Below, piece after piece: positions 1 through 64,000 of a DNA stretch of 64,000 nt. Below the pieces are notes generated by a model. It was not told the DNA's origin, searched no databases, and saw only the letters and a list, made by a program, of their open reading frames with translations. Within the stretch, counting starts at the first letter, position 1. Each line of letters begins with the position of its first letter. A program made the position numbers and the translations under genes. The DNA is from Salinigranum salinum (GTDB lineage: Archaea; Halobacteriota; Halobacteria; Halobacteriales; Haloferacaceae). The stretch is from NCBI RefSeq assembly GCF_009176545.1, contig NZ_VTOJ01000001.1, forward strand, positions 1,178,001 through 1,242,000. Direction: 5' to 3'.

Positions 1-176
1 GAGCGACGGGGCCGTCCGCATCCTGACACGACGGTCGCGCGCAACTACTCCCGTCGGGTCGATCGCGCGCAGTCGTGTGGTCACGGGAATCGATGCCGTG
101 CACCCGCGACGACACTTCAGTAACTTAAAGAGCCGCTCGCAACACGTCCCGGTGTGTCTCGAATGGGTGGTCGGGT

Positions 177-1781
177 GTGAAGCTCCGCGTCGACTACCGG
201 GCGAGTCTCAGCCTCGTCGGGAGCGTCCTGAAGTACCTCTCCGTTCCGCTCGTCATCCCGCTCGTGACGGCGCTCGTCTACGACGAGACGATCCTCCCGT
301 TCGTCGTGACAATCGCCCTGACGATCGTCGTCGGGGTGGGGCTAGAGCGGCTCAAACCCGACCCAGACATCCTCGCCCGCGAGGGGTTCCTGATGGTCGG
401 GATGACGTGGCTCGCCGTCAGCCTCGTCGGGAGCGTCCCGTATCTCGTCGAGGCCTACGGTGTCCCGTTTGTGGCACCGCCGGTCCACCCCACGTCGACG
501 CTCGCGAACCCCGCCAACGCCCTGTTCGAGTCGATGTCCGGCTTCACCACCACGGGGGCGACCGTCCTCGGCGACATCTCCTACGACACCCACACTCGCG
601 GGATCATGATGTGGCGACAGCTCACGCAGTGGCTCGGCGGGATGGGGATCGTCGTCCTCGCGGTCGCCATCTTACCGGAGCTCTCCGTGGGTGGCGCACA
701 GCTGATGGACGCCGAGGCACCCGGACCGGGCATCGAGAAACTCAGTCCCCGTATCGCCGAGACCGCCCGCGCGCTCTGGGGCGCGTACCTCGGGTTCACC
801 GTGCTCGAGATCGGGCTGCTGTACGGCCTGCACGTCGGCGGGCTCGCGCCGAACATGGACGCGTACAACGCCATCGCCCACGGGCTCACGACGATGCCCA
901 CGGGGGGGTTCTCGCCCGAAGCGCGGAGCATCGAGGCCTTCTCGGCGGCCGTCCAGTGGGTGATCATCCCCTTCATGATCGCCGCCGGGACGAACTTCGC
1001 GCTGTTCTGGCACGTGCTCACGGGCGACCCGCGCCGACTCGTCCGCGACGCGGAGTTCCGGTTTTACACTGGCGCGCTGGCCGTCGTCACCGCCATCGGC
1101 GCCGGCCTCCTGTTCACGGGCGTGGGTTTCGTCGACGTCGTCCCGGCCGGCGAGACGTACGACGCGAGCTACCTTGAGACGTTCCGCGGTGCAGTCGTCG
1201 GCTCCGTCGAGCCGTCGGTCCGTCACGCGGCGTTCCAGGCCGTCTCGATCGTGACGACCACGGGGTATGCGAGCATGGATTTCAACGCGTGGTCCGCACC
1301 CGCACAGTACGTGTTGCTGTTCGCGATGTTCATCGGCGGCTCCGCCGGCTCCACGGGCGGGAGCGTCAAGATCGTCCGGTGGTACGTGATCGTGAAGTCG
1401 CTCCGGCGGGAGCTGTTCACGACGGCCCACCCCGACGCGGTCCGCCCGGTCAGACTCGGGGGACGCACCCTCGACGAGCGGGCCATCCGGGGCATCTACG
1501 CGTTCACGCTCCTCTATTTCGTTCTCTTCTTCGTGGCTACCATCGCCCTCTTCGTCGACGCGGTACGCGTCGGCCAGTCGCTGTCCGTCCTCGAGGCGAT
1601 GAGTGCGGTCGCGGCGACGCTCGGCAACGTCGGTCCGGGCTTCGGCACCGTCGGGCCGATGGGGTCGTACCTCGCCTTCTCGGACCTCGGCAAGCTGTTC
1701 ATGACCGTCCTGATGTGGGCCGGTCGGCTCGAGATCATCCCGGTGCTCGTGCTGTTCACGCCGGAGTACTGGCAGCGGTGA
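177..1781 (+). CDS. trkH: TrkH family potassium uptake protein
   Basis: Membrane subunit of a Trk/Ktr-type K+ uptake system. The 534-residue length fits the family. The hydrophobic protein carries the four pore loops expected of TrkH: SGFTTTGATV near residue 121, LTTMPTGGFSP near 240, TTTGYASMDF near 362 and TLGNVGPGFG near 482. The conserved glycines in these loops form the K+ filter in the family. Translation starts at GTG. A TATA-like cttaaag lies at 124-130, about 50 bases upstream. K+ accumulation is central to the salt-in strategy of haloarchaea. A TrkA-like partner is encoded at 6607, although two other transporters lie between them. Assignment is firm; the ion preference (K+ versus Na+/K+) is inferred. 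Confidence 0.95.
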   Translation: MKLRVDYRASLSLVGSVLKYLSVPLVIPLVTALVYDETILPFVVTIALTIVVGVGLERLKPDPDILAREGFLMVGMTWLAVSLVGSVPYLVEAYGVPFVAPPVHPTSTLANPANALFESMSGFTTTGATVLGDISYDTHTRGIMMWRQLTQWLGGMGIVVLAVAILPELSVGGAQLMDAEAPGPGIEKLSPRIAETARALWGAYLGFTVLEIGLLYGLHVGGLAPNMDAYNAIAHGLTTMPTGGFSPEARSIEAFSAAVQWVIIPFMIAAGTNFALFWHVLTGDPRRLVRDAEFRFYTGALAVVTAIGAGLLFTGVGFVDVVPAGETYDASYLETFRGAVVGSVEPSVRHAAFQAVSIVTTTGYASMDFNAWSAPAQYVLLFAMFIGGSAGSTGGSVKIVRWYVIVKSLRRELFTTAHPDAVRPVRLGGRTLDERAIRGIYAFTLLYFVLFFVATIALFVDAVRVGQSLSVLEAMSAVAATLGNVGPGFGTVGPMGSYLAFSDLGKLFMTVLMWAGRLEIIPVLVLFTPEYWQR

Positions 1782-1829
1782 CCCTCGACCGCGAGCGACG
1801 GGGATCCGGCCGCTCGTCCGTTCCGTCGG

Positions 1830-2225
1830 TCACCGACGCAGCACGGTCAGGTCGACGCGGTCGAGGAGGCGGCCGGCGGCCACGAGGACGACTCCGACGG
1901 CCGCGAGCGTCACCGCGGTCGCCGGAGTCGTGAGCACGCCGAGCCACGACAGCGCCGCGACGACGAGGAAGCCGACGCCGACGCCCGCCAGCGCGCGCGG
2001 GAGTCGAGACCGTCGGTCGGGGTTCTCCGCCGCGTCGAACCGTTCGTCGAGACGCGTCCGGGGGACGGATTCGACTGCGCCCCCGTGGACGCGCTCGCCG
2101 TCCTCGTCGGCCACCCGAAGGAGCGTCACTGCGCCGTCGTCGAGGCCGACGACGCGGTAGACGCCCGGGTCGGCGGTCCCGTTCTTCGGCCGGTAATGTT
2201 CGTAGGGGGCTGGCCGCTGTCCCAT
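1830..2225 (-). CDS. Small haloarchaeal membrane protein, function unknown
   Basis: A 131-residue protein convergent with trkH. The N-terminal ~70 residues are soluble and acidic (GVYRVVGLDDGAVTLLRVAD, then VPRTRLDERFDAAENPD) and look like a small beta-rich domain. Two hydrophobic helices follow at about residues 75-95 and 100-120. G/C-rich third positions and a plausible ATG support real coding. I do not recognise a named family. Topology suggests a cytoplasmic N-terminal domain anchored by a helical hairpin. Confidence 0.65.
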   Translation of the reverse strand: MGQRPAPYEHYRPKNGTADPGVYRVVGLDDGAVTLLRVADEDGERVHGGAVESVPRTRLDERFDAAENPDRRSRLPRALAGVGVGFLVVAALSWLGVLTTPATAVTLAAVGVVLVAAGRLLDRVDLTVLRR

Positions 2226-2414
2226 ACCCTCGACCAGCGGTCGAGCTACCTAAACGCTCGGGGTGGGTGCGACCCGTACGCAGGCTCGTCGGTCGTCGGT
2301 CGTCGGGAGCACGCCCCGGTGACGGACTTCGAAGTCACAAAACGTTTAACACGACAGACGGACTGCACGATACGTTCCCGCGATCTCCCACGCGGGACGG
2401 TCCCCCTCCAACAC

Positions 2415-2849
2415 ATGTCGTCACGATACGCCACCGCCGACTCCTCCACGATCGGTATCGCCTGGGCCGCCCTCGTCGCGTACTCGCTCGTCGTCTGCGC
2501 CCTCCACTTCGGCGGCCTCGAATACGAGATATACACCGCAATCTGGTGGTGGGATCTGCTGACCCACTCGCTGTCGGGGTTCGGTGTCGCCGCCTGGCTC
2601 TGCTTCGTCCGGTTCACGCCGTTCGAGCCGACCCACCTCATCGCCCTCCCCCTCGCCGTGGTCGCCATCGGTGCCGGGTTCGAGGTGTACGAGTACCTCT
2701 TCAAGGACTTCTACGTCGAGTGGACGCTCGCCTTCTACGCCGTCGACACGGTCCTCGACCTGATCCTCGACGGTGTCGGCGCGCTCGTCTTCGCGCTCTG
2801 GTACGCGGGTCGGCGAAGGGACGACGTGACCGGCGCCACACAGTCGTAG
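2415..2849 (+). CDS. Multi-pass membrane protein, function unknown
   Basis: A 144-residue hydrophobic protein with about four predicted membrane helices. Polar residues sit inside or at the ends of helices (WWWDLLTHSLSGFG, GFEVYEYLFKDF, AVDTVLDLILDGVG). The repeated acidic/His residues in the WDLLTHSLSG and DTVLDLILDGVG segments resemble the DUF2238/YjdF-like pattern of small membrane proteins with conserved D/H residues; this relationship is only suggested. The ATG at 2415 was chosen because the upstream in-frame part has non-coding character and the protein begins well there. A TATA-like gtttaa lies at 2344-2349. Confidence 0.7.
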   Translation: MSSRYATADSSTIGIAWAALVAYSLVVCALHFGGLEYEIYTAIWWWDLLTHSLSGFGVAAWLCFVRFTPFEPTHLIALPLAVVAIGAGFEVYEYLFKDFYVEWTLAFYAVDTVLDLILDGVGALVFALWYAGRRRDDVTGATQS

Positions 2850-3004
2850 AGCGCTGACCAGTCCCCGTCGGTCCCGACGGTCGGGTCGCGGTCAGAAGCC
2901 TCACCGTGGTGTCCGTCCCGACCGGTGGCGGTTCTCGGGCGGACAGACGCTCGTACTGGCGTCTCTTGGAACCGTGCCTCTTCGCCGAACGCGGTGGTAG
3001 AAAG

Positions 3005-3012
3005 GATAATAT
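3005..3012 (+). promoter_or_regulatory. TATA-like box for the SLC13-type permease
   Basis: The A/T-rich gataatat lies about 30 bases before the start codon at 3038 in otherwise G/C-rich DNA. This spacing is typical of a leaderless haloarchaeal transcript. Confidence 0.5.
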
Positions 3013-3037
3013 CAGTTCCGAGCACTGTAGTGTGTGA

Positions 3038-4879
3038 ATGGTTACCGTAACCCTCGGGATGGCGATCGTCTTCGCCCTCATCGGCGGGGCGCTGGTCCTG
3101 TTCGTCTCCGAAGCGCTCCCGGCGGACGTCACGGCGATCGCCGTGCTGGTCGCCCTGGCTCTACTCGAGCCGTGGACCGGCGTGTCGGCGAGAATGGCCA
3201 TCGCCGGCTTCGCCAGTTCGGCGACAGTGACGATCCTCGCGATGTACATCCTCTCGGAGGGGGTCCAGCGAACCGGGGTGGTCGATCGGCTGGGGGTCAC
3301 GCTGGCGAGAGTGACGAAGGGCGACGAGCGTCGGCTGCTGGCCGCCACGGTGGGTTCGACCGGCGTGGCCGCCGGCATCATCAACAACACGCCCGTCGTC
3401 GCCGTCTTCATCCCGATGATCACGGGCCTGGCCGAGCGGGCCGGTCTCTCGCCGTCGAAGCTCCTCCTGCCACTGTCCTACGCCGCGATGCTCGGGGGCA
3501 CGCTGACGCTCATCGGCACGGCCACGAACCTGCTGGCGAGTGACCTCTCTCGGCAGTTGCTCGACCATCCCATCGGCATGTTCGAGTTCACCCCGCTTGG
3601 CATACTCGTCCTGTTGGCCGGGATCGCGTATCTCCTCACGGTCGGTCGCCGGCTGACGCCCGCTCGGATCCCGCCCGAATCCGACTTCACGGCCGAGTTC
3701 GAACTCGATCGCTACCTCTCTCGGGTCCAGCTCCGGGAGGACTCACCGCTGGCCGGGTTGCCGATCGCCCGGGCTCACGAACGGTTCGACGAGGACGAGG
3801 CCGACCTCGACATCCTCCAGGTCGAGCGCGACGGCGAGACGTACCTCGCAGGCTGGAGTGACCACGTCCTCGAACCCGGTGACGTGCTGGTCGTTCGTTC
3901 CACGCTTCAGGCCCTCAACCGGATAACCGAGGCGATAGGTGTCCGTCAGCTCCCCCACGAGGACGTCGACGAAACCGACCTTCTGGGCGACGTCGGAACG
4001 CTCGTCGAGGCCGTCGTTCTCCCGGATTCGGGACTGGTCGGCGAGACGGCGGACGAGGCCGGGCTCGACCGGGCCCTGGCCACGACAGTCCTCGCGGTCC
4101 GCCGCGGACCGGACACGATCCGGACCGACCTCGACGAGTTCGTGTTCAAGGCCGGCGACACGCTCTTGCTCCAGACGACCGAGCCGGCCGTTCAGTTCCT
4201 CACCGAAGAGGGGGACCTGCTCGTAAGCGAGCACTCGGAGAGCGAACTCCCCCAGCCCGACGTGGATGATGAGGACCTGGCGCCACTCAGTCCGAAGACC
4301 CCCTACGCCCTGGCGATCATGGCCGGCGTCATCGGGCTTGCGGCGCTGGGATGGGTGCCGATCGTCATCGCCGCCCTCGGCGGTGTCGTCGCGATGATCG
4401 CCACCGGTTGTCTCAGTTCCTCGGACGCCTACGACGCCGTGTCGTGGAACGTCATCTTCCTCTTGGCGGGCATCCTCCCGCTAGGGATCGCGATGCAACA
4501 GACCGGCGGCGATGCGCTCGTGTCCTCGGCTCTCGTCGGCGCGGCGGACGTCTTGCCGGTGCTGGGACTCCTCGCGCTGTTCTACCTGCTGACGGCGGTG
4601 TTGGCGAGCGCGATCACCCCGGTTGCGACCGTCGTGCTGATGATCCCGGTGGCAGTCGATACCGCGACGCGCATCGGCGCCGACGGCTTCGCCTTCCTGC
4701 TCGCCGTGACCTTCGCGGCCTCGGGCGCGTTCATGACGCCGATCGGATACCAGACCAACCTCATGGTGTACGGTCCCGGTGGGTACACGTTCACCGACTA
4801 CTTCCGCGTCGGTGCGCCGCTGCAGCTCGTTCTGACCGTGGTCGTCACCCTGGGAATCGCGGTCCTCTTTGGCGTCTGA
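3038..4879 (+). CDS. SLC13 family permease with two internal TrkA-C domains
   Basis: A 613-residue divalent anion:Na+ symporter-type permease. Two hydrophobic halves (about residues 5-205 and 425-613) flank a soluble middle of about 220 residues. The first half contains the family hairpin IINNTPVVAVFIPM and a GTATNLLASD motif; the second half contains the matching SAITPVATVVLMIP and GYQTNLMVYGPGGY. The middle holds two RCK-C/TrkA-C modules (about 215-290 and 315-400), each ending in the typical LEPGDVLVV / FKAGDTLLL turn. TrkA-C modules bind small ligands and could gate transport. Substrate (sulfate, dicarboxylate, phosphate or other) cannot be told from the sequence. Confidence 0.9.
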   Translation: MVTVTLGMAIVFALIGGALVLFVSEALPADVTAIAVLVALALLEPWTGVSARMAIAGFASSATVTILAMYILSEGVQRTGVVDRLGVTLARVTKGDERRLLAATVGSTGVAAGIINNTPVVAVFIPMITGLAERAGLSPSKLLLPLSYAAMLGGTLTLIGTATNLLASDLSRQLLDHPIGMFEFTPLGILVLLAGIAYLLTVGRRLTPARIPPESDFTAEFELDRYLSRVQLREDSPLAGLPIARAHERFDEDEADLDILQVERDGETYLAGWSDHVLEPGDVLVVRSTLQALNRITEAIGVRQLPHEDVDETDLLGDVGTLVEAVVLPDSGLVGETADEAGLDRALATTVLAVRRGPDTIRTDLDEFVFKAGDTLLLQTTEPAVQFLTEEGDLLVSEHSESELPQPDVDDEDLAPLSPKTPYALAIMAGVIGLAALGWVPIVIAALGGVVAMIATGCLSSSDAYDAVSWNVIFLLAGILPLGIAMQQTGGDALVSSALVGAADVLPVLGLLALFYLLTAVLASAITPVATVVLMIPVAVDTATRIGADGFAFLLAVTFAASGAFMTPIGYQTNLMVYGPGGYTFTDYFRVGAPLQLVLTVVVTLGIAVLFGV

Positions 4880-5196
4880 CAGCGACGGTCGCGAGGGCAG
4901 CTGACGTCTCCGCCGTCGCCCGAGCCACCCGAACCACCCGCCCGGGAGACGGTGTGACGAGGAGAGCGAGGCGTGTCGGACCGAGAGAGCTCGTCGAATC
5001 GAGAACGCCACGCCGACGAGCGCTCCGAGCATGCGCTCGCACGAACGCCGCACTCCGCGGACGATCCGCGACAAGAGCGCCCTCTGGTGTCCAGCACAGG
5101 GGAGTCCGGTCGACCGGGATTTTATATCGGACGATGCAGACGTCCCATGCGCATGTCCTCGGTGGATCTGCAGCGGGGGCGACAGGGGTCGGATAG
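4880..5196. other. Intergenic region
   Basis: A 317-base stretch between two same-strand transporter genes. I see no convincing gene on either strand. The only clear signal is the TATA-like box at 5120-5128. Confidence 0.5.
5120..5128 (+). promoter_or_regulatory. TATA-like box for the APC permease operon
   Basis: ttttatatc stands out from the G/C-rich surroundings about 75 bases before the start at 5197. It predicts a transcript with a leader of roughly 45-50 nucleotides, unlike the leaderless pattern of many neighbours. Confidence 0.5.
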
Positions 5197-6591
5197 ATGA
5201 GCCACTCGGGTGGACGGGAACCGACCGCGAGCCTGAGCCTCCTCGACGCGACGATGGTCGGCATCGGCGCGATGATCGGCGCGGGGATCTTCGTGCTCAC
5301 GGGGCTCGCCGTGGATATCTCGGGGCCGGCGGCACTCCTCGCGTTCGCACTCAACGGCGGCGTGACGACGTTCACGGCGCTGTCGTACGCGGAACTCGCC
5401 GCCGCGATCCCCCGAAACGGTGGGGGGTACGCCTACGTCCGCGAGGTGTTCTCCGCACCGGTGTCGTTCGTCATGGGGTGGACACGGTGGTTCACCTACA
5501 TGATCGCCGGATCGCTGTACGCGCTCGGCTTCGCGTCGAACTTCGTCGAGTGGGGCCACCTGTACGGGATCGACCTGCCCGGCCCCGCCGTCGGGTACGC
5601 CCTCTTGGCGGTGGCGGCGCTGGTGACGCTGAACGCGCTCTCGACCGAGGCCTCGGGCAAGGGCGAGACGGTGATCACCATCGTGAAGATCGCCATCCTC
5701 GGCGTCTTCGTGGCGTTCGGTCTCACCGCCGCGCGCACCGGCGAGTTCGAGCCGCTGTTCTCGAAGGGGGCACTCTCGGTGCTCCCGGCGATGGGGCTGA
5801 CGTTCATCGCCTTCCAGGGGTACGACCTCATCGCCACCGTCACTGAGGAGGTCGAGAACCCGCGGGTGAACATCCCCCGGGCGATCCTGCTGTCGGTCGT
5901 CGTGACCGTCGTGGTCTACCTGCTGGTGGTGTTCGTCGCTATCGGCACCCTCGGCGCGGAGGCGCTCGGCGGGGCGGGCGAGACGGCCATCGCGCAGGCC
6001 GCGGAGGGGTTCATGCCGACCTTCCCGGTGCTCGGGACCGGCGCGTCGCTCATCGCCTTCGGTGCCGTCTTCTCGACCATCTCGGCGCTGAACGCCGTCG
6101 TCATCGGCTCCTCGCGCGTGGCGTTCGCGATGGGCCGCGAGGGACAGCTTCCAGCCAGGCTCGGCCGTTTCCACCACCGCTACGGGACACCCCTGACGGC
6201 CATCGCCGCGAGCGCCGTGTTGATGCTCGTCGCCGTCGTCGTCGTCCCCATTCGGATCGTCGGCAACCTCGCGAGCCTCTTCTCGCTTCTGGGGTTCATC
6301 ATCGTCAACGTCGCGCTCATCCGTCTGCGCTCGCAGCAGCCCGACCTCCAGCGTCCCTTCGAGGTTCCGCTCTACCCGTTGCCCCCCATCCTCGGCATCG
6401 TCTGTAACCTCCTGCTCGGGCTGTTCATCGACCCGTTCACCTGGGGGCTCGCGATCGCCTGGTTGGCGTTCGGCGGCGTCGTCTACTTGGTCTGGTCGCG
6501 ACGGCGGGAGACGCCGCGCGACGAGGCGGCCGAGGTGACGGAGATCCAGGCGCCCGAGCCGATCGCCTCGGCCGAGGAGGGCGACGACTAA
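5197..6591 (+). CDS. APC family amino-acid permease
   Basis: A 464-residue polytopic amino acid/polyamine/organocation transporter. It opens with the family signature for helix 1, MVGIGAMIGAGIFVLTGLA (about residues 22-40), whose unwound GAMIGAG segment binds substrate in the family. About twelve membrane helices follow, then an acidic cytoplasmic tail. The TrkA-like gene starts 15 bases after the stop, so the two are probably co-transcribed. In haloarchaea such permeases often carry or neighbour RCK/USP regulatory domains, so the TrkA-like protein may regulate this transporter as well as TrkH. The amino-acid specificity is unknown. Confidence 0.92.
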   Translation: MSHSGGREPTASLSLLDATMVGIGAMIGAGIFVLTGLAVDISGPAALLAFALNGGVTTFTALSYAELAAAIPRNGGGYAYVREVFSAPVSFVMGWTRWFTYMIAGSLYALGFASNFVEWGHLYGIDLPGPAVGYALLAVAALVTLNALSTEASGKGETVITIVKIAILGVFVAFGLTAARTGEFEPLFSKGALSVLPAMGLTFIAFQGYDLIATVTEEVENPRVNIPRAILLSVVVTVVVYLLVVFVAIGTLGAEALGGAGETAIAQAAEGFMPTFPVLGTGASLIAFGAVFSTISALNAVVIGSSRVAFAMGREGQLPARLGRFHHRYGTPLTAIAASAVLMLVAVVVVPIRIVGNLASLFSLLGFIIVNVALIRLRSQQPDLQRPFEVPLYPLPPILGIVCNLLLGLFIDPFTWGLAIAWLAFGGVVYLVWSRRRETPRDEAAEVTEIQAPEPIASAEEGDD

Positions 6592-6606
6592 TCCACACGA
6601 CAACTC

Positions 6607-7293
6607 ATGAGCAACTCACCAGTCCGTGACGACCCGACCGAAGCACAGGACCTCCGCGTCGTGATCGCTGGCGGCGGCCAGATGGGGATCAGGACGGCCG
6701 AACTCCTCGCCGACCGCGGCCACGACGTGGTCATCGTCGAGGAGGACCCCAAGCGCTGCGAGGAACTCACGGACGCGTACCTCGCGACGATCATCGAGGG
6801 CGACGCCTCGCGGCCGGAGACGCTCCGGCAGACACAGCCGAACCGGAGCGACGTCGTCGCCGCGCTCACGAACGACGAGACGGCGAACTTCGCCACCTGC
6901 ATGGCCGCCCAGCGCATGGCCCCACAGGTGCGAACCGTGATGCGGGTCGACGGCACACCGGACGAACTGTACGAGGAGTACGTCGACGGGCTCGTCTTCC
7001 CCGAACGTCTCGGCGCGCGGGCCGCCACGAACGAGATCGCCGGCAGCGGCGTCCGGACCATCGAGGACGTCGCCGGCAACGTCGAGATCGTCGAGGTCGA
7101 GATCACGGAGGAAGCGCCCGTCGCCGGGAAACGACTCGACGAGGTTCGACTCCCCCGGGGGAGCCTCATCATCGTCGACTACCGGGGCGACCGGATCGGC
7201 GGCCCCGACACGGTGCTCGAGGTGGGGAACCGATACGTCGTCGCCGTCGAGTCGGAGGTGGCAGACGAGGTGATGAACCTCATGCGGGGGTAG
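6607..7293 (+). CDS. TrkA-type NAD-binding (RCK) regulatory protein
   Basis: A 228-residue soluble protein with an RCK-N Rossmann domain (about 15-135) and an RCK-C/TrkA-C domain (about 145-225). The nucleotide-binding glycine motif is VIAGGGQMGIRTAELL. It is followed by an acidic strand end, VIVEEDPKRCEELTD, that would contact the ribose. TrkA proteins assemble as rings on TrkH-type channels and gate them in response to NAD(H) or ATP/ADP. It directly follows the APC permease (15-base gap) and lies about 5 kb from trkH, so the cognate membrane partner is uncertain. Confidence 0.9.
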   Translation: MSNSPVRDDPTEAQDLRVVIAGGGQMGIRTAELLADRGHDVVIVEEDPKRCEELTDAYLATIIEGDASRPETLRQTQPNRSDVVAALTNDETANFATCMAAQRMAPQVRTVMRVDGTPDELYEEYVDGLVFPERLGARAATNEIAGSGVRTIEDVAGNVEIVEVEITEEAPVAGKRLDEVRLPRGSLIIVDYRGDRIGGPDTVLEVGNRYVVAVESEVADEVMNLMRG

Positions 7294-7373
7294 CGCGGTC
7301 GTCGTCTCCCGTCGATTCTCGTGGTCGGGGAAGCATCGGTCGGATTGAGGACGTTGTGCCGCCAAGTAGCTGT

Positions 7374-7550
7374 ATGACCCCGTGGGATCGACACGAAACG
7401 CATGCCCTCGTCGACGCGCTGCTCGACTCCAACCGGATCGACGCCGAGACCGCAGCGCGAGCGCACGAATTCGTCGACGGCGGCCACCCCTCCCGCGCCC
7501 TCACACTGGTTCGACTGGCGATCTCTCCGGTACTCGTGCTCCCCCTTTGA
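7374..7550 (+). CDS. Small hypothetical protein
   Basis: A possible 58-residue protein: an acidic helical N-terminus (THALVDALLDSNRIDAETAA) and a hydrophobic C-terminal end (LTLVRLAISPVLVLPL). G/C-rich third positions support coding. No family recognised. It could be a small membrane-associated protein or a remnant of a larger gene. The start at 7374 gives a protein without the unlikely upstream extension. Confidence 0.4.
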   Translation: MTPWDRHETHALVDALLDSNRIDAETAARAHEFVDGGHPSRALTLVRLAISPVLVLPL

Positions 7551-7599
7551 ACGGGTCCTGACGTCGGAGCGTCGGTGCCGACCCCGTCTGCGACACGCC

Positions 7600-8616
7600 T
7601 CAATCGTCCGTCGTGACGACGAGTTTGCCGACGCTCTCGCGCGCCTGCATCGCCGCGAACGCCGCACCGGTCTCTTCCAGCGGGTACGTCGCGTCGATCA
7701 CGGGAGAGAACTCGCCACTCGCGACCAGACCGACCAGCCGTTCGAGGTCGCGCTGGGTCCCCATCGTACTCCCCTCGACGCGCTTGTGCCCGAGGAACAG
7801 GTCCGGTACGTCGATCTCGGAGACGGAGCCGGCGGTCCGTCCACAGACCAGCATCCGTCCGCCGCGGCGCACGACGTCGAGGCCGACCGCGGTGTACGCT
7901 CCGCCGAGGTGGTTGAGCACCACGTCCGGCGTGCCGACCTCCGAGACGGCCGCGCGAATCTCGTCGGGGTCGTCCGATTCGATCGCGTGGTCCAGGCCGA
8001 GTGCCGCGACCCGGTCGAGCTTCGCCGCCGACGAGGACGTCCCGATCGTCCGCGCGCCCATCACGTCGGCGAGCTGGACGCTCGCCACCCCGACGCCGCC
8101 CGTCGCCCCGGGGACGAACACGAGATCGCCGGGACCGACGTCCGCGCGCCGGAGCATGTGGTACGCCGTCATGTACGCGGTCGGCAGGGCAGCCGCCGTC
8201 GTCGCCGTCACCGAGTCGGGCAGCCGAACGAGGCGGTCCGCCGCGACGACTGCGCGTTCGGCGAGTCCCCCGTGGTACAGCGAGAACGCCTCGCACAGGT
8301 TCTCCGGACCGTCGCGACAGAACCGGCAGGTCCCGCAGGTCTCGTTCGGACAGAGGACGACCCGGTCGCCGGGGTCGACGTCTGCCCCGTCGCCGACGGC
8401 GCGGACCACGCCGGCGACGTCGAGGCCGCTGACGAACGGGAGTTCGTCGGCGTCGACCATCGTCGACTCGCCCTCGAGGATCCAGAGGTCGTGGCGGTTG
8501 ATAGCGCAGGCGTCGACGTCGACGACCGCCTCGCCGGGGCCGGGTTCAGGGTCGGGTCGGTCGATCACGCTCACGCCGTCTGGACCGATCAACTCGGTGA
8601 AAGCTGCGGCACGCAT
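7600..8616 (-). CDS. Zinc-dependent medium-chain alcohol dehydrogenase
   Basis: A 338-residue MDR-superfamily oxidoreductase. The structural zinc cluster is visible as CPNETCGTCRFCRDGPENLC near residues 90-110. The nucleotide-binding segment GATGGVGVASVQLA begins near residue 157, and the C-terminal end KLVVTTDD is typical. It probably oxidises an alcohol or reduces a carbonyl/quinone with NAD(P)H in the cytoplasm. The start at 8616 (MRAAAFTELIG) was chosen because it matches the family's N-terminus; the longer in-frame extension is arginine-rich and unlikely to be translated. Substrate unknown. Confidence 0.9.
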   Translation of the reverse strand: MRAAAFTELIGPDGVSVIDRPDPEPGPGEAVVDVDACAINRHDLWILEGESTMVDADELPFVSGLDVAGVVRAVGDGADVDPGDRVVLCPNETCGTCRFCRDGPENLCEAFSLYHGGLAERAVVAADRLVRLPDSVTATTAAALPTAYMTAYHMLRRADVGPGDLVFVPGATGGVGVASVQLADVMGARTIGTSSSAAKLDRVAALGLDHAIESDDPDEIRAAVSEVGTPDVVLNHLGGAYTAVGLDVVRRGGRMLVCGRTAGSVSEIDVPDLFLGHKRVEGSTMGTQRDLERLVGLVASGEFSPVIDATYPLEETGAAFAAMQARESVGKLVVTTDD

Positions 8617-8843
8617 CGGCGGGGGTTCGGGGACGAACGGGAAATCGGTGGTGGTCCTTCGCGGTGACAGGGTCGATACCGCCGCGTGTTCGGGGACGAA
8701 AGTCGCGAGGAGGGTCGCTCGTCGGTGACGTCGTCGTCGCCGTCGAGTGCGACTCCCCCCGTCCGTCCTCCAATCCCTCTGTCCGTTCTCGGGGGCTGAG
8801 AGCACACACCACACTAAACACACACCGCACCGTACGTGAACGT

Positions 8844-9308
8844 ATGACGACAGATCCGTACGGTCCGTGGACGGGCACGCCGATGGACGATCCGGACGTC
8901 GACGCGCTGCTCCGATCGAGCGGGTGGGGCGTCCTCTCGCTCGCGGACGACGACGAGCCGTACAGCGTCCCCATCTCGTTCGGCTACGACGGGGAGGACG
9001 TCTACTTCGCGTTCCTGCGGACGGGCGAGACGAGCCGGAAGTCCGCGTTCGTCGCCGACGGGAAGACGGCGCGGCTCCTCGTGACGGGCGTCAGGGCCCG
9101 CTTCGACTGGCAGTCGGTGGCCGTGACCGGCCCCGTCCAGGCGGTCGATTCGGACGACGACAGGTGGGAGGTGCTGGTCGACGTCCTCGACGAGAACCCG
9201 TGGTTCTCCTCGGCGTTCGTGGACGCCGAGAGCGTCGCGGGCGTCCGGGGATGGCGGCTCGAACCCGACTCGGTTCACGGACTGGAGGTCCGCCCCGGAC
9301 GGGAGTGA
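8844..9308 (+). CDS. Pyridoxamine 5'-phosphate oxidase family (FMN split-barrel) protein
   Basis: A 154-residue protein of the flavin-binding split-barrel superfamily. The recognisable segments are GWGVLSLADDDEPYSVPISFGYDGEDVYF (split here as GVLSLADDDEPYSVPISFG then YDGEDVYF) and SVAVTGPVQAV. Members bind FMN, F420 or heme. Many haloarchaeal paralogues are uncharacterised. It is divergent from the alcohol dehydrogenase gene, with a 227-base intergenic space between the two starts that must hold both promoters. The start at 8844 removes a poorly coding extension. Confidence 0.85.
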   Translation: MTTDPYGPWTGTPMDDPDVDALLRSSGWGVLSLADDDEPYSVPISFGYDGEDVYFAFLRTGETSRKSAFVADGKTARLLVTGVRARFDWQSVAVTGPVQAVDSDDDRWEVLVDVLDENPWFSSAFVDAESVAGVRGWRLEPDSVHGLEVRPGRE

Positions 9309-9314
9309 CACGCC

Positions 9315-10586
9315 TCAGGATTCGACCGCGCTCGCCGCACGGATCATCGTCGCCTCGTCGAACTTCGGCGCGATCAGCTGGAGCCCGACGGGGAGCCCCT
9401 CGGCCGTCCCCGCGGGCACCGAGATGGCGGGGAGGTTCGCGAGGTTCACCGGCACCGTGTTGGCGTCCATCAGGTACAGCTGCAGGGGGTCGTCGAGGCT
9501 CTCGCCGAGTTTCGGAGGCAGCACGGGCATCGTTGGCGACGCCACGAGGTCGACGTCCTCGAAGACGCTCTCGAAGTCCCGTCTGACCCACGCACGGGCG
9601 TCCTGGGCCTTCTTGTAGTACTTGTCGTGGTAGCCGGCCGACAGCGCGTACGTCCCGAGGAGGATCCGTCGTTTGACCTCGGCGCCGAACCCCTCCTCCC
9701 TGGTCTCGGCGAACGCCTCGTTCCAGTTGCCGTCGCCGCTCGCGTGTCCGTAGCGGACGCCGTCGAAACGCGCGAGGTTCGACGACGCCTCCGACATGGC
9801 GATAACGTAGTACGCCGCCAGCGCGTGCTCGATCGACTCGAGCGACACTTCCTCGTACGTTGCTCCGCGCGACTCGAGCGCCGACACGGCATCCCAGAAC
9901 GTCTCGACGACGGCCTCGTCGGCGCCGTCGACCAGTTCGGTCGGCACGCCCAGTGTGAGGCCGTCGACGTCGCCGTCGGCAGCGGCGGCGTAGTCGGAGC
10001 CGTCGCCGGCGTCGACCGTCGTCGAGTCGCGCGGGTCGGAGCCGGCGAGGACGTCGAGGAGCGCCGCGGCCTCCGCGACGGTTGGCGCGATGGGACCGAT
10101 CTGTTCGAGGGAGTTGGCGTAGGCGACGAGGCCGTATCTGGACACCAGCCCGTACGTCGGCTTGATGCCGACGACGCCGCAGAAGGCGGCAGGACAGCGA
10201 ATGCTCCCGCCCGTGTCCGAGCCGAGCGCGAGGTCGGCCTCGCCCGCGGCGACCGCCGCGGCCGACCCACCCGACGAGCCGCCGGGGACGCGGTCGGTGT
10301 CGACGGGGTTCTTCGCCGGGCCGAACGCCGACGTCTCGGTCGTCGTCCCCATGCCGAACTCGTCCATGTTCGACTTGCCGACGACGGTCGCGCCGGCCTC
10401 CTTCAGGCGGCTGACGACCGTCGCGTCGTACGGCGGGACGTAGTCGGCGAGCATCTTCGAACCACACGTGGTCCGGACTCCCTCGGTCGAGATGTTGTCC
10501 TTGACCGCGACCCGGGTGTCCGAGAGCGGCCCCTCGTCGGTGCCGGCGACCTCGGTCTCCGTGATGAACGCGTTCAGGTCGCTCAT
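9315..10586 (-). CDS. gatA: Asp-tRNA(Asn)/Glu-tRNA(Gln) amidotransferase subunit A
   Basis: The 423-residue amidase subunit of GatCAB, which converts mischarged Glu-tRNA(Gln) or Asp-tRNA(Asn) to the correct aminoacyl-tRNA, supplying ammonia from glutamine. The amidase signature is clear: DTRVAVKDNI (catalytic Lys), then GGSSGGSAAAVAAGEADLA and GSDTGGSIRCPAAFCG (the serines of the Ser-cisSer-Lys triad). It lies one base after gatC and is therefore co-transcribed and probably coupled. gatB is not in the window, which is common in haloarchaea. A bacterial-type GatCAB is the usual haloarchaeal route for Asn-tRNA. Confidence 0.96.
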   Translation of the reverse strand: MSDLNAFITETEVAGTDEGPLSDTRVAVKDNISTEGVRTTCGSKMLADYVPPYDATVVSRLKEAGATVVGKSNMDEFGMGTTTETSAFGPAKNPVDTDRVPGGSSGGSAAAVAAGEADLALGSDTGGSIRCPAAFCGVVGIKPTYGLVSRYGLVAYANSLEQIGPIAPTVAEAAALLDVLAGSDPRDSTTVDAGDGSDYAAAADGDVDGLTLGVPTELVDGADEAVVETFWDAVSALESRGATYEEVSLESIEHALAAYYVIAMSEASSNLARFDGVRYGHASGDGNWNEAFAETREEGFGAEVKRRILLGTYALSAGYHDKYYKKAQDARAWVRRDFESVFEDVDLVASPTMPVLPPKLGESLDDPLQLYLMDANTVPVNLANLPAISVPAGTAEGLPVGLQLIAPKFDEATMIRAASAVES

Positions 10587-10587
10587 C

Positions 10588-10866
10588 TCACGACACCCGC
10601 GGTCCCTTGAACTGACCCGCTTCGGTCTCGGCGGCGTTCCGAAGCGCCTCCTCCTGGGTGAGTCCCTCGCGGACCTCGTCGGGGCGCATCACGTTCACGA
10701 GCTCCTCCTCGCTCTCGACTTCGGGGACCTCGTCCAGCGTGTCGAAGTACGACAGGATGTCGGCGAACTGGGCGGTGAACTCCTCGACTTCCTCGTCGGC
10801 GAGGTCGACGCGCGCCAGTTCGGCCACGTGACGCACCTCCTCGCTGTCGACGGGCGAATCGCTCAT
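10588..10866 (-). CDS. gatC: Asp-tRNA(Asn)/Glu-tRNA(Gln) amidotransferase subunit C
   Basis: A 92-residue small subunit that wraps around GatA and GatB and stabilises the complex. Family features are the N-terminal helix EEVRHVAELARVDLADEEVE, the segment FADILSYFDTLDEV, and the C-terminal MRPDEVREGLTQEEALRNA. It is the first gene of the gatC-gatA operon; its stop and the gatA start are separated by a single base. It is divergent from the TFB gene. Confidence 0.95.
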   Translation of the reverse strand: MSDSPVDSEEVRHVAELARVDLADEEVEEFTAQFADILSYFDTLDEVPEVESEEELVNVMRPDEVREGLTQEEALRNAAETEAGQFKGPRVS

Positions 10867-11072
10867 GTCTCAGCGAAACCGGAGCGCGGGAGTAAGGGTT
10901 TCGGTGAGCCGTCCGTCCGCACCGCGAACGTCTCGCGCCGACGCAACGTTCATATACCGACGACCGTTCACCACGCGTAATCGCACCGCATCCGAATCGT
11001 GTCGTTCTTTCGGCGACCTAACGGCACCGTGTGGTATTTTTCACGATCGTAACCGAGAGACGAATCCCCTGG

Positions 11073-11079
11073 TTTTAAG
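11073..11079 (+). promoter_or_regulatory. TATA-like box for the TFB gene
   Basis: ttttaag sits 65-71 bases before the TFB start codon. Expected initiation is near 11098-11101, giving a leader of about 45 nucleotides. A three-codon ATG-GTA-CGG-TAA lies at 11098-11109, at the predicted transcript 5' end. Confidence 0.5.
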
Positions 11080-11143
11080 TACGTAGATTCGCTAACTATG
11101 GTACGGTAAAGAGCTGCCCCGCAGCCACTTCTTCCCCCAACCA

Positions 11144-12133
11144 ATGACCGAAACCGTGAGAAGCTACGACCGAGACCGAAGTCGCGCACGCGCGCGCACA
11201 AAAGAGGACGAATCCACCGACTCCCCGGACGAGTCCCTCCACTGCCCCGAGTGCAACGGCCCGCTCGCGACCGACACCGAACACGGCGAGACCGTCTGTG
11301 ACCACTGTGGGCTCGTCGTCGAGGAGGACGAGATCGACCACGGTCCCGAGTGGCGCGCGTTCGACTCGAAAGAGAAGGACCAGAAGTCCCGCGTCGGCGC
11401 GCCCACGACGAACATGATGCACGACAAGGGGCTGTCGACGAACATCGGCTGGCAGAACAAGGACGCCTACGGCAACTCGCTGTCGTCGCGCCAGCGCGAG
11501 AAGATGCAGCGCCTCCGCACCTGGAACGAGCGCTTTCGGACCAGGGACTCGAAGGAGCGCAACCTCAAGCAGGCGCTCGGCGAGATCGACCGCATGGCCT
11601 CGGCGCTGGGCCTGCCCGACAGCGTCCGCGAGACCGCCTCCGTCATCTACCGCCGCGCGCTTCAGGACGACCTGCTGCCCGGCCGTTCGATCGAGGGCGT
11701 CGCCACCGCGGCGCTGTACGCCGCCGCCCGCCAGGCTGGTACCCCCCGTTCGCTCGACGAGATCGCCGCCGTCTCCCGCGTCGAGAAGGACGAGATCGCC
11801 CGTACCTACCGCTACGTCGTCCGCGAGCTCAAGCTCGAGATCAAGCCCGCCGACCCCGAGCAGTACGTCCCGCGCTTCGCCAGCGACCTCGACCTCTCCG
11901 ACGAGTCCGAGCGCCGTGCCCGCCAGCTGCTCCAGAACGCCAAGGAACAGGGCGTCCACTCGGGCAAGTCCCCGGTCGGCCTCGCCGCGGCCGCGGTGTA
12001 CGCCGCCTCCCTGCTCACCAACGAGAAGGTGACTCAGTCGGAGGTCTCCGAGGTGGCGAACATCTCCGAAGTGACGATCCGCAACCGGTACCACGAACTG
12101 CTCGAGGCCGAAGAGCAGATCCAGCTCACGTAG
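11144..12133 (+). CDS. tfb: Transcription initiation factor IIB (TFB)
   Basis: A 329-residue archaeal TFIIB homologue that bridges TBP-TATA and RNA polymerase. The zinc ribbon (CPEC then CDHC, about residues 33-55) is followed by the B-finger/reader (VVEEDEIDHGPEWRAFDSKE) and two cyclin-like repeats (about 130-215 and 225-320) that bind TBP and the BRE. The C-terminal helix-turn-helix (KVTQSEVSEVANISEVTIRN) is typical. Haloarchaea carry several TFB paralogues; which one this is cannot be decided here. Its last 8 bases overlap the convergent DUF429 gene. Confidence 0.97.
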   Translation: MTETVRSYDRDRSRARARTKEDESTDSPDESLHCPECNGPLATDTEHGETVCDHCGLVVEEDEIDHGPEWRAFDSKEKDQKSRVGAPTTNMMHDKGLSTNIGWQNKDAYGNSLSSRQREKMQRLRTWNERFRTRDSKERNLKQALGEIDRMASALGLPDSVRETASVIYRRALQDDLLPGRSIEGVATAALYAAARQAGTPRSLDEIAAVSRVEKDEIARTYRYVVRELKLEIKPADPEQYVPRFASDLDLSDESERRARQLLQNAKEQGVHSGKSPVGLAAAAVYAASLLTNEKVTQSEVSEVANISEVTIRNRYHELLEAEEQIQLT

Positions 12134-12941
12134 ACGGTTTCGTTTTACCTCCACTCACGTCGAACGCCCCTGGTGGTGCGTACGACATGGCTATCTGCCA
12201 TCCCGTCTCGGGATCGCTCTGGATCTCTCCGTCGGTCGACGACGGCAGTGTGGCGACGTCGCTGCGGGCCGTGAGTGCGAGCACGAACGCGTCGAGCACG
12301 TCGTCGAACGTGACTTCTCGTTCGCTCGCCTCGCCGAGTACCTTCCACAAGTTGGTCGCCGTGTCGCCCTCGAACGACCCGTCGAGCAGGCGGTACCGTT
12401 CGAACAGACCAGCGTCCGAGTGAGGAGTCGATTTCGGGTTCGAGAGGGGCCCTCCCCTGTTCAGCGCGGTGAAGCAGAGTTCCGGATGGGTCTCGAAGAG
12501 CCGGTTCGACAGGTCGGCCACGGTTCGATCACACGATCGGACGAACTCGTCGACCTCAGCGATCTTCGGGAGCAACGAGAGCGTCTGGCTCGTGAGCCCT
12601 TTGCCGGTCGCCGCTTGCTGTGCCCGCCGTGCCGCTTCGCGTTTGTCATCTGTCGCGCCGATCCAGGCCTCCACGGCCTCGCGAACGGGCACCTGGAACA
12701 CGCTCGATGGCGACGCGATGCGCTGTCGGGCGAGCGTATCACATCGACGTTTGTAGCCGTCCGTTTCACGATCCGTTGCGGAGACAAGACCGATTGGAAC
12801 GTCCACGAGCACACGGTCACAAGCCTGACAGGCGTTCCACACGTCCTCGAACGTCTTCTTTGTCACCGTGGTGACGTCTGTTCCGTCCAGTTGTACGGCG
12901 ATCCATCCCTCGTAACACCCATCGACACCGGCGACGATCAT
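12126..12941 (-). CDS. DUF429 family protein
   Basis: A 271-residue protein of the DUF429 family, predicted to have an RNase-H-like fold. The first strand carries the family start VAGVDGCYEGWIAV, and a second conserved acidic motif follows at DRVLVDVPIGLV. FQVPVREAVEAW and the later ETHPELCFTAL segment also fit. Nuclease activity has been proposed for the family from fold comparison but is not established. The gene is convergent with TFB, overlapping its end by 8 bases. Third-position base use is somewhat less G/C-rich than its neighbours. Confidence 0.85.
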   Translation of the reverse strand: MIVAGVDGCYEGWIAVQLDGTDVTTVTKKTFEDVWNACQACDRVLVDVPIGLVSATDRETDGYKRRCDTLARQRIASPSSVFQVPVREAVEAWIGATDDKREAARRAQQAATGKGLTSQTLSLLPKIAEVDEFVRSCDRTVADLSNRLFETHPELCFTALNRGGPLSNPKSTPHSDAGLFERYRLLDGSFEGDTATNLWKVLGEASEREVTFDDVLDAFVLALTARSDVATLPSSTDGEIQSDPETGWQIAMSYAPPGAFDVSGGKTKPST

Positions 12942-12965
12942 GTGACTTCTTCGTAAATAGTGAGC

Positions 12966-13262
12966 ATGAACCTACGCACCGGGCCCCACACGATTTGCCC
13001 GACCCGTCCGACCTCGCAGTGTGGCCGCCGAGGCCGGTTCCCCGCCGAAGACGCCGTCTGGGTGCTCGTGCTGGTCGGTCTCTGGACGCTCGCATCGCCG
13101 TTCGTCTACAGCGTGAGCGGTCCAGCGTTCGACGACATCCTCGGGATCGGCGTCGTGACGACGGCGCTCGCGCCGTTCGTCGCGGTGGGAATCCGTCGAG
13201 ACCGCGAGCAGGGGCGTTACTGCGAACGGAACGCCCAAGCGCGTTCGGCCGCACTCCCGTCC
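12966..13262 (+). other. SPW-repeat-like coding sequence in frame with the NUDIX gene
   Basis: Residues encoded from about 13047 to 13222 (VWVLVLVGLWTLASPFVYS then ILGIGVVTTALAPFVAVGI) form two hydrophobic helices with the glycine-tryptophan...SPF pattern of the SPW repeat, and have strongly G/C-biased third positions. The frame is open straight into the NUDIX hydrolase. It may be an N-terminal membrane anchor of the NUDIX protein (start ATG 12966, 255 residues) or the stub of a lost SPW-repeat gene. This also covers the 321-base gap after the DUF429 start. Confidence 0.45.
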
Positions 13263-13733
13263 ATGGAGACGACCCGCCACTTCACCGCCACGCTCTACAT
13301 CGTCAACGACGGGGCGACGGCGCTCCACGCCCACCCGGGACTGGGCATCCGTCTCCCGCCCGGCGGCCACGTCGACCGCGACGAACTCCCTCACGAGACC
13401 GCCCTCCGCGAGGCACGCGAGGAGACCGGACTCGACCCGACGCTCCTCACCGACCACCGCGAGATCGGATCGGAGACGGCGCGGTCGCTCCCCCGACCGC
13501 GACACCTGATGCTCGCCGACGTCAACCGGTTCGGCGACCACGTCGGCCACCAGCACATCGACCACGTCTACTTCGCCACGGTCGAGACGCGCCGACTGGA
13601 GCCGGCCGACGGCGAGGAGCCGGCCGACGCGTGGGGATGGTACTCGAGAGACGGACTCCGCGCGGCCGACGTCGACGCCGACGTGTGCGAACTGGGGCTC
13701 GAGGCGATCGAGGCGGCCGCCGTCGCCGACTGA
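13263..13733 (+). CDS. NUDIX hydrolase
   Basis: A 156-residue NUDIX-fold pyrophosphohydrolase. The NUDIX box is perfect: G-x5-E-x7-REAREETGL in GGHVDRDELPHETALREARE followed by ETGL, coordinating Mg2+ for cleavage of nucleoside diphosphates linked to a moiety X. The C-terminal HQHIDHVYFAT and WGWYSRDGL also match. Start chosen at METTRHFTAT because it fits the fold's first strand; an in-frame extension encodes an SPW-like membrane segment. Substrate unknown. Confidence 0.88.
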   Translation: METTRHFTATLYIVNDGATALHAHPGLGIRLPPGGHVDRDELPHETALREAREETGLDPTLLTDHREIGSETARSLPRPRHLMLADVNRFGDHVGHQHIDHVYFATVETRRLEPADGEEPADAWGWYSRDGLRAADVDADVCELGLEAIEAAAVAD

Positions 13734-13858
13734 TCGCTCGCCCCGCTCGCCGTCTCTCGACCTCGCACGACGCCGGCCCCGTCTCGCACGTCGCCGTCCC
13801 TCCGCCCCGCACGCCGGCGACCGGGTCGACTAAGTACCGGCCGGATGAGCCACGACTC

Positions 13859-14689
13859 ATGTCACTCGTCACCGCCCTGGTCGCCGGTGGGCTGCTCGGG
13901 ATCCGTCACGCGGTCGAGACCGACCACGTCGCCGCCGTCGCGGCGCTCGTCGACCGCGAGGACGACCGACCCGGGCTCGTCGGTGCCTCGTGGGGCGTCG
14001 GCCACTCGCTCCCCGTCGCGGCGGTGGGACTCGCCTTCCTCCTGCTCGGGATCCGCTTCCCGGAGGTGGTGTTCACCGCCGTCGAGGCGGTCGTCGGCGT
14101 CGTCCTCGTCGCGCTCGGGGTTCGGCTGCTCGCCGGCGAAGTCGTCCGACTCCGGCACGCGCACGGGGGCACCGACGACCACGGTCACTTCGGCGTCGGT
14201 TCGTTCCTGGTCGGCCTCACCCACTCGCACCGTTCGACGGTCGAGCACGAACACACCCACGCTCACACGGAGGATCACGGCGACGGACACACGCACGCAC
14301 ACGGTCACGACCACGGCGACGGACACACGCACCCGGGGCTGCCCGGTCGCGGGCCCGCCGTGCACGCACACGACGACCCGACGCCGGCGGCACGGCCGTT
14401 CGACCGGGGCGGCTTCGCCGTCGGGGCTATCCACGGCCTCGCGGGAAGCGGCGCGCTCGTCGTCGCGCTGGTCGCGACGGCCTCCTCCGTCGACAACGCG
14501 CTCGCCTTCCTCGGCGGCTTCTCGGTCTGTTCCGTGGCGACGATGGCCGCCGTCTCGGCGGTCTGGGGTCGGGCGCTCGACACGCGCGGGAGACGGCTCC
14601 TCGTCACGGTCGCCGGCGTCGTCGGCGCCGTCGTGGGTGCCGGTCTACTGGCCGAGGTCGCCGGAGTCGCGTCGCTGCTGGCGTTCTGA
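13859..14689 (+). CDS. Nickel/cobalt (HoxN/NiCoT or UreH-like) transporter
   Basis: A 276-residue membrane protein with about six to seven helices. The metal-transport signature in helix 2 reads LGIRHAVETDHVAAVAAL, close to the HxxD/ExDH motif that binds Ni2+/Co2+ in NiCoT permeases. The central cytoplasmic loop (about residues 118-175) is extraordinarily rich in His and Asp, with HTHAH and GHDHGDGHTH runs, and could store or deliver metal. The second half contains the FAVGAIHGLAGSGALVVAL segment typical of the UreH/SafE subgroup. Metal specificity is inferred, not shown. Confidence 0.85.
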   Translation: MSLVTALVAGGLLGIRHAVETDHVAAVAALVDREDDRPGLVGASWGVGHSLPVAAVGLAFLLLGIRFPEVVFTAVEAVVGVVLVALGVRLLAGEVVRLRHAHGGTDDHGHFGVGSFLVGLTHSHRSTVEHEHTHAHTEDHGDGHTHAHGHDHGDGHTHPGLPGRGPAVHAHDDPTPAARPFDRGGFAVGAIHGLAGSGALVVALVATASSVDNALAFLGGFSVCSVATMAAVSAVWGRALDTRGRRLLVTVAGVVGAVVGAGLLAEVAGVASLLAF

Positions 14690-14761
14690 TGTCGCCGCTG
14701 GCGTTCACGTACCGAGGTGACGCTGGTGCGGCATCGCCCGTCTCCCTGCTCCTCCGCCTTC

Positions 14762-15949
14762 TCAGCCGTCGTCGTGGCGGGTCTCGGCCGCATCGATCCC
14801 GTCGCCGTCAACCAGCGACCGTACGTACTGGCCGACGTGGTCGTCCATCCGCCGCTTGTACCCCGCCCGTCGTGCCAGCCGGTCGAGTTCGCGCGAGACG
14901 AGGCTGCCGTACTGGACGGCCTTCTTTTCGGCCGAGACGACCGACTCGGGGAGGACGCCGGCGGCGGCGCGTCTGAGCGCGACCTTCCGCTCGTCGTCTG
15001 TCGCGACGAGCGCGCCCGGGAGCGGTAGTGCCGCCCGGACGACGCGGTCGTGCAGGAACGGCGCGACGGGTTCGACGCCGGCCGCACGGAGGGCGAGGAC
15101 GTCCCGTTCGAGCTGGCGAGGGAGCGTCTCGATCGTCTCGCGCCGCGCCCCCCGGACGGTGTCGGCGTCGACGCGGTCGTCGGCGGCGGGCGAGACCACC
15201 TTCGCGTAGCCGCCAAACAGTTCGTCTGCCCCCTGTCCCACGGCCACGCTCGAAAAGCCGTCCGCACGCGCCCGCTCGCCGACGAGGAACAGCGGGAGCG
15301 CGATCCCGACGTCCATCGGGTTGGTCCGTCCCGTCGCCGCGACGATCCGTGGGACCGCCCGGACGAGGTCGTCGTGGGTGAGTTCGACGACGCGGAGGTC
15401 GCCCTCGCGGTCCATCGCCGCGGCGGCCTCGCGGGCGGCGGCGACGTCGTGCGAGTCGGGGAAGCCGACGACGTAACAGGGCGCGCCGACACCGCTGGCG
15501 ACGAGCGCCGAGTCGATCCCGCCGGAGAAGGCGACCGCGAGCCCGTCGGTGTCGACGCTCCGAACGGTGCCGAGCACGGCGTCGCGGACGGCCGCGACTG
15601 CGGCCTCGTGGTCCGTCTCCGGCGCGGGATCGGGGAGCGACCAGACGCGCTCGCCGGTGCCCGACGCCAGGTCACACACGCATCCCGCCTCGACGGACCG
15701 TGGGTCGTCGAGACGCGCGGGATCGACGCTCCAGCGGTCGCCGTCGACGAACACCGGCTGTCTCCCGAGCACGTCGCGGACGACCGTGCCGCCCCGCCCT
15801 GCGACGACGACGCCGTCCTCGTCGCGCCGGACGACGTCGGTCGTTCCGAGTGCGCCCGCGAACCCCCCCGTCCCGGGAAGCGGGTCGGCCGCGTCGAGCG
15901 CCGCCCGGACCAGCTCCGGCGTGGCGCCGCGGAGCGCGTCGCGTGGCAT
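14762..15949 (-). CDS. Asparagine synthase-related PP-loop protein
   Basis: A 395-residue protein with the ATP-pyrophosphatase domain of asparagine synthetase B. The PP-loop is AVAFSGGIDSALVAS, and GQGADELFGGYAKV matches the second AsnB signature. The N-terminal ~120 residues resemble a shortened glutaminase-type domain, but there is no Cys at position 2 (the protein begins MPRDALRG), so glutamine hydrolysis is unlikely. The start codon overlaps the stop of the PHP gene by one base (TGATG), giving tight translational coupling. The substrate could be an amino acid or a carboxylate to be adenylated and amidated. Confidence 0.85.
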   Translation of the reverse strand: MPRDALRGATPELVRAALDAADPLPGTGGFAGALGTTDVVRRDEDGVVVAGRGGTVVRDVLGRQPVFVDGDRWSVDPARLDDPRSVEAGCVCDLASGTGERVWSLPDPAPETDHEAAVAAVRDAVLGTVRSVDTDGLAVAFSGGIDSALVASGVGAPCYVVGFPDSHDVAAAREAAAAMDREGDLRVVELTHDDLVRAVPRIVAATGRTNPMDVGIALPLFLVGERARADGFSSVAVGQGADELFGGYAKVVSPAADDRVDADTVRGARRETIETLPRQLERDVLALRAAGVEPVAPFLHDRVVRAALPLPGALVATDDERKVALRRAAAGVLPESVVSAEKKAVQYGSLVSRELDRLARRAGYKRRMDDHVGQYVRSLVDGDGIDAAETRHDDG

Positions 15950-16632
15950 CAGAAGACGTCGAGAACCGTGTGTTTCACGCGGCGTGGCACGCCAGAGAGC
16001 GCCTGTCGGACGGAGACGCGCCACGGCGTCCGGCAGCCGACGACGCTCGTCCGGCCCTCGCTGACGGCGTCGAGGATCGCCGACGACGAGCGGTCGTCGG
16101 TGCCGACCTCGGTGACGGCGCGGGCGACCATCTCGGCGATGTGGGCGTCGCTCCCGGCGGTCATCGGGAGGCCGCGCTCCGTGGCGAACGACTCGGCCTT
16201 GCGGTTGGCGAGCCCGGTCAGGAGCCGCGAGTTGTACACCTCGATGGCGTCGGCGCTGGCGAGCTGGTCGCGCGAGACGTGGCGGGCGACGCCGTGACGC
16301 GACGTCTGGAACGGGTGGGGGACGACGGCGATGCCGCCGGCCTCGCGGATGCGGTCGAGCGTCTCGTCGAACGACAGCCCGGCGGGAACGAGTTCTTCGA
16401 CCCCGAGCGCGAGCACGTGCCCCGCGGCCGACGAGATCTCCATCCCGGGGATGCCGACGAGATCGTACTCCGGCGCGACCGACGCGGCCTGCAGGCTGGC
16501 GTCGATCTCGTCGTGGTCGGTGACTGCGAGGGCGTCGAGTCCGGCCGCCCGGGCCCGTTCGAGGAGGTCCTCGACGGGGTCACGGCCGTCGTACGAGAGC
16601 GCGGAGTGTGCGTGCAGCTCGACCGATAACAC
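15949..16632 (-). CDS. PHP domain metal-dependent phosphoesterase
   Basis: A 227-residue PHP-fold protein. Metal-binding motifs appear in order: ELHAHSALSYDG (near 5), VTDHDEIDAS (near 39), GMEISS (near 63), VPHPF (near 104) and AGSDAHIAEMV (near 160). Related proteins hydrolyse nucleoside or 3',5'-bisphosphates. It starts with GTG at 16632 with a TATA-like box about 25 bases upstream, so it is probably leaderless. It is the first gene of a two-gene unit with the PP-loop protein. Confidence 0.9.
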   Translation of the reverse strand: MLSVELHAHSALSYDGRDPVEDLLERARAAGLDALAVTDHDEIDASLQAASVAPEYDLVGIPGMEISSAAGHVLALGVEELVPAGLSFDETLDRIREAGGIAVVPHPFQTSRHGVARHVSRDQLASADAIEVYNSRLLTGLANRKAESFATERGLPMTAGSDAHIAEMVARAVTEVGTDDRSSSAILDAVSEGRTSVVGCRTPWRVSVRQALSGVPRRVKHTVLDVF

Positions 16633-16653
16633 GGGTACTGGTTGTGGGGGTCG

Positions 16654-16662
16654 GTAAAAAAG
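16654..16662 (-). promoter_or_regulatory. TATA-like box / T-run before the PHP gene
   Basis: On the minus strand this reads cttttttac, 22-30 bases before the GTG at 16632 and just after the stop of the upstream small gene. It could act as both a TATA box for the PHP gene and a T-run terminator for the gene before it. Confidence 0.45.
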
Positions 16663-16692
16663 CGCCCCGGTCCGCTCCTGTCCACTCTCGGG

Positions 16693-16896
16693 TCACTCGC
16701 CGGCGACGATGCTCGGGCCGACGACGGCGACCGTCACGACGGCCACGGCGGCGACGCCGAGGGCGTAGAAGACGATCGGTTCTCCGATGTGTCCCTCGCC
16801 CAGTGCCGTGAGGAACTTGTGGTCGAGCGCGATCACGACCAGCCCCGCGAGCGCGAGCAGGATACCGAGGATGCCCCAGAGGCGTGACTCTTCCAT
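16693..16896 (-). CDS. Small two-helix membrane protein
   Basis: A 67-residue hydrophobic protein with two membrane helices (WGILGILLALAGLVVIALDH and YALGVAAVAVVTVAVVG) joined by a short loop with HKFLTALGEGHIGEP. Third positions are strongly G/C. Function unknown. A TATA-like box at 16921-16929 gives leaderless spacing, supporting this start. Confidence 0.7.
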   Translation of the reverse strand: MEESRLWGILGILLALAGLVVIALDHKFLTALGEGHIGEPIVFYALGVAAVAVVTVAVVGPSIVAGE

Positions 16897-16920
16897 CAGT
16901 CGGTGGTGAGTCGTGCAGCC

Positions 16921-16929
16921 GATTTATGC
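16921..16929 (-). promoter_or_regulatory. TATA-like box for the small membrane protein gene
   Basis: gcataaatc on the minus strand, about 27 bases before the start codon at 16896. Confidence 0.45.
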
Positions 16930-17111
16930 GTGTCGAAACCGCGTCGTCCGTCGACGTCCGCGCGCGGTGATCGTCGCCTGTCGGTCGGATACATGGGGTT
17001 CGCCGCCGCCGTCGCTGATAAACGCCCTACGCTCGGAGGGGCAAACCGTTTCACCCGGATGGCCGTAGGTGTGACCATGTGTGTCCGTACCACTGTCGTT
17101 CCGGGAGGACG

Positions 17112-18326
17112 ATGACCGTCGCCGCCGAGCGGCCCGGTCCGCTCGACGGTCTCCGCGTCGTCGACTTCTCCGGGATGATCAGCGGCGGCTTCGCGACGCT
17201 CATGCTCGCGGACTGTGGGGCAGACGTCGTCTTCGCCGAACATCCGGAGCACCCCGACCCCCTGCGGGAGTGGCCGCCGTTCGAGGAGGGCGTCTCGCTG
17301 TGGTGGAAAGCCATCGCCCGGAACAAACGGTGTGTGACGCTGAACCTCTCGACCGACCGCGGGCGCGATCTCGCGCTCGACCTCGTGCGCGACGCCGACG
17401 TCGTCTTCGAGAACTTCCGCCCCGGCACGATGGAGCGCTGGGGGCTCGGGTACGACGACCTCCGGGAGGTGAACGAGTCGGTGATCATGGTCCGGATCTC
17501 GGGCTACGGGCAGACCGGCCCGCGCTCGGAGAAACCCGGCTTCGGCACCGTCGCCGAGGGTATCTCGGGATGGGCGCACGCCAACGGCTTCCCCGACCGC
17601 GAGCCGCTGCTCCCGCCGATCTCGCTGGCCGACCTCACCGCGGCACAGTTCGCCGTCATGTCGACGCTCATGGCCGTCTTCGAGCGCGACGTCGGCCGCG
17701 GCGGGAGCGGCGAGGGGCAGGTAATCGACGTCTCGCTGTACGAACCCCTCTTCCGACTGTTCGTCGGCGACGTCGAGGCGTTCGACGTACAGGGTGCCGT
17801 CCGCGACCGACGGGGGAACCAGCATCCGAACGCGGCCCCGCGGAACGTCTACGAGACCGCCGACGGCTACATCACCCTCTCGGCGTCGAACCAGCGCATC
17901 TGGGAGCGGGTGGCGCGCGCCATCGACCGCGAGGACCTGATCGACCAGGACCGGTTCGCCACCAACGAGAAGCGCGTCGAGAACGCCGACGCGCTCGACG
18001 CGGAGATCGAGGCGTGGACGCGCGAGCACTCGACCGATGAGGTGATCGAGACCATCGAGGCCGAGGGCGGCATCCTCGGGCCCGTCTACGACATGCGCGA
18101 CGTCTTCGCCGACGAGCAGTACGCCGCCCGCGACGACGTCGTGACGGTCGACGACGAGGAGGTCGGCACGTTCCGAACCCACGGCGTGATTCCGAAGTTC
18201 TCCCGCACGCCGGGCGCGGTGACGCACGCCGGCCCGCCCCACGGCGCGCACAACGTCGAGGTCTACTCGGACCTCGGGCGCTCCGCCGAGGAGATCGCCG
18301 ACCTCGAGCGCGAGGGGATCATCTGA
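17112..18326 (+). CDS. CaiB/BaiF family (class III) CoA-transferase
   Basis: A 404-residue type III CoA-transferase, moving CoA between carboxylic acids. Family features: LDGLRVVDFSGMISGGFATL at the N-terminus, NKRCVTLNLSTDRGRDLA, ENFRPGTMERWGLGYDDL and RISGYGQTGPRSEKPGFG. In the last block the residue that is the acyl-accepting Asp in formyl-CoA transferase is Gly (residue 145), so either another residue serves or the enzyme belongs to the subgroup lacking it. A Shine-Dalgarno-like ggaggac is present at 17104. The stop abuts the next gene's ATG directly, so the two form an operon. Confidence 0.9.
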   Translation: MTVAAERPGPLDGLRVVDFSGMISGGFATLMLADCGADVVFAEHPEHPDPLREWPPFEEGVSLWWKAIARNKRCVTLNLSTDRGRDLALDLVRDADVVFENFRPGTMERWGLGYDDLREVNESVIMVRISGYGQTGPRSEKPGFGTVAEGISGWAHANGFPDREPLLPPISLADLTAAQFAVMSTLMAVFERDVGRGGSGEGQVIDVSLYEPLFRLFVGDVEAFDVQGAVRDRRGNQHPNAAPRNVYETADGYITLSASNQRIWERVARAIDREDLIDQDRFATNEKRVENADALDAEIEAWTREHSTDEVIETIEAEGGILGPVYDMRDVFADEQYAARDDVVTVDDEEVGTFRTHGVIPKFSRTPGAVTHAGPPHGAHNVEVYSDLGRSAEEIADLEREGII

Positions 18327-19409
18327 ATGCGACTCCAGGACGTCACGATCCGCGAGGGCGGGCAGATGCCCGGGCGGTCGTACGACGTCGACGACCGTGT
18401 GGCCGCGGCGCGCGCGCTCGACCGGCTCGGCCTCGACTTCGTGCAGGTCGGCTTCGCCGTCACGGGCGACCCCGACGCCGCCGCCATCGACCGCGCGGCG
18501 AGCGAGTGCGACGCCGACGTGGTCTCCATCGCCCGGGCGGTTCCCCGTGACGTCGAGGCCGCCCTCGACGCCGGCGCGGACGTCGTCGAGGTGTTCGGCC
18601 CGCTCTCCGATCTCCACCTCGACCACGCCGTCGGGAAGACGCGCGAGGAGATGCTGGCGGCGATGCGTACGGCCGTCGACCGGGTGCACGACGGTGGTGC
18701 CACGCCTACGCTGACGCTCGTCGACGCGTTCCGCACGCCGCCCGGCGTCGTCGCCGATGCGGTCTCGCGGTTCGACGACTGTGCGTTCGTGAGCTTCGCC
18801 GACACCGTCGGCAACTCGACGCCCCGGTCGGTTGGGGCGTTCCTCGACGCGGTCGGCGACAGGGTGGACCTCGGTCGCACGGGCGTCCACCTCCACGACG
18901 ACCTCGGCTGTGCGACGGCGAACGCGCTCGCCGCGTACGAACGCGGCGTCGGGAAGGCCGACGTCTCGGTCGCCTCGCTCGGCGAGCGGGCGGGCAACAC
19001 CGCGCTCGAGGAGCTGGTCGTCGCGGGCGTCCTCGACTACGACGAGCCGTTCGGCCTCTCGGTCGCGGCGCTCGTGCCGGCCTGCCGCGACGTCCTCGAC
19101 GCGCTCGGGGAGGACGTCGACCCGCGCAAGGCCGTTCTCGGGGAGGCCGTCCACGAACACGAGTCGGGCATCCACGTCGCTGCCATGCTCGAGGAACCGG
19201 GCGCGATGGAGCCGTACGACCCCGCGCGGTTCGGCGGCTCCCGCGTCCTCGTGTTCGGCCCGAAGACCGGCCGCGGCGGGGCTCGTCGGCTGCTCGAACG
19301 GGCGGGGCGCGAGGTCACGGACGAACGCGTCGACCGCCTCGTGGCCCGGCTCGAACGGGAGGGACCGATGGAGCTGGCGGACGCGCTGGTAGTCGCGGGG
19401 GAGATCTGA
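18327..19409 (+). CDS. Isopropylmalate/citramalate synthase-like (HMGL domain) enzyme
   Basis: A 360-residue protein with the HMG-CoA lyase/LeuA-type TIM barrel. The barrel opens LQDVTIREGGQMPGRSY (normally DxTLRDGxQ), and the metal ligands are in HLHDDLGCATANALAAY. A C-terminal extension, HEHESGIHVAAMLEEPGAM then GRGGARRLLERAGREV, matches the Claisen-condensing subgroup (isopropylmalate, homocitrate, citramalate synthases) rather than HMG-CoA lyase. It has no LeuA regulatory domain. Directly joined to the CoA-transferase, it probably acts on a CoA ester produced or consumed by that enzyme. Exact reaction unknown. Confidence 0.85.
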   Translation: MRLQDVTIREGGQMPGRSYDVDDRVAAARALDRLGLDFVQVGFAVTGDPDAAAIDRAASECDADVVSIARAVPRDVEAALDAGADVVEVFGPLSDLHLDHAVGKTREEMLAAMRTAVDRVHDGGATPTLTLVDAFRTPPGVVADAVSRFDDCAFVSFADTVGNSTPRSVGAFLDAVGDRVDLGRTGVHLHDDLGCATANALAAYERGVGKADVSVASLGERAGNTALEELVVAGVLDYDEPFGLSVAALVPACRDVLDALGEDVDPRKAVLGEAVHEHESGIHVAAMLEEPGAMEPYDPARFGGSRVLVFGPKTGRGGARRLLERAGREVTDERVDRLVARLEREGPMELADALVVAGEI

Positions 19410-19460
19410 GACAGGGTAGGCTGGGACGAACTGACGTGCGTGGATCGGCTCGGTCCGGAA

Positions 19461-20231
19461 TCACTCCTCCACCGAGTCCGTCACGTTACTTGGACGGGTG
19501 TAGATGATGATCCCCTCGACGTCGCTATCCTCCATGAGATTGTACGCCCGGGCTTCCAGCTCGACGACCGAGCCGTCGGCGTGCATCGCTCGGTGTCTGA
19601 TCCCCGTCGGTCGGTCGGGATCCGCCATTCGTTCTTCGAACCGGCGCTCGACCGTCTCGCGGTCGTCGGGGTGGATCAGCTCGAACGGTCCCAGCTCCCG
19701 GAGTTCGTCGGGCGTGTAGCCGAGGATCTCCTCGACCGATCCCGAGATGAAGACGATCTGGCCGCTCGCGTCGACCGTGGCGATGATGTCGGTCGCGTGT
19801 TCGACCACCTTCTCCAGGAAGCGGCGACTGCGTTCGGCGTCTGCTCGGGCGCGGCGCTGTTCGACGGCGTTCTCGATTCGTTTCACCAGCAGGTCGTACG
19901 TCTCCGACCCGCCGCCCTTCTGGAGGTAGTCCGTCACGCCCTTCGAGATGGCCTCGCTGGCGACCTCCTCGCTCCCCTTCCCCGTGAAGAGGATAAACGG
20001 CATCTCCGGATGTGCTTCCCGGACACGGTCGAGGAGGGCGAGACCGTTCTCGCCGGGCATGTCGTAGTCGCTGACGACACAGTCGAACGGTTCGGACGAG
20101 AGGCGGTCGAGCGCCGACTCGACGGTGGTCACGAACTCGGTCTCGACGCCCGCACGTTCGAGGTACGCGACGGTCAACTCGGTGAACTTCCGGTCGTCGT
20201 CGACGTGGAGGACGCGGACCTCTCCGTTCAC
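19461..20231 (-). CDS. Response regulator with receiver and PAS domains
   Basis: A 256-residue signalling protein. The receiver domain (about 5-120) has the acidic pair HVDDD, the phosphoacceptor in DCVVSDYDMPGENG (near residue 54), and GKGSEEVASEAISKGVTDYL carrying the switch region. A short coiled linker (RIENAVEQRRARADAERS) leads into a PAS domain (about 145-245: VVEHATDIIATVDASGQIVF, ILGYTPDEL). There is no kinase or DNA-binding domain, so it probably relays phosphate or binds a partner. No histidine kinase lies next to it. Confidence 0.92.
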   Translation of the reverse strand: MNGEVRVLHVDDDRKFTELTVAYLERAGVETEFVTTVESALDRLSSEPFDCVVSDYDMPGENGLALLDRVREAHPEMPFILFTGKGSEEVASEAISKGVTDYLQKGGGSETYDLLVKRIENAVEQRRARADAERSRRFLEKVVEHATDIIATVDASGQIVFISGSVEEILGYTPDELRELGPFELIHPDDRETVERRFEERMADPDRPTGIRHRAMHADGSVVELEARAYNLMEDSDVEGIIIYTRPSNVTDSVEE

Positions 20232-20283
20232 CCTCTTCCCCGTCCGGCCGTTCCATTCATGTTACTTCTATACAGTAATCAGT

Positions 20284-20292
20284 TGATATATA
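20284..20292 (-). promoter_or_regulatory. TATA-like box for the response regulator gene
   Basis: The plus strand reads ttgatatatac here; on the minus strand this gives gtatatatcaa about 55 bases before the ATG at 20231, predicting a leader of about 25-30 nucleotides. The rest of the 296-base divergent space up to 20528 shows no other gene. Confidence 0.5.
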
Positions 20293-20527
20293 CCTGCTGG
20301 CAGGCCGATATCGCCGTCTGTTCCCGCACTGCGTCGGGCGAACAGTGGACGGATGTACTGACTGGCCGACGACCGGTGAAGGGCCACGGATCGTTCGCCG
20401 AGACTCCGTGAGTCGATCACCGAACTCCCGTGAGCCACCCACGGCGACGACCCTCTCCGTGCGGCCTCCCAAGACCGCCCAACATGAGTAGGGGCAACAG
20501 TTAGGCTTCCTCCCTCTGTTCGTCCGA

Positions 20528-22606
20528 GTGGAGTGTTTACAGTTGACACATAACCTCGGTGTGGACGTCGGCGGGACGTTCACCGACGTCATCGTGTTCG
20601 ACGAGGAGTCCGGTGACCTCACCATCACGAAGGTGCTGTCCACGCCGGAGAACCAGTCCGACGGGGTCGTGACGGGCGTGACGCGGGCGACGGCGAAGGC
20701 GGGTACTGCCGTCGGCGACCTCGACCTGGTCTTCCACGGGACGACCGTCGTCACCAACATGCTCTTGGAGGAGACGGGCGCGGACGTCGGCCTCCTCGTG
20801 ACGGGCGGGCACGAGCACGTCCTCCACCTCGCCCGGGCGTGGACGCCCGGCCCCCTCTACGGGTGGATGGCGATGGAGAAACCCGAACCGCTCGCGGACC
20901 TGGTCGACACCCGTGGGATCTCGGGGCGGGTGGCGTCGCCGTCGGGCGAGGTCACGGAGGGGATCGACGAGGAGGAGGTGCGTGCGGCCGTCGACGACCT
21001 CGTCGACAACGGCGTCGAGGCGATCACGGTCGCCCTGCTGAACTCGTACCTCAACCCCGATCTCGAACGCCAGGTCAGAGACGTCGTTTCGGCGGCCCAT
21101 CCCGACGTCCCGGTCTCCATCTCCGCGGAGATCGTCCCCGAGTACGGCGAGTACGAGCGGACCCTCACGACCGTCATCAACGACTACGCCCGCCCGACCG
21201 TCATCCGCTACCTCGACACGCTCGACGACGCCCTCGCCGCCGAAGCGTTCGACGGGAAGATGAACCTCGTCCGCTCGGACGGCGGGCTGATGTCGTCGGC
21301 GTCGGCCAAGCAGCGCCCCGTCGAACTCGCGCTCTCCGGCCCCTCCGGCGGGGTCGTCGGCGCGGCCACCCTCGCCGGGAAGAAGGGGGTTCCGGACGTC
21401 CTCACGCTCGACATGGGTGGCACCTCGACCGACGTCTCGCTGGTCGAGGGCGGATCGCCGTCGACGTCGCGCGAGACGAAGGTGGGCTACCGCGAGTTCA
21501 AGTCGCGGTCGGTCGACATCAACACCGTCGGCGCGGGTGGAGGATCGATCGCCCGCGTCCAGATCAACGGTTCGCTCGTCGTCGGCCCCAACTCCGCCGG
21601 TGCCGACCCCGGCCCGGCCTGTTACGGACAGGGTGGCGAGGACCCCACGGTGACGGACGCGAACGTCGTCCTCGGGCGCATCCCCGCGGCCGTGAAACTC
21701 GGGGGCGACCTCGCACTCGACCGCGACGCCGCGCGGCGGGTGATGGAGCCGATCGCCGACGAGCGCGGGTCGAGCGTCGAGGCGGCCGCCCAGGCCGTCG
21801 TCGACCTCGTCAACGAGAACATGTACGGCGCGCTGCGCGTGGTGAGCGTCGAGCGCGGCTACGACCCCCGCGAGTTCGGTCTCGTCGCCTTCGGCGGCGC
21901 GGGGCCGATGCACGCCAACGCGCTGGCGGACCTCATCGGATCGTACCCCCTGATAATCCCGCCCGGACCGGGCGTGATGTCGGCGTTCGGCTTCCTCACC
22001 AGCGACGTCCAGAACGAGTTCACGGAGACCTACCTGGAGATCGAGACCGACGTCTCCGGCGACGACGTCGCCGCCGCCTACGACGACCTCCGCGAGGAGG
22101 CGAGCGAGTGGCTCCGGTCGGAGGGCGTCCCGGCCGAGAAACACGCGTTCGACTACTACGCCGACTGCCGCTACTACCGCCAGGACATCCAGATGTCCAT
22201 TCCCGTGGCACTCGACGCCCTCACCGGCGAGCGTGGTCTCGCCGAGATCAAGACGGACTTCGAGACCCGCCACGACCGGCAGTTCGGCTTCTCGCTCGAC
22301 GCCCCGCTCGAGATCGCCAACCTGCGCGTCATCGGGCGGGGCGAGGTGGCGGGCGTCGAACTCACCCCGGAGGCGCTCGGCGACGCGGACCCCGCGGCGG
22401 CACGGATCGCCACCGAGTCCGTCTACTTCGCGGGGACGCACCACGACACGCCCGTCTACGACCGCGACGGACTGCGACCCGGCCACCGCCTCGCGGGGCC
22501 GGCGGTCGTCATCGAGGACGACGCCACCGTGGTCGTCCAGCCGGACCACGTGGCCGAGATCGATCGGTTCGGCTGCATCGAGATCACCCGAGGTGAAACC
22601 CAATGA
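20528..22606 (+). CDS. hyuA: Hydantoinase/oxoprolinase subunit A (N-methylhydantoinase A type)
   Basis: A 692-residue ATP-dependent hydantoinase/acetone carboxylase-type A subunit. It has the N-terminal Hydant_A_N domain (LGVDVGGTFTDVIVFDEES), the phosphate motif FHGTTVVTNMLLEETGADVG, the central LTLDMGGTSTDVSLVEGG and INTVGAGGGSIARV, and the C-terminal hydantoinase A fold. With subunit B it hydrolyses 5-membered cyclic amides at ATP expense. The start is GTG at 20528; a TTG at 20543 is an alternative. The stop overlaps the hyuB ATG by four bases (ATGA). Confidence 0.92.
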   Translation: MECLQLTHNLGVDVGGTFTDVIVFDEESGDLTITKVLSTPENQSDGVVTGVTRATAKAGTAVGDLDLVFHGTTVVTNMLLEETGADVGLLVTGGHEHVLHLARAWTPGPLYGWMAMEKPEPLADLVDTRGISGRVASPSGEVTEGIDEEEVRAAVDDLVDNGVEAITVALLNSYLNPDLERQVRDVVSAAHPDVPVSISAEIVPEYGEYERTLTTVINDYARPTVIRYLDTLDDALAAEAFDGKMNLVRSDGGLMSSASAKQRPVELALSGPSGGVVGAATLAGKKGVPDVLTLDMGGTSTDVSLVEGGSPSTSRETKVGYREFKSRSVDINTVGAGGGSIARVQINGSLVVGPNSAGADPGPACYGQGGEDPTVTDANVVLGRIPAAVKLGGDLALDRDAARRVMEPIADERGSSVEAAAQAVVDLVNENMYGALRVVSVERGYDPREFGLVAFGGAGPMHANALADLIGSYPLIIPPGPGVMSAFGFLTSDVQNEFTETYLEIETDVSGDDVAAAYDDLREEASEWLRSEGVPAEKHAFDYYADCRYYRQDIQMSIPVALDALTGERGLAEIKTDFETRHDRQFGFSLDAPLEIANLRVIGRGEVAGVELTPEALGDADPAAARIATESVYFAGTHHDTPVYDRDGLRPGHRLAGPAVVIEDDATVVVQPDHVAEIDRFGCIEITRGETQ

Positions 22607-24483
22607 GCGACCCAGACCCCGAGACAGGGGGCGAACCCGACTTCGTCGGTGCCCACGAACGGATCGACCAGACCACGCTCGACATCGTCGAGTCGACGCT
22701 CGCGAACACCCGCTACGAGATGGACCGCGTCGTCGAGACCACGGCCATCTCGCCCGTCATCCGCGAGCAGTCCGACCAGTTCCCGATGATGGCCGACCGC
22801 CACGGGCGAATGGTGATGGGTCAGTTCGGCTCCGCCATCGACGAGGTCATCGACCACTCGCCGTTCGGCTGGGACGACCTCGAGGACGGCGACGTCATCG
22901 CGACGAACGACCCGTACATGTGCGAGGGGGCGGTCTCACACCTCCCCGACATGATGCTCATCCGGCCGATCTTCTTCGAGGGCGACCTCGTGGGCTTTTC
23001 GAGCCAGTGGGGGAACCTGATGGACGTCGGCGGCAAGACGCCCGGTTCTATCCCCATCAACGCCAACACGGTGTTCGAGGAGGGCGTGCGGCTGCCGCCC
23101 ACGAAGCTGTACAAGCGCGGCGAGTTCGACGAGGAACTGCTGCAGACGTTCAAGCACAACACCCGGCTGCCGGAGCACGCCGAGGCGGACATCAAGGCGC
23201 TCGCGGCGGGGACGAAAGCCGCCGAAAAGCGCATCCAGGGCCTCTGCGAGCGGTTTGGGAAGGACACCTACCTTCTCGCCTGCGACGCCATCCTCGATCG
23301 GACCCGCGACGGCGTCACCCAGCTCATCCGCGACCTCCTGCCCGAGGGCGAGACGTTCGTCTTCGAGGACTACGCCGACGACGACGGCCAGGGGAACGGC
23401 CCCATCAAGCTCCACATGGAGATGCGCCGCGAGGGCGACGACGTCTACGTCGACTGGACCGGCACCGACGAGCAGGTGCCGGGAACGGTGAACTTCCTGC
23501 TCAACGAGAACATGTTCAAGATGTTCACCGGGGTGTTCCTCATCATGGCGTTCGACCCGCAGTTGACGTTCAACGACGGGTTCTACGACAGGATCCACGT
23601 CACCATCCCCTCGGGGACGGTACTCAAACCGGAGTTCCCCGCCGCCCTCGGGAACAGACTGACGCTCATGGCCCGGCAGTTCGACCTCCTGCAGGAGGTG
23701 TTCTCGAAGGCGCTGGGCGAACAGTTCTCGGTCGCGGGCTCGTACGGCACCTCGCCCAACCTCGTCTACGCGGGCACCGACGCCGAGGGGAACGACTTCC
23801 AGCTGCTGGAGATCCTCTACGGCGGCATCCCCGCGCGACCGGGCGGTGACGGTCTCGACGGCCACTCGTGGTGGCCGCTGTTCAAGACGGTCCCGACGGA
23901 GTACCTGGAGGCGTACTACCCGCTGACGGTCGAGGAGTACACCACCCGCGTCGACACCGGCGGTGCCGGGCAGTTCCGCGGTGGCCACGGGGTGAAGAAG
24001 GTGTACACGTTCGAGGCCGAGGGTGCGGTCACGTTCCAGGACGACCGCGCCCACACCTACCCGTACGGCGTCGACGGTGGGAGACACGCCCAGCCGTCGC
24101 GGAAGAAGCTCGTGCGGGCCGACGGCACGAGCGAAGACCTCCCCTCGAAGGTCGAGAACGTCCCCGTCTCGCCGGGCGACAGACTCGTCTTCGAGACCGC
24201 GGGCGGCGGCGGCCTCGGCGATCCGCTCGATCGCGCCCCCGAGACGGTCGCGCTGGAGGTGCGCCGCGGTCTCGTCTCCGCCGAGAGCGCGTACGAGGAG
24301 TACGGCGTCGTCCTCGACGACGGCACCCTCGACGCCGACGCCACGGCCGACAGACGCGACGAACTCCGCGCCGAGCGCGACGACCTCGCGGAGTTCGACT
24401 TCGGCCCCGTCCCCGACGAGGAGACGCTCGCGGCCCGCATCGAGGAGGAACGCCGGGCGTTCAACGCACGCTACACCAGCTGA
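22603..24483 (+). CDS. hyuB: Hydantoinase/oxoprolinase subunit B (N-methylhydantoinase B type)
   Basis: A 626-residue B subunit. Characteristic segments are DQTTLDIVESTLANTRYEMD near the N-terminus, DVIATNDPYMCEGAVSHLPD near residue 105, and TDEQVPGTVNFLLNENMFK in the middle; the C-terminal GDRLVFETAGGGGLGDPL is the family end motif. It acts with HyuA in the cytoplasm on hydantoins, N-methylhydantoin or 5-oxoproline. It is translationally coupled to hyuA through the ATGA overlap. The next gene, a cysteine hydrolase, starts about 100 bases downstream. Confidence 0.92.
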   Translation: MSDPDPETGGEPDFVGAHERIDQTTLDIVESTLANTRYEMDRVVETTAISPVIREQSDQFPMMADRHGRMVMGQFGSAIDEVIDHSPFGWDDLEDGDVIATNDPYMCEGAVSHLPDMMLIRPIFFEGDLVGFSSQWGNLMDVGGKTPGSIPINANTVFEEGVRLPPTKLYKRGEFDEELLQTFKHNTRLPEHAEADIKALAAGTKAAEKRIQGLCERFGKDTYLLACDAILDRTRDGVTQLIRDLLPEGETFVFEDYADDDGQGNGPIKLHMEMRREGDDVYVDWTGTDEQVPGTVNFLLNENMFKMFTGVFLIMAFDPQLTFNDGFYDRIHVTIPSGTVLKPEFPAALGNRLTLMARQFDLLQEVFSKALGEQFSVAGSYGTSPNLVYAGTDAEGNDFQLLEILYGGIPARPGGDGLDGHSWWPLFKTVPTEYLEAYYPLTVEEYTTRVDTGGAGQFRGGHGVKKVYTFEAEGAVTFQDDRAHTYPYGVDGGRHAQPSRKKLVRADGTSEDLPSKVENVPVSPGDRLVFETAGGGGLGDPLDRAPETVALEVRRGLVSAESAYEEYGVVLDDGTLDADATADRRDELRAERDDLAEFDFGPVPDEETLAARIEEERRAFNARYTS

Positions 24484-24584
24484 GCCGGCTCGCGATCGCC
24501 CGCGTCCGGCTCCTGCGCCCCGTCCCGTTCGCGCAGTCGTCCACTTCGGCCGTTCGATCCACGCTCACCGACACCACTCACCCC

Positions 24585-25244
24585 ATGACAGACGACCCCG
24601 ACACGGACGCCGCCCACGGCGAGGCGGTCGCCCGCTACTACGCCGACCACGAGTTCGGTGGCGACGTCGGCTTCGGCGACCGGCCCGCACTGCTCGTCAT
24701 CGACCTCATCAACGCCTTCACCGATCCGGAGACGAACCTCGGCTCGGACGTCTCGGACGTGCTCGACGCCACGGCCGACCTGCTGGCGGCGTTCCGCGAA
24801 CGCGACCTTCCCCGGTACTTCACCACTGTCGCATACGAGGAGTCGTACGGCGACGCGGGCGTCTTCATCGAGAAGGTGCCCGCGCTGCGCGAACTCCGTC
24901 TCGACACCCCTGAGGTAGCAATCGACGACCGCGTCGCGCCCGTCGGCGACGAGCGCGTCCTGTTGAAGAAGTACGCCAGCGCCTTCTTCGGCACCGACCT
25001 CTCGACGGAACTCGTCACCGACGGCGTCGACACGCTCGTCCTCGCCGGCGTGACGACGAGCGGCTGTATCCGGGCGACCGCCGTCGACGGGATGCAACAC
25101 GGCTACCGCGTCGTGGTCCCCGAGGAAGCGGTCGGTGACCGCGCCGCGGGACCGCACCGTGCGAACCTCTTCGACATCGACGCCAAGTACGGCGACGTCC
25201 GCTCCCTCGACGCGGTGCTCGGGGCGCTCGAACGGTTCGACTGA
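24585..25244 (+). CDS. Isochorismatase-family cysteine hydrolase (N-carbamoylsarcosine amidase-like)
   Basis: A 219-residue hydrolase. The catalytic triad of the family is visible: Asp in ALLVIDLINAFTD, Lys in VLLKKYASAFFGT, and Cys in GVTTSGCIRATAVDGMQHG. The long N-terminus before the first strand (AHGEAVARYYADHEFGGDVG) matches N-carbamoylsarcosine amidohydrolases more than isochorismatases. Following hyuA-hyuB, it could release ammonia and CO2 from N-carbamoylsarcosine to give sarcosine. This pathway role is inferred from context. Confidence 0.85.
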   Translation: MTDDPDTDAAHGEAVARYYADHEFGGDVGFGDRPALLVIDLINAFTDPETNLGSDVSDVLDATADLLAAFRERDLPRYFTTVAYEESYGDAGVFIEKVPALRELRLDTPEVAIDDRVAPVGDERVLLKKYASAFFGTDLSTELVTDGVDTLVLAGVTTSGCIRATAVDGMQHGYRVVVPEEAVGDRAAGPHRANLFDIDAKYGDVRSLDAVLGALERFD

Positions 25245-25331
25245 GCCGACGGAGCCGACGGAGCCGGACGGATCCGGCGGGATCGAGTCTGACGGACGAG
25301 CCGGAAACACCGCCGCCCGATCCCGACGTTG

Positions 25332-25988
25332 TCAGGCCGTGTTCCGCCAGCCGCGCGCGGAGAGGTCGAACGCGGCCAGTCCCACGAACACGAGGAAGTA
25401 GACGACGACGAACGGGTCCCCCACGGAGACGTCGAGCGGGGTCGACAGAGCGAAGGCGAGCCCGAAACAGGCGAGGTAGACGCCGCCGCGGGCCCCCCGG
25501 CGGCGGTTCCCCGGAGCGGTCAGATGCGGGAACAGCGCGACGAGGGCGACGGCGGTCACGGCGGCGACGGGAATCGCGGCGAGAACCGAGTCGACGACCA
25601 GCGCGACGAGGGCCCCGCCGTACGTCGCGCCGAGGAGCGTCGCGGAGACGTAGACGGCTCGCGTGACGTACGCCTGGTAGCCCTCGCCGGTCCCGAGCCG
25701 CGAGCCGTCGAGTCGGGGCCAGGGGCGACCGACCGACACCAGGCCGGACCGGAGCGTCCCGATGGCGATCATGGTCACGGGAGCCGCGACCACGACGCCC
25801 GTCTTGACCGCCAGATCGACGTAGGGCGTCTGGAGGACCGTCCAGAGCGCCAGCAGCCCGAGGACGACGACCTGGGTGAAGCCGTAGTAGCACACGTCGT
25901 CGATCCACCGGGCGACCGTCGGCTGCGTCTCCCGCGGACGCAGCTGCCGTTCGTCGTGCGAGCCGGGGCCGGAGTCACGCATCGACAT
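25332..25988 (-). CDS. Haloarchaeal polytopic membrane protein
   Basis: A 218-residue protein with a soluble, charged N-terminus and about five to six membrane helices (for example GFTQVVVLGLLALWTVL and AAIPVAAVTAVALVALF). No family recognised. The ATG at 25988 was chosen over the one at 25997 because a TATA-like acatatgtc lies at about 26012-26020, in leaderless spacing. Convergent with the cysteine hydrolase gene. Confidence 0.65.
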   Translation of the reverse strand: MSMRDSGPGSHDERQLRPRETQPTVARWIDDVCYYGFTQVVVLGLLALWTVLQTPYVDLAVKTGVVVAAPVTMIAIGTLRSGLVSVGRPWPRLDGSRLGTGEGYQAYVTRAVYVSATLLGATYGGALVALVVDSVLAAIPVAAVTAVALVALFPHLTAPGNRRRGARGGVYLACFGLAFALSTPLDVSVGDPFVVVYFLVFVGLAAFDLSARGWRNTA

Positions 25989-26118
25989 CCCGCCCACGTC
26001 GATGCTCGTCCGACATATGTCTTGTTTCTATTCGTACACTCTCGGAAATTTTCTCCTCACCGCGTCGACGTCGGCAGGCGCGGCGAGGACGTAAGTAGCT
26101 CGCTCGCGGAGAGAACAC

Positions 26119-27165
26119 ATGTCCGACACGGACGCGGGGCCGACACCGGCCGAGGCGTTCGCCGCACTCGCCAGCCCGGTCAGAGTCCGTCTCGTCCGGA
26201 CGCTGGGCGAGACGGCGGCCGACGACCCGGCCGCGATCACGTTCCTCCCGTTCGACCACCCCGACCGCGGGCTCGCGTACAGCGCGCTCCGCGAGCGGGT
26301 CGACGTCGCCGACAGCGGTCGGTTCAACTACCACCTCGGCGAGCTCGTCGGGAGTTTCGTCGAGAAGGAGGGCGACCGCTACCGACTCACCTGGCTGGGC
26401 GCGCTCGCGTACCGGTTCCTCGTCGCCGGACGGTTCTCGGCCGACCCCGTCCCCCGCCGGTTCGACCTCGACGACCCCTGTCACCGCTGCGGGGGCCGCG
26501 TCGAGGCACGATACACCGCCGACCAGCTCCTCTACGTCGACTGCACGGACTGCGGGCTGCGCACCATGATGATCCACGTCCCACAACACGGCGTGGCTGG
26601 GCGCTCGCACGAGGCGCTGCTGTCGGCGGGCGCGATGCGCTACCGGACCCACGTGCGGAGCCTCACTGCGGGCATCTGTCCGTGGTGTTCGGGTCGGGTC
26701 GAGACGGCCGTCGCCGAGGCCGACGACGAGACGCGCGGCCAGCCGGTCGCGACACATCTCTGTCGGGACTGCGGTGGCGTCTACTTCCCGTCGATCGGGG
26801 CGGCGCTCCTCTCACATCCGGCGGTCGTCGCGTTCTGTCACGCCCGCGGCGTCGACCTCCGCGACTACTACCCGTGGACGGTTCCGTTCGCTTTCGCGCC
26901 CGACCACGCGGCCGTCACCTCGCGCGACCCACTGCGGGTGCGCGTCGACGTGCGCCTGGCGGGTGACCGCTGTCGGGTGGTCGTCGACGACCGGCTGACC
27001 GTCCGCTCCGTCGCCGTCGCCACGGACGTGGCGGACGGGGACGAGAACGGGGGCGAGCAGGGGGACGAGAGCCAGTGTGAATCGAACGCACACGGACCGG
27101 GTGGAGACGAGCCGAACGAGGATGGGACGGGAGCCGGGGACGAGAGCGTCGTGTGGGACGGCTGA
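26119..27165 (+). CDS. Winged-helix regulator with two zinc-ribbon motifs
   Basis: A 348-residue protein. The N-terminal ~100 residues are an ArsR-like winged helix (EAFAALASPVRVRLVRTLGE; SGRFNYHLGELVGSFVEKEG). Two CxxC pairs follow: CHRCGG with CTDCGL (about 120-155) and CPWCSG with CRDCGG (about 192-220), suggesting two zinc ribbons. A strand-rich region and a long acidic, low-complexity tail (about 310-348) complete it. It has the same architecture as the protein at 37704-38561. A TATA-like acgtaagtag at 26089-26099 gives leaderless spacing. Target genes unknown. Confidence 0.85.
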   Translation: MSDTDAGPTPAEAFAALASPVRVRLVRTLGETAADDPAAITFLPFDHPDRGLAYSALRERVDVADSGRFNYHLGELVGSFVEKEGDRYRLTWLGALAYRFLVAGRFSADPVPRRFDLDDPCHRCGGRVEARYTADQLLYVDCTDCGLRTMMIHVPQHGVAGRSHEALLSAGAMRYRTHVRSLTAGICPWCSGRVETAVAEADDETRGQPVATHLCRDCGGVYFPSIGAALLSHPAVVAFCHARGVDLRDYYPWTVPFAFAPDHAAVTSRDPLRVRVDVRLAGDRCRVVVDDRLTVRSVAVATDVADGDENGGEQGDESQCESNAHGPGGDEPNEDGTGAGDESVVWDG

Positions 27166-27302
27166 GCGCGCTCGCGTCGCCCCTCTCACTCGTCTCGTGT
27201 CAGGCGTCCCCCCTCGTTTCCACGTGTACTGAGCCCTGTACATGTGAAACGCTTATCATAGTGGCCCGCCACTCTCGGGGGGAGAGACAAAGGGAGAGGG
27301 AG

Positions 27303-27947
27303 ATGTTCCAGGCGACACTGTACTTCAAGCAGCGACGTGATTGTATCCTGAACGAGCTGCTCGACGGTACCGACGAGTCGGTCGTCATCGAGATCGAGGA
27401 GGTCCAGAACGACACGGTCACGTTCGTCCTCAGGGCAGGTTCCCACGCCGACGAGTTCTACGAGCGACTGGCGGCGGCCGACCACGTCACGGAGGTCGTC
27501 CGCCTCAACGACGACAACCTCCTCGTGCGCAAACCGTCCTGCGGGGCGTACTCGGCGATCTACAAGAACCACGGGATGCTCCGCCGGCAGAACACGGTCG
27601 CCGGAAGCCAGCGGGTGTACCACGTTCTCTTCTTCCGGCGCGAGGACCTCAAGCGCATCGTGAACGACATGCGCGAGCTGGGGACGGTCTCGCTGGGGCG
27701 ACTCGAAGAGGTTGGCGACCGACAGGCGGAGCTCACAGAACGACAGCGGACTGTCGTCCTCCACGCACTCCGGGCTGGCTACTACGAGTGGCCCCGCGAG
27801 GTGAAGAGCGAAGAACTGGCCGCCGAACTGGGCATCTCCCGGGCGACGCTCCACGAACACCTCCGCAAGGCCGAACAGCGGCTCCTCTCCGAGGCGCTCG
27901 GTCTCGCCGACGACCCCGCGGAGGCGTTCGCGGACGCCCGGTCGTAG
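27303..27947 (+). CDS. Bat-type HTH_10 transcriptional regulator
   Basis: A 214-residue regulator of the bacterio-opsin activator type. The N-terminal ~145 residues are a ligand-sensing-like domain (MFQATLYFKQRRDC... FFRREDLKRIVNDMRELG). The C-terminal HTH_10 domain (about 150-205) is diagnostic: LTERQRTVVLHALRAGYYEW, then SEELAAELGISRATLHEHLR. These proteins are abundant in haloarchaea and activate or repress nearby genes. Start at ATG 27303; a TATA-like gcttatca lies at 27251-27258. Confidence 0.9.
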   Translation: MFQATLYFKQRRDCILNELLDGTDESVVIEIEEVQNDTVTFVLRAGSHADEFYERLAAADHVTEVVRLNDDNLLVRKPSCGAYSAIYKNHGMLRRQNTVAGSQRVYHVLFFRREDLKRIVNDMRELGTVSLGRLEEVGDRQAELTERQRTVVLHALRAGYYEWPREVKSEELAAELGISRATLHEHLRKAEQRLLSEALGLADDPAEAFADARS

Positions 27948-28027
27948 GTCGTCGGGGCGCGGGCACAGCCAGCGAGACCGCCCGTCGCCGTCAGACCGAT
28001 CGCACGGAGGAGGCTCCGACGGTGCAT
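27948..28027 (-). pseudogene. Remnant of a Tat-dependent lipoprotein gene (signal peptide only)
   Basis: From an ATG at 28027 the minus strand encodes MHRRSLLRAIGLTATGGLAG followed by Cys: a twin-arginine motif (RRSLL), a short hydrophobic stretch and a lipobox (LAGC). This is the classic haloarchaeal Tat-lipoprotein start. After about 30 residues the frame runs antisense into the HTH_10 gene, where it loses coding character. It is best read as the 5' stub of a gene whose body was deleted. Confidence 0.4.
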
Positions 28028-28261
28028 CTGGGTAGCGCTGTCGATCGGCTCGCGTATGAGTCTACTGGGACTCCGTGTGAGTCCACTGGCACTCCGTTCG
28101 GACGCGCGGGCGCTCGCCGCGCTCGCCACAGGGGGAGGCAGATGTGGAACCCCCGGTCGGACCGTGGGGCCGGCACACGAGGTGTGCGCCCCCCGTCGCG
28201 AGGACGGAAGACAGCGGACGCTGTCCGGTCGAGAGTATCCACGGTCGTGCATACAGAAACG

Positions 28262-28269
28262 CATTAATG
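28262..28269 (+). promoter_or_regulatory. TATA-like box for purL
   Basis: cattaatg lies 25-32 bases before the purL ATG at 28294, a leaderless spacing. Confidence 0.5.
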
Positions 28270-28293
28270 GGGTGCGAATCGACAGGGGAGTGA

Positions 28294-30447
28294 ATGAGCC
28301 TCCGCGATTCGGACCGCGAGATCGTCGAGCGGGAACTCGGCCGCGAGATCACGAGGGCCGAGGCAGCCCTCTTCGAGAACCTCTGGAGCGAACACTGCGC
28401 CTACCGCTCCTCCCGGCCCCTGCTCTCGGCGTTCGAGAGCGTGGGCGAGCAGGTCGTCGTCGGGCCGGGCGACGACGCCGCGGTCGTCGCGCTCTCCCGT
28501 GGAGACGACGACGGCGACACGGACGAGCCGATGTACATCACGCTGGGGATCGAGAGCCACAACCACCCGTCGTACGTCGATCCCTTCGACGGCGCCGCGA
28601 CGGGCGTCGGCGGCATCGTCCGCGACACGCTGTCGATGGGCGCGTACCCGATCGCGCTGACCGACTCGCTGTACTTCGGCGACTTCGACCGCGAACACTC
28701 CCGGTACCTCTTCGAGGGCGTCGTCGACGGCATCAGCCACTACGGCAACTGCATCGGGGTCCCCACGGTCGGTGGGAGCGTCTGTTTCCACCCCGACTAC
28801 GAGGGGAACCCGCTGGTGAACGTCGCCTGCGTCGGCCTGCTCTCGGCCGACCGTCTCCTCACCGCCGAGGCACAGTCGGCGGGTAACGAACTCGTCCTCG
28901 TCGGCAACGCGACGGGGAGAGACGGTCTCGGCGGTGCCTCCTTCGCCAGCGAGGACCTCAGCGAGGACGCCGAGACGGAGGACCGCCCGGCGGTGCAGGT
29001 GGGCGACCCCTACGCCGAGAAGCTCCTCATCGAGTGCAACGAGGCGCTCGTCGACGAGGGTCTCGTGGTGGCCGCCCGGGACCTCGGTGCTGCCGGCCTC
29101 GGCGGTGCCTCCTCGGAGATGGTCGCCAAGGGAGGGCTCGGTGCCCACATCGAACTCGACCGGGTCCACCAGCGCGAGCCGAACATGAACGCGCTGGAGA
29201 TCCTCCTCGCCGAATCGCAGGAACGGATGTGTTACGAGGTCGCCCCCGGCGACGTCGAGCGCGTCCGCGAACTGGCTGATAGATACGACCTCGGCTGCTC
29301 GGTCATCGGCGAGGTCACGGCGGGCAACTACGTCTGTACGTTCCCGGCGAGCGAGGGCGACGGCCGCGAGACGGTCGTCGACGTCCCCGCCGAGTTCCTG
29401 GCCGACGGCGCGCCGATGAACGACCTCGCGAGCGAGGCTCCGCCCGAGCCAGCGGTCGACCGTCCGGACGTCGACCTCGTTGCGGCGTTCGAGGCCGTCG
29501 TCGGCAGTCCGAACACGGCGTCGAAGCGGTGGGTCTACCGCCAGTACGACCACGAAGTCGGCAACCGCACTGCCGTTCGACCGGGTGACGACGCGGCACT
29601 ACTGGCGATCAGGGAGGCCGAGACGGGACTCGCCATCTCGGCCGGTGCCGACCCGAACTGGACGAGCGTCGCGCCGTACGAGGGCGCACGCGCCGTCGCG
29701 CTGGAGAACGCGACGAACCTCGCGGCGAAGGGGGCGCGGCCCCTGGCCGCGGTCGACTGTCTCAACGGCGGTAACCCCGAGAAACCGGACGTGTACGGCG
29801 GATTCAGACGTGTCGTCGACGGCCTCGCCGACATGTGCGACGCGCTCTCGGTCCCCGTCGTCGGCGGCAACGTCTCGCTGTACAACGACTCGGTCTCGGG
29901 GCCGATCCCGCCGACGCCGACGCTCGCCATGGTCGGCGTCTCGGAGTCGTACGACGCCCCGCCGGCCGCGGTCACTGGTGAGGGGACGCTCCTCCTGGTC
30001 GGCGACACCTCGACGAGGCTCGGCGGCTCGGAGCTCCTGGCGCAGGTCGGCGGAAGCGACCGCTTCCCGACACTGCCCGACGACCCCGCCACGATCGTCG
30101 ACGCGCTGGCCGACGTCGCCGCACAGCCGTCGACCCTGGCGGTCCACGACGTGAGCCACGGGGGGCTCGCGGTGACGCTCGCCGAGATGGTGCGTTCGGG
30201 AGCCGGCGTCGCCGCGAGCGTCGACTCCGCTCCGGCGCTGTTCGCCGAGACGCCGGGCCGTGCGGTCGTCGAGACGACCGCACCCGACCGGGTGCGAGCA
30301 CGGTTCGACGGCGTCGCGTCGGTCGCCGAGCTCGGCGCAGCCACCGAAAAAGGGGCGCTCGAGCTGACGGTCGGCGACGAGTCGGTGACGTACGACCACG
30401 AGGTCATCCGAGAGCTCCGGGGCGTGCTCGCCCGGGAACTGGACTGA
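28294..30447 (+). CDS. purL: Phosphoribosylformylglycinamidine synthase subunit II
   Basis: A 717-residue FGAM synthase large subunit that converts FGAR plus glutamine-derived ammonia and ATP to FGAM in purine synthesis, working with PurQ and PurS. Two tandem PurM/AIRS-type repeats are present. The N-terminal [19 protein letters not shown] contains the conserved active-site His, and [20 protein letters not shown] is the first ATP/metal motif. [19 protein letters not shown] and the later [13 protein letters not shown] mark the second half. Length is normal for the short archaeal/Gram-positive form. purQ/purS are not in the window. Confidence 0.96.
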
Positions 30448-30493
30448 CCGTCGCGACACACGCGTGAGCGTCCGACAGCGTGTGGCGTCCCCC

Positions 30494-30679
30494 TCAGGCC
30501 GCGAGCAGCGGCAGTCCGAACGTGACGACGAGACCGACGGCGAGGACGGCGAGGCCGATGCCGACCTGCGACGTCGAAAACTCCTGCATCGGCGAGGTGA
30601 CGCGCTCGTCGCCCGAACTCTCGTGGTCGCCGTGGTCGTGGTCACCGGGATGGTGGTCGTCTCCGTGTGTGTCTTCCAT
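30494..30679 (-). CDS. Small His/Asp-rich single-helix membrane protein
   Basis: About 61 residues: an N-terminal His/Asp/Glu-rich part (EDTHGDDHHPGDHDHGDHES) and one C-terminal membrane helix (GIGLAVLAVGLVVTFGLPLL). Starts at ATG 30679 (a GTG two codons earlier is possible). The His-rich segment could bind metal. Small proteins of this design are widespread in haloarchaea; function unknown. Confidence 0.6.
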   Translation of the reverse strand: MEDTHGDDHHPGDHDHGDHESSGDERVTSPMQEFSTSQVGIGLAVLAVGLVVTFGLPLLAA

Positions 30680-30769
30680 GGCCACGGGTTCGCGCCGGAA
30701 TACAAAAACGACGGGGGATTCGCCCGCGTGGCCTGGCCATCTAAGTGCGTCCGTGCTGTCGCGTGAGGC

Positions 30770-32626
30770 ATGTCTTCTCGATCACTCGACCGGACCTGGT
30801 GGCGCGAGGCGGTCGTCTACCAGATCTACCCCCGGAGTTTCAACGACACCGACGGCGACGGCGTCGGCGACATCCCCGGTATCGTCGAGAAAGTAGACTA
30901 CCTCGACGATCTCGGCGTCGACGTCGTCTGGCTCAACCCCGTCTACGAGTCGCCGAACGTCGACGGCGGCTACGACATCGCCGACTACCGGTCGATCATG
31001 GACGAGTTCGGGACGATGGCCGACTGGGAGCAACTGCTCGACGGGCTGCACGACCGCGGGATGAAGCTGATCATGGACCTCGTGGTGAACCACACGTCGG
31101 ACGAACACGAGTGGTTCGTGAAGTCGCGCGCCGAGGCGGAGCCCCACGGCGACTACTACCTGTGGGAAGAGGGGGGCCCCGAGGAACCGCCGAACAACTG
31201 GGAGTCGGGGTTCGGCGGGTCGGCGTGGGCGTGGGACGACGAGCGCGAGGAGTGGTACCTCCACCTGTTCGACGAGCGCCAGCCGGATCTCGACTGGGAC
31301 AACCCCGAGGTGCGAGACGAGGTGTTCGAGATGATGCAGTGGTGGCTCGACAAGGGAATCGACGGCTTCCGGATGGACGTCATCAACCTCGTCTCCAAAC
31401 CCGACGGGCTTCCCGACGGCGACCCCGACGGTGGATGGACGGGCGCAGAACACTTCTGTGACGGGCCGCACGCTCACGACTACGTCTCCGAGATGTACGA
31501 CCGCGTCCTCGCCGACGCGGACGTGATGACGGTCGGCGAGTGCATCGGCGTCGACGTCGACGAGGCCTCGCGGTACGTCCTGCCCGACGGAGACGGGCTC
31601 TCGATGGTCTTCCACTTCGACCACGTCACGCTCGACTTCGACGACGAGGAGGGGTGGTACGAGGTCGCCCCCATCGACCTCCGCGAGCTGAAGGCGGTGT
31701 TCTCGCGGTGGCAGGAGGGGCTCGAGGAGCGGGGGTGGAACTCGCTGTACCTGGGCAACCACGACTGGCCACGAGTGGTGTCGCGGTTCGGCGACGACAG
31801 CGAGTACAGGCGAGAGTCGGCGAAGCTCCTGGGCACGCTGCTGCACACGCTCCAGGGCACGCCGTACGTCTACCAGGGCGAGGAGCTGGGGATGACGAAC
31901 TTCCCCTGGGAGTCGCTCGACCAGCTCCGCGACGCCGACGCCCGCAACCGGATCGAACTCATGTACGAGGAGGGAGACGCGGAGGAGTTCGCGGACGTGA
32001 AGGAGCTCGTCCGGTACCGCTGTCGGGACAACGCACGGACGCCGATGCAGTGGGATTCGTCGCCGCACGCGGGGTTCACCGAGGGTGATCCGTGGTTGCC
32101 AGTGAACCCAAACCACGAGACGGTGAACGTCGCGGCCGAGCGTGCGGACGACGAGTCGGTGTGGCACTACTACCGCGACCTCATCTCCCTCCGTGACGAG
32201 CGCGAGGTCGTCGTCTACGGCTCGTACGACCTCCTGCTCCCCGACCACGAGGACCTGTGGGTGTACACCCGGACGCTCGCGACGGCCGATCGGGCCGGCG
32301 ACGACCACGACCGCGCGGCCCAGCTCCTCGTCGTTCTCAACCTCTCCGACACGCCGACGGCGTATCGACTCCCTACTGGAGCCGACCTCGCCGACGGCGC
32401 GACGCCCGGAGACGCGGATCTCCTGCTCGGGAACTACGACGACGCCGTGGGCGCGGAGGCGGACGCGAACACCGAGACGGACGTGGATGCTGGGACTGAC
32501 ACGGAGACGAAGTCGGGCGTGGACGCCCGGTCGTTCACCGCTCGTCCGTGGGAGGCGCGGGTGTTCGACCTCTGTTCGCCGGGTCACGACGAACCGATGG
32601 AACCAAACGGAACCCCCTCGCGGTAG
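30770..32626 (+). CDS. GH13 alpha-glucosidase, copy 1
   Basis: A 618-residue glycoside hydrolase family 13 enzyme of the oligo-1,6-glucosidase/alpha-glucosidase type, cleaving alpha-linked gluco-oligosaccharides. GH13 regions are visible: DLVVNHTSDEHEW (region I), DGFRMDVINLVSKPDG with the nucleophile Asp203 (II), MTVGECIG with the acid/base Glu (III) and YLGNHDWPRVVSRFGDD (IV). No signal peptide, so cytoplasmic. Compared with copies 2 and 3 it has Asn-Pro instead of Cys-Pro after VVWL and an acidic insert near the C-terminus (DTETKSGVD region). Copy 2 begins six bases after the stop. Confidence 0.93.
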   Translation: MSSRSLDRTWWREAVVYQIYPRSFNDTDGDGVGDIPGIVEKVDYLDDLGVDVVWLNPVYESPNVDGGYDIADYRSIMDEFGTMADWEQLLDGLHDRGMKLIMDLVVNHTSDEHEWFVKSRAEAEPHGDYYLWEEGGPEEPPNNWESGFGGSAWAWDDEREEWYLHLFDERQPDLDWDNPEVRDEVFEMMQWWLDKGIDGFRMDVINLVSKPDGLPDGDPDGGWTGAEHFCDGPHAHDYVSEMYDRVLADADVMTVGECIGVDVDEASRYVLPDGDGLSMVFHFDHVTLDFDDEEGWYEVAPIDLRELKAVFSRWQEGLEERGWNSLYLGNHDWPRVVSRFGDDSEYRRESAKLLGTLLHTLQGTPYVYQGEELGMTNFPWESLDQLRDADARNRIELMYEEGDAEEFADVKELVRYRCRDNARTPMQWDSSPHAGFTEGDPWLPVNPNHETVNVAAERADDESVWHYYRDLISLRDEREVVVYGSYDLLLPDHEDLWVYTRTLATADRAGDDHDRAAQLLVVLNLSDTPTAYRLPTGADLADGATPGDADLLLGNYDDAVGAEADANTETDVDAGTDTETKSGVDARSFTARPWEARVFDLCSPGHDEPMEPNGTPSR

Positions 32627-32632
32627 CGAACA

Positions 32633-34390
32633 ATGGCCGACAGTGACATCGAACGACGCTGGTGGAAGGAGGCGGTCGTCTACCAGATCTACCCTCGCTC
32701 GTTCAACGACACCGACGGCGACGGCGTCGGTGACATCCCCGGTATCGTCGAGAAAGTAGACTACCTCGACGATCTCGGCGTCGACGTCGTCTGGCTCTGT
32801 CCGGTCTACGAGTCGCCGAACGCCGACAACGGCTACGACATCGCCGACTATCGGTCGATCATGGACGAGTTCGGGACGATGGCCGACTGGGAGCGATTGC
32901 TCGCGGCACTCCACGACCGCGACATCAGGCTCATCATGGATCTCGTGGTGAACCACACGTCGGACGAACACGAGTGGTTCCTGAAGTCGCGCGCGGGCGA
33001 CGACGAGTACGAGGACTTCTACTGGTGGCGCGAAGGCCGCGATGCCGAGGCGGTCGACTGGCGCGCGACGGAGGGTCCCGACGGGGAGGCCCCACCGAAC
33101 GCGTGGCGCTCGTACTTCGGCGGGCCGGCGTGGGCGTACGACGACGAGCGCGAGGAGTGGTATCTCCACCTGTTCGACCGGAAACAGCCGGATCTCAACT
33201 GGGAACACGAGCGAGTTCGCGAGGAGGTGTTCGAGCTGATGGAGTGGTGGTTCGAGAAGGGGATCGACGGCTTCCGGATGGACGTCATCAACCTCATCTC
33301 CAAACCCGACGGGCTGCCGAACGATCCCGACGATCCCTTCGGTGGAGCGATGACGGGGCCGACGAACGGCCCGCGCGTCCACGAGTTCCTCTCGGAGATG
33401 AACGACCGCGTCCTCGACCGCGACTACCTCACGGTCGGGGAGATGCTCGGACCGGAGATACCGATGGAACACGCCCGCCGCTACCTGAATCCCGACGAGG
33501 ACGGCCTCTCGATGTTGTTTCACTTCGAGCACATGCTGCTCGACCGTGGCGACGACATCTGGGAGCGCAGCGAGTGGTCGCTGTCGGAACTCAAGGCGGT
33601 GTTCAACCGCTGGGACGAGGGACTGGCCGAGGAGGGATGGAACTCGCTGTATCTGAACAACCACGACCAGCCACGGATGGTGTCGCGGTTCGGCGACGAC
33701 GGCGAGTACAGACGCGAATCGGCCAAAGTCCTGGCGACGCTCCTGCACACCCTCCGCGGCACGCCGTACGTCTACCAGGGCGAGGAGCTGGGGATGACCA
33801 ACTACCCGTTCGAGTCGCTGGACGAGTTCCGCGACGTCGACACGCTCAATCCGCTCCGAAACGCCATCGAAGACGGTGAAGTCGAGTCGTTCGATGCCGT
33901 GAAAGAGGCCATCCGGGCGAACAGCCGCGACAACGCGCGGACGCCGATGCAGTGGTCCGCCGAGGAGAACGCGGGATTCACCGAGGGTGAGCCGTGGATC
34001 GGCGTCAACCCCAACCACGAGGAAATCAACGTCGCCGCCGAGCGAGCAGACCCCGACTCGGTGTGGCACTACTACCGCGACCTGATCGCCCTGCGTGAGG
34101 AGTACGACGTCGTCGTCTACGGCGACTACGAGCCGCTCTTTCCGGAGGACGACGCGGTGTGGGCGTACACCCGGACGCTCGCGACGGCCGACGGCGAGGA
34201 ACGGCTCGTGGTCGTGTTGAACTTCACCGACGCCGAGGTCGCCGTCGGCCTTCCGGACGACGTCCCTCGGGAGGGGACGCTCGTTCTCGGCAACTACGCG
34301 GACGACGAGATGGACGACGATGCGGAACTCGCGACGGGCGACCTCCTCCTCCAGCCGTGGGAGGCACGCGTCTACCACCAGTCGGCCTGA
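32633..34390 (+). CDS. GH13 alpha-glucosidase, copy 2
   Basis: A 585-residue GH13 enzyme, paralogue of the genes on either side. Region II is DGFRMDVINLISKPDG (nucleophile Asp217), region III TVGEMLG, region IV YLNNHDQPRMVSRFGDD. The Cys-Pro after VVWL agrees with copy 3. It follows copy 1 by six bases, so the two are co-transcribed. A 158-base tract (33154-33311) is identical to copy 3 (35063-35220), silent positions included, pointing to recent gene conversion or duplication. Confidence 0.93.
   Translation: MADSDIERRWWKEAVVYQIYPRSFNDTDGDGVGDIPGIVEKVDYLDDLGVDVVWLCPVYESPNADNGYDIADYRSIMDEFGTMADWERLLAALHDRDIRLIMDLVVNHTSDEHEWFLKSRAGDDEYEDFYWWREGRDAEAVDWRATEGPDGEAPPNAWRSYFGGPAWAYDDEREEWYLHLFDRKQPDLNWEHERVREEVFELMEWWFEKGIDGFRMDVINLISKPDGLPNDPDDPFGGAMTGPTNGPRVHEFLSEMNDRVLDRDYLTVGEMLGPEIPMEHARRYLNPDEDGLSMLFHFEHMLLDRGDDIWERSEWSLSELKAVFNRWDEGLAEEGWNSLYLNNHDQPRMVSRFGDDGEYRRESAKVLATLLHTLRGTPYVYQGEELGMTNYPFESLDEFRDVDTLNPLRNAIEDGEVESFDAVKEAIRANSRDNARTPMQWSAEENAGFTEGEPWIGVNPNHEEINVAAERADPDSVWHYYRDLIALREEYDVVVYGDYEPLFPEDDAVWAYTRTLATADGEERLVVVLNFTDAEVAVGLPDDVPREGTLVLGNYADDEMDDDAELATGDLLLQPWEARVYHQSA
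33154..33311 (+). repeat. 158-bp tract identical to 35063-35220
   Basis: Read base by base, this part of GH13 copy 2 is identical to 35063-35220 in copy 3 over 158 bases, spanning the catalytic region II. Flanking sequence diverges at many silent sites. A second shared block of about 79 bases links copy 1 (from about 31054) and copy 3 (from about 34800). Confidence 0.85.
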
Positions 34391-34514
34391 CGGCCACCGG
34401 CCTCGCTCGTCCACAGTCGGCGGTGGCTCCGGACCGCGGCGACGACCGTGCGCTCGCGTCTCGTCCGCGGTCCGGACCGATGGAAAAAAGAGAACCCGTT
34501 ATCGAGTTCACCCA

Positions 34515-36290
34515 ATGAGCGTCCCCGAACACGAACGCGAGTGGTGGAAGGAGGCAGTCGTCTACCAGATCTACCCTCGCTCGTTCAACGACACCGACGG
34601 TGACGGCGTCGGCGACCTCTCCGGCGTCGTCGAGAAACTCGACTACCTCGACGACCTCGGCGTCGACGTCGTCTGGCTCTGTCCGGTCTACGAGTCGCCG
34701 AACGTCGACAACGGCTACGACGTCGCCGACTACCACGCGATCCTCGACACGTTCGGGACGATGAGCGACTGGGAGCAGTTGCTCGACGGACTACACGATC
34801 GCGGGATGAAGCTGATCATGGACCTCGTGGTGAACCACACGTCGGACGAACACGAGTGGTTCGTGAAGTCGCGCGCCGGCGATCCCGACTACGACGACTA
34901 CTACTGGTGGCGCGAGGGCGAACCCGTCACCGAGACGGCGTACGACGAGGGGCTGTACGACCCCGCCGACTACGGCCTCCCGAGAGAGGCCCGCGAACGG
35001 CCGCCGAACGACTGGGAGTCGTTCTTCGGGGGGCCGGCGTGGACGTACGACGACGAGCGCGGGGAGTGGTATCTCCACCTGTTCGACCGGAAACAGCCGG
35101 ATCTCAACTGGGAACACGAGCGAGTTCGCGAGGAGGTGTTCGAGCTGATGGAGTGGTGGTTCGAGAAGGGGATCGACGGCTTCCGGATGGACGTCATCAA
35201 CCTCATCTCCAAACCCGACGACCTCCCCGACGGCGCGGACGACGACGCGATCGTCCGCGGTGCCGACCAGTTCGTCAACGGACCCCGCGTCCACGAGTAC
35301 GTCCGGGCGATCCACGACGAGGCCGTCCCCGACGGCGCGATGACCGTCGGCGAGATGGTCGAACTGAGCGTCGACGAGGCCGCGACGTTCCTCGGCGACG
35401 ACGGGGACGGGATGAGCATGGCGTTCAATTTCGACCACATGCGCCTGGACTTCGGACCCGAGGGCGGCCGCTGGTCGCGGGGCGACTGGTCCGTTCGGGA
35501 GTTGAAGGGGACGATCTCCCGGTGGCAGACGGGGCTCGACGGTCGGGGGTGGAACTCGCTGTATCTGAACAACCACGACGAGCCGCGGATGGTGTCGCGG
35601 TTCGGCGACGACGGCGTCTTCAGGAGAGAGTCGGCGACACTGCTCGCGACGCTCCTGTACACCCTGCAGGGGACGCCGTACCTCTACCAGGGCGAGGAGA
35701 TCGGCATGACCAACTACCCGTTCACCTCCTTCGAAGAGATCCGGGACGTGGACACGCTGAAGAACGTCGAGGCGCTCGAACGCGAGGGACGGTTCACGAG
35801 CGACGACGACCTCCTCGAACTCGTTCGCTATCGCTCTCGGGACAACGCGCGGACGCCGATGCAGTGGTCCGCAGAGGAGCACGCGGGTTTCACCGAGGGA
35901 GAGCCGTGGATCGGCGTCAACCCCAACTACGAGGAGATCAACGTCGAGGCCGCGCGCGCGGACAGCGAGTCGGTGTGGCACTACTACCGCGACCTGATCG
36001 ACCTCCGCCACGAGGAGGACGTCCTCGTCTACGGCTCGTACGATCTCCTCCTCCCCGAACATCGGTGTCTCTGGGCGTTCACACGCACCCTGACGGACGA
36101 CGCGGGCGAGGTCGGAGAACGGACGCTGACGGTGCTCAACGTCGGGAGCGACGAGACCGTCTTCGAGCCACCCGCCGACGTCGCCGGCGACGCGGCGGAG
36201 TTGCTCATCGCGAACTACGCGGTCGACTCGACGACCGTCGAGCGGGAGACGCTTCGGCCGTGGGAGGCACGAGTGTACCGGTTGCAGTAG
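34515..36290 (+). CDS. GH13 alpha-glucosidase, copy 3
   Basis: A 591-residue GH13 enzyme. Region I DLVVNHTSDEHEW, region II DGFRMDVINLISKPDD (nucleophile Asp226), region III MTVGEMVE, region IV YLNNHDEPRMVSRFGDD. It has an extra insertion near residues 142-160 (TETAYDEGLYDPADYGLP) that copies 1 and 2 lack, near the active-site entrance in related folds, which may change substrate preference. A 124-base gap with an A-run (ggaaaaaagag) precedes it, so it may have its own promoter. Start at ATG 34515. Confidence 0.93.
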   Translation: MSVPEHEREWWKEAVVYQIYPRSFNDTDGDGVGDLSGVVEKLDYLDDLGVDVVWLCPVYESPNVDNGYDVADYHAILDTFGTMSDWEQLLDGLHDRGMKLIMDLVVNHTSDEHEWFVKSRAGDPDYDDYYWWREGEPVTETAYDEGLYDPADYGLPREARERPPNDWESFFGGPAWTYDDERGEWYLHLFDRKQPDLNWEHERVREEVFELMEWWFEKGIDGFRMDVINLISKPDDLPDGADDDAIVRGADQFVNGPRVHEYVRAIHDEAVPDGAMTVGEMVELSVDEAATFLGDDGDGMSMAFNFDHMRLDFGPEGGRWSRGDWSVRELKGTISRWQTGLDGRGWNSLYLNNHDEPRMVSRFGDDGVFRRESATLLATLLYTLQGTPYLYQGEEIGMTNYPFTSFEEIRDVDTLKNVEALEREGRFTSDDDLLELVRYRSRDNARTPMQWSAEEHAGFTEGEPWIGVNPNYEEINVEAARADSESVWHYYRDLIDLRHEEDVLVYGSYDLLLPEHRCLWAFTRTLTDDAGEVGERTLTVLNVGSDETVFEPPADVAGDAAELLIANYAVDSTTVERETLRPWEARVYRLQ

Positions 36291-36676
36291 GCTCGTCGAG
36301 ACGCCGGGAGGAGTGATGGCGAACTGGCGGCACTCGTGTCCCGCTCACGACGCGATGTGCCGCGCTCGCGTGTCGCGCCGTCGTGGGTCGTCAGGTCATC
36401 CCGTGCCGCGGTGAACCAGGGTTGAGTCGGGTTCGTATTTAAGCCCTCGTGCCGGGCGACTCGCAAGTGCGCTCTCACGGGTGTCCCACCGCTGGCGGTC
36501 GCGGACGCGCGACCGGCAGGCGACTGTCGGACACTCGGCCGTCCTTCGGCGGGTCTGTCTCGTCGGAACCGGTCATACTGCCCCCGGCGTGAGGTGCCCG
36601 TCGACGCCGTCTCCGTGCGCACACTCGACGGAGCCCGGACGCAACCGGTGGCGCAGCCACTGCCGCAGGATCGCAA
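36291..36676. other. Intergenic region
   Basis: A 386-base gap between convergent genes. A clear TATA-like tatttaag at 36437-36444 has no obvious gene downstream on either strand; it could drive an unannotated RNA or be a relic. No convincing ORF. Confidence 0.4.
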
Positions 36677-37108
36677 TCACCGTCTGAGTGGGACGAACCC
36701 CGTCACCAAGACGATAGCGTAGCCGAACAGGAGGATCGCACCGAAGTTTACAACCGCTTCCGTCGACATCGCTGGGAAGACAGTCCCTGCAAACAGGACC
36801 AAGAGGACGTCCAGGAACATCCCCGGGATGGACATGAGTGCAGCGGCGCTCCGCCGTGCGTCGGTCGAGAGTCCGAGCCACCAGTACACTGGGTACGTCA
36901 CTGCGGCCATGAGCGGGAGTACCGAGAGGAAGAACCCGGTGAGTAGCAGTGGGTTCGTCGGGGAGAGGAGCACGTGACCAGCGAGACGGAGTAGGACGGC
37001 AATAGAGAGCCAGACACTCAGTCCCCAGAGGATCAACCACCGGCTGGTGGTTCCGTCGAGTGACACGCTCGCTGAACTGGTCGTCGTCCCACTATCAGTA
37101 GAGTGCAT
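36677..37108 (-). CDS. DUF5367-like four-helix membrane protein
   Basis: A 143-residue membrane protein with four helices. The segment MSIPGMFLDVLLVLFAGTVFP and the terminal ILLFGYAIVLVTGFVPL resemble the DUF5367 family, whose members often sit beside small regulators or SRPBCC proteins. Start at ATG 37108, overlapping the preceding SRPBCC gene by 14 bases; the two are coupled. Function unknown. Confidence 0.75.
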   Translation of the reverse strand: MHSTDSGTTTSSASVSLDGTTSRWLILWGLSVWLSIAVLLRLAGHVLLSPTNPLLLTGFFLSVLPLMAAVTYPVYWWLGLSTDARRSAAALMSIPGMFLDVLLVLFAGTVFPAMSTEAVVNFGAILLFGYAIVLVTGFVPLRR

Positions 37109-37610
37109 TGACACCTCTGTTACTGCGGGTTTCGTCCGTGTCTGTTCGCGTCTCGTCGGCCATCCGTGAGCGTATTTCGTCCTCCCAGCGGTCGAATATC
37201 GTCTCGATGATTCCGGGAGCGATGTACTCGAAGTACTTCGAGATGAGTACACCGAGCGGCCCGTACCGCGGGTCGAAGTCGAACGTGATGGTCATACGGA
37301 CACCGTCATCGTCTTCTGAGAGTCGCCACTCTCCGTCCATACGAGTGAAAAACCGCCGGTGGAACACGCTACTCTCGACGTGGACCGAGACGGCGAACGC
37401 TTGCCCATCTTCCCAGTGGGTACACGTTTCCGTCCACTCGTTCCCGTTCGCATCGACACAGCGACGAATCATTCCTTCGCCCTCCCCCTCGACGACCGCG
37501 ACCGTCGAGAGGTTCGGCGCGACTTCTCCGTACAGCTCCTGGTCGGTGATGACGTCCCAGACGATCGCTCGCGGGGCGTCTACCGTTCTGTGCATACTGA
37601 TCGTGGTCAT
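37095..37610 (-). CDS. SRPBCC family (START/Bet v1-like) protein
   Basis: A 171-residue helix-grip protein with a hydrophobic ligand cavity. Family cues: MHRTVDAPRAIVWDVITDQE at the N-terminus, CTHWEDGQAFAVSVHVES in the middle, and TITFDFDPRYGPLGVLISKY before the long C-terminal helix. Related proteins include polyketide cyclase/dehydrase-like members. The start at ATG 37610 is 93 bases below the stop of the zinc-ribbon regulator; a TATA-like catttatttcc (minus strand) lies around 37645-37655. Confidence 0.85.
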   Translation of the reverse strand: MTTISMHRTVDAPRAIVWDVITDQELYGEVAPNLSTVAVVEGEGEGMIRRCVDANGNEWTETCTHWEDGQAFAVSVHVESSVFHRRFFTRMDGEWRLSEDDDGVRMTITFDFDPRYGPLGVLISKYFEYIAPGIIETIFDRWEDEIRSRMADETRTDTDETRSNRGVNALY

Positions 37611-37703
37611 TGGATGGTGCAACTGAACACAGGCCGCTCGTGGAAATAAATGATCGCAGAATGATAGTTCTGTAATCCCCGTTACCGAAGATCCGTTTTG
37701 TCG

Positions 37704-38561
37704 TCACTCCGACCGTTCGACGCCGACGACGTCCATACGCTCGTCGAGAGTCAGTTCGAGCGCGTGCCCGTCGGACCGAATCGTGATCCTTGCCGTCCAC
37801 GGGTCTTTGGAGATCACTTCTTCGGAGAACTCCCGCGCGAGCGCCCGCATCCGCCAGTACGGCAGCTCCGTCACGTCGACACCCCCGTCGTAGAAGAACG
37901 AGATCGTCGCAGGGTGGGACACGACGTGGCCGAACAGCGGAACACGTGCCTCGTACTTGCAGTTCTCACAGCGATGTATCGTCGCGACGTCGTCCGCTCC
38001 CTCGGTACCCTGGTTGAGAACGTCCATCGTCATCTCGCAGGCGCAGTTCGGACAGATTCCATCCATCGCGAGGCCAAACCGTGATCGGGTCCAGCGATCG
38101 AACACGCTCGCAAACCCCTCCGGTGATCGACCGTCGAGGCCCGCCGGCGGGAACTCGTTCCACATCACCACTGCCCCGCACTCCTCGCATTCGATGACGC
38201 CGTACTCGTCGTACCGGACGACGAGTGTGCCACCACAATCCGTACACTGGGCATCGATCGGAGCCGGCCCGATTTCTGCGTGCTGCGTGATCGATCCCGC
38301 CATCACCGCCCGCACGACTTCGCGGCCAGCCTGGGTTAGTCTGTAGCCCTCTTCACTCTTCGAGAGGAAGTGACCGACGAGTTTGTTCAGATGGTAGTTG
38401 AATTTGCCACTGTCAGGACTCCCGACCCGTTCTCTGATCTCGGAGAACGTGTTCGTCTCTTCGGCGGACTCCCAGACTGCTCGAAGAATCGCCGTTCGCA
38501 TCTGATCGCCCAGGAGCCAGAAGGCTTCGTCCGGAGAGAGCCCCTCCTCGTCGGATTCCAT
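37704..38561 (-). CDS. Winged-helix regulator with zinc-ribbon motifs
   Basis: A 285-residue protein with the same architecture as the one at 26119. The N-terminal winged helix (DEAFWLLGDQMRTAILRAVW; DSGKFNYHLNKLVGHFLSKS) matches that protein in the FNYHL...LVG core. CxxC pairs: CTDCGG with CEECGA, then CPNCAC with CENCKY. It lacks the long acidic tail. A TATA-like cattatgc on the minus strand lies near 38590, about 30 bases before the ATG at 38561. It probably regulates the SRPBCC/DUF5367 pair below it; this is inferred. Confidence 0.85.
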   Translation of the reverse strand: MESDEEGLSPDEAFWLLGDQMRTAILRAVWESAEETNTFSEIRERVGSPDSGKFNYHLNKLVGHFLSKSEEGYRLTQAGREVVRAVMAGSITQHAEIGPAPIDAQCTDCGGTLVVRYDEYGVIECEECGAVVMWNEFPPAGLDGRSPEGFASVFDRWTRSRFGLAMDGICPNCACEMTMDVLNQGTEGADDVATIHRCENCKYEARVPLFGHVVSHPATISFFYDGGVDVTELPYWRMRALAREFSEEVISKDPWTARITIRSDGHALELTLDERMDVVGVERSE

Positions 38562-39138
38562 ACCGGGGTATCGATGACGAACGGCATAATGCCACACGAA
38601 GCTGTGGGAGAACCCGCTCGGCGATCTGAACCCGAGCGGTTCGGTGAGACACCTGGGAGGCAGGACGACTGCCGCTGGTGACAGCCGAGACCACCAGTGG
38701 TCGGAATCGTCGCGAGCCAGCGCGAGTCACGTGTGAATCCGATCTGCCCGCCGACCTCCTCGGGGTGTCCGACGACCTCGGCTCCGACGTCTTCGTAGGT
38801 GAGTTCGACCAGTGCGCACACGACGAGTGAGACGATGGCTGTCGAACTGTTGCCGTGTGGGAGGGGCGACTAGAGGTCCACCCACGGTTCTTCGTTCGCC
38901 CGCTCAGTTCGCTCGCCAGCGGGTCGTGATCGCTGTCACTCGTGTTCGGAAGACGTGGTTGTCGAGGGGGTGTGTCCGACAGCCCCGCGCCTCTCCCGGG
39001 AGCGACAGACCCGACGGCGAATCGCATGTCAGCTAACGAGTGGTTCCCGATACGTCGGCGATAGACGCTGCTGTCGTACGTGACGAGGCGATCGAACAGG
39101 CTCCTTTTGAACTCCGGTTGCGTACACACCCTCAACAG
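38562..39138. other. Long intergenic region with a possible gene remnant
   Basis: A 577-base divergent gap. On the minus strand from an ATG at 38821 the first ~45 codons read MCALVELTYEDVGAEVVGHP then EEVGGQIGFTRDSRWLATIP, with strongly G/C third positions, then coding character is lost. This may be a gene stub. Promoters for the two flanking genes lie at the edges. Confidence 0.35.
39103..39111 (+). promoter_or_regulatory. TATA-like box for hisF
   Basis: ccttttgaa lies 28-36 bases before the hisF ATG, consistent with a leaderless message. Confidence 0.4.
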
Positions 39139-39960
39139 ATGACGTTAACGAAGCGAATCATCCCCTGTATCGACGTCGACCTCGACGACGAGGGGAACGC
39201 GGCCGTCTACACGGGAGTCAACTTCGAGGACCTCAAGTACACCGGCGATCCCGTCGAGATGGCAAAACGGTACAACGAGGCCGGCGCCGACGAGTTCGTC
39301 TTCCTCGACATCACCGCCTCGGCCGAGGGGAGAGAGACGATGCTGGACACCGTCTCTCGCGTCGCCGACGAGGTGTTCATCCCGCTCACCGTCGGGGGCG
39401 GTATCCGCACGAAGGACGACATCAAAGAGACGCTCCGGGCGGGCGCGGACAAGGTGTCGATCAACACCGCCGCACTCGACCGCCCCGAGATCATCGACGA
39501 GGGCGCGCGCGCGTTCGGCTCGCAGTGTATCGTCATCTCGGTCGACGCGCGCCGCCGCTACGACGAGGCCGGCGAGTACTACGAGCAGGTCGACGGTGAG
39601 TCCTGCTGGTTCGAGTGCACGGTCAAAGGTGGCCGCGAAGGGACCGACATCGACGTGGTCGAGTGGTCCGAAGCGGCCGAGTCCCGCGGGGCGGGCGAGC
39701 TCTTCGTCAACAGCATCGACACGGACGGCACGAAGGACGGCTACGACATCCCGCTCACGAAGGCGGTCTGTGACGCGGTCTCGACGCCGGTCATCGCCTC
39801 GTCGGGCTGTGGCGGCCCGGAACACGCCTACGAGGTGTTCACGGAGGCGAACGCCGACGCCGCGCTCGCGGCGTCGATCTTCCACTTCGACGAGTACACC
39901 GTCCGCGACGTCAAGGAGTACCTCGACGAACACGGGGTGCCGGTCCGACTCGAGGACTGA
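39139..39960 (+). CDS. hisF: Imidazole glycerol phosphate synthase subunit HisF
   Basis: A 273-residue cyclase subunit of IGP synthase in histidine biosynthesis, converting PRFAR and ammonia (from HisH) to IGP and AICAR. TIM-barrel half-barrel motifs: [15 protein letters not shown] (first catalytic Asp), [14 protein letters not shown] (phosphate site), [14 protein letters not shown] (second catalytic Asp region), [16 protein letters not shown] and [13 protein letters not shown] (second phosphate site). It is slightly longer than the bacterial enzyme because of an acidic insertion. hisH is not adjacent, as is common in haloarchaea. Confidence 0.96.
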
Positions 39961-40014
39961 GCATGCGGCGTGGTAGCGTATGAACTAAGCCGCTCCGCTC
40001 ACGTCTCGTCGTCC

Positions 40015-40848
40015 GTGCGCCTCATCTACCCCGCCTTCACCGCCGCGATGGCGCTCGCGTCGCTGGTCTGTCTCCTCGACGCCCGCGAGTCGCGCGACCG
40101 GACCATCCTGTACGCGACCGCCGTCGTCTACGGACTCGTGCTCGAGAAGGCCACCATCGTCTTCTTCGACGCGTACACCTACCCGGCCGCGTCGTACGTG
40201 TTCGACGCGTTCGGCATCCCGCTGGCCATCGGGCTCGGCTGGTCGGCGGTCATCTACGCGGGGATCGCCACCGCCGAGAGAGTCGGACTGACCACGTCGC
40301 TCCCCGCCTTCACCGCGCTGTACGCTCTGCACGTCGATCTCGCGATGGACGCCGTCGCCATCCGCGTCCCGTTCTGGGAGTGGACGCCGCCGGGGCCGTG
40401 GTTCGGCGTCCCCCTCGGCAACTTCTTCGGCTGGTTCTGCGTCGCCCTGCTGTTCCCCCTCTGGTTCCGGACGCTCCGTCGGCGAACCGCGAATCCGCTG
40501 GTTCTCGGCGGCGGCACGCTCGTCGGATCGCTCGTCACCCTGCAACTCCTCTTGGAGGTGTGGGTGCGGACGGTCGATTCGGTCACGCTGGGTGCCAGCA
40601 TCCTCCTCGTGCTGGGTGCCGGAGCGACCGCTCTCGTCGTCCGCGACAGCCCGCGGTTCGACGTGACCCCGCCCCGGACGGCGTTCGTCGTCGCGCTCGT
40701 CTACCACGGCTTCTTCCTCGCCGTCCTCTTCGCCACCGGCATCCACCGGACGACGCCGCCGCTCGTGATCGTCTCGGGCGGGATGCTCCTCCTCGGACTC
40801 GCCGTCCACGTTCGGCCGGGCGACCTCGGACGATCGGTGCGGCCGTGA
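40015..40848 (+). CDS. Carotenoid biosynthesis (CruF/DUF422)-type membrane protein
   Basis: A 277-residue protein with about seven to eight membrane helices. Family-like motifs are FDAFGIPLAIGLGWSAVIYA, DLAMDAVAIRVPFWEWTPPG and FGVPLGNFFGWFCVALLFP, close to the carotenoid 1,2-hydratase (CruF) family that includes haloarchaeal bisanhydrobacterioruberin hydratase. No other carotenoid gene is nearby, so the role is uncertain and a paralogue with another function is possible. GTG at 40015 was chosen because a TATA-like tatgaactaag lies about 30 bases upstream; GTG 39970 is the longer alternative. Confidence 0.7.
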   Translation: MRLIYPAFTAAMALASLVCLLDARESRDRTILYATAVVYGLVLEKATIVFFDAYTYPAASYVFDAFGIPLAIGLGWSAVIYAGIATAERVGLTTSLPAFTALYALHVDLAMDAVAIRVPFWEWTPPGPWFGVPLGNFFGWFCVALLFPLWFRTLRRRTANPLVLGGGTLVGSLVTLQLLLEVWVRTVDSVTLGASILLVLGAGATALVVRDSPRFDVTPPRTAFVVALVYHGFFLAVLFATGIHRTTPPLVIVSGGMLLLGLAVHVRPGDLGRSVRP

Positions 40849-40929
40849 CTTCTGAGGTACCCCGTCGGGGGAAGACGCGCCGCGCGGCGAACTCGGCAGG
40901 TGACGTCGAACGAGAGAACCGAGAACCGA

Positions 40930-41214
40930 TTACAGCGCCGCCTCGAACGCGTCGCGGAACTCCCGTGTGGTCTCCTGCACGCGGCCCGCAGCGTCGGCGA
41001 GCGCGTCGAGCGGGTCGACGCCGGACTCGGTCTTCAGCGTCAGGATCGGTTCGGTCTGCCCACCGGACTGTTCGGGGTTGACGTCGTACGTCGCCGCCGC
41101 GACGCCGGGTGTCTCCAGCAGACTCCCCTTGAGGACGTTCATGAACGTGTGGTCCTCTCCAGCGACCTCGATGCGGAGTTGTTCGTCAGTCTTGTCGATG
41201 ACCCGCAGTTCCAT
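40930..41214 (-). CDS. rpoL: DNA-directed RNA polymerase subunit L
   Basis: A 94-residue RpoL (Rpb11-like) subunit that dimerises with RpoD to nucleate polymerase assembly. Visible features: [40 protein letters not shown], the acidic [20 protein letters not shown], and the C-terminal dimerisation helix. Length is normal. Convergent with the CruF-like gene. Confidence 0.95.
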
Positions 41215-41359
41215 ACACTCACTTCCCCGGTGACGCGTTTCAACGTTTCGTGTCCCGCGCGCTCTCCCCCGCCTCCCGTTCCGTCGCGACCGTCCGTTCG
41301 GCTCGTCGCACCGGTCGTCGACGGACGGGATAAGTCGTCAGTGGGCGTGAGAGCGGTCC

Positions 41360-42397
41360 TCAGCGAGCAGGAAAGAGGCTGTCGACCCGAACGTCCGTGT
41401 CGACCAGCGCGTACGCGTCCCCGTCGCGTTCGACGACGCCCGCGTGGGCGAGGTGGTCGAGGTGGGCCCAGGCTTCACCCGGACCGTGCAGGATGTGGAT
41501 CCCCTCGAGGCCGCCGAACAGGTGGGCGGAGACCGTCCAGACGTCGCAGGGGCCGTGTGTCGACAGGACGTCGACGACACGTCGCGTCCGCTCCCTGTGG
41601 TGGTCGAGGATCGTCCGTGCCCGTTCGGCGGGCGCGTCGATCGCGTCGCGATGTCCGGGCCACACGCGCCGCCACCCGGCGTCGGCGACGCGTTCGAGGC
41701 TCTCGACGTACCGCTGCAGCGGCGCGTCGACGCGGAGATCCGCCCCGCCGACGTTCGGCGTATACTTCGGGAGGACGACGTCGCCGACGAACGCCTCGCG
41801 ACCCTCGGCGGCGTCGAACGCGAACCCGCAGAGGCCGGCGGCGTGGCCCGGCAGGTGGACGACGTCGAGGACGGAGCCGCCGATCCACAGACGGTCGCCG
41901 TCGGTGAACGGGGTCACGTCGACCGGCTCACCCTGCGCCCCGGCGTGCGAGTCGAGGAACGAACGGAGCTCCCCGCGTGGTCCGTCGGGGATCCGCCACT
42001 CCTCGAATCGGCGCTCCTCGAGGGCGTGATACCGGTCCCACGCCGTCTCCTCGCCCGCGACGAGCGACGCGTCGGCCGCGTGGACGTGGACGGTCGCGTC
42101 GCTGGCGGCCTGGATCTCTCCCGCCAGTCCCGCGTGGTCGGCGTGCCAGTGCGTGAGCACGACGTCGTCGACGTCCGCGATGGCGTAGCCGTATTCGGCC
42201 AGCCCCGCCTCGAGTTCGGCGCGCGTCTCCTGGGTCGAGACCCCGGCGTCGACGAGTCCCAGCCGCTCGTCCGCGCCCGTCCCGCCGAGGACGTAGACGT
42301 CGTTCAGCCCCTCGAAGACGGTGTTGCCGAGCTGGATCCGGCGGACGGTCGCGACCTCGTGACCGTCGTCGGGACTGCCGGGTCGGTCTCCGGTCAT
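41360..42397 (-). CDS. Metallo-beta-lactamase fold hydrolase
   Basis: A 345-residue MBL-fold hydrolase. The zinc-binding motif is VVLTHWHADHAGLAGE (HxHxDH), with the next ligands in VVHLPGHAAGLCGFAF and AFVGDVVLPKYTP, and the last His in RVWPGHRDAID. A C-terminal winged-helix-like extension (ERTRRVVDVLSTHGPCDVWT, LDHLAHAGVVERDG) matches the LACTB2-like hydrolases, some of which cleave RNA or thioesters. The ATG at 42397 removes an implausible extension. Substrate unknown. Confidence 0.9.
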   Translation of the reverse strand: MTGDRPGSPDDGHEVATVRRIQLGNTVFEGLNDVYVLGGTGADERLGLVDAGVSTQETRAELEAGLAEYGYAIADVDDVVLTHWHADHAGLAGEIQAASDATVHVHAADASLVAGEETAWDRYHALEERRFEEWRIPDGPRGELRSFLDSHAGAQGEPVDVTPFTDGDRLWIGGSVLDVVHLPGHAAGLCGFAFDAAEGREAFVGDVVLPKYTPNVGGADLRVDAPLQRYVESLERVADAGWRRVWPGHRDAIDAPAERARTILDHHRERTRRVVDVLSTHGPCDVWTVSAHLFGGLEGIHILHGPGEAWAHLDHLAHAGVVERDGDAYALVDTDVRVDSLFPAR

Positions 42398-42838
42398 GTA
42401 CTTCGTCCCCGTGGCGTGGTAATGAGCGTTTTCACCGCCACCGATCCCCGCCTCTCCCGTCCACGCTCGGCGTGCGACCAGCGGACGGACGAGGGCAGCC
42501 ATCGCTCGGGAGGACGGAGGCAAACGGGGACCGCGTCGGACGCGGGCCCCGGACTGACCAAGCCACTGCGAGGAGCACCAGTCCTGCAGGTGCCTGACGC
42601 GCCCGGCGGAGTCGGTACCACGCGCGCCATGAAGTCGTTAGACGGATGTATTGAAAAAGGTGGTGTTAGTGCCAATTACGACCATATATCCGTTTCAAGA
42701 CGAAAGAATCGTGTGTTACTATGCCATCTTGTTGAATACGAACGACTCAGTTCCACACAGACGTCGACGTGCGGTCCGTCCGACGTTCGGAGACACTCCT
42801 CTCCGAACGCGCCCCGTCGACACTGGCGACGACCGTGG
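42398..42838. other. Intergenic region with an A+T-rich island and a hairpin
   Basis: A 441-base gap between two minus-strand genes. An A+T-rich patch at about 42640-42750 (containing catatatcc and ttgaaaaagg) contrasts with the surrounding DNA. A perfect 10-bp inverted repeat sits at 42784-42809. No convincing ORF. Confidence 0.45.
42784..42809 (-). terminator. Perfect 10-bp stem, possible transcript-end hairpin
   Basis: CGTTCGGAGA and TCTCCGAACG flank a six-base loop, 30-55 bases after the stop of the uracil-DNA glycosylase-like gene (minus strand). It could be a processing or termination hairpin, or a protein-binding palindrome. No T-run follows. Confidence 0.4.
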
Positions 42839-43468
42839 TCACCGAACGTGGTACGGCTGATCGCCGGCGATGAACCGTCCGAGATCGACCTCGCGGCGGT
42901 AGTCGGTCCGCTGGAGCTCTCGGAGCCCGGCCACGAGGCGGTCGTGGTGCGTGTCGTCCCACTCGGCGGGGTCGACAACCGGGACGACGAGAAAGCCCGA
43001 TCCACGGAGTTCGGTGCCGTGCAGCGCGTCCATGTCCAGCGGCGGGTCGACCGCCCGGGCGGTGTAGTTTTTCAGGACGTGCGCGGTCGCCCGGGGACCG
43101 ACGGGGACGAGCACGTGCGCGGCGATCGCGCGGAGTTCGGCGTCGAAGTACCGCTCCATCTCGGTGTACGACGCCTCGTCGGGCGTCCCGTCGGTCGGCA
43201 CACACATGTGGAGGTACGAGAGGAAGGTCCGCTCGACGTCCGGTTCGTCGCCCGCCGTCTCGAGGAGTCCCGCGGCGACCAGCGCGTCCTGCAACCGGTA
43301 GCCGGCGTCGTTCGTGAACGGGACCCCGGTCTCGGCCCCACCGTGGACGCCCGGATGGTCGCCGACGACGTGGAAGTGGGCGTTGGCGTCGCCGTAGCCG
43401 GGGACGTACCGTGGACACGGCGGCTCCATACCGAAGGGGTTCCTGATTCGATCCGTGACGTTCCTCAC
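42839..43468 (-). CDS. Uracil-DNA glycosylase family protein
   Basis: A 209-residue protein of the UDG superfamily. Motif 1 is recognisable as HFHVVGDHPGVHGGAETGVP followed by FTNDAGYRLQDAL, the catalytic loop plus the glycine-Pro-Phe segment. VPVGPRATAHVLKNYT fits the central strand. The family removes uracil or acts on other damaged bases; some members have unknown substrates. No four-cysteine Fe-S cluster pattern is visible, so it is not a typical family 4/5 enzyme. Confidence 0.8.
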   Translation of the reverse strand: MRNVTDRIRNPFGMEPPCPRYVPGYGDANAHFHVVGDHPGVHGGAETGVPFTNDAGYRLQDALVAAGLLETAGDEPDVERTFLSYLHMCVPTDGTPDEASYTEMERYFDAELRAIAAHVLVPVGPRATAHVLKNYTARAVDPPLDMDALHGTELRGSGFLVVPVVDPAEWDDTHHDRLVAGLRELQRTDYRREVDLGRFIAGDQPYHVR

Positions 43469-43689
43469 GGCACGGCGTACGGCGGGGATGACTAAATCGG
43501 TCCGGTTTCGGGACGGTCGGTCACGTGGAACGCATCCGACCGGGTTCGCGACGGGCGCGACACCGACGGAGGGGCGGACGAGCGCGAGACGTGGGCACGG
43601 ACTCGACGAGAGAGCAGCGATACGAGACGAGAAGCGTCCGGGTGGCCGAGGCGACGACGTACTCCGGTCTCACGCGTTCGTTCCCGGTG

Positions 43690-44163
43690 TCACAGCTCGA
43701 CGCCGGAGGGAATGAGGCTCTCCGACCGGAGGAGGTTCCCCTCGGCGTCGTACACCAGGAACGTCCCTTTCTCGTAGACGACGAGGTCGTCGTCTTCGAG
43801 GGTGATCTCGACCCGGTACTGGCCGTCGTCGGCGTCGGCGGTCCGGCCGAACTCGCGTGCGGCACGGATGAACCGAAGGACGTCCTCGGCCGACTCGTTG
43901 AGCTCGAGGATGAAGTCGCCCGTCATCCGGTTCGTGACGCCGACGACACCGCTCGCGTCCTCCGTGTCCAGCGCGTCGACGAGACGGAACGCGACGTCGA
44001 TCTCGGACGCGGCGAGGAGTTCGCCGTCCCCTCCCGTCAGCCGCTCTGTGAGCAGTTCTCTGGGGCCGTGGAAGTCGATACGCACCAGTGGCTTGTGGGG
44101 TTGTTCCCCCGCGTCGACCCAGTCGACGTCGCGGACGTCCAACGTGAAGTAGTCGCGCCTCAT
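43690..44163 (-). CDS. DUF5793-like haloarchaeal protein
   Basis: A 157-residue acidic protein beginning MRRDYFTLDVRDVDWVDAG. It appears mostly beta-stranded (LVRIDFHGPRELLTERLTGG; FLVYDAEGNLLRSESLIP) with one helix (SAEDVLRFIRAAREFGRTAD). It resembles the haloarchaea-specific DUF5793 group. Function unknown. The start at 44163 removes an unlikely upstream extension. It is divergent from the next membrane protein gene. Confidence 0.75.
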   Translation of the reverse strand: MRRDYFTLDVRDVDWVDAGEQPHKPLVRIDFHGPRELLTERLTGGDGELLAASEIDVAFRLVDALDTEDASGVVGVTNRMTGDFILELNESAEDVLRFIRAAREFGRTADADDGQYRVEITLEDDDLVVYEKGTFLVYDAEGNLLRSESLIPSGVEL

Positions 44164-44249
44164 TCGACAGGCCAGCCTAAGGTGTGCCTCCGTATGAACG
44201 TAACGCCCGGCGGCGACAGCTTTTTTCACTCGGGCCGTCCCCACGCGGT

Positions 44250-44753
44250 ATGGTTTGGGTCCGCTCGGAGTACGCCGGGGAACTCGCCGTGCTGTCGGCG
44301 TGGCTGACGGCCTTCATCCCCTGGAACGTGACGTTCTCCTCCGTCGCGGGCGGCAGCGTTCTGTTCGTTCGCTTCCCCTTCGTCCAGGTTCGGTACACCT
44401 ACGGCGTCCCGTTCGCACAGGGTGTCGCCGTCGCGGACCCGCTCTCGGCCATCGCGTTTCAGGCCGGCAACTCCATCGCGGTCGCCTACCAGGTGTGGGC
44501 GGTCGGCGCCGGCGTGTTCGCCCTCGCCTTCGTCTTCTCGATCGTCTACTACGTCGCCGAGGAACGGGTCGAGGCGTTCCCCGTCGACCCCGTCCGACTG
44601 ATGGGCGTCCTGCTCGGCCTCTCGGGGCTGATCCTCGCCGCGTCGACGTACCTCCTCGCGACCCGTGGCTTTCCGGGGGTGCCGATCCCAGTCGGCGTGG
44701 CGTTCCTCCTGCTGTTCGCCGGCGTCCTCCTCACCATCGAACGAACCGACTGA
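44250..44753 (+). CDS. Haloarchaeal four-helix membrane protein
   Basis: A 167-residue membrane protein with four helices (WLTAFIPWNVTFSSVAG; YQVWAVGAGVFALAFVFSIV; GVLLGLSGLILAASTYLL; VGVAFLLLFAGVLLTIE). Starts MVWVRSEYAGELAVLSAW. This small family is common in haloarchaea; no function is known. A T-run lies at 44220-44226 in the divergent promoter region. Confidence 0.75.
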   Translation: MVWVRSEYAGELAVLSAWLTAFIPWNVTFSSVAGGSVLFVRFPFVQVRYTYGVPFAQGVAVADPLSAIAFQAGNSIAVAYQVWAVGAGVFALAFVFSIVYYVAEERVEAFPVDPVRLMGVLLGLSGLILAASTYLLATRGFPGVPIPVGVAFLLLFAGVLLTIERTD

Positions 44754-44830
44754 CCGGTGGAAACCCCACACCGTCCACCGGTGGTTCGCTCGTCGAGTCC
44801 GAATCTCACGGCTGAGAAGCCCGGACGAAC

Positions 44831-44838
44831 GTTTTTAT
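44831..44838 (+). promoter_or_regulatory. TATA-like box for the pilB-pilC operon
   Basis: gtttttat lies 42-49 bases before the ATPase gene start, predicting a leader of about 20 nucleotides. Confidence 0.5.
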
Positions 44839-44879
44839 CCCCCGGAGTGGGATCTGTGATAAGTCATACAATCTGATAT

Positions 44880-46520
44880 ATGTCGGGACACACACTCGAC
44901 GGCGAACCCGACGCGGCCGCGACACCCGTCGGAGACCACGCCGAACGCGACCTCCTGAGCGAACTCAAGCGGACGCTCTCGGTGCTCCGTGGTGGACAGT
45001 TCGAGGTTCCCCCGCTTCGACCAGGTACCGACGGCCCGCTGAGCCGCTTTTCCGTCCCCGCGAACAACGAGGAGGTCGAACGCTACTGGGTGAACGCGCC
45101 GTTCGCGTACGTGGTCGTGACGTACGACACGGAGGCGAGCGAACACCTGTATCACGTGGTCGAACCCGACCTCGATGCCTCCGAGTCGGCCCTCCTCGCG
45201 CGCATCCGGCGCGACATCCGCGAGCCGCTCCTCTACCACGACGGCGCCGACCCCACCGGCGAGCAGACGCTCCGGACGGAGCTCGCGTCGGTGCTCGGCG
45301 AGTACGGGATCGACGTCGCGCCCGCCACGTTCCACACCTTCCTCTACTACCTCCTCCGCGACTTCCGGGGGTACGGGCGGACGGATCCGCTCATGCGCGA
45401 CCCACACATCGAGGACATCTCCTGCGACGGCTACGACCTCCCCATCTTCGTCTACCACGACACCTACACGGACATCGAGACGAACGTCGCCTTCGACCGC
45501 GAGGCGCTGGACCACTACGTCGTCAGGATGGCCCAGCGATCCGGCAGACACATCAGCATCGGTGACCCCGTCATCGGCACGACGCTCCCGAACGGGTCAC
45601 GCGCCGAACTCGCGCTCGGCGAGGAGGTCACGCCGCGGGGCTCCGCGTTCACCGTCCGGATGTACGCCGACGAACCGTTCACGCCGATCGACCTCGTGCA
45701 GTTCGGGACGTTCTCGATCGAGCAGATGGCGTACCTGTGGCTCTGTATCGAACACAACCGGTCGCTCATCTTCGCCGGCGGGACGGCCTCGGGGAAGACC
45801 ACGTCGATGAACGCCGTCTCGATGTTCATTCCGCCACGTGCGAAGGTGCTCAGCATCGAGGACACCCGCGAACTGTCGCTTCACCACGACAACTGGCTCT
45901 CCTCCGTGACGCGACAGCGGCTCAACGAGGGGACCGACATCGACATGTACGACCTCCTCCGTTCGGCTCTCAGACACAGGCCGGAGTACATCATCGTCGG
46001 CGAGGTCCGCGGCGAGGAGGCCGTGACGCTGTTCCAGGCGATGAACACGGGACACACGACGTTCTCGACGATGCACGCCGACAGCGTCGAGACGGTCATC
46101 AACCGGCTCGAGAACGAGCCGATCAACGTCCCCCGACCGATGGTGCAGTCGCTCGATCTCCTCTTGGTGCAGACGCTCACCAGACTGGACGACGAACGGG
46201 TGCGACGGTCGAAGACCATCGGCGAGGTCGGGAAGATCGACCAGCGGACCGGCGAACTCGACTACGCGAGCGCGTACTCGTGGAACGTCGAAACGGACAG
46301 CTTCGACCGCCACGACAGCACGCTGCTCGACGAGATCCGTCGCGACCGCGGGTGGACGCAGACGGAACTGCGCCGCGAACTGCGAAACCGCGAACGGTTC
46401 CTCCGCGTCCTCGCAGATCGGGGTGTGAACGATTACCGGCAGTTCACCGCGCTCGTCAACGAGTACTACGCCCACCCCGACGAGGTCCTCGAGTGGCTCG
46501 ACGCCGCCCAGGAGCCGTGA
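44880..46520 (+). CDS. Type II/IV secretion system (PilB/GspE-like) ATPase
   Basis: A 546-residue assembly ATPase that powers archaeal type IV pilus or related filament assembly at the inner face of the membrane. The N-terminal domain (about 60-280) precedes the RecA-like core: Walker A FAGGTASGKTTSMNAV (near 298-312), Asp-box LSIEDTRELSLHHDNW, Walker B YIIVGEVRGEEAVTLFQ and His-box TGHTTFSTMHADSVETV. The gene for the membrane platform protein starts seven bases later. No pilin or prepilin peptidase gene is in the window. Confidence 0.93.
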   Translation: MSGHTLDGEPDAAATPVGDHAERDLLSELKRTLSVLRGGQFEVPPLRPGTDGPLSRFSVPANNEEVERYWVNAPFAYVVVTYDTEASEHLYHVVEPDLDASESALLARIRRDIREPLLYHDGADPTGEQTLRTELASVLGEYGIDVAPATFHTFLYYLLRDFRGYGRTDPLMRDPHIEDISCDGYDLPIFVYHDTYTDIETNVAFDREALDHYVVRMAQRSGRHISIGDPVIGTTLPNGSRAELALGEEVTPRGSAFTVRMYADEPFTPIDLVQFGTFSIEQMAYLWLCIEHNRSLIFAGGTASGKTTSMNAVSMFIPPRAKVLSIEDTRELSLHHDNWLSSVTRQRLNEGTDIDMYDLLRSALRHRPEYIIVGEVRGEEAVTLFQAMNTGHTTFSTMHADSVETVINRLENEPINVPRPMVQSLDLLLVQTLTRLDDERVRRSKTIGEVGKIDQRTGELDYASAYSWNVETDSFDRHDSTLLDEIRRDRGWTQTELRRELRNRERFLRVLADRGVNDYRQFTALVNEYYAHPDEVLEWLDAAQEP

Positions 46521-46527
46521 AGCCGGC

Positions 46528-48660
46528 ATGGTCCTCCACTACCTCCCGCTGGTCGCCGTCTGTGGGCTCTGTCTCGTCGTCGTGCTCACCCCCGTGAGCA
46601 CGACCGCCGATCGGCTGGTCTCGCTCGTCGCGTTGCGGCTCTTCGGCGACTACGTCTCCCGCGAGACCGACCGCCGAGACCGCGAGCTCGAGCGGATGCG
46701 GGCCGCGCACGTCGGCGGTACCCACCGCCGGTTCGCCGCTCGGACGATGCTCGTCTCGCTCGTGTTCGGGATCACGGGCGCCGTCGTCGGCGTCTACGCG
46801 GCTGCCGGTGTTCTCTCCGTGCTCTCGGCCGAGCCGACGGCCGTCCGCGAGTCGGCGCCCCCGATGCTGGGCGTGCTCGGCGATCTCGCCCGACTGTCGG
46901 CGATCGACCTCGGGCGACTGTTCGTTGTCACCGCCGGGGTGAGCCTCACCGTCGGTCTCCTGCTCGCGGTGATCGGCTACTGGTCGCGGTGGGTCTACCT
47001 CGGTCAGGTGGCACACGCCCGGCGGAACGCGATCGACGCGTCGCTCCCCCGGACCGTCGCGTTCGTCTACGCGCTGTCGCGGTCGGGGATGCCGTTCCCG
47101 TCGGTGCTCACGACGCTGGCGAAGAACGAGCACGTGTACGGCGAGGCCGCCCGCGAACTGGCCGTCGCCGTCCGCGAGATGAACGCGTTCGGGACCGACG
47201 TCGTCTCCGCGCTGGCCACCACCGGCGAGCGGACGCCGAGCGACGATCTCGAGGAGTTCGTCGAGAACCTCGGGAACGTCCTCTCGAGCGGCCGGAGCCT
47301 CTCGTCGTTCCTCCGGCTGCAGTACGAACGCTACCAGGAGGCGGTTGAGGCCCAGCAGGACAAGTATCTCGACCTGCTGGCGGCGTTCGCCGAGATCTAC
47401 GTCACCGTCCTCGTCGCGGGGCCGCTGTTCGGTATCACGGTGCTCGTCGTCATCGGTCTCGTCATCAGCGACACGACGCTGCTGATCCAGCTCATCACGT
47501 ACCTCGGCATCCCGCTCGCGAGCGCTACCTTCATCGTCTACATCGACAGCATCACAGAGGCGCTGCGCGGGCCGGGGTGGCAGAGCGCGCTCGACGTCGC
47601 GAACGACGAGGTTCCGGACCGTCGCCTCGTCGCGGCCGACGCGTCGCTCGCCGCCGACGGCGGCCACGCGGCCGCCGACCGGACGACGCTCGCCCGTCTC
47701 GACGCGTACGACCGGCTCGAACCGCTCCGTCGCTGGCTCTCCGACCCGTACGAACAGCTTCTGCGGCGACCCACCGCGACGATCTACTTCACGCTGCCAC
47801 TGATGCTGCTCTGGTTCCTCTTCCGGATCGGCTTCGAGCGGGCGTCGCCGTCGCACGTGGCCGCCGTGCTCGGATCGCTCTCGGCGCTCGACCTGACCAC
47901 GGTCGTCACCCGGTTCGACGGGCCGCTCATCGAGGCGTCGATCGTCATCCTCGGTGGGATCTCGCTGGTCTACGAGGCGCGGAAGCGTCGGTACCGGAGT
48001 CTCGAAGACGCGACGCCCGACTTCCTCGACCGGATGGCGAGCGTCAACGAGGCGGGACTGACCGCGATCGAGAGCATCCACAAGATCGCACGGACGGATC
48101 TCGGCTATCTCGGCGAGGAACTGCAGCGTGCCTCGCATGACATCTCGTGGGGTGCCGACGCGTCGACGGCACTGCGGCGGATGGCCAACCGGAGCCACGC
48201 ACCGTCGCTCCGACAGTCGATGACGCTCATCACCAACGCGATGACCGTCAGCGGCGACATCTCTCCCGTGTTGCGGATCGCCGCCAACGAGGCACAGAGC
48301 GCGCGGCAACTGCGTCGCGAGCGCCGGCAGGAGATGGTCATCTACCTGCTCGTCATCTACCTCTCCTTCTTCGTCTTCCTCGGCATCATCGCGGCACTGA
48401 CCGTCTCGTTCATTCCCGCGATCGAGGAGGCGGGTCGCTCTCCGGTGCTCAACAACGGTGCCGTCTCCGTCGGGATCTTCGCCGGACTGCGCGACGTCCA
48501 GACCGACGGCTACCGACTCCTGTTCTTCCACGTCTCGGTCGTTCAGGCGGCGTGTTCCGGGCTCATCGCGGGACAGCTCGGGGAAGGGAGCGTCTACGAC
48601 GGGCTGAAACACGCGACGATCCTGCTGATCCTCGCGTACGGCCTCTTCGCCGTCCTGTGA
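46528..48660 (+). CDS. Type II secretion system F (PilC/TadC-like) membrane protein
   Basis: A 710-residue platform protein with two T2SSF domains, each containing pairs of helices (VAFVYALSRSGMPFPSVLTT in the first; FLDRMASVNEAGLTAIESIH in the second) and about nine membrane segments overall. It anchors the ATPase and extrudes pilins. It follows the ATPase gene by seven bases in a two-gene operon. The length fits the double-domain archaeal PilC form. Confidence 0.92.
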   Translation: MVLHYLPLVAVCGLCLVVVLTPVSTTADRLVSLVALRLFGDYVSRETDRRDRELERMRAAHVGGTHRRFAARTMLVSLVFGITGAVVGVYAAAGVLSVLSAEPTAVRESAPPMLGVLGDLARLSAIDLGRLFVVTAGVSLTVGLLLAVIGYWSRWVYLGQVAHARRNAIDASLPRTVAFVYALSRSGMPFPSVLTTLAKNEHVYGEAARELAVAVREMNAFGTDVVSALATTGERTPSDDLEEFVENLGNVLSSGRSLSSFLRLQYERYQEAVEAQQDKYLDLLAAFAEIYVTVLVAGPLFGITVLVVIGLVISDTTLLIQLITYLGIPLASATFIVYIDSITEALRGPGWQSALDVANDEVPDRRLVAADASLAADGGHAAADRTTLARLDAYDRLEPLRRWLSDPYEQLLRRPTATIYFTLPLMLLWFLFRIGFERASPSHVAAVLGSLSALDLTTVVTRFDGPLIEASIVILGGISLVYEARKRRYRSLEDATPDFLDRMASVNEAGLTAIESIHKIARTDLGYLGEELQRASHDISWGADASTALRRMANRSHAPSLRQSMTLITNAMTVSGDISPVLRIAANEAQSARQLRRERRQEMVIYLLVIYLSFFVFLGIIAALTVSFIPAIEEAGRSPVLNNGAVSVGIFAGLRDVQTDGYRLLFFHVSVVQAACSGLIAGQLGEGSVYDGLKHATILLILAYGLFAVL

Positions 48661-48837
48661 CGGTGCGCTCTCCCACGAGGAGGCTGACTGCCGAGCGGCG
48701 GCTGCGGTGACGGCGCTGACCCTGCACCACGGCCGGCGACCGTCGACGGGTCACCGCTCCCCGTCCGCCCCGTTGCGGTGTCAGGAGGGCAGGCCTGCGA
48801 CGTCGAGAGGGCAGCCCTACGGCATCGAGAGAGTCGG

Positions 48838-48845
48838 TTTTAGTA
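48838..48845 (+). promoter_or_regulatory. TATA-like box for the methyltransferase gene
   Basis: ttttagta lies 22-29 bases before the ATG at 48867; a leaderless arrangement. Confidence 0.5.
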
Positions 48846-48866
48846 CGCGTGTGTCGACGTCCGTGT

Positions 48867-49514
48867 ATGGCCGACGACCTCCGGCGGACCTACGACCGCA
48901 TCGCCGAACACTTCGCCGCCACCCGGGAACACGCGTGGCCGGAGGTCGAGTCGTTCCTCGACGGCCGAACCGGGCGGTGGGCGGTCGACGTGGGCTGTGG
49001 GAACGGTCGCCACACCGAACTGCTCGCGGCTCACGCTGACGTCGCCGTCGGATTCGACGTGAGTCGCGGGCTGTTGGCCGAGGCCGAGGCTCGCGCGGCC
49101 GACCGCGGGTTCGAGACGGCGCTCGTCCAGGGCGACGCCGCCGCGCTCCCCTTTCACGACGGGCGGTTCGACCTCGCGGTGTACGTCGCGACGCTGCACC
49201 ACCTCCGACCCAGAGCCCGCCGCGTCGCCAGCCTCGACGAACTCGCCCGCGTCCTCGCTCCGGGGGGACGGGCGGTCGTGAGCGCGTGGGCGACCGTCCA
49301 CGACCGGTTCGCCGACGAACACGCCGACGCCGACGCCGGCTTCGACACGCACGTCGACTGGACGCTCCCCGGTGGCGAGACGGTCCCCCGGTTCTACCAC
49401 ATCTACGCGCCGGCGGAGTTCCGCGCCGACCTCGACGCCTCGAGGCTCGTCCCTACCGAGGTGTTCGTCTCCAGCGGCAACTGCTACGCCGTGGTCGGCC
49501 CGGCGTCGGCGTGA
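48867..49514 (+). CDS. Class I SAM-dependent methyltransferase (Trm9-like)
   Basis: A 215-residue methyltransferase. Motif I is WAVDVGCGNGRHTELLAAHA (about 37-56), motif post-I VGFDVSRGLLAEAEARA, and the acidic VQGDAAALPFHDGRFDLAVY gives the adenine and active-site region. ATLHHLRPRARRVASLDELA and VLAPGGRAVVSAW resemble the Trm9/ALKBH8 wobble-uridine carboxymethyl methyltransferases, but small-molecule acceptors are possible. Confidence 0.87.
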   Translation: MADDLRRTYDRIAEHFAATREHAWPEVESFLDGRTGRWAVDVGCGNGRHTELLAAHADVAVGFDVSRGLLAEAEARAADRGFETALVQGDAAALPFHDGRFDLAVYVATLHHLRPRARRVASLDELARVLAPGGRAVVSAWATVHDRFADEHADADAGFDTHVDWTLPGGETVPRFYHIYAPAEFRADLDASRLVPTEVFVSSGNCYAVVGPASA

Positions 49515-49661
49515 CTCCGTCCGTGTGCGGGACCGGGCTGGACGGCAGACGACCGACGCGACGGCCGGGACGCGGCAGTCGTCGATCGGTCAACCCCCCC
49601 GCCGTTCGTGTGGTATGTCGACACACGTCGGGTGGATGTGCGCGGCGCACGAACGTCCGAC

Positions 49662-49669
49662 GTTTATGC
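49662..49669 (+). promoter_or_regulatory. TATA-like box for the flavoprotein gene
   Basis: gtttatgc is 24-31 bases before the ATG at 49693. Confidence 0.5.
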
Positions 49670-49692
49670 TTCCGCAGCCCAATCTGTGAGTG

Positions 49693-50709
49693 ATGGCTGA
49701 TTCGTCTACTGTCAGGGAGTTCGAGGTCGTCGTCGTCGGTGGCGGACCGGCCGGGCTGACGTCGGCGCTGTACACCACGCGACTGGGACACGACACCGCG
49801 CTCGTCGACCGCGGCGGCGGCCGCGCGGCGATGATGCTCGACACGCACAACGTGATCGGCGTGCCCGAGTCGGTGTCCGGCAACGAGTTCCTCCAGACGG
49901 CCCGCGACCAGCTCACGGCGTACGGCACGGAGCTCGTCCGCGACTTCGTCACCGACGTCTCTCGCGACGAGGACGGCCGGTTCCGACTCGGCGGCAACGA
50001 GGGCGAGTACGTCGCCGACCGCGTCGTGCTCGCCGTCGGCTTCAACGACGAGCGTCCGAAGCCACCGCTGCCGCGGACGGGCCGTGGCCTCCACTACTGT
50101 CTGCACTGCGACGCGTACATGTTCGTCGACGAGTCGGTGTACGTGATGGGGCACTCCGACTCCGCGGCGTACGTGGCGATGATCATGCTCAACTTCACCG
50201 ACGAGGTGGACATCCTGCTGCGGGGCGAGGAGCCCACGTGGAGCGACGACACCGACCGGCTCGTTCGCGCCCACCCGGTCGACATCGTCGAGGAGGACGT
50301 CGTCGGGCTCACGAAGGACGACGACGGCTGGCTGGAGAGCTTCGAGTTCGCGGACGGCCAGGTCAGAGGGTACAAAGGTGGGTTCGCCATGTACGGCTCG
50401 AACTACAACACGGGACTCGCGGAGCAACTGGGCGTCGCGCTGACCGACGACGGGACCATCGACGTCGACGACCACGGCCGGACCTCGGTGGACGGGGTGT
50501 ACGCCGTGGGCGACATCGTCCCCGGCCACAACCAGATCCCCGTGGCGATGGGGATGGGCGCGAAGGCCGGGATCGCGATCCACATGGAACTCCGGGAGTT
50601 CCCGAAGTCGCTCGAGGAGATCGAACGCGAGGGCCCGGTCGACGGCGAATCCGTCCCGGGGATGTCCGAGGAACTGCGCGAGACGGCGCGGGCGCACGGC
50701 GACGACTGA
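49693..50709 (+). CDS. Thioredoxin reductase-like FAD-dependent oxidoreductase
   Basis: A 338-residue flavoprotein. FAD motif: VVVVGGGPAGLTSALYTTRL. The redox centre reads HYCLHCDAYMF, equivalent to the CxxC of thioredoxin reductase. The second nucleotide motif is atypical: VYVMGHSDSAAYVAMIML has GHSDSA where NADPH-using reductases have GGGDSA, so the electron donor may not be NADPH. The C-terminal FAD motif is VYAVGDIVPGHNQIPVAMGM. Start ATG 49693; a GTG one codon earlier is the alternative. Confidence 0.88.
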   Translation: MADSSTVREFEVVVVGGGPAGLTSALYTTRLGHDTALVDRGGGRAAMMLDTHNVIGVPESVSGNEFLQTARDQLTAYGTELVRDFVTDVSRDEDGRFRLGGNEGEYVADRVVLAVGFNDERPKPPLPRTGRGLHYCLHCDAYMFVDESVYVMGHSDSAAYVAMIMLNFTDEVDILLRGEEPTWSDDTDRLVRAHPVDIVEEDVVGLTKDDDGWLESFEFADGQVRGYKGGFAMYGSNYNTGLAEQLGVALTDDGTIDVDDHGRTSVDGVYAVGDIVPGHNQIPVAMGMGAKAGIAIHMELREFPKSLEEIEREGPVDGESVPGMSEELRETARAHGDD

Positions 50710-50793
50710 CAGCAGCGGATCGGGCCGTTCGCTCGGGTCCCGGGCGACCGAGTGACGTGTCCGTCCTGTCGTGAACGAGCGAGTAACGTAACA

Positions 50794-50802
50794 CCCTTAT
50801 CC
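50794..50802 (+). promoter_or_regulatory. TATA-like box upstream of tRNA-Gly
   Basis: cccttatcc lies about 95 bases before the tRNA, consistent with a transcript carrying a 5' leader that is removed by RNase P. Confidence 0.4.
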
Positions 50803-50893
50803 CGTCGTTGGATACGGTGGAGTGAACGCTTCGCTTCGACGCCGGTGGTGAGCGATTCCGTCGGAATCGCGAGCCTCGGAGCGAACGAAGTGA

Positions 50894-50964
50894 GCGCCGG
50901 TGGTCTAGTGGTAGGACCTGAGCCTTCCAAGCTCATGGCCCGGGTTCGAATCCCGGCCGGCGCA
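50894..50964 (+). tRNA. tRNA-Gly (anticodon TCC)
   Basis: A full cloverleaf of 71 nucleotides: acceptor GCGCCGG pairing with CCGGCGC plus discriminator A; a D arm in GTCTAGTGGTAGGAC; anticodon stem TGAGC/GCTCA with loop CTTCCAA (anticodon TCC); T arm CCGGGTTCGAATCCCGG. CCA is not encoded. No intron. Its 3' half is the attachment core of the element that follows. Confidence 0.97.
50919..50964 (+). other. attL: tRNA-Gly 3' half (attachment core)
   Basis: These 46 bases, from the anticodon stem to the discriminator, recur at 56551-56596 with one mismatch (G versus A in the T stem). A tRNA gene restored on one side and a 3' fragment on the other is the standard outcome of tyrosine-integrase insertion. 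Confidence 0.85.
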
Positions 50965-51203
50965 TTCTGCGAGGAACGGACGTGACGAGCGAATGCGCCC
51001 CGAAGGGATTCGAATCCTGCCAGTCGCGCGCAGCGAGGCACGAGCGAGCACGTCTGGCTCCGGTTCGAATCCCGGCCGGCGCATTCTGCGAGGAACGGAC
51101 GTGACGAGCGAATGCGCACCGAAGGGATTCGAATCCTGCCAGTCGCGCGCAGCGAGGCACGAGCGAGCACGTCTGGCTCCGGTTCGAATCCCGGCCGGCG
51201 CAC
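50943..51203 (+). repeat. 119-bp tandem repeats built on the tRNA-Gly 3' end
   Basis: Unit 1 spans 50943-51061, unit 2 51062-51180, and a 23-base partial unit runs 51181-51203. Each unit starts with the tRNA tail (ggttcgaatcccggccggcg) and continues into about 95 bases of unrelated sequence. The two full units differ at only one or two positions (gcgccccgaagg versus gcgcaccgaagg). The partial unit ends where the A+T-rich element begins, so the repeats form a ladder of attachment-like ends. The stretch from 50965 to 51370 holds no gene. Confidence 0.85.
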
Positions 51204-51370
51204 TATAGCGGCCTTCTCTCCCGTGTTTTCGGCAGAATCCGGTGATCCACCAGTGACATGGAAAAAGCTCAGGACCCACCCCTCGAAAACAAAGGTCAAC
51301 GCCGTACAGCGGCTTTAAAAACTATCCGGACTATCTCACTAGAAAACAGAACATCCAAAGGTGGTATCGA

Positions 51371-52061
51371 ATGATAATTCGACAAGAAGAGACGGTGTGC
51401 GGTGTGAAGCCGGTTTCGAAACATGCCCAGAAGCAGTTGAATCTGCGACAAGTTGAGGACTACCGCAGTCACCGGAAGCAATTGATCCAGTGGATGGCTC
51501 AATTGGGTAAAGACCCTGAGAAAGCGGAGGGGTACGCCAGTGAGACGGTAAAACAGCGTGCGTACCGTTTGGACAGGTTTTACCGCCGGGTGTGGAACGA
51601 ACAGGAGGAAGGATACACCACGCGGATGAGTATATGCGGTATCTCGCGGTTCAGGACCACTCGTTGAGTTACAAGACTTCGATGCAGAAGGCGGTGAATA
51701 CTCTGTTCAAGTTCCAGGACTTCAAGAACAAGGAGGACGCCGGTTGGGAGCCGGAGATCAAGTTCAACAATGACTCCACAAGCCATAACCCGCGTGGCTT
51801 CTTGACTGACGTGGAGCGCCGGAAGCTCCGTGAGGCCAGTCTTGAACATGGTTCTGTCCCACACTACAGTTTGGTCACTTCTGAATAGCGTGATTGCTGG
51901 AAAGCATACTCGCACAGCGGTTCGGGAAGCCGAAAGATGAGATCGGGTTGAGTGACTGGGAACGTGCGAACAGCTTCAAAATCCCTTCCTTGGTGAATAC
52001 GAGTTTGGATGCAGGTCTTCGGCCTGTGGAGGTGGCTTGTGCAAAGGTTTCGTGGGCGTGA
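51371..52061 (+). pseudogene. Tyrosine (XerC/D-like) integrase, frameshifted and truncated
   Basis: Haloarchaeal phage-type integrase sequence spread over three frames. Frame from 51371: the N-terminal SAM-like domain (LRQVEDYRSHRKQLIQWMAQ, KDPEKAEGYASETVKQRAYR). A shift near 51605-51625 leads to HADEYMRYLAVQDHSLSYKT and RGFLTDVERRKLREASLEHG, ending in a stop at 51886-51888. A further shift leads to LAQRFGKPKDEIGLSDWERA and LVNTSLDAGLRPVEVACAKV, containing the first catalytic Arg. The sequence is then cut off; the HxxR and Tyr catalytic parts are missing. It cannot encode a working recombinase. Confidence 0.85.
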
Positions 52062-52185
52062 GCTTGAGCACGTGGAGAAGCATCTCTCGAAGGACTTCGA
52101 GGTCTGGATTGTCTGTCAGAATCATGCTGTTCTAGAGGATATCTTGTCAAACCTTGTCGAGAGGATGAAAATGAAAATCGGTTAG
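52056..52185 (+). pseudogene. C-terminal fragment of an unknown protein
   Basis: Immediately after the integrase break, another frame reads RELEHVEKHLSKDFEVWIVC then QNHAVLEDILSNLVERMKMK and stops at 52183-52185. It has the look of the end of a real alpha/beta protein with a VWIVC strand, but has no start of its own, so it is a fusion-junction remnant. The source family is not recognised. Confidence 0.45.
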
Positions 52186-52327
52186 TGGTTAGGCTAGTCT
52201 CTGAGATTGATAAAATGATCTGACATTTCTGTTTCAGAGATGAGAACAATACGTAGCAATTCGGCGTTTAGATGGCTATGTCCTGGAAGAAGCTAGGATC
52301 GCTGTCAATCCTATAGCTGTAGTTTGG

Positions 52328-53257
52328 ATGGAAATAACAGACAAGAATTTCATAGCAGAATACGATTTATCAATGCATAATATAATACCAAGAGTTAAGT
52401 TGGAGGCAGACCCCTGTCAGGACATGATTGAGGAGTTGGAAAAGCAAGCACGTCGATATCAGGAAATTCAAGACGAACTCGGCTCAATTCAATCTCAGTT
52501 GCAGGAAGCAAGGAGTGAAAAGTTCGGAACAGACTCCTCGGAGACAGAAGAGCGTGCCCGTGCGTTTTTCGCGGATGTAACTGATAACGGTGGTGAGATT
52601 GAGGATATTGACGAGTTAAAAGAGAAATTACGGCAGACACAAGCTGAACGTGAAACAACGAGAGACAAGCTTTGGGATCTGTTGAAGAACTTCCAGCTTC
52701 CGCTTGATCATTCTATCAAGCAGACCGATGATGGACTCGTAATGTTCCCTTACGACCGGGAACTCACTCCTGAGGTCACCCAAAGCATCGAAGACGTCCT
52801 TACCGATGTAGATCTCACAAAAAATGGGGTTCAGATGGGCCAGAACGCGGTCATTGCCGACACGGACGATGTAGAAGAGGCGATGGACATGGTTCAGAAC
52901 AGAATCGATAAAATCCGTGCCAGCGCCAACATCCGTGGCGAAATCGATCAAGAAGTAGAGAACCTCCGCAGTCGAGATGAGAAACTCGTGAAGGCACTAT
53001 ATGTATTACACAAAGAGGAACACCCTCTGTCGAAAGCTGAACTCGAGGATCGTATCGAAGTGGAGGACGGCGCACTACGAGGTGTGCTCTACTATTCGTT
53101 CAAAAACGACGAGTATCTGACAAAGAACGGAAAGGAATTCTCGCTCTCCGAACTTGGTGAGATGGTAATGGAGCAGTACGCTCAGCATTACAACCCCTTC
53201 TCCGACAGCACTGACGCGGGACCAGACACAGATACCACCCAGGAGGAACTTGCATGA
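52328..53257 (+). CDS. Cassette protein 1: coiled-coil/winged-helix protein
   Basis: A 309-residue acidic protein of unknown function, first of four overlapping genes. Coiled-coil-forming segments are at about 32-65 (MIEELEKQARRYQEIQDELG) and 93-120. A middle domain (about 125-200: DDGLVMFPYDRELTPEVTQS) is followed by a C-terminal winged-helix-like part (about 215-285: DEKLVKALYVLHKEEHPLSK; EYLTKNGKEFSLSELGEMVM). The wing (KNGKEFSLSELGEMVMEQYA) resembles the C-terminal wing of proteins 2-4 (TDGVYSLSTVGKYLLREYAE), so it may be a distant relative. Its stop overlaps gene 2 by four bases (ATGA). A+T-rich base use. Confidence 0.8.
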   Translation: MEITDKNFIAEYDLSMHNIIPRVKLEADPCQDMIEELEKQARRYQEIQDELGSIQSQLQEARSEKFGTDSSETEERARAFFADVTDNGGEIEDIDELKEKLRQTQAERETTRDKLWDLLKNFQLPLDHSIKQTDDGLVMFPYDRELTPEVTQSIEDVLTDVDLTKNGVQMGQNAVIADTDDVEEAMDMVQNRIDKIRASANIRGEIDQEVENLRSRDEKLVKALYVLHKEEHPLSKAELEDRIEVEDGALRGVLYYSFKNDEYLTKNGKEFSLSELGEMVMEQYAQHYNPFSDSTDAGPDTDTTQEELA

Positions 53258-54162
53258 CAGAACCTGTAGACAACGAAGAGAAGAACGACATACCAAAAGA
53301 TGAACTCCCAATTCGAGACCTAGTAGATCAATATTTTGAGGCCCTGGATAGCGATATCGATAAAGAGAGACGCTCAGAGATTACTGAAACCATCGAGGCT
53401 CTAGAGGTCCGTCACGAGAAGTTCGTTAGAGAGTACGGTGACGACGACCCCGAGACAGTTGATCTAAGAAAACGTATAGACGAACTCACTGAAGAGCAAG
53501 AACAGATTGATATCTCTGAACGACGGGCAGAGGTACTCGCCGATGAAATAGCCGAGAGAGTAGTTGGCTTTCGACTGACCGAGGAATGGCTGGACGGCCG
53601 AGTGCTTGAAGGAGTTAACCATGTGCTTGTGGGAGAACGTGAACCGCAACTCCTTGTGGAGGGTGTGCGGGTTGACGAAGAACTCGATGCGTCCTCATTA
53701 GATGAAATCCGCCGTCTCGATCTAATCGACACGGTTCGACAGCTGGCAAAAGACCGGCTTGGCACGAGTACCGAGGCAGGCGATGTCTGGAACTCGATTC
53801 AAGGAAGTTCCTACGAGGTGCCCTTCTTGACGGTGGCTACTGAGGGTGAAGCCACTGCAAAAGATGTTCTGAGCCATGTCGATGAGGATATTTCTCGAGA
53901 TACTGCTGGAGCCAGACTCCGAAATGCATCCAACAAGCTCAGCATGAATCCATACTTCCGGACTGATGGAGTGTATTCGCTTTCAACTGTAGGAAAGTAT
54001 CTTCTCCGGGAGTATGCTGAATACACAGACGACGATCTGACTGAGAAGAGTGAGAATGTCGAGAGAGGTGAAGACGAAAAAGGTGAGAGAGACGGATCAC
54101 TCTCGTCATTCACAGATAAAATCGATCAGGTTACCGCTGACGGAGGTGACGAAGATGAGTGA
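53254..54162 (+). CDS. Cassette protein 2: coiled-coil/winged-helix paralogue
   Basis: A 302-residue protein. N-terminal helical coiled-coil region (about 20-105), then the family core LTEEWLDGRVLEGVNHVLVG near residue 108, AGDVWNSIQ near 175, and a C-terminal winged-helix wing (FRTDGVYSLSTVGKYLLREY near 235-254). An acidic tail ends GSLSSFTDKIDQVTADGGDEDE (read in two parts: GSLSSFTDKI and DQVTADGGDEDE). The shared core with genes 3 and 4 shows these are paralogues. The stop overlaps gene 3 by 8 bases within ggaggtgacgaagatgagtg. Function unknown; DNA or RNA binding through the wing is inferred. Confidence 0.85.
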   Translation: MTEPVDNEEKNDIPKDELPIRDLVDQYFEALDSDIDKERRSEITETIEALEVRHEKFVREYGDDDPETVDLRKRIDELTEEQEQIDISERRAEVLADEIAERVVGFRLTEEWLDGRVLEGVNHVLVGEREPQLLVEGVRVDEELDASSLDEIRRLDLIDTVRQLAKDRLGTSTEAGDVWNSIQGSSYEVPFLTVATEGEATAKDVLSHVDEDISRDTAGARLRNASNKLSMNPYFRTDGVYSLSTVGKYLLREYAEYTDDDLTEKSENVERGEDEKGERDGSLSSFTDKIDQVTADGGDEDE

Positions 54163-55042
54163 AGAAAGCGAGGAGAAACTAACCGGCCCTCGAATAGGAG
54201 ATCTTGCAAGAGAATATCTTGAAGCTGAGACCGAGGGTCCTGATCACAGCGAACGCCTCGCTAAGCTTCGAGAACTCCGATCAGAGCTGAAGATCCGGCG
54301 AGAGGATTACAGCGAGCGTTTCAGCCCGAGCCATCCGATCGTGAAACGGATAGATAAGAAGATTGAGTCAATAGATGCCGATATCGAGGATTTAGAGCAG
54401 GAACAGGAAGTTCAAGAGTCCCTGAGAGATGACTTTCTCAAGATTTCTGAGCAGTTTGAGCTAACTGAGGAATGGCTTCAACCGATAGCGCTTCGGGCGC
54501 TAAACCATGCACTGTATGGTTCTGAGAGGGAGGACCTGATTATCGACAAGACCCGTATCGAAACCGTAGAGGACGTGACTGAACTCTCGTATCTTGAACG
54601 GCTGGACTTCGAGGAAAAGATGCTCCGAGTGATCGAAGATGCACGAGGGAACTCATCACATACAGACGAGATCTGGGAGTGGGTCCAGCAGGAAGATCGA
54701 CTTGAGCTGTTCGCCGTTATGTCCAGCGAAGCCTCGGCCGACAAGAACCGGCTTAGCGATGTCTTAGGAATTGAATCAAAGACCGCGAAGAACAGGGTTG
54801 AGTACCCTATCTATCAGCACGGGCCAGAGCTTACACCCTACCACAGTGAGGGCGGCACCTACAGGCTCACTACACCAGCACGGTATGTGGCAGCGAAGCA
54901 CGGTCCATTCGAATATAATGAAATGGAGAAAGAGGTGGAAGAAACTGCGACCGGGGAAGACGAAGGAACGCTCTCGTCTTTCGCTCAGGTTGATGATCAG
55001 GGAGACGAGGTTGCGGTAGATGGAGGTGATGTGGATGAGTAG
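54155..55042 (+). CDS. Cassette protein 3: coiled-coil/winged-helix paralogue
   Basis: A 295-residue paralogue of proteins 2 and 4. Coiled-coil N-terminal region about 30-100 (IKRIDKKIES-type heptads: VKRIDKKIESIDADIEDLEQ). Core LTEEWLQPIALRALNHALYG near 103, DEIWEWVQQEDRLELFAVMS near 171, winged helix SDVLGIESKTAKNRVEYPIY and wing GGTYRLTTPARYVAAKHGPF near 233-252. The tail ends EGTLSSFAQVDDQGDEVAVD, echoing protein 2's SLSSF tail. Start ATG 54155 with a good ggaggtg before it; the longer in-frame ORF upstream is antisense-like and rejected. The stop overlaps gene 4 by 8 bases. Confidence 0.85.
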   Translation: MSEESEEKLTGPRIGDLAREYLEAETEGPDHSERLAKLRELRSELKIRREDYSERFSPSHPIVKRIDKKIESIDADIEDLEQEQEVQESLRDDFLKISEQFELTEEWLQPIALRALNHALYGSEREDLIIDKTRIETVEDVTELSYLERLDFEEKMLRVIEDARGNSSHTDEIWEWVQQEDRLELFAVMSSEASADKNRLSDVLGIESKTAKNRVEYPIYQHGPELTPYHSEGGTYRLTTPARYVAAKHGPFEYNEMEKEVEETATGEDEGTLSSFAQVDDQGDEVAVDGGDVDE

Positions 55043-55886
55043 CGCTGAGCGACCCGATGACGACTCGGTTGAGCGTTCGGTTGAGACGGTTGCGACGGAA
55101 TACCTTGAAGAAGTTCGTCGGGACCAAGATTCGGACAAGCGACTTCCAGAGCTCAGGTCAAGGTTGGAGGAGAGAAAGGCGATGCGAGAAGAATTCGCCG
55201 ACCGTCACGCTGAAGATAGCCCTTTTCTCCGCCGGTATGATCAGAGTATTGAGGAACTGGAAGCTGAGATCGAGGAAAAAGAAGCAAAACTACATCAACA
55301 TGGACGGCTGAAGGAGGAACTGCTGGAACTGTTCAAGGAGTTTGAACTCGCGGAACCCTGGCTGAACTTAAAAGTGCTCCAAGCGTTCAATCACGCAGTA
55401 ACTGGTAAGGAGCAAGATTCCATCGTTGTTAGTCAAATCTCAATTTGCAGTCCAGAAGATCTGACCGAAGTTGATGAGGAGACCAGGTGGCGAATTGAAG
55501 ACGAAATCGTGTGCTTGGCGACCGAGGAACAAGGCGAGGCAAATCATACCAATAAGATCTGGGAGTGGATGCAGGAGCATGATTATGACGAGGGGTTCGC
55601 AGTCGTGGCTTCAAAAAATGGGGCGAACGCTGCCCAGGTTGCAGAGGTATTAGGGCAGGAGCAGAAAGAGACGAGGAACCGTCTTGATAGGCCAATCTAT
55701 CGGCGGGATCGTTTTGTACCGTATTACAGAGTGGATGGGGAATTCAAGCTCTCGACGGCGGGCCAATATCTTGCCTCGAAATATGGTCCGTTTGAGTCAG
55801 GAAAGAACGGCAATAAGGACTCCGATAACTCTGATGACTCTGGTGATGACGGCGATGGTCAGATGAGTTTTGAGGACATGGAGTAA
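55035..55886 (+). CDS. Cassette protein 4: coiled-coil/winged-helix paralogue
   Basis: A 283-residue paralogue. Coiled coil about 30-100 (LPELRSRLEERKAMREEFAD; SIEELEAEIEEKEAKLHQHG), core ELAEPWLNLKVLQAFNHAVT near 104, NKIWEWMQEHDYDEGFAVVA near 173, winged helix AAQVAEVLGQEQKETRNRLD and wing VDGEFKLSTAGQYLASKYGP near 233-252. The acidic, Asn/Asp-rich tail ends DGQMSFEDME, again with an S-F motif. Start ATG 55035 is preceded by ggaggtgatgtg, the same junction design as genes 2/3, which suggests tandem duplication. Confidence 0.85.
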   Translation: MSSAERPDDDSVERSVETVATEYLEEVRRDQDSDKRLPELRSRLEERKAMREEFADRHAEDSPFLRRYDQSIEELEAEIEEKEAKLHQHGRLKEELLELFKEFELAEPWLNLKVLQAFNHAVTGKEQDSIVVSQISICSPEDLTEVDEETRWRIEDEIVCLATEEQGEANHTNKIWEWMQEHDYDEGFAVVASKNGANAAQVAEVLGQEQKETRNRLDRPIYRRDRFVPYYRVDGEFKLSTAGQYLASKYGPFESGKNGNKDSDNSDDSGDDGDGQMSFEDME

Positions 55887-55914
55887 ACTCTATGATCGGT
55901 TGTGGAACTTCCTG

Positions 55915-56148
55915 TCAGCCGTGGATCACGGGTTCGCTTTCCTCGGCGAACGGTTCAGCGAGACCGATTTCTCGTGTTTTGCCCTGCTTACCTCCATAGT
56001 GGTATTCGGCGTCCAGTATCCCTAAGCGTTCGAAGTCAGTGATTACGTCGCTGATGCTGCGCTGGCTTACGCTGTCTTCTGAGTATACACTACAGAGAGT
56101 CTCGTAACGTGAATAAACTTCCCCGGTTGTCACAGGTCTCTGTGATTC
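55915..56148 (-). pseudogene. C-terminal fragment of an Orc1/Cdc6 replication initiator
   Basis: The minus strand encodes the last ~75 residues of a haloarchaeal Orc1/Cdc6: PVTTGEVYSRYETLCSVYSE, SQRSISDVITDFERLGILDA and YHYGGKQGKTREIGLAEPFA. This is the winged-helix origin-binding domain. An in-frame stop precedes it (minus strand, about 56152), and no AAA+ domain is present, so it is a 3' remnant. It implies that the element once carried its own replication module. Confidence 0.7.
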
Positions 56149-56270
56149 CTTCTATAGAGGACCTAGCTGTCGCTGATCCAGAAAAGGTAGCTAGTATTTT
56201 TGATTTAACAGAGTCACAGATTGAGAGCTGGGGGGAAGAGGCTAGATACTCACTAACTCCTGATGAATGA
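56109..56270 (+). pseudogene. Helix-hairpin-helix-like fragment
   Basis: A 53-codon frame from GTG 56109 reads LPRLSQVSVIPSIEDLAVAD then PEKVASIFDLTESQIESWGE and stops at 56268-56270. The pattern SIEDLAVADPEKVASIFDLT resembles a helix-hairpin-helix module of DNA-binding proteins. It overlaps the Cdc6 fragment on the other strand for 40 bases, so at least one of the two is a relic; it may be a small intact gene or a remnant. Confidence 0.35.
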
Positions 56271-56362
56271 TGTTTGTTCGGCGCTATTTGTGTTGTATTT
56301 CTAGAAGTCTCGGTTTGCAGCTTCCATACAGATATGAATTAAACTCGGACGGGTTTAGCGTC

Positions 56363-56390
56363 GCTGAGTTCAAGACTCAGCTCCCGGGTT
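56363..56390 (+). terminator. Hairpin followed by T-run
   Basis: GCTGAGT / ACTCAGC form a seven-base perfect stem with loop tcaag, followed after a short G/C stretch (tcccggg) by TTTTT. This looks like an intrinsic terminator reading rightwards near the end of the element. The rest of 56271-56550 contains no gene I can support. Confidence 0.45.
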
Positions 56391-56550
56391 TTTAATAATC
56401 GGTGTGTTGTAGAGTGTCAATGGAAAGACCCGGACGCTGAAAACATAGAATAACCGGAAGAGCCTCAGTCACCGATCAGCGTGAAATTACGTCACAGACA
56501 ACGTTGATCAAAACTCTGGTTTGGGCGTGATTTCATGTTTGACAGACGTT

Positions 56551-56596
56551 TGAGCCTTCCAAGCTCATGGCCCGAGTTCGAATCCCGGCCGGCGCA
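56551..56596 (+). other. attR: second copy of the tRNA-Gly 3' half
   Basis: 46 bases from tgagccttccaagctcatgg to ggcgca matching 50919-50964 with one mismatch in the T stem. There is no 5' half, so it is not a tRNA gene. It marks the right end of the element. Confidence 0.85.
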
Positions 56597-56661
56597 CTCC
56601 CTGCGGTCGTCCGCCGCCCGACGTTCACCTCGCTCCGCTCGGTGAACTCCCGGCCGGCGCA
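56592..56661 (+). repeat. About 70-bp direct repeat, left copy (right copy 58147-58217)
   Basis: Aligned by eye, this block (cactccctgcggtcgtccgc ... actcccggccggcgca) matches 58147-58217 (cgctccctccggtcgtcccc ... actcccggccggcgca) with scattered mismatches. Both end in the tRNA tail ccggccggcgca. They bracket the DUF1508/beta-helix gene and overlap the right edge of attR. Confidence 0.7.
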
Positions 56662-56936
56662 TCTCCTCGAAGAACTACAGCGCGGAGTTTCGTCTCCACG
56701 CACCTCGGTTCGAGAGCGATGCGTTACGTAGGATTCGAACCCCGTCAGCCACTGTTCCGAGCGTCGACACGTGACGCGGTCCCGAAATCCCCTCTTACAA
56801 CCGCTCCCCGAGGTGATTTCTCGAAATAAAGACAATCATATTACACGTAGTAGGCGTATATCTGCGTTCGAGTTGTACACTGACCGTCATATCACGTCGA
56901 ACGGTGTGACGATCAACAGATAGGAGAAAATACACG

Positions 56937-58088
56937 ATGCCAGCTTCGTTCGAGATATACAACGACGGGAGCGGGGAGACGCGGTGGCTACTCCGGGCGG
57001 CGAACGGTCGGGTCATCGCCGACTCCGGGGAAGGGTACGCCGACAAGGCGGATGCCGTGCACGGAGTCGACCTCGTCCGTGGGCTAACCCCCTTCGCGAC
57101 GGTCGAAGACCTGACCGGCGAGGGCGAGGACCCGGCACCGGAACCGACACCGACACCGACACCGGGTCCGGAACGGTACGATCTGGGTGAACTCCCGGCC
57201 GAGCTGGAAATCAGATGGCCGGACCTGCCCACGATCGAACGGGAAGAGACGATCACGGTAACGGACGGCGATGCCGTGCGCTGTGACCAGCCCCACACTC
57301 GGTATCTGATCCAGACCGACGTGGACCGCGTGACCGTCGCCGCTTCGGACGTGGCGCTGGCGGTAGCCGACGACGTGCGCGTCGGCAGCGCGTACGTGGA
57401 GAGAGAAGTGGCGCGGGTGCACTTCGACGGCGGACGGTACGGGGGGATCGAACTGGCGGTCCCGGCCGATTTCACCACCGACCCACCGACGTGGCACGAG
57501 CCGTGGCTCGTCGAAGACGTGCTGATCGAAGGTGTGGATATCGATGCGGCCGACCGTGGACTGACCCTTCGCGGCAAGCGGATCGCCGTTCTCGGCAGCC
57601 GGATACACGCCCGTCACTATCCGCTGTGGGTCGGAGACACCAACGAATTCTGCAGTGAAGACCTCGTCGTCGTCGACAACGAGCTGGTCGCCGAGGGGCC
57701 GGAGGCGACGCTCCGCATGGTCTCCGTCCAGCGGTCGGCCGTGGTAGACAACGTGCTGTCCAATCCCCAGAAGCACAACTACCGTGTCGAAGGGCGTAGC
57801 GACCTCGCGTTCGCGGCGCGTAACACGCTGGTCGACGCTGGGCTGATGCTCGCCTCACAATCGGGGGACGACGTGGGCACTGTCTGGTTCCAGGACAACG
57901 TTCTACACGCCCAGACGGAGAGCCTGTTGAAGGTGGACGAACCGCCAGGCACCAAGCTGCGACGGTTCGTCGCCAGTGGCAACACCATCTACAGCGACAG
58001 GCACGGTTGTTTCCTGTGCATCGACGCCCCGGCAGGATGGGACGTCTCCGAACCGCGGATTCAGCCGTACCAACCGTATCGGTCGTAG
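56937..58088 (+). CDS. DUF1508 domain - Pro/Thr linker - beta-helix protein
   Basis: A 383-residue protein of three parts. Residues 4-50 form a DUF1508 (YegP-like) module: FEIYNDGSGETRWLLRAANG then GYADKADAVHGVDLV. Residues about 66-78 are a Pro/Thr-rich linker (EPTPTPTPGPE). The remainder reads as a right-handed parallel beta-helix (VEDVLIEGVDIDAADRGLTL; RIAVLGSRIHARHYPLWVGD; FVASGNTIYSDRHGCFLC), with repeated N and V/I positions. No signal peptide. Base composition is host-like, unlike the neighbouring element. Function unknown; beta-helices often bind or cleave polysaccharide. The gap from 56597 to 56936 holds only repeats and an A+T-rich promoter-like stretch near 56820-56850. Confidence 0.75.
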   Translation: MPASFEIYNDGSGETRWLLRAANGRVIADSGEGYADKADAVHGVDLVRGLTPFATVEDLTGEGEDPAPEPTPTPTPGPERYDLGELPAELEIRWPDLPTIEREETITVTDGDAVRCDQPHTRYLIQTDVDRVTVAASDVALAVADDVRVGSAYVEREVARVHFDGGRYGGIELAVPADFTTDPPTWHEPWLVEDVLIEGVDIDAADRGLTLRGKRIAVLGSRIHARHYPLWVGDTNEFCSEDLVVVDNELVAEGPEATLRMVSVQRSAVVDNVLSNPQKHNYRVEGRSDLAFAARNTLVDAGLMLASQSGDDVGTVWFQDNVLHAQTESLLKVDEPPGTKLRRFVASGNTIYSDRHGCFLCIDAPAGWDVSEPRIQPYQPYRS

Positions 58089-58453
58089 TGGCCGACAGAA
58101 CGGGGGTGTGGGAGCGAACGAGGGTGTGGGAGCGAACGGGAACCCCGGCACGCTCCCTCCGGTCGTCCCCCGGCCGACGTCCACCTCGCAGTGCTCGGTG
58201 CACTCCCGGCCGGCGCACGTCTGTCGAGCAAGCCCGCGAGCGACAGCGTCGCGTGTCGCTCGCCTTCCTTGCGTGTCGCTTCGCCTTCCGGGTGAGACGA
58301 ACGCTGGCCGTCGGCGACCGACGACCACGACCTCCGGCCGACGGCGCGTTCGTCCCGTCCCTCGCGACACTGGGTCAGTGAGACGGTTCCGTCGCGTGTC
58401 GGCCGGAGAGAACCACCACACCCCCTTTTCACGGTCGTACGCGAACACGAACC
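58089..58453. other. Intergenic region with the right direct repeat (58147-58217)
   Basis: A 365-base gap. It contains a short tandem motif near 58107-58140 (gtgtgggagcgaacg repeated twice) and the right copy of the 70-bp repeat ending in the tRNA-tail sequence. No gene supported. Confidence 0.55.
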
Positions 58454-58879
58454 ATGGCGAAGAGAACACTCGCACTGCTCGGACTACTCGAAGCGCTGTT
58501 CCCGCGGGGGATCGTCACGCTGGCCGAACGGGTCACGTTCCGGGACCGCGGAGAGGCGGAGCTCCGGTCGTGGATCGTGCCCGTCGCTCGCGCAGAGGGA
58601 CTGCTCTGGCTGCTGCTCGTCCGACGAGGATCGATGCCGGCGCTCGGTACGCTGCTCGGGGTCGCCGGTCTTCCAGCCCTCCTCGCTCCCAGACGCACCC
58701 TCGACGTGGCGCTGCGACTCGCCTACGAGAAGAGCGAGACGATCGAACTGGCGTCGTGGGTCGTCCCGGTGACACGGGTGATCGGCGTCGTCTACGTGCT
58801 CGCGGGGCTCCGGTCGCTGCGGAGACGGCGTTCCTCGACCGGAGACGCGGAACCGGCCGACGAGGACGACTCGGCGTAA
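58454..58879 (+). CDS. Small haloarchaeal membrane protein
   Basis: A 141-residue protein with about three hydrophobic helices (RTLALLGLLEALFPRGIVTL; LLWLLLVRRGSMPALGTLLG; ASWVVPVTRVIGVVYVLAGL). Two similar segments, ELRSWIVPVARAEGLLWLLL and ELASWVVPVTRVIGVVYVLA, suggest an internal duplication. No family recognised. Acidic C-terminal tail. Confidence 0.65.
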   Translation: MAKRTLALLGLLEALFPRGIVTLAERVTFRDRGEAELRSWIVPVARAEGLLWLLLVRRGSMPALGTLLGVAGLPALLAPRRTLDVALRLAYEKSETIELASWVVPVTRVIGVVYVLAGLRSLRRRRSSTGDAEPADEDDSA

Positions 58880-58929
58880 GATCGGTCGAATCCCAAGCTA
58901 ATTTGCACACCCCCCACGTCGTTCGAAGC

Positions 58930-59613
58930 ATGAGTCTCAACGGAACCGTCTCGCTGGAAGCCGTCCTCGGGGAACTCCTCGCCGGCAACGCCCGCCACGT
59001 CTCGCGGGTCGGCGAGACGACCTTCGACGGGATTCGCGACGCCCAGCACCCGCCCGTGGTGTCGGTCTGCTGTTCGGACTCGCGCGTCTCGCAGGAAGGG
59101 ATGTGGGACATCGACGAGCCAGGCACGCTGTTCACCGTAGCGAACATCGGTAACCGCGCGACCACGAGCGCCGACGGCGAACGCGTCGTCGACGGCGGCG
59201 TCGCCTACCCGGTGACGTTCACCGACACGGGCGTCGTCGCGATCGTCGGTCACACCGGCTGTGGGGCCGTCACGGGCGCTTACGAGGTCGCAACCGGGGA
59301 GACCGCGCTCGACGACTTCCCGCGGGGGGTCCAGCAGGACCTCGACTCGCTCGTCACCCTGGTCGAGGAGGCACCGGTCGACCTCGACGGACCGAAAGAC
59401 GCCGTCGTCGACCGGCTCGTCGAACACAACGTCCGCGAGCAGGTCGCGTTCGTCTCGGACGCGACCGACGCGACCGTCTACGGCTTCGTCTACGACTTCC
59501 ACCACCGCTACGGCGACCGAGACGGGCGGACCTACCTCGTCGCCACTGGCGACGGCGACCCAGCCGACGCCGTCTCGAACGAGTACCGCGACCTCGTCCG
59601 GTCACTGCTATAA
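58930..59613 (+). CDS. Beta-class carbonic anhydrase
   Basis: A 227-residue zinc enzyme interconverting CO2 and bicarbonate in the cytoplasm. The zinc ligands are seen in VSVCCSDSRVSQEGM (CxDSR, the Cys and the Asp-Arg dyad) and VAIVGHTGCGAVTGAY (HxxC). VANIGNRATTSADGERVVDG fits the dimer segment. Start ATG 58930; the much longer in-frame ORF upstream is spurious. Confidence 0.93.
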   Translation: MSLNGTVSLEAVLGELLAGNARHVSRVGETTFDGIRDAQHPPVVSVCCSDSRVSQEGMWDIDEPGTLFTVANIGNRATTSADGERVVDGGVAYPVTFTDTGVVAIVGHTGCGAVTGAYEVATGETALDDFPRGVQQDLDSLVTLVEEAPVDLDGPKDAVVDRLVEHNVREQVAFVSDATDATVYGFVYDFHHRYGDRDGRTYLVATGDGDPADAVSNEYRDLVRSLL

Positions 59614-59706
59614 CGCCGTTCGGTCACTGCCGCGAAGTGGTCCGGTCACTGCCGTCACGTCGGGTTCCGAGTGCCGACAGGGCACACCACGGTCGGCCCG
59701 TTCGAC

Positions 59707-60360
59707 CTACACCGACCGTGCCTCGTCGACGGCCTCGGTGAACGCCCGAGCGTTCTCGGTGATGGTCTCGAAATCGTCCGACTCGACCGCCGCGCCCGGG
59801 ACGAGCGCGCTGCCGGCCCCGACCACTTCGGCACCGGCGCGGATGAAGTCGCCCGCGTTGTCCGCGTCGACGCCGCCCGTCGGCATGAGCGGGATCTGTG
59901 GGAGCGGGCCCTTGATCCCCCCGAGGTGGCTGGGGCCGCCGGACGAAGCCGGGAATATCTTCACGAAGTCCGCACCCGCCTCGTACGCCGACAGCGCCTC
60001 TGTGGGCGTGAACGCCCCCGGTGCTACCAGCACCCCGTAGCGGTTGCAGGCGTCGACGACGCTCGGCTCGACGGTGGGGCCGACGACGAACTCCGCGCCC
60101 GCACGGATCGTGTCCAGTGCGGTCGCCTCGTCGAGGACCGTCCCCGCACCGACGACGACCTCGTCGTCGAAGCTCCCGGCGACCGCCTCGATCATCGCCG
60201 TCGCGTCGGGGTTGTCGGCCGTGATCTCGATCGCCGTGACGCCGCCCTCGCGGAGCGCCTCGACGGTCTTCACTAGCGCGTCGGCGTCGGCCCCGCGCAT
60301 CACCGCGACCGTCCCGCTCTCTATGAGTCGCTGCATCGTGTCGTGTTTTGGGAGGCTCAT
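59707..60360 (-). CDS. KDPG/KHG aldolase family protein
   Basis: A 217-residue class I aldolase. It probably splits 2-keto-3-deoxy-6-phosphogluconate to pyruvate and glyceraldehyde-3-phosphate or acts on 4-hydroxy-2-oxoglutarate. Features: SGTVAVMRGADADALVKTVE at the N-terminus, VVVGAGTVLDEATALDTIRA, and the Schiff-base Lys in GADFVKIFPASSGGPSHLGG. PLMPTGGVDADNAGDFIRAG provides the phosphate site. Haloarchaea degrade glucose by a semi-phosphorylated Entner-Doudoroff pathway, where this enzyme would fit. Start ATG 60360. Confidence 0.92.
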   Translation of the reverse strand: MSLPKHDTMQRLIESGTVAVMRGADADALVKTVEALREGGVTAIEITADNPDATAMIEAVAGSFDDEVVVGAGTVLDEATALDTIRAGAEFVVGPTVEPSVVDACNRYGVLVAPGAFTPTEALSAYEAGADFVKIFPASSGGPSHLGGIKGPLPQIPLMPTGGVDADNAGDFIRAGAEVVGAGSALVPGAAVESDDFETITENARAFTEAVDEARSV

Positions 60361-60550
60361 ACGCGGGGCTGCGCCCGACACGATATTAAACCCCGGCGGG
60401 GCCGGATCGCGTCGATCCGCGGTGGTGTCGAGTGACGTGGTACCGTACGACAGCGGTATATATGACCGACGCTTACCTGAGGTGAGCGTCACCGCCGGTC
60501 GGCGAGCCGAGGTTCGGCCGCCGGTCGGCGACACCGGACGCTTCTCCCAC

Positions 60551-61606
60551 ATGCACGCCGACATCGACTACGAACGGTTGTACCGCGACGCCATCCCCTC
60601 CGTGGTGTCCATCTACGTCGGACGCCGCGGGCCCGCGATGGGGGCGGGCTCGGGGTTCGTCTACGACGTGACCGCCACCGACGCGATCACGGGCGCGGAC
60701 GTCGACGAAGACGCTCACGAGGGCGCGGAGGGGTACGTCGTGACGAACGACCACGTCGTCACGGACGTGACGGACGTCGAGATGCGCTTCTCCGACGGGC
60801 AGTGGCGGACGGGACGGGTCGTCGGTCGCGACGGCTACACCGACCTCGCCGTCGTGGCCGTCTCGACGCTCCCCGACGACGTGCGGCCCCTCCCCGTCGC
60901 CACGGAGAACCCGACGCCGGGCCGACCCGTGGCGGCGCTGGGGAACCCGCTGGGCCTCGACGGCTCGATCACCGCGGGCATCGTGAGCGGAGCCTCGCGG
61001 TCGATGCCAACGTCGAGCGGCTTCGCCATCCCCGACGTCGTCCAGACGGACGCGCCGATCAACCCGGGCAACTCCGGCGGGCCGCTCGTCGCGCTCGCGC
61101 CGGCCGCGGACGACGCCGACGCCTCGTACGAGGTGGTCGGTGTCAACCGGGCCCGTCAGGGCGACAACATCGGCTTCGCCATCTCGCCGACGATCGTCTC
61201 GCGGGTCGTCCCCTCGCTCGTCGAGGAGGGTCGGTACCGTCACTCGTACCTCCGCACCCGGACGCTCGACGTCACACCCACCATCGCGGAGGCGAACGGC
61301 CTCGACGAACCGCGCGGCGTCCTCGTCGTCGACGTCGCGGCGGGGCCCGCGGCTGGCGACCGGCTCCGTCGGTCGACCGGGACGCGGACGGTCCGCGGCC
61401 AGCGCGTCCCGACGGGCGGCGACGTCATCGTCGGCATCAACGGCCAGGAGCTCCGCTCGCACGAGGAACTCATGCGGTATCTCATCACCGAGACGCGTCC
61501 GCGCGAACCCGTCGACGTCGAGGTCGTCCGCGACGGCACCCCCCGGACCCTCTCGGTCGTCCTCGACGAACGACCCGACCCCGACGGTCGCATCCCCGTG
61601 AACTGA
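60551..61606 (+). CDS. HtrA-like trypsin-fold serine protease with PDZ domain
   Basis: A 351-residue S1C-type protease. The catalytic triad is visible: His in GYVVTNDHVVTDVTDVEMRF, Asp in GYTDLAVVAVSTLPD, Ser in DAPINPGNSGGPLVALAP. A C-terminal PDZ domain (about 255-345) contains GVLVVDVAAGPAAGDRLRRS and GGDVIVGINGQELRSHEELM. No signal peptide or membrane helix precedes the catalytic domain, so it appears cytoplasmic, unlike most HtrA proteins. Start ATG 60551. Confidence 0.92.
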   Translation: MHADIDYERLYRDAIPSVVSIYVGRRGPAMGAGSGFVYDVTATDAITGADVDEDAHEGAEGYVVTNDHVVTDVTDVEMRFSDGQWRTGRVVGRDGYTDLAVVAVSTLPDDVRPLPVATENPTPGRPVAALGNPLGLDGSITAGIVSGASRSMPTSSGFAIPDVVQTDAPINPGNSGGPLVALAPAADDADASYEVVGVNRARQGDNIGFAISPTIVSRVVPSLVEEGRYRHSYLRTRTLDVTPTIAEANGLDEPRGVLVVDVAAGPAAGDRLRRSTGTRTVRGQRVPTGGDVIVGINGQELRSHEELMRYLITETRPREPVDVEVVRDGTPRTLSVVLDERPDPDGRIPVN

Positions 61607-61727
61607 GCGGAATTCGCGGAAGAAGCCACACGTTCTGGCACATACTCTCCGGTAACTGTTAGAACGGCTGTGCAAGACACACAGCGCGAGTCGGTCATCG
61701 ACTCTGCACGCATCGTAACGGAACCGA

Positions 61728-61758
61728 AGTGCTCGGGACAGATTTCCTACCGAGCACT
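61728..61758. promoter_or_regulatory. Perfect 9-bp inverted repeat upstream of the oxidoreductase
   Basis: AGTGCTCGG and CCGAGCACT are separated by 13 bases, ending about 37 bases before the ATG at 61795. The centre spacing of about two helical turns suits a dimeric repressor, so this is a candidate operator. Confidence 0.45.
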
Positions 61759-61794
61759 CAGCTTACGACGTTTGCCGACATACTTCTCCTTCGA

Positions 61795-62811
61795 ATGCCA
61801 ACGACTGCCGCCGAACGAACGCCTACGACCGACACGAGAATGAAAGCCGTCGCGGCCACAGAGTACGGCGGCCCCGAGGTCCTCGGGCTCTACGCGACGC
61901 CGAAACCCACCCCGAAGCCCGACGAGGTCCTGGTCCGCGTCCGCGCATCCACCGTCGGCCCGGCCAACTCGGCCATGCGTGAGGGACGACCGTTCCCCGT
62001 CCGCTTCTTCAGCGGCATCCGACGACCCACGTCCATCCCAGGCGACGCTTTCGCCGGGGAAATCGCGGCCAGCGGCAGGGAGGTCACGCGCTTCGCCGTC
62101 GGCGATCGGGTGTTCGGGACGACCGCGCCCGACTCGGGCGCGCACGCCGAGTACGTCTGCGTCCCCGAGGACGGCACGCTCGAACTGACGCCCGCGGACG
62201 TGAGCGACGCCGAGGCCGCCGCCGTCGCCGACAACGGCCTCACGGCGATACTGTTCCTCCATGACGTGGCCGACCTCCAGCCCGGCCAGTCCGTCCTCGT
62301 CAACGGCGCCTCGGGCGGCATCGGGACGTTCGCCGTCCAGCTCGCCACCCACGTCGGCGCCGAGGTCACCGGTGTCTGCAGTACCAGGAACGTCGACCTC
62401 GTGCGATCGCTCGGCGCCCACGCGGTCGTCGACTACACGACCACCGACGTCGCCGAGATCGGCGAGACGTACGACGTGATCTTCGACGCCGTGGGCAGGG
62501 GGTCGTTCGCGGGGTTCGAGGACGCACTGAACCCGGGCGGGCTGTATATGACGACCGTCCCTTCGGTAGGAATCTTCCTCGACATGGCCCGGACGAGGCT
62601 GGTCGGCGACAGGCGGGCCGTCTTTGCGGCCACGGGGATGAAGCCAGCGAGTGTGCGGAAACAGTACCTCGGGGAGCTACGAGAACTCCTCGATGACGGA
62701 GTGATCCGCTCGGTGATCGGGCGGCGGTACCCGGTAGCTGAGATCGTTGAGGCGCACCGCTACGTCGACACTGGGCACAAGCGCGGGACGGCCGTGGTTA
62801 CGATCGGTTGA
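61795..62811 (+). CDS. Quinone oxidoreductase-like MDR enzyme
   Basis: A 338-residue medium-chain dehydrogenase/reductase without the structural zinc cysteines. The cofactor site is VLVNGASGGIGTFAVQLATH, followed by GVCSTRNVDLVRSLGAHAVV. The N-terminal MKAVAATEYGGPEVLGLYAT is a typical quinone reductase start, so ATG 61840 is an equally good alternative start. Probably an NAD(P)H-dependent reductase in the cytoplasm. An inverted repeat upstream suggests local regulation. Confidence 0.88.
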   Translation: MPTTAAERTPTTDTRMKAVAATEYGGPEVLGLYATPKPTPKPDEVLVRVRASTVGPANSAMREGRPFPVRFFSGIRRPTSIPGDAFAGEIAASGREVTRFAVGDRVFGTTAPDSGAHAEYVCVPEDGTLELTPADVSDAEAAAVADNGLTAILFLHDVADLQPGQSVLVNGASGGIGTFAVQLATHVGAEVTGVCSTRNVDLVRSLGAHAVVDYTTTDVAEIGETYDVIFDAVGRGSFAGFEDALNPGGLYMTTVPSVGIFLDMARTRLVGDRRAVFAATGMKPASVRKQYLGELRELLDDGVIRSVIGRRYPVAEIVEAHRYVDTGHKRGTAVVTIG

Positions 62812-63175
62812 CTGGCCAACCCGCAGACGAGTCGAGACTACCGAACGCGGCGTGGGAGACGGCGAGGGCTCCACCAGAACATGTCGAGACGACCGTCTGC
62901 TCGGTTGTACCCCGTCGGGGGGAAGAGAAGTTCGTACAGCTACCTACCGGCTGTTTCACCGCTCGAGCCGTGGAACGAACGATACCCGCTTGTTGAACGT
63001 ATCCTCTGTATCTCGCACGCTGACTCTAATACCTGCGAAATCTGTTACGATGGGGACGTGTGAGGACTTGCGCGAATTCCTGTGAGTCCCGACACCCGTT
63101 GGTCTGCTTCTCATTGAAAATCAGTACTGATATTCTGGCACGAACGCTCAAGGAGCCGGACCACCCGCCTCCTCT
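62812..63175. other. Intergenic region
   Basis: A 364-base gap with lower G+C in its second half (about 62990-63140). Short ORFs here have no coding bias. Nothing supported. Confidence 0.4.
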
Positions 63176-64000
63176 ATGGACTCCTCTCGACGACGACTAC
63201 TCGCGGTGACGTCGTCGCTCGCGTTCCCGCTACTCGCGGGGTGTACCGGCCTCGTCGGCGGCGGATCGAACGACGACGGCTCGAGCGACGGTGGCGATGA
63301 CAGTGGCGGCGGTGGTGGCGACGGCGACTCGAACGAACAGACAGAGACGACGACCGAGACCCCGACCGAGACGGCGACTGCGACGCCGGAACCGCCGGAC
63401 GAGTTCCTCCTGCGGACGCGGCAGGTGATGGACGAGATCAGGTGGTTCGGCACCGAGTATCCCCGGGCGAAGCGGAACTTCGTGCTCAGGGTCAAGCCCG
63501 TCCGGGAGACGATCGAGTCGCTGCGCGAGCGAAACACGCTCGCAGAGGGCGACGTCGTCGAACTCCGTGAAAAGACGACGGCGCTGGCGACGTTCGTCAG
63601 CGAGGAACTGGCACCGCACTTCGAGCTCGACGGTCGCCTGCGCAACGGGGAGAACGGCCTCGTCAGGAACTTCGCGGCCGCCGTCGAACAGGACGACTCG
63701 CAGGCCAGCCAGGACGCCCTCGGGCGGCTCGCCGTCTTCTACGAACGGGTCACGAGCGAGTCGTACATCGAGCACAACCTCTCGGCACATCCGATCGAAG
63801 AACCGCTCCACGGCATGCTGAGCGCCGGCGGCGAGGGTCAGACGATCTTCGGCGTGAGCTACCCGCCGGGGGACAACTTCACGACACAGACGTTCTCCGA
63901 CGAGTACAGCGGTCGCGGCCCCGACGAGGTCCGCCCCCACTCCCACACGTTCCCGACCGGACAGACCGTCTACGACCACGCCCACGAGTACGATGCCGGC
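63176..64000 (+). CDS. Tat-exported lipoprotein, 3' end beyond the window
   Basis: The frame from ATG 63176 is open to the window end (275 codons, no stop), so the C-terminus is missing. The N-terminus has twin arginines (MDSSRRRLLAVTSSLAF), a hydrophobic stretch and the lipobox LLAGC, a haloarchaeal Tat lipoprotein signal. A Gly/Ser/Asp/Thr-rich linker follows (to about residue 75). The mature part is mostly helical (RTRQVMDEIRWFGTEYPRAK; RETIESLRERNTLAEGDVVE). No family recognised; it is anchored on the outer face of the membrane. Confidence 0.75.
   Translation, partial: MDSSRRRLLAVTSSLAFPLLAGCTGLVGGGSNDDGSSDGGDDSGGGGGDGDSNEQTETTTETPTETATATPEPPDEFLLRTRQVMDEIRWFGTEYPRAKRNFVLRVKPVRETIESLRERNTLAEGDVVELREKTTALATFVSEELAPHFELDGRLRNGENGLVRNFAAAVEQDDSQASQDALGRLAVFYERVTSESYIEHNLSAHPIEEPLHGMLSAGGEGQTIFGVSYPPGDNFTTQTFSDEYSGRGPDEVRPHSHTFPTGQTVYDHAHEYDAG

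What the first reader, a model, noticed from the sequence alone, without database searches (positions are those of the whole stretch)
52328..55886. Four-gene overlapping cassette of coiled-coil/winged-helix proteins, three of them paralogues
Four genes follow each other with 4-, 8- and 8-base overlaps. Proteins 2-4 share a coiled-coil N-terminal half, a core of the form L-x-E-x-W-L...NH-x-x-x-G (LTEEWLDGRVLEGVNHVLVG / LTEEWLQPIALRALNHALYG / ELAEPWLNLKVLQAFNHAVT), an x-IW-x-W-x-Q motif and a winged-helix wing. Protein 1 seems a distant relative by its C-terminal wing. They are diverged yet all intact, which suggests subunits of a heteromeric complex that binds nucleic acid. I know of no described system with this layout; immunity, element maintenance or regulation are possible roles. 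Function is unknown.
Basis: partly seen in the sequence, partly recalled or inferred. Interest (0 to 1): 0.88.

Follow-up and report, generated by a model that had tools for sequence, protein, structure and literature searches.

The report
Mobile four-part winged-helix protein complex
A salt-loving archaeon carries, as the only intact genes recognised in a decayed mobile DNA element, four tightly linked genes for related proteins that probably assemble into one DNA-associated machine; related gene sets recur in a few distant relatives, twice beside virus-defence genes, and match no catalogued family that we searched.

Summary
The four-gene cassette is real and intact, with overlaps of 4, 8 and 8 bases. 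Proteins 2-4 are paralogues; protein 1 is a distant one over core and wing. Predicted layout (p3): helical hairpin, helix/beta-hairpin core, winged helix, disordered acidic tail. No Pfam, NCBIfam, PHROGs, PADLOC, PDB-sequence or fold match explains them. The cassette is the only intact gene set recognised in a ~5.6 kb AT-rich islet at tRNA-Gly, beside a broken integrase and an Orc1/Cdc6 remnant; three of three congeners lack it. Full cassettes were found in six other haloarchaeal genomes (five contexts): one p1, then 1-4 paralogues; three of those contexts keep orthologous subunit classes in one order with overlaps 4-8-8(-8). The paralogues' N-terminal domain also occurs alone before type IV pilus genes and fused to REC-HalX response regulators. 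Two contexts are defence loci (Kiwa; Hma-type/pAgo island). I infer a co-translationally assembled hetero-oligomeric winged-helix complex carried as mobile accessory cargo, most likely antiviral or anti-element. Complex formation is supported indirectly; DNA binding and defence are inferred. The tails share a Q-x-[ST]-[LF] motif that is not a canonical PCNA box. Novel as a system; function unproven.

The parts
50894..50964 (+). tRNA-Gly (TCC), the integration target
   Evidence: ARAGORN
50919..50967 (+). left attachment-like repeat (3' end of tRNA-Gly, 49 nt); further partial copies (65% and 61%) at 51038 and 51157
   Evidence: the repeat finder
51371..52061 (+). broken tyrosine integrase: open pieces in three frames (51371-51664, 51592-51885, 51903-52061)
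   Evidence: piece 51592-51885 is 47% identical to an annotated site-specific integrase of a Natrinema plasmid (tblastn E 9e-17); frames read. Against: the two pieces scanned have no Pfam match over a cut-off, and none of the three matched an ORF of the fetched loci at E <= 0.01; the integrase motif in the last piece is my reading
52328..53257 (+). p1: coiled coil, core, winged helix (309 aa; start more likely 52424, 277 aa)
53254..54162 (+). p2: paralogue of class g2 (A), 302 aa
54155..55042 (+). p3: paralogue beside class g4 (C), 295 aa; AlphaFold2 model pLDDT 80.4
55035..55886 (+). p4: paralogue, sister of p3 in the tree, 283 aa
55915..56133 (-). remnant of an Orc1/Cdc6 initiator (C-terminal winged-helix domain only)
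   Evidence: Pfam Cdc6_C E 4.9e-14; tblastn to 14 plasmid records, most of the eight shown in that call or its first rows annotated orc1/cdc6
56551..56599 (+). right attachment-like repeat, 96% identical to the tRNA-Gly 3' end

Best explanation
The four genes are one translationally coupled operon for the subunits of a single hetero-oligomeric complex. p1 is the constant subunit; p2-p4 are paralogous subunits that duplicated and specialised. Likely mechanism: the proteins are made side by side, pair through their N-terminal helical hairpins and small helix/beta-hairpin core, and present a row of different winged helices that grips DNA (or a nucleoprotein), while the flexible acidic tails with a conserved Q-x-[ST]-[LF] motif hold a common partner. 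The operon travels on integrative elements as accessory cargo, and its most likely use is against viruses or competing elements. Shown: homology, gene layout, order and overlaps conserved in several contexts, insertion at a tRNA in the window, purifying selection in one pair of relatives, defence neighbours in two contexts. Inferred: complex formation, DNA binding, partner recruitment, the defensive role.
For: Seven full cassettes (window, L013, L014, L026, L027/L032, L028, L064), each one p1 plus 1-4 paralogues. Overlaps 4-8-8 (window, L027), 4-8-8-8 (L013, L014, L026), 8-8 (L028), 4 (L064). Tree of 24 rows: supported groups g2 (5 of 7 second-position rows), g3 (4 of 5), g4 (4 rows, L064 and p3/p4 beside them) and g5 (3 of 3); p3 and p4 are sisters, 98/96. 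p1 is homologous to the others. L013 against L014: pN/pS 0.10-0.19 in each of five genes. Layout of p3. Cassette intact beside broken integrase and Orc1/Cdc6 pieces. Islet absent in 3 of 3 congeners. Defence neighbours: KwaA/KwaB; DUF499, Fic, DUF1156 methylase, HEC-05, SNF2 helicase and pAgo. Closely spaced pairs often encode complexes in H. volcanii (PMC10666635).
Against: No experiment and no multimer prediction. Defence neighbours in 2 of 6 contexts, not the window's own; no control for how often element genes lie near defence genes, so the link may only mean shared islands. L064 lies between housekeeping genes (by reading). 19 of 20 wings measured are net acidic. No effector enzyme is shared by all loci. 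Subunit number varies from 2 to 5, L028 and L064 copies do not fall in the positional classes, and the window lacks g3 and g5, so there is no single set of subunits. Foldseek gives nothing at E <= 0.001.
Confidence: 0.4

Rival explanations
1. Element-maintenance complex: the proteins bind a centromere-like or origin region and help the element segregate or replicate.
For: Element context with integrase and Orc1/Cdc6 remnants; integrases near other cassettes (L026, L028); a weak Foldseek match of p3 to AspA, titled a centromere-binding protein (E 0.69, not significant).
Against: In the window the element's own replication and integration genes are broken while the cassette is intact; no ParA-like gene seen in the islet (by reading); L064 is in housekeeping surroundings; no relative of p3 in plasmid, phage or viral collections or of p1 in plasmid or viral ones (p1 against phages, and p2 and p4, not searched).
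Confidence: 0.2
2. Signal-output or transcription regulators: the N-domain receives a signal (as in REC-HalX proteins) and the winged helix regulates host genes, perhaps surface or pilus genes.
For: The N-domain is shared with stand-alone proteins before PilB/PilC genes and with the C-termini of REC-HalX regulators; the p1 wing resembles a haloarchaeal regulator domain (HVO_A0261_N, E 6.6e-5, below its cut-off).
Against: No receiver domain in the cassette; the 7 cassette genomes and the 6 genomes with the free or regulator-fused domain do not overlap; four coupled paralogues are unusual for regulators (general knowledge).
Confidence: 0.2
3. A simple tandem array of independently acting paralogues kept together by duplication, with no joint complex.
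For: p3 and p4 look like a lineage-specific duplicate (98/96); subunit number varies.
Against: Orthologous classes are kept in order across three contexts (L013/L014, L026, L027) and the overlaps are conserved; no full-length p1 was seen without at least one paralogue (the broken copy at a contig end, L029, cannot tell).
Confidence: 0.12

Closest known systems
REC-HalX response regulators of haloarchaea (Pfam PF00072 + PF08663)
   Same: three members carry the cassette's N-terminal domain at their C-terminus (L066, L068, L069)
   Different: the cassette has no REC or HalX domain and adds a winged helix and an acidic tail
Small proteins encoded before PilB/PilC type IV pilus genes in haloarchaea (L015, L065, L067)
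   Same: same N-domain, hhalign 99.6% over 149 columns between the profile of all seven free or fused copies and that of 16 paralogues
   Different: they lack the winged helix and tail; single copy
Hma (helicase-methylase-ATPase) and DISARM/BREX-like defence loci
   Same: in Halobacterium sp. TGN-42-S1 the cassette lies between a DUF499 ATPase and a DUF1156 methylase, with an SNF2 helicase about 6 kb away
   Different: seen near one cassette only (the others judged by reading their flanks); p1-p4 match no component
Kiwa (KwaA/KwaB)
   Same: near the cassette in L026
   Different: no homology; a neighbour only
PbeA-type / XPB-like SF2 helicases
   Same: a helicase with a PbeA match (E 4.7e-16) is divergently transcribed from p1 in L013/L014
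   Different: two near-identical neighbourhoods, counted as one; its close form is absent from the other five cassette genomes

Membership tests
PCNA-interacting proteins | PIP box QxxLxxF-like at the C-terminus (motif from PMC7776575, passages) | tested here: not met
   Q..L..[FYW] in 0 of 17 tails; a loose Q..[LIMF]..[LIVMFYW] in 7 of 17 and Q-x-[ST]-[LF] in 12 of 17, each against a shuffle mean of 0.33 and maximum 4 in 5000 (four L014 near-copies left out; related rows are not independent); FEN1 of the same genome ends QTGLDRWT
REC-HalX response regulators | receiver and HalX domains | tested here: not met
   no such Pfam match in p1-p4
Hma system | helicase, methylase and ATPase genes together, with the protein being one of them | tested here: not met
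   p1-p4 match no PADLOC model at E <= 0.001 (best: type I specificity subunit, E 0.0066, p3 residues 61-109); Hma-type genes found beside 1 of 6 contexts
Kiwa | protein is KwaA or KwaB | tested here: not met
   KwaA/KwaB are separate neighbouring genes in L026
Pbe phosphorothioation defence | PbeABCD components | tested here: not met
   among p1-p4 only p3 to PbeC, E 0.81; dnd/pbe genes not searched for genome-wide
Plasmid partition (ParA with centromere-binding protein) | ParA ATPase partner | tested here: inconclusive
   none seen among islet ORFs (by reading); trans-acting ParA not searched
SMC-associated winged-helix (KITE/kleisin) proteins | fold match and an SMC partner | tested here: inconclusive
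   no Foldseek hit at E <= 0.001, though a cohesin head chain is listed at E 0.95; SMC models match p1 and p4 far below cut-off; no SMC partner searched
Heteromeric complex | physical association of p1-p4 | not testable with these tools
   only monomer predictions are offered

The most novel reading that the evidence does not exclude
A new kind of archaeal immune machine: a hetero-oligomer of paralogous winged-helix subunits that assembles co-translationally, docks on the replication apparatus through repeated degenerate clamp-binding-like tails, and blocks or marks invading DNA; its N-domain was borrowed from, or lent to, a pilus-linked signalling module.
Probability: 0.12. Interest if true: 0.85.

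Novelty: categorically new. Interest (0 to 1): 0.6.

Why it matters
If the complex exists, it is an uncatalogued multi-subunit DNA-associated system in haloarchaea, built by repeated duplication of one coil-core-wing protein, carried by mobile elements and sometimes lodged among defence genes. It gives a compact, genetically testable target (four genes, 3.6 kb) in a group with good genetics, and it links an unnamed domain to response regulators and pilus operons, which could explain what that domain does there.

Tried and rejected
Known families: p1-p4 against Pfam, PADLOC, PHROGs and NCBIfam gave only hits below cut-off or weak ones without a cut-off, mostly in the coil or wing; so did the 16 members of A2 and 6 of A1 in Pfam. 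PDB sequences: best hits are coils (KIF21A, E 1.2e-4) and chance-level matches. Foldseek of p3 against PDB and BFVD and of p1 against PDB: nothing at E <= 0.001; the p1 model is poor (pLDDT 63.7). Collections: no relative of p3 in plasmids, phages or viral contigs, nor of p1 in plasmids or viral contigs; p1 against phages, and p2 and p4, were not searched.

Helicase as a fifth component: rejected, its close form occurs only in L013/L014 (G046 also holds two fragments at 46-56% identity). PCNA box: canonical form rejected. ESCRT-like reading (helical hairpin, winged helix, tail motif; from recall): considered, dropped because of the beta-hairpin core and the absence of a fold match. Partial p1 hits: G036 (E 1.3e-4) is the wing of a 273 aa regulator-like protein; G096 (E 1.2e-4) is the end of an 829 aa protein, where profile comparison supports only a weak wing match (hhalign 22-49%, shuffles up to 2.5%; Pfam only HVO_A0261_N below cut-off); G742 (E 2.7e-6) is a Fic-like protein with a C-terminal wing (by reading). 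Six marginal A2 hits (E 1e-4 to 1e-3, partial) and one marginal A4 hit (G228) were not followed.

Literature: nine library searches, of which two aimed at a cassette like this; their listings showed no such paper. The terms were broad, so this is weak evidence of absence. Passages were read from PMC7776575, PMC12839542, PMC4158269, PMC5847659 and PMC10666635; other papers were seen as listings only.
Full report
Observation. The four frames are intact: p1 52328-53257 (309 aa), p2 53254-54162 (302), p3 54155-55042 (295), p4 55035-55886 (283), with overlaps of 4, 8 and 8 bases. p2, p3 and p4 are paralogues by blastp (E 2e-46 to 5e-21), p1 is not (best E 0.023). Profile comparison settles p1: hhalign gives 96.0% over 202 columns, against at most 19.9% in 40 heptad-block column shuffles and 13.9% for the reversed profile; with the coil removed 94.5% against at most 1.4% in 40 shuffles. 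Against the profile of the free and fused N-domains alone p1 gives nothing (1.5%). So all four belong to one family, p1 distantly. The p1 start is probably ATG 52424, since homologues begin there.

Architecture. The AlphaFold2 model of p3 (8-row alignment, pLDDT 80.4, pTM 0.71) shows a helical hairpin (31-55, 61-100), a helix, a beta-hairpin and a helix (110-163), a winged helix (171-249) and a disordered tail (255-295). p1 is predicted less well (3 rows, pLDDT 63.7, last 61 residues below 50) but with a similar order of elements up to the wing. No library names them: Pfam, PADLOC, PHROGs and NCBIfam, PDB sequences, and Foldseek against PDB and viral models with no hit at E <= 0.001.

Islet. 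The cassette lies in 46-52% GC DNA in a chromosome that is 65-71% GC on both sides, between tRNA-Gly (50894-50964) and a 49-base copy of its 3' end at 56551-56599, 96% identical. Inside are a broken integrase (one piece 47% identical to a Natrinema plasmid integrase; no Pfam match over a cut-off for the two pieces scanned) and an Orc1/Cdc6 C-terminal remnant. In 3 of 3 congeners the tRNA locus is followed within about 80 to 320 bases by sequence that in the window lies at 58.4-59.0 kb, and p1 is absent from all three. The empty site is not exact: 1.8-2.4 kb beyond the right repeat is missing there too. The cassette is the only intact gene set that I recognised in the islet.

Distribution. The p2-p4 profile matched 19 of 392 genomes of the order: 7 with full-length copies, 6 with the N-domain only, 6 marginal and not followed. 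p1 matched 9 of 293: 6 full, 1 broken at a contig end (G264, L029), 2 partial that I take for unrelated wings. In a phylum draw p1 matched 3 of 392: own, G212, and a Fic-like protein with a wing. No relatives of p3 in viral contigs, phages or plasmids, nor of p1 in viral contigs or plasmids; the tools note that near records of the window's genome may be left out. Full cassettes: window p1+3; L013 and L014 p1+4; L026 p1+4; L027 (= L032, Halobacterium sp. TGN-42-S1) p1+3; L028 (= L033) p1+2; L064 p1+1. L013 and L014 share one neighbourhood, so I count six contexts.

Conserved coupling. Overlaps are 4-8-8 (window, L027), 4-8-8-8 (L013, L014, L026), 8-8 (L028), 4 (L064), with SD-like sequences before the downstream genes. 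In the tree of 24 rows (21 paralogues, 3 free N-domains), supported groups are g3 of four loci, g5 of three, g4 of four, and g2 of five including p2; the L028 copies fall outside these groups, L064's single paralogue falls beside g4, and p3 and p4 are sisters (98/96) near g4, so the window lacks g3 and g5. The order p1-g2-g3-g4(-g5) is kept in L013/L014, L026 and L027. Between L013 and L014 the five genes show pN/pS of 0.10-0.19 (uncorrected; 177.5 synonymous and 89.5 nonsynonymous differences), that is, purifying selection. In H. volcanii 45.2% of gene pairs spaced -8 to +10 nt encode heteromeric complex subunits, against 5.6% of pairs more than 20 nt apart (PMC10666635, passages). This is the main ground for reading one complex.

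Shared domain. The N-terminal half of the paralogues is the same domain (hhalign 99.6%, 149 columns) as four stand-alone ~160-190 aa proteins (L015, L065, L067, L070) and the C-termini of three REC-HalX regulators (L066, L068, L069). Three of the four stand-alone genes directly precede PilB/PilC genes (the ATPase confirmed by Pfam in L067; the rest by reading), and two of the three regulators have a PilB-like gene within 10 kb (by reading). A 2018 survey says that no function of HalX had been documented (PMC5847659, passages).

Tails. Q-x-[ST]-[LF] occurs in the last 40 residues of 12 of 17 paralogues (shuffle mean 0.33, maximum 4 in 5000); canonical Q..L..[FYW] in 0 of 17 (the four L014 near-copies left out). 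In H. volcanii the PIP box is given as QxxLxxFx (PMC7776575, passages), and FEN1 of the window's genome ends QTGLDRWT. The window's own p2 and p3 lack the Q and carry SLSSF/TLSSF. So a conserved tail motif exists, only loosely like a clamp-binding box.

Neighbours. L026: GIY-YIG protein, KwaB and KwaA (Kiwa), integrases. L027: DUF499 ATPase, Fic, [cassette], DUF1156 methylase, HEC-05; an SNF2 helicase (DrmD/HmaA-like) about 6 kb off and a pAgo about 20 kb off; McrB/McrC-like genes by reading only (no McrBC match). L013/L014: an XPB/PbeA-like helicase, whose close form is absent from the other five cassette genomes. L028: integrase fragment (Pfam just under cut-off) and a DinG-type helicase 2 kb away. 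L064: housekeeping (by reading). Window: nothing but the islet. So two of six contexts are clear defence loci; flanks were scanned with PADLOC only in part and I had no background rate, which limits the inference.

Verdict. A real, conserved, mobile multi-subunit cassette of an unnamed protein family. Complex formation is likely (my estimate 0.7), DNA association plausible (0.6; against it, 19 of 20 wings measured are net acidic), a defensive role the leading guess (0.35-0.4). It belongs to no known system tested here.

Noticed in passing
L015:7997-8491, L065:4117-4692, L067:3430-3915: An unnamed ~160-190 aa domain protein directly precedes PilB/PilC-type type IV pilus genes; the same domain ends REC-HalX regulators in L066, L068 and L069.
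   Followed up: partly
window 44880-48660: The window's own PilB-like and PilC-like genes (by reading) lie some 4 kb before the cassette, without the unnamed domain protein.
   Followed up: no
window 50936-51173: A 119-base tandem repeat carries partial copies of the tRNA-Gly 3' end just inside the islet; similar partial copies follow the tRNA in congeners.
   Followed up: partly
window 56600-58440: The stretch after the right repeat, with a 383 aa frame at 56937-58088, is also missing at this place in the three congeners: a second insertion or a lost segment.
   Followed up: no
L013:7859-12006 against L014:7781-11928: Cassette genes differ at 13-25% of synonymous sites while the adjacent helicase differs at 4%, which suggests cassette exchange by recombination.
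   Followed up: partly
L029:9071-9599: A p1 relative broken into two frames at a contig end.
   Followed up: partly
L027:6855-7712: The last gene of this cassette ends in SDE-stop, an end typical of genes coupled to a following one, as if a fifth gene had been lost.
   Followed up: no
L071 and L027 (Halobacterium sp. TGN-42-S1): A dense defence island: pAgo/PprPIWI, SNF2 helicase, DUF499 ATPase, Fic, DUF1156 methylase, HEC-05, and by reading a Rad50/Mre11-like pair and McrBC-like genes.
   Followed up: partly
L030:9459-11948: An 829 aa protein with an apparent P-loop and a C-terminal wing weakly like that of p1, in what reads like a run of membrane-protein genes.
   Followed up: partly
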